From positions 1 to 18,545 of the forward strand of contig QIGJ01000364.1 in NCBI GenBank assembly GCA_003229995.1: a DNA stretch of 18,545 bases. The letters are read 5' to 3'. The stretch comes from Gammaproteobacteria bacterium (lineage in GTDB: Bacteria; Pseudomonadota; Gammaproteobacteria; SZUA-152). The translations under genes were made by a program, and so were the position numbers. How positions within the stretch are numbered: the first letter of the stretch is position 1; each line of letters starts with the position of its first letter. The notes under the pieces were generated by a model. It was not told where the DNA came from, made no database searches, and saw only the letters and a list, made by a program, of their open reading frames with translations. Positions 1 to 18,545 of the stretch are shown piece after piece.

Positions 1-88
1 TAATTAGCTACATTTTTATCAGAAAAATATTAAATTAAATCAATACCCTATAGTTTAAAAATGTGTAATTAATTATCTGAACGTCTAT
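1..88. repeat. Partial copy of a ~102-bp palindromic repeat (repeat family 2), cut by the window edge
   Basis: The stretch GTAATTAATTATCTGAACGT plus CTATA at 64-88 recurs identically at 9151-9175. The first bases (TAATTAG) match the inner part of the left arm of that second copy (around 9090), so this copy probably begins just before the window. The complete copy at 9075-9176 has ~21-bp inverted ends. The interior between the arms is AT-rich and only loosely similar. No coding capacity is seen. Confidence 0.6.
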
Positions 89-113
89 ATGAATAAAAGA
101 GGGCGTGCCAGTT

Positions 114-459
114 GTAACCGTTCAGGCACCTTTTGTTGTTATCAGCTCAAGGCAAAAAATGTGAGTTTATGCCGAACAAGATGTTTAACCTAAAAAAATC
201 AGTTGAACCGTGGTTTATAGAACAAGCTCTTGCTTCCATAGTACATTTAAAAAATGCCCAATTCACCGAATGGGTGAATCTAAGATTTTTTAAAGGCACT
301 CTGAAAACAATAACTTGCACTCTAACTTCACTCTCAACTGATTTTTCTAGGTTCAAATGCTGTGTAGCGCAGGGATGTGCGGGAGCGATCAAGTGTAAAG
401 GATCATTTTTTTTACGAAAAAATGGTGAGTTTCATCAGGAGGGGGGCGTGAACGATTGC
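114..459 (+). mobile_element. MITE copy A, interrupted by a nested foldback element
   Basis: The left end GTAACCGTTCAG at 114-125 and the interior (GTTATCAGCTCAAGGCAAAA..., TTTATGCCGAACAAGATGTT) align with the intact copy at 6408-6580. Homology resumes at 354 (CAAATGCTGTGTAGC...) and runs to a decayed right end GTGAACGATTGC (448-459; intact ends read CTGAACGGTTAC). Without the 187-353 insertion the element would be about 178 bp, close to the 173-bp intact copy. No convincing 8-bp target duplication is seen (TGCCAGTT on the left, GAAAGTTT on the right), consistent with an old copy. Its right end overlaps the 3' end of the minus-strand gene at 435-941. Confidence 0.82.
187..353. mobile_element. 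167-bp foldback element inserted inside MITE copy A
   Basis: The ends AACCTAAAAAAATCAGTTGA (187-206) and TCAACTGATTTTTCTAGGTT (334-353) are reverse complements with one mismatch. Inner arms TTTAAAAAAT (246-255) and ATTTTTTAAA (285-294), and ATTCACC/GGTGAAT (261-267/273-279), share the same centre near 270. The segments between also pair at many positions, so the element is one long imperfect palindrome. MITE copy C has GATGTTCAAATG uninterrupted at the equivalent place, which defines the insertion point. Target duplication is unclear, at most two or three bases. Open frames across it on either strand are by-products of the palindrome. Confidence 0.82.
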
Positions 460-941
460 GAAAGTTTGGCACACTCAATCAAGGTCTTCGCTGTCAAGCT
501 ATGTGCTTGTGCAAACCCGCCAACAAACCGTAATGACTTTGGCTTTAACTGAAATAAAACAAAGTCACCAAAGCCAAATAATGGTTCGGCCGTTGGTAAG
601 CGATTTAAATACGTTTGTTTAATCGACTCAAACGCCAAACTATTACGTTCAACCACCTCAATCTCACCGCTAATACTTATTCGTGTCAAGGTCTGTGGAT
701 CACCCTTTCCGTTATCCGTCTCGGTAATGACTAAGGAAGTTTTGGCGTGTTTTAATATATTACGGGTATGCTGCGATAATTTACTAATGTGAATATAAAA
801 AGTAGAAAAATCGGCTGCATAGGCGTAGGCGACCATTGCAGCCAGCGGCTGACCTTCATTATCGACAGTGGCAAGACCTGCCCAGCGTTGCTGGCGAATC
901 AGTGTGGCTAGAGCGAGTTTTTGCTCTTGCTTCATAGTCAT
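435..941 (-). CDS. Pyridoxamine 5'-phosphate oxidase-like / HugZ-type flavin-binding protein
   Basis: This encodes about 168 aa with the split-barrel FMN-binding pattern. An N-terminal helix (LIRQQRWAGLATVDNEGQP) is followed by beta strands (FYIHISKLSQHTRN, SLVITE, LTRISISGEIEVV) and a C-terminal FGFGDFVLFQLKP..RFVGGFAQA block. The last block resembles HugZ-like and related PNPOx proteins, in which GDF and VGGF are typical. Family members bind FMN, F420 or heme; the substrate here is unknown, and the protein is probably cytosolic because no signal peptide is seen. ATG at 941 or 935 is the likely start; a TTG at 977 would add 12 residues behind a slightly better-spaced GAG. The last residues (SFTPPS) and the stop codon lie inside the decayed right end of MITE copy A, so the native C-terminus was probably replaced. 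The fold is fairly sure, the function not. Confidence 0.75.
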   Translation of the reverse strand: MTMKQEQKLALATLIRQQRWAGLATVDNEGQPLAAMVAYAYAADFSTFYIHISKLSQHTRNILKHAKTSLVITETDNGKGDPQTLTRISISGEIEVVERNSLAFESIKQTYLNRLPTAEPLFGFGDFVLFQLKPKSLRFVGGFAQAHSLTAKTLIECAKLSQSFTPPS

Positions 942-1073
942 TTGCTCTGCTAATGTTTTACCAACAATTCCCGTCAAATTTATTCTCGTTCAACTATTGG
1001 GTCCATTGGCTTGAAAGTACACGATTATGTTTTTTTAGGTTATTTTTTTATTCTTCAGGTGAGTCGTTTCGAT

Positions 1074-1175
1074 GTAACCGTTCAGGCTCCCTCCTGTTGT
1101 CATCATTTCTGCATTAAAAAATGATCATCTACATTTGACCGTTGCCGCGCATCCCTGTGCTACACAGGGTTTGAG
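1074..1175 (-). mobile_element. MITE copy B, reverse orientation, truncated
   Basis: Beginning with GTAACCGTTCAGGCTCC at 1074, this is the reverse complement of the right ~100 bp of copy C (6480-6580), including TTAAAAAATGATCAT and the CATCCCTGTGCTACAC block. Homology stops near TTTGA at about 1174; the rest of the element is missing, and accordingly no target duplication is found. The interior carries a perfect small hairpin, CCCTGTG (1153-1159) against CACAGGG (1163-1169). Confidence 0.8.
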
Positions 1176-1226
1176 CGGTTGCGGGTTAGGAGCTTTCACG
1201 ATACAAAGGCCACCGAGAGAAAGCAA

Positions 1227-2693
1227 TTATGATTCTTCTTGTGCCATAGAAGAGTGTTTGTCAGGGGTGTTGTTTGTAACTCTGGAATTACGTATTTTTA
1301 CAACAACTCCGCCATTTTGTAGTGCTGAAGTTTGTGCTATGCCGCCTAAATCAGCAATATTGGCAGCCAAAGCTTTATTGCTTTCATCGTTGTGATCAAA
1401 AACTAGGTGCGTGATTCCTTTAATATTTTTTGCCAAAGTCGGGCCATCTACAGCGGCCTTAGGCAATGGAAATACGACACCTCTACAATTAAGCATGGTT
1501 TGTGCGGGCCACTGGCTTGCAATTACGAATGGCGTTGCTGCATCATCGTCCTTGGGTGAGTGATCGTTGCATAATGTGTTGATCAGTATGTCTCGATCAG
1601 AATAGCGTTCCATAACATGATTGCGGGTGTACTCTTTGTTGACCATCATAAATGTTGTGGCGAGCAAGAATGTCGTGATAATGACAATGCCTCGTTGACC
1701 GAACAATGATTCCGTCTTTATCTTTTGGTTGAGTTTTATGAGTATAGGTATGCCTCGGTACAACAAAAGTGTGCATGCAAGCAGAGCCCAAGTTCCATCG
1801 GCGGCAACGAGGCCGACAACTAAGCCTAAAGTTAAGAGTGTGGTCAGGAAATCGGTCGTGATGCGTTGTCGGTCTTGGTAGAGGGTGTACGCTAACAATA
1901 TGATTACGATTGAGCCGATAATTGTCGAGGCGGGTTCGCCAACGCCCGTGAGGCCGCTGGCAAAAGTGTCAGACAGAGTCTGTATCGGATTGCTCATCCA
2001 GGCCAGGCCGTCTTGCCACCCCGTTCGGAAGGAGATAACAAGGAAGGTTGCTACTAGTGAGCCGATAATAACGGATTTTTTTTTGTATGCTTGATCGTCG
2101 TCTGTGTTTTTGCACCAGTACCAAGCCAGAGCAAGAGGGTAGGCTATTGCTGCAGGATGTAGGCTTACGGCGATCATTACGGTGAATAGTTGAGTGAAGT
2201 ACCAACCACCTAGATGACGGCCGCTATTTGAATAGGCGCCGTGTAACCAGTGTCCAAATGCAAACATAAGCAATAGATAAGGGCCTGTGCTGATTATGTC
2301 AATTTGCGTTATGGTTAGGGGCAAAAGAAGTAATAATGCAGAAGCTAAAAGCGCGGACTCTTGGTTTTTACTATTATTATTGGTGTGCCACTGAAAGAGC
2401 AAGAGCACCGCACCAAACATAATCATCATAGTGAATACTTTCGCGGCGATAATGCTTCCCGACCAGTAAAGTGAGACAGGGAGTAGTAAGAATGTACGTA
2501 AATCTGGCGTGCCGAAAGTGCCTATAGGGCTTGCTATTTTGTCTACGACAGACCATAGCATTAATAAATCTTTAGCTGCGCCTTCTTCTATGCCGATGGT
2601 ATTGAAGCGCAAAAGGCCAAAAGAAAGTATGGCTGCGCCCCATACAACAAGTGCAGCAAGGGCGTAATAGCGTCTTGGAATAGGCGGCTTCAT
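1227..2693 (-). CDS. Polytopic membrane protein, possibly a GT-C (family 39-like) glycosyltransferase
   Basis: The product is 488 aa with roughly nine to eleven hydrophobic helices over residues 8-350, then a soluble C-terminal domain of about 130 residues (from VNKEYTRNHVMERYSDRD onward). The plan of a first helix, a short loop with paired acidic residues (GIEEGAAKD, about residues 34-42), more helices and a periplasmic C-terminal domain recalls GT-C lipid-phosphosugar transferases such as the ArnT/PMT group. This is a topology-based guess; no diagnostic motif clinches it. ATG at 2693 is preceded by AAGAG at a suitable distance. It lies alone on the minus strand with MITE copy B just after its stop codon. 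The C-terminus (VVVKIRNSRVTNNTPDKHSS...) is hydrophilic. Confidence 0.6.
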   Translation of the reverse strand: MKPPIPRRYYALAALVVWGAAILSFGLLRFNTIGIEEGAAKDLLMLWSVVDKIASPIGTFGTPDLRTFLLLPVSLYWSGSIIAAKVFTMMIMFGAVLLLFQWHTNNNSKNQESALLASALLLLLPLTITQIDIISTGPYLLLMFAFGHWLHGAYSNSGRHLGGWYFTQLFTVMIAVSLHPAAIAYPLALAWYWCKNTDDDQAYKKKSVIIGSLVATFLVISFRTGWQDGLAWMSNPIQTLSDTFASGLTGVGEPASTIIGSIVIILLAYTLYQDRQRITTDFLTTLLTLGLVVGLVAADGTWALLACTLLLYRGIPILIKLNQKIKTESLFGQRGIVIITTFLLATTFMMVNKEYTRNHVMERYSDRDILINTLCNDHSPKDDDAATPFVIASQWPAQTMLNCRGVVFPLPKAAVDGPTLAKNIKGITHLVFDHNDESNKALAANIADLGGIAQTSALQNGGVVVKIRNSRVTNNTPDKHSSMAQEES

Positions 2694-2781
2694 GGTTTGA
2701 CTCTTTCGGGGAATAATTATTATTTTTAAAATTTGGTGCTTAAGTGTTGACTGTAATGATATATGAAAATACGGTGTGTTG

Positions 2782-2807
2782 GCAGGTTTTTTGTGAAAAA
2801 AGCCTGC
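2782..2807 (+). terminator. Hairpin followed by a T-rich run (terminator-like, no obvious upstream gene)
   Basis: GCAGG-TTTTTT-GTG-AAAAAA-(G)-CCTGC forms a stem of about 11 bp with one bulge, followed on the plus strand by TTTTAAGTTTTAG. No plus-strand gene ends just upstream, so its role is unclear. On the minus strand it lies in the leader of the 1227-2693 gene and could attenuate read-through from the small ORF at 2877-2957. Confidence 0.35.
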
Positions 2808-2822
2808 TTTTAAGTTTTAGTG

Positions 2823-2869
2823 AGTGCGCCTAGAGCACGTTTAATAGTGGTTTGTGGTGTAGGCGCACT
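2823..2869. other. Perfect 10-bp inverted repeat between two minus-strand genes
   Basis: AGTGCGCCTA (2823-2832) and TAGGCGCACT (2860-2869) are exact reverse complements around a 27-nt spacer. On the plus strand TTTAGTTTTAG follows, nearly the same tail as after the neighbouring hairpin at 2782-2807. It could be an operator or an RNA hairpin in the 3' UTR of the 26-aa ORF. Confidence 0.45.
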
Positions 2870-2876
2870 TTTAGTT

Positions 2877-2957
2877 TTAGTTGCCGAAGGCCAGTGGTAA
2901 TACAATAAAAAATAGTAAAACGAATGCAATAGTTAATGCAGGCATCAGATTATTCAT
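2877..2957 (-). CDS. 26-aa single-helix membrane micropeptide
   Basis: ATG at 2957 is preceded by AGAGGGATTTAAC, a good Shine-Dalgarno at normal distance, and the frame ends at TAA (2877-2879). After MNNLMPAL the chain is one uninterrupted hydrophobic stretch (TIAFVLLFFIVLPLAFG) ending in GN. That is the profile of a small membrane subunit or regulator, such as the one-helix accessory peptides of respiratory oxidases. I do not recognise a family. It is divergent from the 29-aa ORF at 3628 across an empty intergenic region. Ribosome site, hydrophobicity and lack of any competing gene make it plausible; there is no homology evidence. Confidence 0.5.
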   Translation of the reverse strand: MNNLMPALTIAFVLLFFIVLPLAFGN

Positions 2958-3089
2958 GTTAAATCCCTCTTTATCAAAGTGGCAAAAAAACAGACAACAC
3001 ATGTTTGAATTTCAGATTTTTGTTGTTGCCTGACGTACGCTGCCCACCCTGTTATTCAGGTGCTTTTTTTATGTAAATGAAAACACAAT

Positions 3090-3233
3090 ATGACAGACTG
3101 GATGGGTAAGTTCCAGAATATTCCTATGCCTGACTCTGCTTGTCAATTATTATTTTTATTCTTTGGGTTGTTTGCATCCGTTGTTCGACGTAGATATTTG
3201 AGTTTGTTGATATTTCAAAGCTGCTATTACTGA
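3090..3233 (+). CDS. Candidate 47-aa ORF resembling an isolated PEP-CTERM-like tail
   Basis: ATG at 3090 to TGA at 3231-3233. The sequence has IPMPDS, a hydrophobic stretch (CQLLFLFFGLFASVV), then RRRY and a second hydrophobic tail. The order proline-rich motif, helix, arginine cluster is that of PEP-CTERM exosortase signals, but the ORF is far too short to be a whole exported protein, the second hydrophobic tail is atypical, and no good ribosome site is seen. It may be a gene remnant or chance. Confidence 0.2.
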   Translation: MTDWMGKFQNIPMPDSACQLLFLFFGLFASVVRRRYLSLLIFQSCYY

Positions 3234-3422
3234 ACGACTCAATGAAATTTATTTAAAATTTGCATTCTTCTATTGCTCCGGATTAGTATGATTATATTTA
3301 CGTTTAGGCTAAGTTTTGTTCTTCTGCTTCTTAGCGGTTTCGCGTAGAATAATGCAATGCAACGATAGTTACAGGTTCATGATCATTCATAAAGCATAGT
3401 TCTATACTGCGTTTTAAGGTGA

Positions 3423-3524
3423 ATGAAAAAGCTGAATTTTAAAGGTTTACTTATTTTTTTGGATATAGTGCTTGAACTTGTGGGTTGTGTCGTGTTAAAA
3501 ATAGCCGATGCAGGTGTTCATTGA
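3423..3524 (+). CDS. Candidate 33-aa hydrophobic ORF
   Basis: ATG at 3423 follows TTTTAAGGTGA, where AAGG is closer to the start than usual. The peptide begins MKKLNFKG and continues as one hydrophobic helix (LLIFLDIVLELVGCVVLKIA). It lies 100 bp before the better-supported 29-aa ORF. Length and spacing make it uncertain. Confidence 0.25.
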   Translation: MKKLNFKGLLIFLDIVLELVGCVVLKIADAGVH

Positions 3525-3627
3525 CTGTTTAAGTGATGATCGTCTGGATTGGATGGTGGGGTTAGAAAATAAAGCGTCAGCAAATAAAGCTTAAAACTAA
3601 ACTGCTGCATAATGAGGAGCTTTGAAT

Positions 3628-3717
3628 ATGTTACATACAAATGAAGTGGCAATACTTTATCTTTTGTGGTTTGTTCTTGCGTTTGGCTTAGCAGCCTTAA
3701 AAATTCTTAAATTATAG
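3628..3717 (+). CDS. 29-aa single-helix membrane micropeptide upstream of cytochrome c4
   Basis: ATG at 3628 has a strong Shine-Dalgarno (GAGGAG, seven to eight bases upstream); stop TAG is at 3715-3717. The peptide has a short polar start (MLHTNEV), one transmembrane helix (AILYLLWFVLAFGLAALKIL) and a lysine near the end. Size and layout resemble the one-helix accessory subunits of terminal oxidases (CcoQ/CydX-like in style only; no sequence identity is claimed). It is on the same strand as the cytochrome c4 gene, 197 bp upstream of its start, with a foldable leader between. A role with the neighbouring cytochromes is inference from position. Confidence 0.5.
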   Translation: MLHTNEVAILYLLWFVLAFGLAALKILKL

Positions 3718-3762
3718 AGCTTTGAAAAAACATCATCCTAATTTCGGGAAGGTGGGAGGGTA

Positions 3763-3860
3763 ACCTATTAACACGGTTGTGCTGCCAGGGAACTGGAAGC
3801 GCATGTAAACGGTAGTTTAGGTGGGCTTCATTATTGAAGACTGTTTGACTAAAAACCGTT
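3763..3860 (+). promoter_or_regulatory. Candidate structured RNA leader before the cytochrome c4 gene
   Basis: TGTGCT-g-CCAG-GGAA-CTGG-a-AGCGCA (3778-3803) makes a 10-bp hairpin capped by a GNRA-type GGAA loop with a single G.A mismatch. It is enclosed by ACCTA..AAC (3763-3772) pairing with GTTTAGGT (3815-3822). A third pairing, AACGGT (3808-3813) with ACCGTT (3855-3860), would form an alternative or pseudoknotted arrangement. I compared it by memory with cobalamin and c-di-GMP riboswitches and found no match. The case rests on base pairing alone. Confidence 0.35.
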
Positions 3861-3914
3861 GCATCCAATGTTGGTAGTTTGGATAGTATTTTAAATTCGG
3901 GAGGGGGTCTTGAA

Positions 3915-4643
3915 ATGCATAAGTATTTGATTTCAATGTCGGTTGTAGCGTTTGTGACGGGCGTATTCGCAACTGGTGCGATAGCAGCTGCACAATTTCC
4001 AAAAGGTGATGGTAATGTCGCCAGTGGGCAAAGTATTTTTGAAAATGGTAAAGGGGATGTGCCGGCATGTAACTCGTGTCATGGTGCGGATGGCAGCGGT
4101 GATGACAACATGGGTACGCCACGTTTATCAGGGCAGTGGTTTTCTTTCTTGTTAAAGCAGCTCGAAGACTACGCGTCTGATGCGCGTACAGATAACACCA
4201 TGTTCGTGATGAATGCTAATGCGAAGGGCTTAAGTAAGCAAGACCGTCGTGATGTTGCAACCTATCTTGCACAAAAGAAAATAGACTTTAAGGGTTCTGA
4301 TCTTAAGGCGATTGCTGAGGGTGGAACAGAAGTTGGGAAATCGAATTTCGGTAAAAGTCTTGTAGAGTTTGGCAGTCCTGAGTTATCAGCATGCAAATCT
4401 TGTCATGGTTATGCAGGTCGTGGTGCGCCACCTGTCTATCCAATTATTGGTTTGCAGCGGTATACTTACTTAGTTAGTCAGCTAAAGAACTGGCGCGATG
4501 GTACGCGATCAAATGATCCTATGAGTCAAATGCAAAAAGTTGCTCAAAAGATGTCAGACGATGACATTAGAAACGCAGCGGCATATTTGACTAACGCAAA
4601 CCCATACTCTATGGGTAACTTTTACACACCTTATGATCACTAA
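3915..4643 (+). CDS. Diheme cytochrome c4-type protein (periplasmic)
   Basis: The product is 242 aa from ATG 3915, chosen for the GGGAGGGGG ribosome site just upstream and a clean Sec signal peptide (MHKYLISMSVVAFVTGVFAT, cleavage probably after AIAAA near residue 26). It contains two homologous class I cytochrome domains. Domain 1 has CNSCH at 52-56 with a candidate Met ligand at 96 or 99; domain 2 has CKSCH at 160-164 with Met 203 or 206. Two repeats with the HG(A/Y).G.G pattern after each heme and this length are typical of cytochrome c4, a periplasmic or membrane-associated electron shuttle to terminal oxidases. It is monocistronic or co-transcribed with the upstream 29-aa ORF, and ends before a strong terminator at 4704. 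The following cytochrome operon suggests a shared respiratory role. Confidence 0.9.
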   Translation: MHKYLISMSVVAFVTGVFATGAIAAAQFPKGDGNVASGQSIFENGKGDVPACNSCHGADGSGDDNMGTPRLSGQWFSFLLKQLEDYASDARTDNTMFVMNANAKGLSKQDRRDVATYLAQKKIDFKGSDLKAIAEGGTEVGKSNFGKSLVEFGSPELSACKSCHGYAGRGAPPVYPIIGLQRYTYLVSQLKNWRDGTRSNDPMSQMQKVAQKMSDDDIRNAAAYLTNANPYSMGNFYTPYDH

Positions 4644-4703
4644 TATTTAAGATGTGCAGTTAAGAAGCAACGGAACAGTTAGATTATAGATCCGTGTTCA
4701 GGG

Positions 4704-4732
4704 AAAAGCGGGCTTTTAAGCCCGCTTTTTTC
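4704..4732 (+). terminator. Rho-independent terminator after the cytochrome c4 gene
   Basis: AAAAGCGGGCTT (4704-4715) and AAGCCCGCTTTT (4718-4729) form a perfect, GC-cored stem and run into a T tract (4726-4731). It separates cytochrome c4 from the operon starting at 4802. It also shows that an upstream in-frame start at 4694 for the next gene cannot be the real one, since that frame would be translated through the terminator. Confidence 0.9.
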
Positions 4733-4801
4733 TTATATAATAAAAAAAATAAAGTAAGTCATTTTTTATTGCAATTCCCATTTGTAATTGAGTTGAGTAC
4801 A

Positions 4802-5386
4802 ATGAAAAAACAACCCCTAAAGTCTGGTGAAAGAATTCTGTTAACCATTTTTGGCGCATTTTTTGTGTTGGCTATGATTGGTTATGTTGTGCTTGAGGCT
4901 GTGCGGCTGACTTCAGATAAGCCTATGTTTGTGCAAACGACATTTTTTAATTTTTCTGAAGATGGAAAGTCAGGTCATACACTTTACAAAAAATACAACT
5001 GTAATGCTTGTCACCGCGCTATGCGCATGGGGACCAGTATGGGTTTGATTTTGGATGGTATCGGTTCTAAATATGATGCGGAGCGGTTGGAGGCTTTTTT
5101 AACCGACCCTGAGGCGCTTTATGGTGCGGTTACCCTTGATCATGGGCCGTTTAAAGAAGCTGAGTTTGTGGCAAGGCTTCCGACAGAAGAGCGCCGTTTG
5201 CTCGCTGTGTTTTTGTCTGAGTTAAAAGCAGTTGCTGGATCGTCAGTCTCTAAGGTGCCGCCGCCAGAGCGCTCAGAGTTTGTTGATAGTATGGTAACAG
5301 CGTGGGCGCCGGACGATTGGAAAGAAAGATTTTCGGATCTGCGTGAAAAAAATAATGATGGTGATAGTGAGGTTGCACCACAATGA
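4802..5386 (+). CDS. Membrane-anchored monoheme cytochrome c
   Basis: The product is 194 aa from ATG 4802. One N-terminal transmembrane anchor (residues about 11-33, ILLTIFGAFFVLAMIGYVVLE) leads into a periplasmic domain with one heme motif CNACH (67-71), preceded by GHTLYKKYN, and a DGIGSKYDAERLEAFLTDP segment. An anchored single-heme domain of this type recalls NorC or CcoO-like electron-entry subunits of heme-copper oxidases. The axial Met is not obvious (Met 76 or 80 are candidates); the C-terminal part is acidic and lacks the usual late Met motif. Its stop overlaps the next start (ATGA), so it is translationally coupled to the oxidase-like gene. It probably delivers electrons to that protein; this is inferred from the operon. 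The ribosome site (TTGAGT) is weak. Confidence 0.8.
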   Translation: MKKQPLKSGERILLTIFGAFFVLAMIGYVVLEAVRLTSDKPMFVQTTFFNFSEDGKSGHTLYKKYNCNACHRAMRMGTSMGLILDGIGSKYDAERLEAFLTDPEALYGAVTLDHGPFKEAEFVARLPTEERRLLAVFLSELKAVAGSSVSKVPPPERSEFVDSMVTAWAPDDWKERFSDLREKNNDGDSEVAPQ

Positions 5387-5898
5387 ATAAGCCATGGGAG
5401 CATTCGCAAGAAGTTGTATATAGGCGCTATATGCTTTGGTTTGTGTACGCTTGTGTTATTTACAGTATTATTGGTTTTTCGTGGGGCGCGTTGATGGGCG
5501 GTATAGCAGAATTTCGCCATTTTGTTGATCATACTTCGCATGGTCGTTTAATAGTGAGGGCGCATACCCACATTAATTTACTCGGTTGGGTTGAAATGGC
5601 TATTTTTTCAGCAGTTTATTATATTATTCCGAGGATAGTGCAGAGACCCATATATAGCTTGACCTTGGTTAAGGTCCATTTTTGGGTGCATAATGTTGGT
5701 TTGATTGGTATGGTAGTGTTTTTTACCATTGCGGGTGTAGCGGGAAGTTCTGTTTCTGGCGGAGCTCAAGCTGAGGCGGTGGTTGCGCCTTTATTGGCGA
5801 CTATGGGAATGTTTGGCATGTTAGTTTTGTTAGCAAACTTTGTATGGGCGTTTAATATATTTCGCACGTGTAAAGGTTGGGAGAAGAGTAATGTCTAG
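5383..5898 (+). CDS. Four-helix miniature relative of heme-copper oxidase subunit I
   Basis: The product is 171 aa with four predicted helices (about 15-40, 57-82, 95-120, 135-160). Helix 2 contains RAHTHINLLGW (His 61, His 63), strikingly like the helix II low-spin-heme histidine region of cbb3/NOR-type subunit I. Helix 3 starts KVHFWVHNVGLIG (His 99, His 103). Normal subunit I has at least twelve helices and histidines in helices VI, VII and X for CuB and the high-spin heme; those parts are absent, so it cannot be a complete oxygen- or NO-reducing subunit. The reading frame is intact, well spaced and overlaps both neighbours (4 bp with the cytochrome, 8 bp with the thioredoxin-like gene), so it is a real short gene rather than a fragment. 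Likely a bis-His heme b electron-transfer membrane protein; this is inference. Confidence 0.75.
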   Translation: MNKPWEHSQEVVYRRYMLWFVYACVIYSIIGFSWGALMGGIAEFRHFVDHTSHGRLIVRAHTHINLLGWVEMAIFSAVYYIIPRIVQRPIYSLTLVKVHFWVHNVGLIGMVVFFTIAGVAGSSVSGGAQAEAVVAPLLATMGMFGMLVLLANFVWAFNIFRTCKGWEKSNV

Positions 5899-6406
5899 AA
5901 ATGCTGTTGGTTCGCGCTTATTGGTGATTGTTTGCTGTTTGTTTTTAACTGCTGGATGTTTGTTGCCGCCTGATGGCGTTTTAAAAGTGGGTACGATTGC
6001 GCCGGAAATTGAAACGAAAACGCTGAGCGATGTGGGTGGTGATTTAAGTCGGATTACCAGTTATCGTTATCCTGATGAACGCATGTACGAATTGTCTATT
6101 AAAGAAGCTTTATCGATGGGCAAACCTATTTTGGTTGAGTTCGCAACGCCAGGGCATTGTACGGTTTGTGATAAACAGTTGCAGATGTTGAAGGCGCTGA
6201 TGGTGAAATATGAAGGGGAAGTGTTGTTTCTGCATATGGATCAGTATTACAATCCAGAGGCGTTTATTTCGTTTGATGTACGCGGAGACCCTTGGACTTT
6301 TGTGATTGGTGCGGATCGAGTGGTTCAATTTAAACGAGCTGGACGTATGCTTTATAAAGAACTAACCACGGTAATAGACAAGGCGTTGGCTGTAGAGCAA
6401 GGTTAA
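5891..6406 (+). CDS. Thioredoxin-fold lipoprotein
   Basis: The product is 171 aa from ATG 5891, behind GGGAGAAG and overlapping the previous stop by 8 bp. The N-terminus has a lipoprotein signal (RLLVIVCCLFLTAGC; lipobox LTAGC, Cys 23). The thioredoxin domain has the active-site segment VEFATPGHCTVCDKQ (CxxC at 90-93) and the later GDPWTFVIG, supplying the cis-proline loop. The CTVC dipeptide and a PGH lead-in differ from thioredoxin (WCGPC) and from typical TlpA/ResA. Anchored thioredoxins beside cytochromes usually reduce apocytochrome heme-site cysteines or help copper insertion; in this operon it may mature the monoheme cytochrome or the oxidase-like partner. The stop codon lies in the target duplication of the MITE that follows. 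Confidence 0.8.
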   Translation: MSRNAVGSRLLVIVCCLFLTAGCLLPPDGVLKVGTIAPEIETKTLSDVGGDLSRITSYRYPDERMYELSIKEALSMGKPILVEFATPGHCTVCDKQLQMLKALMVKYEGEVLFLHMDQYYNPEAFISFDVRGDPWTFVIGADRVVQFKRAGRMLYKELTTVIDKALAVEQG

Positions 6407-6407
6407 A

Positions 6408-6580
6408 GTAAGCGTTCAGTCCCATTCTGATGTTATCAGTTCAAGGCGAAAAATGTGAGTTTATGCCGAACAGGATGTTCAAATGCCGTGTAGCACACAG
6501 GGATGTGCGGAAGCGGTCAAGTGTAAATGATTATTTTTTAACGTAGAAATGGTGACAACAGGAGGGGCCTGAACGGTTAC
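6408..6580 (+). mobile_element. MITE copy C, 173 bp, with near-perfect 8-bp target duplication
   Basis: The left end GTAAGCGTTCAG (6408-6419) and right end CTGAACGGTTAC (6569-6580) are inverted repeats that stay recognisable for about 25 bp. Flanks AGGTTAAA (6400-6407) and AGGTTAGA (6581-6588) match at 7 of 8 bases, as expected for an 8-bp target duplication with one later change. It is the longest undisturbed copy and the reference for the others; it carries about 52 bp more interior than copy E. There is no open frame of note. The GTAAGCG end plus 8-bp duplication fits the IS66 family pattern. Confidence 0.88.
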
Positions 6581-6611
6581 AGGTTAGAGACGGATTGCGT
6601 GGTAAAGGTTT

Positions 6612-7067
6612 ATGGCAAAAGAAAAAAAAAGCACTTTGGTGCAGGATAAAAAAGGTATGTGGTGGGATCTGGCATTGTATGTGCCTACCGTGATTTTTTT
6701 ACTGTCGATAGGTTTCCAGATGTGGTACACCTCGGATAGGAATTGGTCGTATCCCATTGTGTTTATGGCAACGTTCTTCTTTTTAACGGGGGCTAACCGG
6801 ATTCTTAAGACACGTATGATGATATTGCCTTCTTCTGCAGTTTCGATTGATGCCAATAAACAGCGTATTGTAATGCAGTTACGTAGTGGAGTGGCTTCCG
6901 AGTTGGTTAAAGGAGTCAGATATTTTCCAGACATGGTAGGGAAAAGCTTTGCGCTAACAGGTTTTGATCTCAGCGGTAAAAAACAACAGTTTGTGTTTCA
7001 TAAAGGGCAGTTTGAAAGTGAAGCCGAATTTAAAGACATGCGTGATTTTTTAAGAGTGTATGGTTAA
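6612..7067 (+). CDS. Two-helix membrane protein of unknown function
   Basis: The product is 151 aa. A charged start (MAKEKKSTLVQDKKG) is followed by two close hydrophobic helices (about 19-37 and 47-61) and a C-terminal soluble part of about 85 residues rich in beta-type segments (SAVSIDANKQRIVMQL, FALTGFDLSGKKQQFVFHKGQF). The two-helix-plus-small-domain plan resembles bacterial PH-like/YdbT-type membrane proteins, but I do not recognise the family. ATG at 6612 follows GGTAAAGGTTT; the Shine-Dalgarno is close and weak. MITE copy C sits between this gene and the thioredoxin-like gene, so it may once have been a fourth member of that operon. Confidence 0.65.
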   Translation: MAKEKKSTLVQDKKGMWWDLALYVPTVIFLLSIGFQMWYTSDRNWSYPIVFMATFFFLTGANRILKTRMMILPSSAVSIDANKQRIVMQLRSGVASELVKGVRYFPDMVGKSFALTGFDLSGKKQQFVFHKGQFESEAEFKDMRDFLRVYG

Positions 7068-7142
7068 ATGAACGCTCATGAAGTAAGCTGAAAAAATCGT
7101 CAGCGGCCCCCATTAATAATTTCTATCTGTCGCACATAAAAA

Positions 7143-7218
7143 ATTCCGTACCGTTTTCAAAAAAGCACTTTTATACAGGCACAAGTGCGCCTCTTAAACT
7201 ACAGAAATGGTACGTAAT
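7143..7218. repeat. Small inverted-repeat element upstream of sbtA
   Basis: ATTCCGTACCGTTTTC (7143-7158) pairs with GAAATGGTACGTAAT (7204-7218) with a few mismatches. An inner hairpin GCACTT/AAGTGC (7165-7170/7183-7188) lies roughly at the same centre. It is not related in sequence to the MITE copies. It may be a separate miniature element or a regulatory/terminator structure after the 151-aa gene. Confidence 0.4.
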
Positions 7219-7246
7219 AACTTCGTCATGTGGGGTTGAGTTCGTC

Positions 7247-7361
7247 TTTGCTCGTTCTGATGGAGCAAATTGAACCTATAGGCCAAAGCGAAAAATGTGA
7301 ATGTACCTGTGTAAATGATCATTTTTTAACGCCGAATTGGTGGCTCTCACTGAATCATGAA
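7247..7361 (+). mobile_element. MITE copy D, degenerate, directly upstream of sbtA
   Basis: The core (GCGAAAAATGTGA, GTGTAAATGATCATTTTTTA, ACGCCGAATTGGTG) matches copies C and E closely, while both ends have drifted (CGTTCTGATGGAGC on the left, CTCACTGAATCATG on the right). Like copy E it lacks the ~52-bp central block. Boundaries are approximate and no target duplication was found. It ends about 50 bp before the sbtA start, so it may contribute to that gene's promoter region. Confidence 0.65.
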
Positions 7362-7411
7362 ATTGAAAAAGCTGCACTATTCGTTTACACCCTTTTTTAG
7401 GATTTAAGTTT

Positions 7412-8350
7412 ATGTCACTGGACCCTGTTGTACTCTTTTTTATGCTTGGTTTGGCTGCTGGCTTGATGCGGGCAGAGATGCGTTTGCCGCCGGCGATATA
7501 CGAGTTTCTCAGTATTATTTTGTTGCTTGCCATCGGGCTGAAGGGGGGGATTGAACTATCCAAACAGTCATTCGGTGATTTACTGCCTGACATAGGCGCA
7601 GTATTGCTAATGGGCTTTGTGTTACCGCTTCTTGCTTTTCCAATACTGCGTTATATTGGGCGATTAAAGAAAGTCGACGCTGCATCTGTGGCAGCACATT
7701 ATGGCTCGGTTAGTGTCGGTACCTATGCCGTGGCGGTCGCTTATCTGGCGTCTCAAGACATTACTTTTGAAGCCTATATGCCATTATTTCTGGTGATACT
7801 GGAAGTTCCTGCCATATTGGTCGGTATTATTTTGGTTCGGGGTATTTCAAAAAAAACTCAGTGGGGAGCATTGTCACATGAAGTGTTTCTGGGCAAAAGT
7901 ATTGTGTTGCTACTCGGTGGTCTGCTGATAGGTTGGATAGCCGGAGCTGAAAGTATTGAAAGCATAGGTGGTTTATTTTTTGACCCATTTAAAGGTATAT
8001 TAGCACTATTTCTTTTGGAAATGGGGTTGATTGCAGCAAGCCAAGTGGGGAGTTTGCGGCGTTATGGGGTCTTTTTGCTGAGTTTTGGTATTATTTTTCC
8101 GATTTTTTCGGCCTGTATTGGTGCTGGACTTGGGTTGATGTTGGAGCTTTCAATAGGTGGTACAGTGTTACTGGCGACCCTGGCGGCGAGTGCTTCCTAC
8201 ATTGCGGTGCCGGCGGCAATGCGTATTGCTCTGCCGGAAGCGAATCCTACCTTATCACTGACGGCTTCGCTCGGTGTAACCTTTCCTTTCAACATTATTT
8301 TCGGTATTCCGTTGTACCATAAGTTGACGGAATACATTTATGGGATATGA
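7412..8350 (+). CDS. sbtA: SbtA-type sodium-dependent bicarbonate transporter
   Basis: The product is 312 aa, almost entirely hydrophobic, with about ten helices in two halves. Family-typical segments are the start DPVVLFFMLGLAAGLMRAEM, LPPAIYEFLSIILLLAIGLKGG, AAHYGSVSVGTYAVA and the second-half equivalent AASASYIAVPAAMRIALPEANP. In cyanobacteria SbtA imports bicarbonate with sodium across the inner membrane for carbon concentration; family members in chemoautotrophic proteobacteria probably do the same. AGGA lies about ten bases before ATG 7412. The central cytosolic linker between halves (RGISKKTQWG) is short. An SbtB-like PII gene follows at 8708, separated by MITE copy E. Carbon uptake is the likely role; substrate specificity is inferred. 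Confidence 0.9.
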   Translation: MSLDPVVLFFMLGLAAGLMRAEMRLPPAIYEFLSIILLLAIGLKGGIELSKQSFGDLLPDIGAVLLMGFVLPLLAFPILRYIGRLKKVDAASVAAHYGSVSVGTYAVAVAYLASQDITFEAYMPLFLVILEVPAILVGIILVRGISKKTQWGALSHEVFLGKSIVLLLGGLLIGWIAGAESIESIGGLFFDPFKGILALFLLEMGLIAASQVGSLRRYGVFLLSFGIIFPIFSACIGAGLGLMLELSIGGTVLLATLAASASYIAVPAAMRIALPEANPTLSLTASLGVTFPFNIIFGIPLYHKLTEYIYGI

Positions 8351-8364
8351 ATAAGGCTGAAATA

Positions 8365-8379
8365 CCGTATAGTATACGG
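8365..8379. other. Short perfect palindrome after sbtA
   Basis: CCGTATA-G-TATACGG lies 14 bases after the sbtA stop. It could be a hairpin protecting the sbtA transcript end or an operator. It is not followed by a T run, so it is not a classical terminator. Confidence 0.3.
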
Positions 8380-8511
8380 AAATGGTTTTGGGTAAGTTAT
8401 TGTTTTTAAAAAAAGAAATAGAGGAGTGTGGGAGTGGGTTGAGTACCAAATTTCCAAGTTTTATATTTTAGTGATACAGAATCAGTGATGGTGAGTGCGA
8501 TAATGTAAAGT

Positions 8512-8632
8512 GTAACCGTTCAGAGCCCTTCTGGAATTTATCAGTTCAAGGCGAAAAATGTGAGTTTACAAGTGTAAATGATCATTTTTTAACGCAGAAA
8601 TGGTGAATTCCAGAAGGGCTCTGAACGGTTAC
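8512..8632 (+). mobile_element. MITE copy E, 121 bp, perfect inverted ends and perfect 8-bp target duplication
   Basis: The 27-bp ends are exact reverse complements (GTAACCGTTCAGAGCCCTTC... at 8512-8538 against 8606-8632). The flanks TGTAAAGT (8504-8511) and TGTAAAGT (8633-8640) are an identical 8-bp direct repeat. The interior is the common MITE core with AAATGATCATTT in the middle. It has no coding capacity, so transposition must have relied on a transposase in trans. Perfect ends and duplication point to a recent insertion. It splits sbtA from the sbtB-like gene, and its transcript would form a strong hairpin that may lower read-through. Confidence 0.95.
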
Positions 8633-8707
8633 TGTAAAGTTGTTGACTGCAAGACAACGCTTCGTCGCTTTTGCCAATATATCGCATGACCTTGGAGGAT
8701 GATGTAC

Positions 8708-9010
8708 ATGACTAATAATATCTGCAAACAAATAACAATTATCACAGAATCTGCGTTGGAACACCGTTTGACGGACGATATCCAGCGGCTGGGTGCTCAC
8801 GGCTACACTATTACCAATGCTCGAGGCAAAGGCCATCGAGGCGTGCGTAATGCGGACTGGAGCACCAGCAGTAACATCCGTGTCGAAGTGGTGTGTGGTG
8901 CGTCGGTAGCTATCGCTATTACAGAGCATTTTAAAGAACACTATTTCGAAAACTACGCGATGATTTTATTTACTAGCGATGTAGAAGTGATGCGCTCGGA
9001 AAAGTTCTGA
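8708..9010 (+). CDS. SbtB-like PII-family regulator
   Basis: The product is 100 aa. ATG 8708 is preferred over ATGs at 8699 and 8702 because GGAGG at 8694-8698 is then nine bases upstream. The fold is PII-type: QITIITES strand, helix, GAHGYTITNARGKGHRG (T-loop entry with the GKG.R signature of SbtB), NIRVEVVC strand, helix, and ENYAMILFTSDVEVMR. SbtB binds adenine nucleotides including cAMP and controls SbtA. This protein ends at SEKF and lacks the C-terminal cysteine-containing loop found in cyanobacterial SbtB, so any redox or apyrase switching there is absent. Position downstream of sbtA supports a partnership, although MITE copy E now separates them. Confidence 0.82.
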   Translation: MTNNICKQITIITESALEHRLTDDIQRLGAHGYTITNARGKGHRGVRNADWSTSSNIRVEVVCGASVAIAITEHFKEHYFENYAMILFTSDVEVMRSEKF

Positions 9011-9074
9011 GGCAAGAAAAAAATGAACAACAGAATAGAGTATTGCGGGCAGTGCGGTGTTCGAAAGCGTTGCG

Positions 9075-9176
9075 CTATAGGCTTTCAGATAATTAGATAT
9101 ATTTTTCATTGTATAATATTGAAAAACCAAATAGTTAAAATACAAAAAGTGTAATTAATTATCTGAACGTCTATAG
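9075..9176. repeat. 102-bp palindromic repeat (family 2), complete copy
   Basis: CTATAGGCTTTCAGATAATTA (written as arms: CTATAG at 9075, TTCAGATAATTA at 9084-9095) mirrors TAATTATCTGAA...CTATAG (9156-9176) with two mismatches over 21 bp. The right arm and some bases before it recur at 64-88. The outer CTATAG could hide a TA target duplication as made by IS630/mariner-type elements; no longer duplication is visible. It abuts the stop codon of the gene at 9177-9503. Confidence 0.65.
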
Positions 9177-9503
9177 TTATATAAATAGCAGAAACAGGCC
9201 CACCGAAACAGCTAATGTAATATAACCTACAATATACCAAAAACCATTTTTCAATAGTGCTTCATTTAATGCTCCGTAGCTAGGAGACAATATGTTGGTT
9301 AATACATCAGGTTTCATAAAGCATGCTATTGATATTAATGGCATTGTTAAAATAAATATAACCCCAGTACCTACACGTTGCACTTGAAAGCTTAAATTTT
9401 TTGCTCGCATAAAATTAGGTAATAAATTTTCTAAATCAAGTAAAAAAAATATATACAGAACTAAAAAAACCAATCCTAAATAAAAGTGAAATATTTTTGC
9501 CAT
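9177..9503 (-). CDS. AT-rich three-helix membrane protein, unknown function
   Basis: The product is 108 aa, hydrophobic throughout, with helices at about 5-24, 45-63 and 88-108 and a small polar link (LENLLPNFMRAKNLSFQVQRVG) between the first two. I recognise no family. It is much more AT-rich than the cus genes beside it, suggesting another origin. Its stop is immediately next to the repeat at 9075-9176. A 30-bp motif 33 bases before its start is shared with the region before the cus operon, suggesting co-regulation with copper efflux genes. ATG 9503 follows GTGAG at a reasonable distance. Confidence 0.6.
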   Translation of the reverse strand: MAKIFHFYLGLVFLVLYIFFLLDLENLLPNFMRAKNLSFQVQRVGTGVIFILTMPLISIACFMKPDVLTNILSPSYGALNEALLKNGFWYIVGYITLAVSVGLFLLFI

Positions 9504-9535
9504 TTATTTACTCACTTCAGGGTGAACATGTTGAT

Positions 9536-9565
9536 ATACCCATAGCGTTTGAGATTTAGGTGTCA
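9536..9565 (-). promoter_or_regulatory. Shared 30-bp motif upstream of the 108-aa membrane gene
   Basis: Read on the minus strand it is TGACACCTAAATCTCAAACG then CTATGGGTAT, matching 26 of 30 bases with the motif at 16158-16187 before the cus operon. Both lie 33-35 bases from a start codon and point the same way. GTGACA and TATATC at its ends resemble -35 and -10 hexamers but are spaced further apart than usual (22 bp), as at activator-dependent promoters or when an operator fills the gap. Confidence 0.55.
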
Positions 9566-9576
9566 CGGAACGCTCA

Positions 9577-9903
9577 CTAAATTTCACCATCCTTAACTTC
9601 ATTTTTTGTTCTGATCCGGTAAAGTTTTTCTACCGGTAGTATCGCTACGATGCCATCCCCTTCCATATCAAGGCTGGCTGCATCCATGATGGCTTGAGCC
9701 GTCACTTCAGCATCCTTTTCTTCTAAAAACAGCTCAATACGGGCGTGGTTTGTTAGCCAGTCCTTGGCATAAAAATCAGCGTATTCACCATAGCCTTTTA
9801 CCTTGGAGAGACTGAGTCCCTTAACTCCTAATTCCTGTAACTTATGCTCTACTTTATCCAACAGCTCAAAGCGAAATATTGCCGTTATTTTTCGATAGTT
9901 CAT
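9577..9903 (-). CDS. PII-like protein of the metal-efflux-linked type (PII-NG)
   Basis: The product is 108 aa from ATG 9903 (GGAG nine bases upstream). ATG 9930, behind a stronger GGAGGGG, would add nine residues (MTNNLERRT) and is a real alternative. PII features are ITAIFRFELLDKVEHKLQELGVKGLSLSKVKGYGEY (residues 6-41), strand RIELFLEE, GDGIVAILPVEKLYRIRT near the end, where canonical PII has GDGKIFV.PVE...RIRTGE. The T-loop region (YADFYAKDWLTNH) is short and lacks the canonical uridylylated Tyr context. A PII group encoded beside CusA/CzcA pumps is known; its effector and target are not established. It follows cusA after about 100 bases on the same strand, so it is probably co-transcribed and could sense nucleotide or metal state for the pump. 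Confidence 0.8.
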   Translation of the reverse strand: MNYRKITAIFRFELLDKVEHKLQELGVKGLSLSKVKGYGEYADFYAKDWLTNHARIELFLEEKDAEVTAQAIMDAASLDMEGDGIVAILPVEKLYRIRTKNEVKDGEI

Positions 9904-10005
9904 GGTTCGTCGCTCCAGGTTATTTGTCATTTCCAGGCCCCTCCAGTAATTGGGTAAGAAGGCTAAATCCTCAACTCCGAAAGTCATGGATAGGCTTCTC
10001 TGTTT

Positions 10006-13000
10006 TCAGTTTTTCGCCAGTTTATGCTCCATTTGCTCTTCCTCTTGCTCTTCCTCTTGCTCTTCTTTATTTTTACGCATTTGAGTTTTCTCTCTCATCT
10101 GCAACACCCAGCCATAGATGACCGGCAATACCACTAGTGACAAGACGGTGGTGGTCACCATGCCACCCACCATAGGCGCAGCGATGCGCTGCATCACAGA
10201 AGACCCTGTGCCACTGCCCAGCATAATGGGTAATAGGCCTGCGGTAACAGCAACCGCCGTCATGACGATAGGCCGCACGCGTTCAGAGGTGCCAATTCGA
10301 ACACCCTCCATGATTTCGGCCGGGGTCAAAATAATAAAACGGCTCTGCTCTCTCTTCGCCTTTGCCTCGCGTCGCCGTGCGATCTCCTGGTCGATAAAGG
10401 TAAGCACCAGCACACCAATCTCTGCAGCCACCCCAGCCAGCGCGATAAAACCCACCGCAACCGCAACCGACATATTGAAGCCATACCAGTAGATAAGCCA
10501 GATGCCGCCCACCAGTGCAAAGGGCACCGATAACAACACCACAATCGGTGTACTGATGTTGCCAAAATTAAAATAGAGCAGCAGAAAAATCAGCAGCAGG
10601 GTCGCTGGCACCACTACTTTAAGCCGCGCGTTCGCCCGCTCCATATATTCAAACTGCCCCGACCAGGTGACCGTATAACCGGGGGGGATCTCCACCTGTT
10701 CAGCCAGCACTTTTTTGGCATTTGCGACATAGCCGCCAATATCACTGTTTTTGATATCGATATAGAGCCAGGCATTGAGGATCGCATTTTCACTCTTGAT
10801 GACAGGTGCGCCGCGTCGTTCAACGATCTCTGCCACTTGTGCCAGCGGAATTTGCGCGCCCGAAGGGGTGGGAATCAATATCCGCGCCAGGCTTTCGGGC
10901 GAATCACGAAACTCACGAGGATAACGCAAGTTAACCGGGTAGCGTTCCAGCCCTTCTACCGTGTAGGTAACATTCATGCCTCCCACCGCTGAGCTGATTG
11001 TATTTTGCACATCGCCTACCGTCAGACCATAACGCGCGGCTTTTTTTCGGTCGATATCAAAATCGATAAAATAGCCGCCCACCGCCCGATCAGCAAATGC
11101 CGAGAGGGTATCGGGAATGGTCTTCATTGCAGTCTCGATCTCTTTCGAAATGCGTGCCAGCTCATTCAGGTTGGGGCCGCTGACTTTAATGCCTATGGGG
11201 GTTTTGATGCCGGTCGAAAGCATATCGATACGGGTTTTGATCGGCATTGTCCAGGCGTTAGCCAGCCCAGGAAAGCGGATCGCTTTGTCCATCTCCGACA
11301 TCAATGTCTTCATCGACTTGTCAGGATCAGGCCACTCTTCACGCGGCTTCAGCCGGGCAATACTTTCCATCATCGACAACGAGGCGGGGTCCGTTGCCGT
11401 TTCAGCACGCCCCACCTTACCAAATACCGTTTCGACTTCAGGAAAACTTTTGAGTATTTTATCGGTCTGCTGCAACAGTTCTTTTGCTTTGGTGATGGAG
11501 ATACCGGGGAAAGTGGTAGGCATATAGAGTACATCACCTTCATCCAGCGGCGGCATAAACTCGCTGCCCAATTTAGACAGCGGATACCAAGTCCCTGCCA
11601 GCAAAATTACCGCGCCGATCAGCGTCACTTTACGCCAGTTCATGGCGGCTCTAAGCGCCGGGGTGTGCAAAAAATGGAGTGCCCGGTTCACTGGGTTTTT
11701 CGCCTCGGGCATGATCTTGCCACGAATAAACCATCCCATCAACAACGGCACCAGTGTTATCGCCAACAGGGCTGCGGCCGCCATCGAATAGGTACTGGTG
11801 AAAGCCAGTGGCGCAAAAAGACGACCCTCCTGCCCCTGCAAGGTAAAGATCGACAAATAGGATACGGTGATAATCAACAGAGAGAAAAAGAGTGCAGGCC
11901 CCACCTCTTTAGCCGCCGCGGTAGTAGCCGCCCAGCGCTCCTTCGTGGTTAGTTCGGATCCTTTTTTATTGCCCGCCTGCTCCAGATGTTTGTGAGCATT
12001 TTCAATCATCACTATCGCTCCATCGACCATCGCACCAATGGTGATGGCGATTCCACCCAGTGACATGATGTTGGCGTTAAGCCCCTGCCAGCGCATCGCC
12101 AGAAAAGCCAGTAAAATGCCTATTGGGAGCGCAACAATCGCCACCAGTGCCGAACGGGCATGCATCAGAAAAATAATGCAGACGAGGCTAACCACAAAAA
12201 ATTCTTCGATTAATTTTTCAGTCAGATTTTCCACTGCCCGCTCGATCAGCGAACCACGATCATAGGTGGTTACAATTTCGACCCCTTCGGGCAACCCCTT
12301 GCTCAGCTCCGCCAGCTTTGCCCGTACTCCTTCAATTGTCGCCAGCGCATTTTCACCAAAACGCATAATGACAATGCCGCCTACCACTTCGCCTTCACCA
12401 TCCAGCTCCGCCAGACCACGTCGTAACTCGGGGCCGATATGGACATGGGCGATATCCTGGATGCGAATCGGAGTGCCATCGGCATTGGCACCGACGGGAA
12501 TTTCATTGAGATCATCGATACCTTGAATATAACCTCGTCCGCGCACCATGTATTCGGTCTCCGACATTTCGATCAACTTGCCGCCGACATCGTTGTTTGA
12601 CGTTTTGATGGCATGTTTTACTTTGGATAGCGGGATGTTGTAGGCCAGCAACGCATTGGGATCGACCTCTACCTGATACTGTTTAACATATCCCCCCAGA
12701 GCGGCTACTTCAGCGACACCGGGCACCGTCTGCAGTGGATAGCGCAGATACCAGTCCTGAATCGAACGCAGTTGTGAAAGGTCATGACGGCCTGTTTTAT
12801 CGACCAGTGCATATTCGTAGATCCACCCCACGCCGGTCGCATCAGGGCCTAGTACGGGGTTGGTGCCTTCAGGCAAGCGATCGCCCACATAGTTAAGCGC
12901 CTCCAGCACCCGTGATCGCGCCCAGTATATATCGGTGCCATCTTCAAAAATAATATAGACAAAGGAGTAACCAAAAAAGGAGTAGCCTCGCACAATGCTG

Positions 13001-13236
13001 GCATAGGGAACCGAGAGCATCGCCGTTGTCAGTGGATAGGTCACTTGATCCTCTACCACCTGGGGTGCTTGGCCTTCAAATTCGGTAAAGACAATCACTT
13101 GCACATCGGAGAGATCGGGGATTGCATCCAGGGGTGTTGTTTTAACCGCCCACAGACCAACAACGATGATCAAAAAAGTGAAGATCATCACCAGGAATTT
13201 TTGACGGATCGAAAACTCGATAATGCTGGCAATCAT
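10006..13236 (-). CDS. cusA: CusA-type Cu(I)/Ag(I) RND efflux pump
   Basis: The product is 1076 aa with twelve helices and two large periplasmic loops. It is the inner-membrane proton antiporter that takes Cu(I)/Ag(I) from the periplasm or cytosol and passes it through CusB to the outer membrane channel. The three methionines that bind Cu(I)/Ag(I) in E. coli CusA (573, 623, 672) align with Met 572 (VLYMPTTFPG), Met 622 or 623 (SLSMMES) and Met 672 (RIDMLSTGIK). The proton-relay aspartate is in GAMVDGAIVMIEN (Asp 405). These favour Cu/Ag over Zn/Co (CzcA). The C-terminus has an extra acidic tail (KEEQEEEQEEEQMEHKLAKN) made by a 12-bp tandem repeat. Its start overlaps the cusB stop by 4 bp. Confidence 0.95.
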   Translation of the reverse strand: MIASIIEFSIRQKFLVMIFTFLIIVVGLWAVKTTPLDAIPDLSDVQVIVFTEFEGQAPQVVEDQVTYPLTTAMLSVPYASIVRGYSFFGYSFVYIIFEDGTDIYWARSRVLEALNYVGDRLPEGTNPVLGPDATGVGWIYEYALVDKTGRHDLSQLRSIQDWYLRYPLQTVPGVAEVAALGGYVKQYQVEVDPNALLAYNIPLSKVKHAIKTSNNDVGGKLIEMSETEYMVRGRGYIQGIDDLNEIPVGANADGTPIRIQDIAHVHIGPELRRGLAELDGEGEVVGGIVIMRFGENALATIEGVRAKLAELSKGLPEGVEIVTTYDRGSLIERAVENLTEKLIEEFFVVSLVCIIFLMHARSALVAIVALPIGILLAFLAMRWQGLNANIMSLGGIAITIGAMVDGAIVMIENAHKHLEQAGNKKGSELTTKERWAATTAAAKEVGPALFFSLLIITVSYLSIFTLQGQEGRLFAPLAFTSTYSMAAAALLAITLVPLLMGWFIRGKIMPEAKNPVNRALHFLHTPALRAAMNWRKVTLIGAVILLAGTWYPLSKLGSEFMPPLDEGDVLYMPTTFPGISITKAKELLQQTDKILKSFPEVETVFGKVGRAETATDPASLSMMESIARLKPREEWPDPDKSMKTLMSEMDKAIRFPGLANAWTMPIKTRIDMLSTGIKTPIGIKVSGPNLNELARISKEIETAMKTIPDTLSAFADRAVGGYFIDFDIDRKKAARYGLTVGDVQNTISSAVGGMNVTYTVEGLERYPVNLRYPREFRDSPESLARILIPTPSGAQIPLAQVAEIVERRGAPVIKSENAILNAWLYIDIKNSDIGGYVANAKKVLAEQVEIPPGYTVTWSGQFEYMERANARLKVVVPATLLLIFLLLYFNFGNISTPIVVLLSVPFALVGGIWLIYWYGFNMSVAVAVGFIALAGVAAEIGVLVLTFIDQEIARRREAKAKREQSRFIILTPAEIMEGVRIGTSERVRPIVMTAVAVTAGLLPIMLGSGTGSSVMQRIAAPMVGGMVTTTVLSLVVLPVIYGWVLQMREKTQMRKNKEEQEEEQEEEQMEHKLAKN
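10033..10065 (-). repeat. 12-bp tandem repeat encoding the EEEQ tail of CusA
   Basis: The unit TTGCTCTTCCTC occurs at 10033-10044 and 10045-10056, with a partial third at 10057-10065. On the minus strand it encodes EEEQ repeats at the very C-terminus of CusA. It stays in frame, so copy number can change by slippage without breaking the gene. Confidence 0.85.
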
Positions 13237-14639
13237 GGCTGTTCCCCCTCTGACTTCAGAGGCTGATCATCCGTCTTCATTTCGTTTGGTACATCATTCT
13301 TGGGCATTTTCATCTCGCCCATTTTTGCCTCCGTCGCCTCTGTTTCAGTGGTCTCTTTTTTAGATTCATCCGCGCCGGCCATCATCTTCGCCGTTGCTTC
13401 ACGCAGTGAAGATTCTGAGTCGATAAGGAACTGGGCTGAGATCACCACCTCTTCTCCCGCGGCAACCCCTTCCAGGATTTGCGTTTGCCCTTCGCTAGAA
13501 ATCCCAATCACCACTTTACGTGGTTCGAATTTACCCGGTTCACGTACCACAAATACTTGCTTGCGTGTGCCTGAACGCACTACAGCCTGAGATGGAATCA
13601 GTACGGTTGGTTCACTACGGGCGCTCTTTAAGGTGACACTGGCAAACATTGCTGGTAACAGTGCACCATCGCTGTTATCAAATTCCAATCGTACCTTGGC
13701 CGTGCGCGTTTTGCGGTCGAGATAGGGGTAGATGTAGCTGATATGGCCATGAAATTCACGCCCCGGCACCCCTTCCACCGTAATCTGTGCGGTATCATTC
13801 TCTTTGATCCACGGCAGTTCAAATTCATACACCTCGGCATAGACCCATACCTTAGAGAGGTCTGCCAATTGATAAAGCTGGGTATTTGGCATCACATACT
13901 GTCCCGCCAAAACCCCCATTTTAATCACCACACCATCAAAAGGTGAGTGAATGTGTGTTTCTCGGCTAATTTCACCACTGCGCTCCAGTTCCTTGATCTG
14001 ATGTTCAGGCATATCGAGCAGCTCCAACCGCAGGCGTGCCGACTTTACTAGGCTCTCTGCTCCGTGGCGAATATCTTTCAGCGGACTGTTCGCCAGCGTT
14101 TTGCGATTGCTTAATGCCAGCAGATACTCCTCCTGACTGGCTACGAGTTGAGGGGAGTAGATACTCAATAGCACATCTCCTTTTTTCACCTGGGCACCGG
14201 TTTTATCCACCATTAAAGTCCCAATCCAGCCGTTGATCTTGGGGTAGATGCGTGTCAACAGAGTTTCGTCAAAATCGACTCGCCCAACCGCACGCACGGC
14301 GCGAGAGAGCGGTCCTTCAATTGCTATCTCAGTGCGCACTCCGATATTTTGCACCGTGGTGGGATCAATTTTGACGGTGCCGGCGGGCGCATTACTGTCG
14401 GTCTCATCTTCAGCATAAACGGGAATGTAATCCATTCCCATGCTGTCTTTAGCGGGTATTGGTGATGTCACGGTGGGGATCATGGCATTGCGATAGAAAA
14501 GCGGTTTACGTTCTGTTGCCGCCTGGTTTTCTATGCCGCTATTTGGTGGTGCTTCGCTGCCACCAAAAAGCAGGTACCCCCCACCCAGGCCCGCTACCAA
14601 CGCAGCACCGATTGCCATTGAATTTATTTTATTACTCAT
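13233..14639 (-). CDS. cusB: CusB-type periplasmic adaptor (membrane fusion protein)
   Basis: The product is 468 aa. An N-terminal membrane segment (MAIGAALVAGLGGGYLLFGG) is followed by the metal-binding start region FYRNAMIPTVTSPIPAKDSM and GMDYIPVYAE. Met 53, 67 and 69 correspond to the Met triad of E. coli CusB (49, 64, 66). A barrel-sandwich/lipoyl region (GWIGTLMVDKTGAQVKKGDV), helical hairpin and beta-barrel (KVWVYAEVYEFELPWIKE) follow. It links CusA to the outer membrane channel and hands over Cu(I). The C-terminus (about 413-468) is an unusual charged tail with several Met residues (KMMAG, KMGEMKMPK, NEMK). Start ATG 14639 overlaps the upstream stop by 8 bp. There is no CusF gene in the operon. 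Confidence 0.93.
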   Translation of the reverse strand: MSNKINSMAIGAALVAGLGGGYLLFGGSEAPPNSGIENQAATERKPLFYRNAMIPTVTSPIPAKDSMGMDYIPVYAEDETDSNAPAGTVKIDPTTVQNIGVRTEIAIEGPLSRAVRAVGRVDFDETLLTRIYPKINGWIGTLMVDKTGAQVKKGDVLLSIYSPQLVASQEEYLLALSNRKTLANSPLKDIRHGAESLVKSARLRLELLDMPEHQIKELERSGEISRETHIHSPFDGVVIKMGVLAGQYVMPNTQLYQLADLSKVWVYAEVYEFELPWIKENDTAQITVEGVPGREFHGHISYIYPYLDRKTRTAKVRLEFDNSDGALLPAMFASVTLKSARSEPTVLIPSQAVVRSGTRKQVFVVREPGKFEPRKVVIGISSEGQTQILEGVAAGEEVVISAQFLIDSESSLREATAKMMAGADESKKETTETEATEAKMGEMKMPKNDVPNEMKTDDQPLKSEGEQP

Positions 14640-15912
14640 AGATCGTCTCCTCGCCTACCGCCGCAACCAGTCGGGCAATGGCCTGACGAGTCTTGCTAAA
14701 GGCATTCCAATATTGGGTTTCGTAGTTATAGAGTGTGATCTGAGCGCGCATCACGTTAAGAAAATCGACTTTATTAACCTGGTATCCAGCCAGCATGGAG
14801 GCTACGGTTTGCTCCGCCTGAGGAATGATTCCGGTTTTAAAAAGTTCAGCTTTTTCACTGCCGCGACGATAGTCCGACAGCGCCTTACCAATAGCGGCTT
14901 CCACCCGATTTTGATCATCCGCCAGCGCGTAGCGCTGCCCCAGATGCTCAGCGTTACGCTGGTCTACCGCCCGGTCCTGCTTGGTTCCCGTATAGAGAGG
15001 CAGGCTCATACCAAACATCAGCGAAACAAAATCATCACGGGTCGTACCGTTAGGGTTATTGCCCTGCCGTAAGCCATAGGCCACGCCCACATTAAAATCG
15101 GGATAGTACTCTTTCCGGGCCAGATCCAGCCGTAGGCGTGCCGCTTCCAACCGATGTTCCCTCGCCGCCAACATGGGGCGCACCTGAGCGGCACGTGCCA
15201 CCAATACACTTTCGCCGCGCAGTGACGGAACGTTTTCTCCTTCCTCGTCAGGCAACACGACAGGCCTGGTTGCCGGGCGGTCGAGCAGCGTGTTGAGGCG
15301 AATCGCCTCATTACGTCTCATTCCCTCCAGATCGACCTGGCTATCAAATAGTTTGGAGAGCTCTAATTGTGCTAATAACACATCCTGTTGCAGACCTTTA
15401 CCAACACGATATTTGCTTTCCGCGACCTCAATAAACTGGCGCATCAGCGCCTGGTTATTGGTCACCACCTCCAATGCTCGATCAAGAAAAAAGAGATTCC
15501 ACCAGACCATTTTCACATCTCGAACCAGCTTTAGGCGCAATTCACCCACCCCGAAACCGGCCGCACTCGCCATCGCCTGGGCGGCTTCTTGGCGCAATCC
15601 GAGTTTGCCAGGGAAAGGTAACATTTGACTAAAAGCAAGTTGTGTTTGGGTCATCCCTTCTTGAGTGAAGGAAAAACTATCGATGGGCAGATTTACCAGT
15701 TTAAGTGACAGCTGAGGATCCGGTAACGTCCCTAATTGATCCGGCAGTGCGGCCAACGCTTCGGCACGAGCGCTAATGGCCGCCAGATCAGGGTTCACCT
15801 CTAGCACCTCGGAAACAGCGGCCTTTATTGGCAAGACCTCCGCGGCGAAAAGCGGGGCGCTGGTTGATAACAATATGAGCGCGGCCAGTGGCCACTTGAC
15901 TATTTTTTTCAT
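14632..15912 (-). CDS. CusC/TolC-family outer membrane efflux protein
   Basis: The product is 426 aa from ATG 15912, preferred because it gives a standard signal peptide (MKKIVKWPLAALILLSTSAPLFAA) and has GAGAA nine bases upstream. Two OEP repeats follow: VLEVNPDLAAISARAEALAA ..., then LAFSQMLPFPGKLGLRQEA and, in the second half, RLDLARKEYYPDFNVGVAYG and LMFGMSLPLYTGTKQDRAVD. It forms the trimeric exit duct with CusAB. Unlike E. coli CusC there is no lipobox cysteine, so it is probably not lipidated. The frame stays open upstream to ATG 16023, which has its own AAGGGGG site and overlaps the end of the preceding small gene; that start would add 37 residues, several of them Met and His. Confidence 0.9.
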   Translation of the reverse strand: MKKIVKWPLAALILLSTSAPLFAAEVLPIKAAVSEVLEVNPDLAAISARAEALAALPDQLGTLPDPQLSLKLVNLPIDSFSFTQEGMTQTQLAFSQMLPFPGKLGLRQEAAQAMASAAGFGVGELRLKLVRDVKMVWWNLFFLDRALEVVTNNQALMRQFIEVAESKYRVGKGLQQDVLLAQLELSKLFDSQVDLEGMRRNEAIRLNTLLDRPATRPVVLPDEEGENVPSLRGESVLVARAAQVRPMLAAREHRLEAARLRLDLARKEYYPDFNVGVAYGLRQGNNPNGTTRDDFVSLMFGMSLPLYTGTKQDRAVDQRNAEHLGQRYALADDQNRVEAAIGKALSDYRRGSEKAELFKTGIIPQAEQTVASMLAGYQVNKVDFLNVMRAQITLYNYETQYWNAFSKTRQAIARLVAAVGEETIYE

Positions 15913-16009
15913 AAATTTTTCTCGGTTAATCATGAGCAAAACATCCACAGGGGCATCAAATGCAGCGGCAATCGACATGTTCGATAGGGACATTTCGGAG
16001 TGATTCATT

Positions 16010-16123
16010 TTATTTTCTGTCATCACCGTCCCCCTTGCCATGCCCTCCGTGCATGAAAGCCATCATCGCAACACAACAGACCACTAATAAAAGTATTAAC
16101 CAGTTTGCGGATAACCATTCCAT
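16010..16123 (-). CDS. 37-aa DUF2933-like small membrane protein, first gene of the cus operon
   Basis: ATG 16123 is preceded by GAGGAG eight bases upstream; stop TAA is at 16010-16012. One transmembrane helix (WLSANWLILLLVVCCVAMMAFM) leads into a short His/Gly tail (HGGHGKGDGDD). Small proteins with a helix and an HGGHG tail (DUF2933) are common beside copper resistance genes, where Met, Cys and His could bind copper at the membrane; the function is not established. The stop overlaps the possible upstream start (16023) of the cusC-like gene, so it is part of the operon. It is short for that family (usually around 60 aa). Confidence 0.65.
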   Translation of the reverse strand: MEWLSANWLILLLVVCCVAMMAFMHGGHGKGDGDDRK

Positions 16124-16157
16124 CTACTTGTCTCCTCTAAAAAATGAACTCTTTTCT

Positions 16158-16187
16158 ATACCTGTAGCGTTTGAAACTTAGGTGTCA
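16158..16187 (-). promoter_or_regulatory. Shared 30-bp motif / putative promoter of the cus operon
   Basis: On the minus strand the element reads TGACACCTAAGTTTCAAACG then CTACAGGTAT, and the base before it is T, completing a consensus TTGACA. It lies 35 bases before the first gene of the operon. ACCT and AGGT form a spaced dyad within it. A near copy (26/30) precedes the 108-aa gene at 9503. No match to the E. coli CusR box or to a CueR box was seen. It could be a metal-responsive promoter. Confidence 0.55.
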
Positions 16188-16286
16188 ATAGCACGTCTTA
16201 ACCTTCTTTCAAATGCAGTTAATGCCAGTAGTACGGCAGCAGAGACGGTGCTTTGGGCGCCACGGTTGTGCAAGCGGATCTCACGT

Positions 16287-17063
16287 TCACTTATCATTAC
16301 AAGGTGCCCCTGGGCGACAGCGCAAAAACCAGATTTGATAGAGCGAGATGAGAATTTGCAACGCCCACGATAACCCCAGAAGACCGCCCGCAATGATCAC
16401 GGTATAGGCATAAATGGGATCCCATTTGGTGAGAAACCAGGCGGCGATGTCGATAAAAATTGCGACAAACGGCAATAGTGTTAATGTGTATTGAAACCAG
16501 GCAGGGAGCAGCGCAAAACGAAACACAAGGCCAATTGCAAATGCAACCAGTGCAATGCCAAACAGGTGAATATGAGACACCTTCATTAAACTATGTAACG
16601 AAACCCCAGTGTCCACGTTGGCAACCAGTTTGATTCCCTCGTAACTGGTAAAGTCGGGTATCTGCAAACCGGAGTCGGGACTGTGGCACATCACGCAGCG
16701 TTCGTCGAACATCGGCTTGATGATGCGTTCATAGTCTGCTTGAAGGGCGCCCGATTTCAGCCACTCAACGACATGATTACGCTGTTCAACTTCGATGTAG
16801 CTCGCCATCGGGCCTCGTAGTGCTGACTCCAAGCGGGTACCACTACGGTTGCCGTAGTAGTTCTCGGCAACATCTTCCACTGACAGACCCGGCTTGCCAT
16901 CAATGCCGTCAAAGCTGGTATAAAGATAGGCCAGCGCCATTAGATAGCCGAGTCCTGCCAGTAACAAAAACGACGTGTATAAGAATTTTTCATTCAGTGT
17001 GCAGTTATAAAAACGCCGCGGCACAATGGTAGGACAAATTTCTGGTTGATTCTTTTTATTCAT
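16287..17063 (-). CDS. Four-helix membrane protein with a single heme c motif
   Basis: The product is 258 aa. An N-terminal helix (about 27-48) is followed by a periplasmic region of about 110 residues with one heme motif CVMCH (123-127) in IIKPMFDERCVMCHSPD, a typical c-type site. Three more helices follow (about 162-184, 188-210, 219-244). The second helix begins KVSHIHLFGIALVAF with His 164 and His 166, recalling the HxHxxLxG helix of the mini oxidase-like protein at 5383. I do not know a named family; a membrane heme-c/heme-b electron carrier is a reasonable inference. It lies 47 bases after the small cytochrome c on the same strand, so the two probably form an operon. ATG 17063 follows GGAGTGAAAGG. 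Confidence 0.65.
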   Translation of the reverse strand: MNKKNQPEICPTIVPRRFYNCTLNEKFLYTSFLLLAGLGYLMALAYLYTSFDGIDGKPGLSVEDVAENYYGNRSGTRLESALRGPMASYIEVEQRNHVVEWLKSGALQADYERIIKPMFDERCVMCHSPDSGLQIPDFTSYEGIKLVANVDTGVSLHSLMKVSHIHLFGIALVAFAIGLVFRFALLPAWFQYTLTLLPFVAIFIDIAAWFLTKWDPIYAYTVIIAGGLLGLSWALQILISLYQIWFLRCRPGAPCNDK

Positions 17064-17110
17064 TTCCTTTCACTCCAATACTGCACAAAAGCTTACTATT
17101 ACAGTGCTCT

Positions 17111-17407
17111 CTATTGGTTTGCTAATAGATATTTAACCAACGTATTTATTTCCGCATCTGTCAGCTTCTCTCCATAAGCAGGCATAGATTTTCTACCTTT
17201 GATGATGGTTTGACGCAAGATATCTTCTTTATTACTCATAGCATTGACTGCCGGCCCTAACTTCTTTTTGTCAACGGCGTGGCAGATAGAACATTTCTTT
17301 TTAAACAGCTTTTGCCCTTCTTGTTGTTCACTAGCAGAAGCGGTTGAGATAATGCTCAACATCAGTGAGATGAACAGTATTTTTCTATAGCTTTGTATCA
17401 TGGACAT
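17111..17407 (-). CDS. Small class I cytochrome c
   Basis: The product is 98 aa. The signal peptide (RKILFISLMLSIISTASA) cleaves near residue 26, leaving a mature protein of about 72 residues. The heme motif is CSICH (39-43) and the axial Met is in KSMPAYG (Met 75), with LTDAEINTLVKYL as the C-terminal helix. It is a soluble periplasmic electron carrier similar in size to c5/c551-type cytochromes. ATG 17407 follows GGGAG six to seven bases upstream. It lies between the membrane heme protein and the broken Cu+-ATPase, in a copper-linked cluster; its partner is probably the downstream 258-aa protein. Confidence 0.88.
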   Translation of the reverse strand: MSMIQSYRKILFISLMLSIISTASASEQQEGQKLFKKKCSICHAVDKKKLGPAVNAMSNKEDILRQTIIKGRKSMPAYGEKLTDAEINTLVKYLLANQ

Positions 17408-17491
17408 GTCGTTCTCCCTTTAATGGATTTGTTTATATGCTATGACATTAGTACACCTGAATTCGTATAATAAGCGCATTCATCGAACTTA

Positions 17492-18455
17492 TTACAATTT
17501 CACTCTCTTTAATCTAAGTGTGTTGGTAATCACCGATACGGAGCTAAAACCCATCGCCGCCGCTGCAATAATAGGTGAAAGGAATATACCAAATACGGGG
17601 TAAAGTACCCCTGCCGCAACCTGCACTCCGGCAGCGTTATAGATGAAAGCAAAAAAGAGGTTTTGACGAATGTTACGCATGGTGGCGCGACTCAGGCGTC
17701 TGGCTCGCACGATGCCGCGCAGATCGCCTTTAACCAGCGTCACCCCGGCGCTTTCCATCGCAACATCAGTCCCCGTTCCCATTGCAATGCCGACATGAGC
17801 TTGTGCTAGGGCGGGCGCATCATTGATGCCGTCACCGGCCATGGCGACGATGTGTCCTTCAGCCTGTAGCTGTTTGACCACTTCGGCTTTTTGCTCTGGC
17901 AACACTTCGGCTTGTACTTGGTCGATATCCAACTTGGCAGCAACGGCTTCTGCAGTTTTACGGCTGTCGCCCGTGAGCATCACTATTTTGATCCCTTCAC
18001 CGTGCAGGTCACGGATCGCTTCGGGAGTGGTTTCTTTAATGGGGTCGGCGACACCGATCATGCCAGCGGCTTTGCCATCGATGGCTAACAGCATTACGGT
18101 TTGACCTTCACTGCGCTGTTGGTCAGCCTGTTGTGGCAGATCACCCGCATCGATATTCAGACTTTCCAATAACTTGATATTACCCAGCGCCACCTTGCGG
18201 CCATCAACCACACCCGTGACGCCCATGCCGGTGATGGATTGAAAATCACCGGCTTGAATTAACGTCACGCCGCGTGCTTCAGCCCCTTGAACGATGGCCT
18301 CAGCCAATGGGTGTTCGCTGGCGCGTTCCAGGCTGGCGGCAAGACGTAGGTTGTCATTTTCCTGAAAACCGTTCGTTGCGATTACCGAGACCAATTTGGG
18401 CTTGCCTTCGGTTAGGGTGCCGGTCTTGTCGACCACTAAGGTATCAACTTTGCGT
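17492..18455 (-). pseudogene. copA: C-terminal remnant of a CopA-type Cu+-exporting P1B ATPase
   Basis: About 320 residues remain, starting around [19 protein letters not shown] with the phosphorylated Asp in DKTGT. Still present are the SEHPLAEA motif of P1B ATPases, [12 protein letters not shown] and the last two helices with YNAAG and MGFSSVS, the pattern of Cu+-ATPases (P1B-1). Everything upstream is lost: metal-binding domains, the first six helices with the CPC site, and the actuator domain. The frame hits a stop (TGA, 18464-18466) just beyond the break. GTG at 18436 could start a 314-aa soluble-plus-two-helix fragment, but it could not transport. The break coincides with a sequence starting GTAAC at 18456, so insertion of a mobile element is the likely cause. 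The enzyme normally exports cytosolic Cu(I). Confidence 0.85.
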
Positions 18456-18545
18456 GTAACTACTCACCCCTTAGAGCCTAAAATAAATTGAAATAGTTCT
18501 TGACAGGTTTTTCATCGCCAATAATTTTTATTTTTAAGTCTCAAA
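18456..18545 (+). mobile_element. Probable end of an insertion sequence leaving the window
   Basis: Homology to CopA ends at about 18454-18455 and an AT-rich sequence starting GTAACTACTCACCCC begins at once. GTAA is the conserved tip of IS66-family ends; the family assignment rests on those bases and is tentative. No transposase frame is visible yet. If correct, CTTTGCGT (18448-18455) should be repeated beyond the other end of the element, followed by the missing part of copA. Confidence 0.5.
18500..18527 (+). promoter_or_regulatory. Sigma70-like promoter inside the terminal element
   Basis: TTGACA (18500-18505), 16-bp spacer, TAATTT (18522-18527), reading out of the window. It would suit a transposase gene of the putative insertion sequence. 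Confidence 0.4.

Follow-up and report, generated by a model that had tools for sequence, protein, structure and literature searches.

A conserved respiratory gene module encodes a small protein resembling one third of a heme-copper oxidase subunit

A three-gene unit beside a diheme cytochrome gene

We analysed an 18,545-nucleotide contig, hereafter the window, assigned to a gammaproteobacterium (GenBank assembly GCA_003229995.1, contig QIGJ01000364.1). Its plus strand carries three intact reading frames (the trio) that encode a membrane-anchored mono-heme cytochrome c (4802-5386, 194 aa), a protein with four transmembrane (TM) helices that we call mini (5383-5898, 171 aa), and a thioredoxin-fold lipoprotein (5891-6406, 171 aa). 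The first and second genes overlap by 4 bp and the second and third by 8 bp. A sequence-only reading of this DNA had taken the frames and overlaps as signs of a single unit, and the survey of related loci described below agrees with it.

Upstream of the trio, on the same strand, is a gene for a diheme c4-type periplasmic cytochrome (3915-4643; two CxxCH motifs). We call this protein Cyc1-like on the basis of its two hemes, its size and its position in the locus, compared with published descriptions. The gap between this gene and the trio contains a terminator-like hairpin with a T-rich 3' arm and tail (4700-4733, plus strand; predicted fold of 4695-4740, -22.8 kcal/mol, z -6.2). The hairpin is absent from the terminator list of a simple scan of the window, which returned promoter and terminator sites no more often than shuffled sequences did and terminator-like sites less often. 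Downstream of the trio, a plus-strand gene at 6612-7067 encodes a 151-aa membrane protein (the 2-TM protein) that scores 17 bits against the Pfam 2TM family, below the cut-off of 24.8, and is the fourth gene of the conserved unit.

The remainder of the window includes an Sbt_1 bicarbonate transporter gene directly 3' of the module (7412-8350, Pfam 4.5e-117), accompanied by two small open reading frames (8699-9010 and 9577-9987) that look PII-like by eye. On the minus strand, genes judged by eye to resemble an RND efflux operon (10006-16041) and a partial P-type metal ATPase (17492-18436) are also present.

The 194-aa protein can be assigned to the class I cytochromes c. It has one N-terminal TM helix and a CxxCH motif (C67, C70, H71) that is present in 90/90 sequences, and its score against Pfam Cytochrom_C lies above the cut-off (22.3 versus 21.3 bits). 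Its best-scoring relative of solved structure is subunit A of ACIII (9.3e-7). M80 is conserved, and H114, which lies near the expected site of the Met ligand, is invariant in 37 sequences; a His/His-ligated heme c is possible. The third protein scores just under the Pfam Thioredoxin cut-off (22.7 versus 23.5 bits). Its CxxC motif (H89-C90-T-V-C93) and lipobox cysteine (C23) are both found in 92/92 sequences, which identifies it by motif as a thioredoxin-fold lipoprotein.

Provenance of the contig

The window contains copies of a dispersed, MITE-like hairpin repeat; complete copies span about 122 bp and have 47-nt arms. Copies lie at 113-434, 1074-1159, 6408-6581, 7284-7342 and 8511-8632, and the third of these sits between the thioredoxin and 2-TM genes and so splits the latter from the trio. 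In the window's assembly the repeat occurs on only four contigs (C2, C16, C17 and C92), while it occurs on 11 contigs of a genome from another family (G587, family f121); it was not found in two genomes of the window's own genus (G002 and G006).

Sequence identities divide the contig in a similar way. For the gene at 1227-2693, identity reaches 81% with its counterpart in G587 and 41-42% with those of the nominal family. The gene at 16287-17063 shows the opposite trend, with up to 84% identity inside that family and hardly any match in G587. Likewise, 10006-13236 has 78% identity with a same-genus genome (G001) versus 52% with G587. By these comparisons, the left part of the window is most like G587 and the right part most like the nominal family. 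Together with the distribution of the repeat, this split suggests that the contig may have been mis-binned or may include transferred DNA. The same assembly carries a second trio on contig C261 and oxidase genes on contig C21; given the doubt over the window's origin, we do not claim the second trio as a paralog.

The 171-aa membrane protein resembles the C-terminal third of CcoN

Mini can be placed in the heme-copper oxidase superfamily by its match to Pfam COX1 (PF00115; E = 1e-14, profile positions 305-406, 54.7 bits against a cut-off of 34.8). The same profile matches 55/55 mini sequences at E ≤ 0.01, with a best value of 2.2e-19. A profile built from 18 mini sequences matched CcoN chains in the PDB (five listed, E = 2.7e-13 to 2.8e-10) and also matched NorB (1.7e-7).

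Hydropathy predicts four TM helices in mini. An AlphaFold2 model (mean pLDDT 85.8) likewise contains four, the second in two pieces (52-65 and 68-86), with low confidence at the HxH segment; the size and helix number first proposed for mini therefore stand. The RAHTHINLLGW motif (residues 59-69) and four histidines (H61, H63, H99 and H103) are present as described, and each of these histidines is identical in 113/113 mini sequences, a set with 94 distinct members in which some contigs appear under two different names. N65, W69, E71, N104, N152 and N158 also never vary in this set, and H53 is replaced by Phe in 11 of the 113.

The first histidine pair had been read as helix II-like. Our alignments place H61/H63 instead at H345/H347 of the CcoN structure 3mk7, in helix X, residues that ligate heme b3 and heme b, respectively. 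When the mini HMM was run on 25 CcoN sequences, C-terminal thirds scored 48-72 bits, N-terminal thirds at most 34 and middle thirds at most 26, which argues against the helix II assignment. Oxidase subunit I is built as an internal threefold repeat, and a pattern of this kind across its thirds is expected from such a repeat. We conclude from these alignments that mini is a free-standing equivalent of the C-terminal third of CcoN, corresponding to helices IX-XII.

This placement modifies a second point of the sequence-only reading, which had found in mini none of the ligands of CuB or of the high-spin heme. Mini indeed has no counterpart of the CuB ligands or of the ligand in helix II (we take the other active-site residues of CcoN to be H60, H207, H257, H258 and Y251). 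By contrast, with H61/H63 on helix X, one high-spin heme ligand position is present, at H61. Mini thus has the helix X HxH pair of a subunit I in all 113 sequences and, at 171 aa with four TM helices, has neither the twelve TM helices of one nor its CuB ligands nor its heme ligand in helix II. It is a candidate heme b protein: the ligand positions are present, and heme may occupy them. H103 is not unique to mini, as a histidine is also found at this position in 3/25 aligned CcoN sequences (L122, L124 and L125).

A different candidate relative is the 258-aa protein encoded at 16287-17063 on the minus strand, which has a TM helix, a CxxCH motif, several further TM helices and a SHIHLFGI motif invariant in 10 sequences. 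We rejected it as a fused relative of mini because neither HMMER nor hhalign detected similarity. It occurs in 28/57 genomes searched, matches no Pfam family above cut-off, and may be a membrane protein of separate origin that combines a cytochrome c with a b-heme part.

We also detected other small proteins of this general kind. Mini2 is a second small heme-copper-oxidase-like family (201 aa, HAHIN motif, 11 sequences, for example L026:7616-8221, minus strand) that lies near a polyferredoxin-like gene of the oxidase region and groups in a clade distinct from mini. A 132-aa protein (L130:761-1156, minus strand) matches COX1 below cut-off (3.5e-6) and NnrS weakly, and its PDB search found no heme-copper chain; it hints that small heme-copper-oxidase-like units exist elsewhere too. 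In addition, a 173-aa membrane protein with no Pfam match (L025:13441-13962) recurs in the oxidase locus beside another anchored mono-heme cytochrome.

A larger locus surrounds the trio, usually with a CcoN-like oxidase

A scan of genome contigs identified 216 relatives, and we examined the loci of the best 80. The trio is complete in 79/80 and the quartet that includes the 2-TM gene in 78/80, with the misses at contig ends. Upstream sequence exceeds 2 kb in 68 loci, of which 57 have a diheme cytochrome gene upstream of the trio; the 11 that lack it are all titled Zetaproteobacteria or Mariprofund-. Downstream sequence reaches at least 3 kb in 58 loci, and 56 of these have a CcoN-like gene there, with its ligands kept. 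The two exceptions are L047, where the CcoN-like gene is upstream, and L075, which has none on its DNA.

Whole-genome searches yielded 21 further loci, several of them on contigs already among the 80. Each has the diheme cytochrome and the quartet (21/21), and 16/21 have a CcoN-like gene. Three of the five without it end soon after the module. The others, L033 and L188, have no CcoN-like gene within about 6 and 8 kb of downstream sequence, respectively. The trio is thus part of a larger locus that comprises a cyc1-like gene, the trio, the 2-TM gene and then, usually, a CcoN-like oxidase. The conservation proposed for the trio holds, while the unit exceeds three genes.

The neighbouring oxidase looks complete in sequence. 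One CcoN-like neighbour aligns with 3mk7 residues 16-462 (E = 9.5e-60), and six ligand histidines and the tyrosine are kept in 11/11 aligned sequences of this distal type. The CcoN-like gene is followed by genes for a FixO/CcoO protein and for a CcoP-like protein, s212, which has a weak FixP_N match; the s212 copy that we inspected contains no CxxCH. The terminal acceptor, left unknown in the sequence-only reading, has a candidate downstream of the trio in most loci.

A truncated pseudogene, or a recent break-up of the neighbouring CcoN, can be set aside. The trio and the four histidines are conserved as counted above, and homologues are not all full-length subunit I. The tree also counts against both, in that mini falls outside the group of distal CcoN, canonical CcoN and mini2 C-terminal thirds (97/97), although this midpoint-rooted tree joins long branches, as flagged by a program warning, and leaves mini's own place unsure.

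The titles of 23 of the best 80 loci name Zetaproteobacteria or Mariprofund-. Two of these are the cultured strains M. ferrooxydans PV-1 (Mariprofundus ferrooxydans, L120) and EBB-1 (Mariprofundus sp., L099). One further title names Candidatus Tenderia (L063). Most of the remaining loci come from gammaproteobacterial assemblies. Mini orthologs were identified in 34/369 genomes of the class and in 45/398 of the phylum (at least 274 bits; next match 71.5). Within the 398, the s212 marker is found in 41 genomes, 38 have both genes, 7 have mini alone and 3 the marker alone, a co-occurrence that Fisher's test assesses without regard to shared ancestry. In a mini-rich family (f70), 14 listed genomes of one genus (g130) have neither gene, implying that the module is not needed by the whole family. 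A plasmid collection contained one partial match to mini (33% identity over 57% of its length).

Possible functions of the module

We tentatively favour the view that the trio forms a subcomplex in the inner membrane that transfers electrons through heme c and heme b, has a thiol-maturation factor of its own and works alongside Cyc1 and the distal cbb3-type oxidase found in lineages that oxidize iron or electrodes. Periplasmic Cyc1 would pass electrons to the anchored cytochrome c, which would reduce one or more b-type hemes held on the HxH motif of mini near the periplasmic face, and these in turn would reduce the distal CcoN/CcoO-like oxidase. Mini probably forms an oligomer or joins a partner protein, either of which would supply the heme ligands normally provided by the other two thirds of CcoN. 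The thioredoxin-fold lipoprotein may hold the thiols of CxxCH motifs or of a copper site in the reduced state while assembly proceeds. A membrane complex running from heme c to heme b, with its own redox maturation factor, had been proposed from the DNA alone. Such a complex is plausible, with the amendment that an acceptor candidate can now be named. What we observed is the order of the genes, their conservation, the similarity of mini to the last third of CcoN by homology, the ligand positions and the co-occurrence with the oxidase locus; from these we infer heme occupancy, oligomeric state, partners and the direction of electron flow.

A rather unlikely alternative is that the trio serves assembly, with mini mimicking the last third of CcoN so as to bind heme b and hand it on, the lipoprotein and cytochrome c helping heme c or CuB maturation, and none of the three staying in the mature distal cbb3. 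Thioredoxin-fold lipoproteins are typical maturation partners, the co-occurrence with the oxidase locus is strong, and a gene that looks polyferredoxin-like by eye occurs in the region where the DNA reaches that far (10 seed matches). The retention of CxxCH in every anchored cytochrome aligned counts against this alternative, as does the rate at which mini evolves, the second slowest of eight locus genes (mean distance 0.26; CcoN is slowest at 0.19), and some contigs carry the unit without an adjacent oxidase gene.

The electron-transfer reading also has a more specific form, which we consider unlikely: mini may be a four-helix homotrimer that rebuilds the pseudo-threefold ring of subunit I, with b-hemes at its interfaces, as a dedicated relay for neutrophilic iron and electrode oxidation. 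If so, it would be a living model of an ancestral oxidase unit and a missing part of the Cyc2-Cyc1-oxidase pathway, in which the part of Cyc2 is taken from published work.

The separability of the unit from the oxidase (in the window, L033, L188 and L075) would also fit an uphill branch, in which reverse electron transport by way of heme c and heme b would take electrons from Cyc1 to the quinone pool and not to oxygen. Such organisms need transfer from cytochrome c to quinone, and the invariant E71, N65 and N104 might serve quinone or proton chemistry. We know of no quinone site in mini's part of the oxidase fold, and the histidine pair of mini would lie near one side of the membrane only. Another route exists as well, since bc1 genes are reported from every group of Zetaproteobacteria and ACIII from a small number of them (PMC7029218); we regard the uphill branch as quite improbable.

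It is very doubtful that mini is a five-coordinate b-heme protein that binds NO, O2 or peroxide to protect or regulate the oxidase: H61 does occupy a high-spin heme ligand position, and styrene oxide isomerase, described as a four-TM trimer of about 170 aa with heme b on H58 and an open sixth site (PMC11374702), offers a precedent, but that enzyme is absent from the sequence and structure matches listed for mini, and electron transfer is the better fit for three further invariant histidines and a constant cytochrome c partner.

The unit is very strongly conserved and adjoins a cytochrome and an oxidase of the kind proposed to bring electrons from periplasmic carriers into the inner membrane of neutrophilic iron oxidizers. 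It is present in cultured Mariprofundus strains and offers defined residues for experiments. A detached third of subunit I under strong constraint also bears on the origin of the oxidase fold from repeats.

Comparison with known systems

Mini shares with CcoN (the cbb3 subunit I, PF00115, C-family) the sequence and predicted fold of helices IX-XII, including the HxH pair and a helix XI histidine. It is about one third as long and lacks the helix II histidine, CuB ligands and cross-linked tyrosine of CcoN. DUF2871 (PF11070) matches 48/55 mini sequences at E ≤ 0.01; the mini of the window, at 23.5 bits, falls below its gathering cut-off (27.4) and is not assigned to it. Among small COX1-like proteins, mini forms a clade separate from mini2 in a tree built without DUF2871, and the L130 protein is shorter still. 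By sequence the family is heme-copper-oxidase-like, but mini is a detached third within a conserved respiratory module.

Styrene oxide isomerase, with its size, four TM helices and trimeric heme b site, is an analogy only. NorC/NorB, like the trio, pairs an anchored mono-heme cytochrome c with a membrane subunit of the heme-copper family. NorB is full-length, unlike mini, and the anchored cytochrome matches NorC only at E = 0.14.

In published sections available to us, no mention was found of a small subunit-I-like protein beside cyc1 (likewise PMC4643136, PMC5566968, PMC6443915, PMC10654088, PMC10734462, PMC11374702, PMC12502698), nor was a functional study of the module; supplementary tables may list the gene. 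As far as those sections go, accounts of the 'distal' cbb3, described in Zetaproteobacteria (PMC7029218) and Sideroxydans (PMC8788666), name cyc1, ccoN and ccoO and not mini, its cytochrome or the thioredoxin. They also report that distal ccoN/ccoO are upregulated in thiosulfate culture in Sideroxydans (PMC8788666) and that cyc1 and cbb3 are missing from CP strains that oxidize Fe(II) (PMC5513912), which together argue against a strict tie to iron. In Candidatus Tenderia, 'complex IV-2' is described as among the highest-expressed genes on the cathode, and a region with Cyc1 and a polyferredoxin as syntenic with M. ferrooxydans (PMC5371394). The locus that we describe resembles both complex IV-2 and the distal cbb3, an equation that is our own, and the trio is a conserved neighbour of a locus with such a composition in the same lineages.
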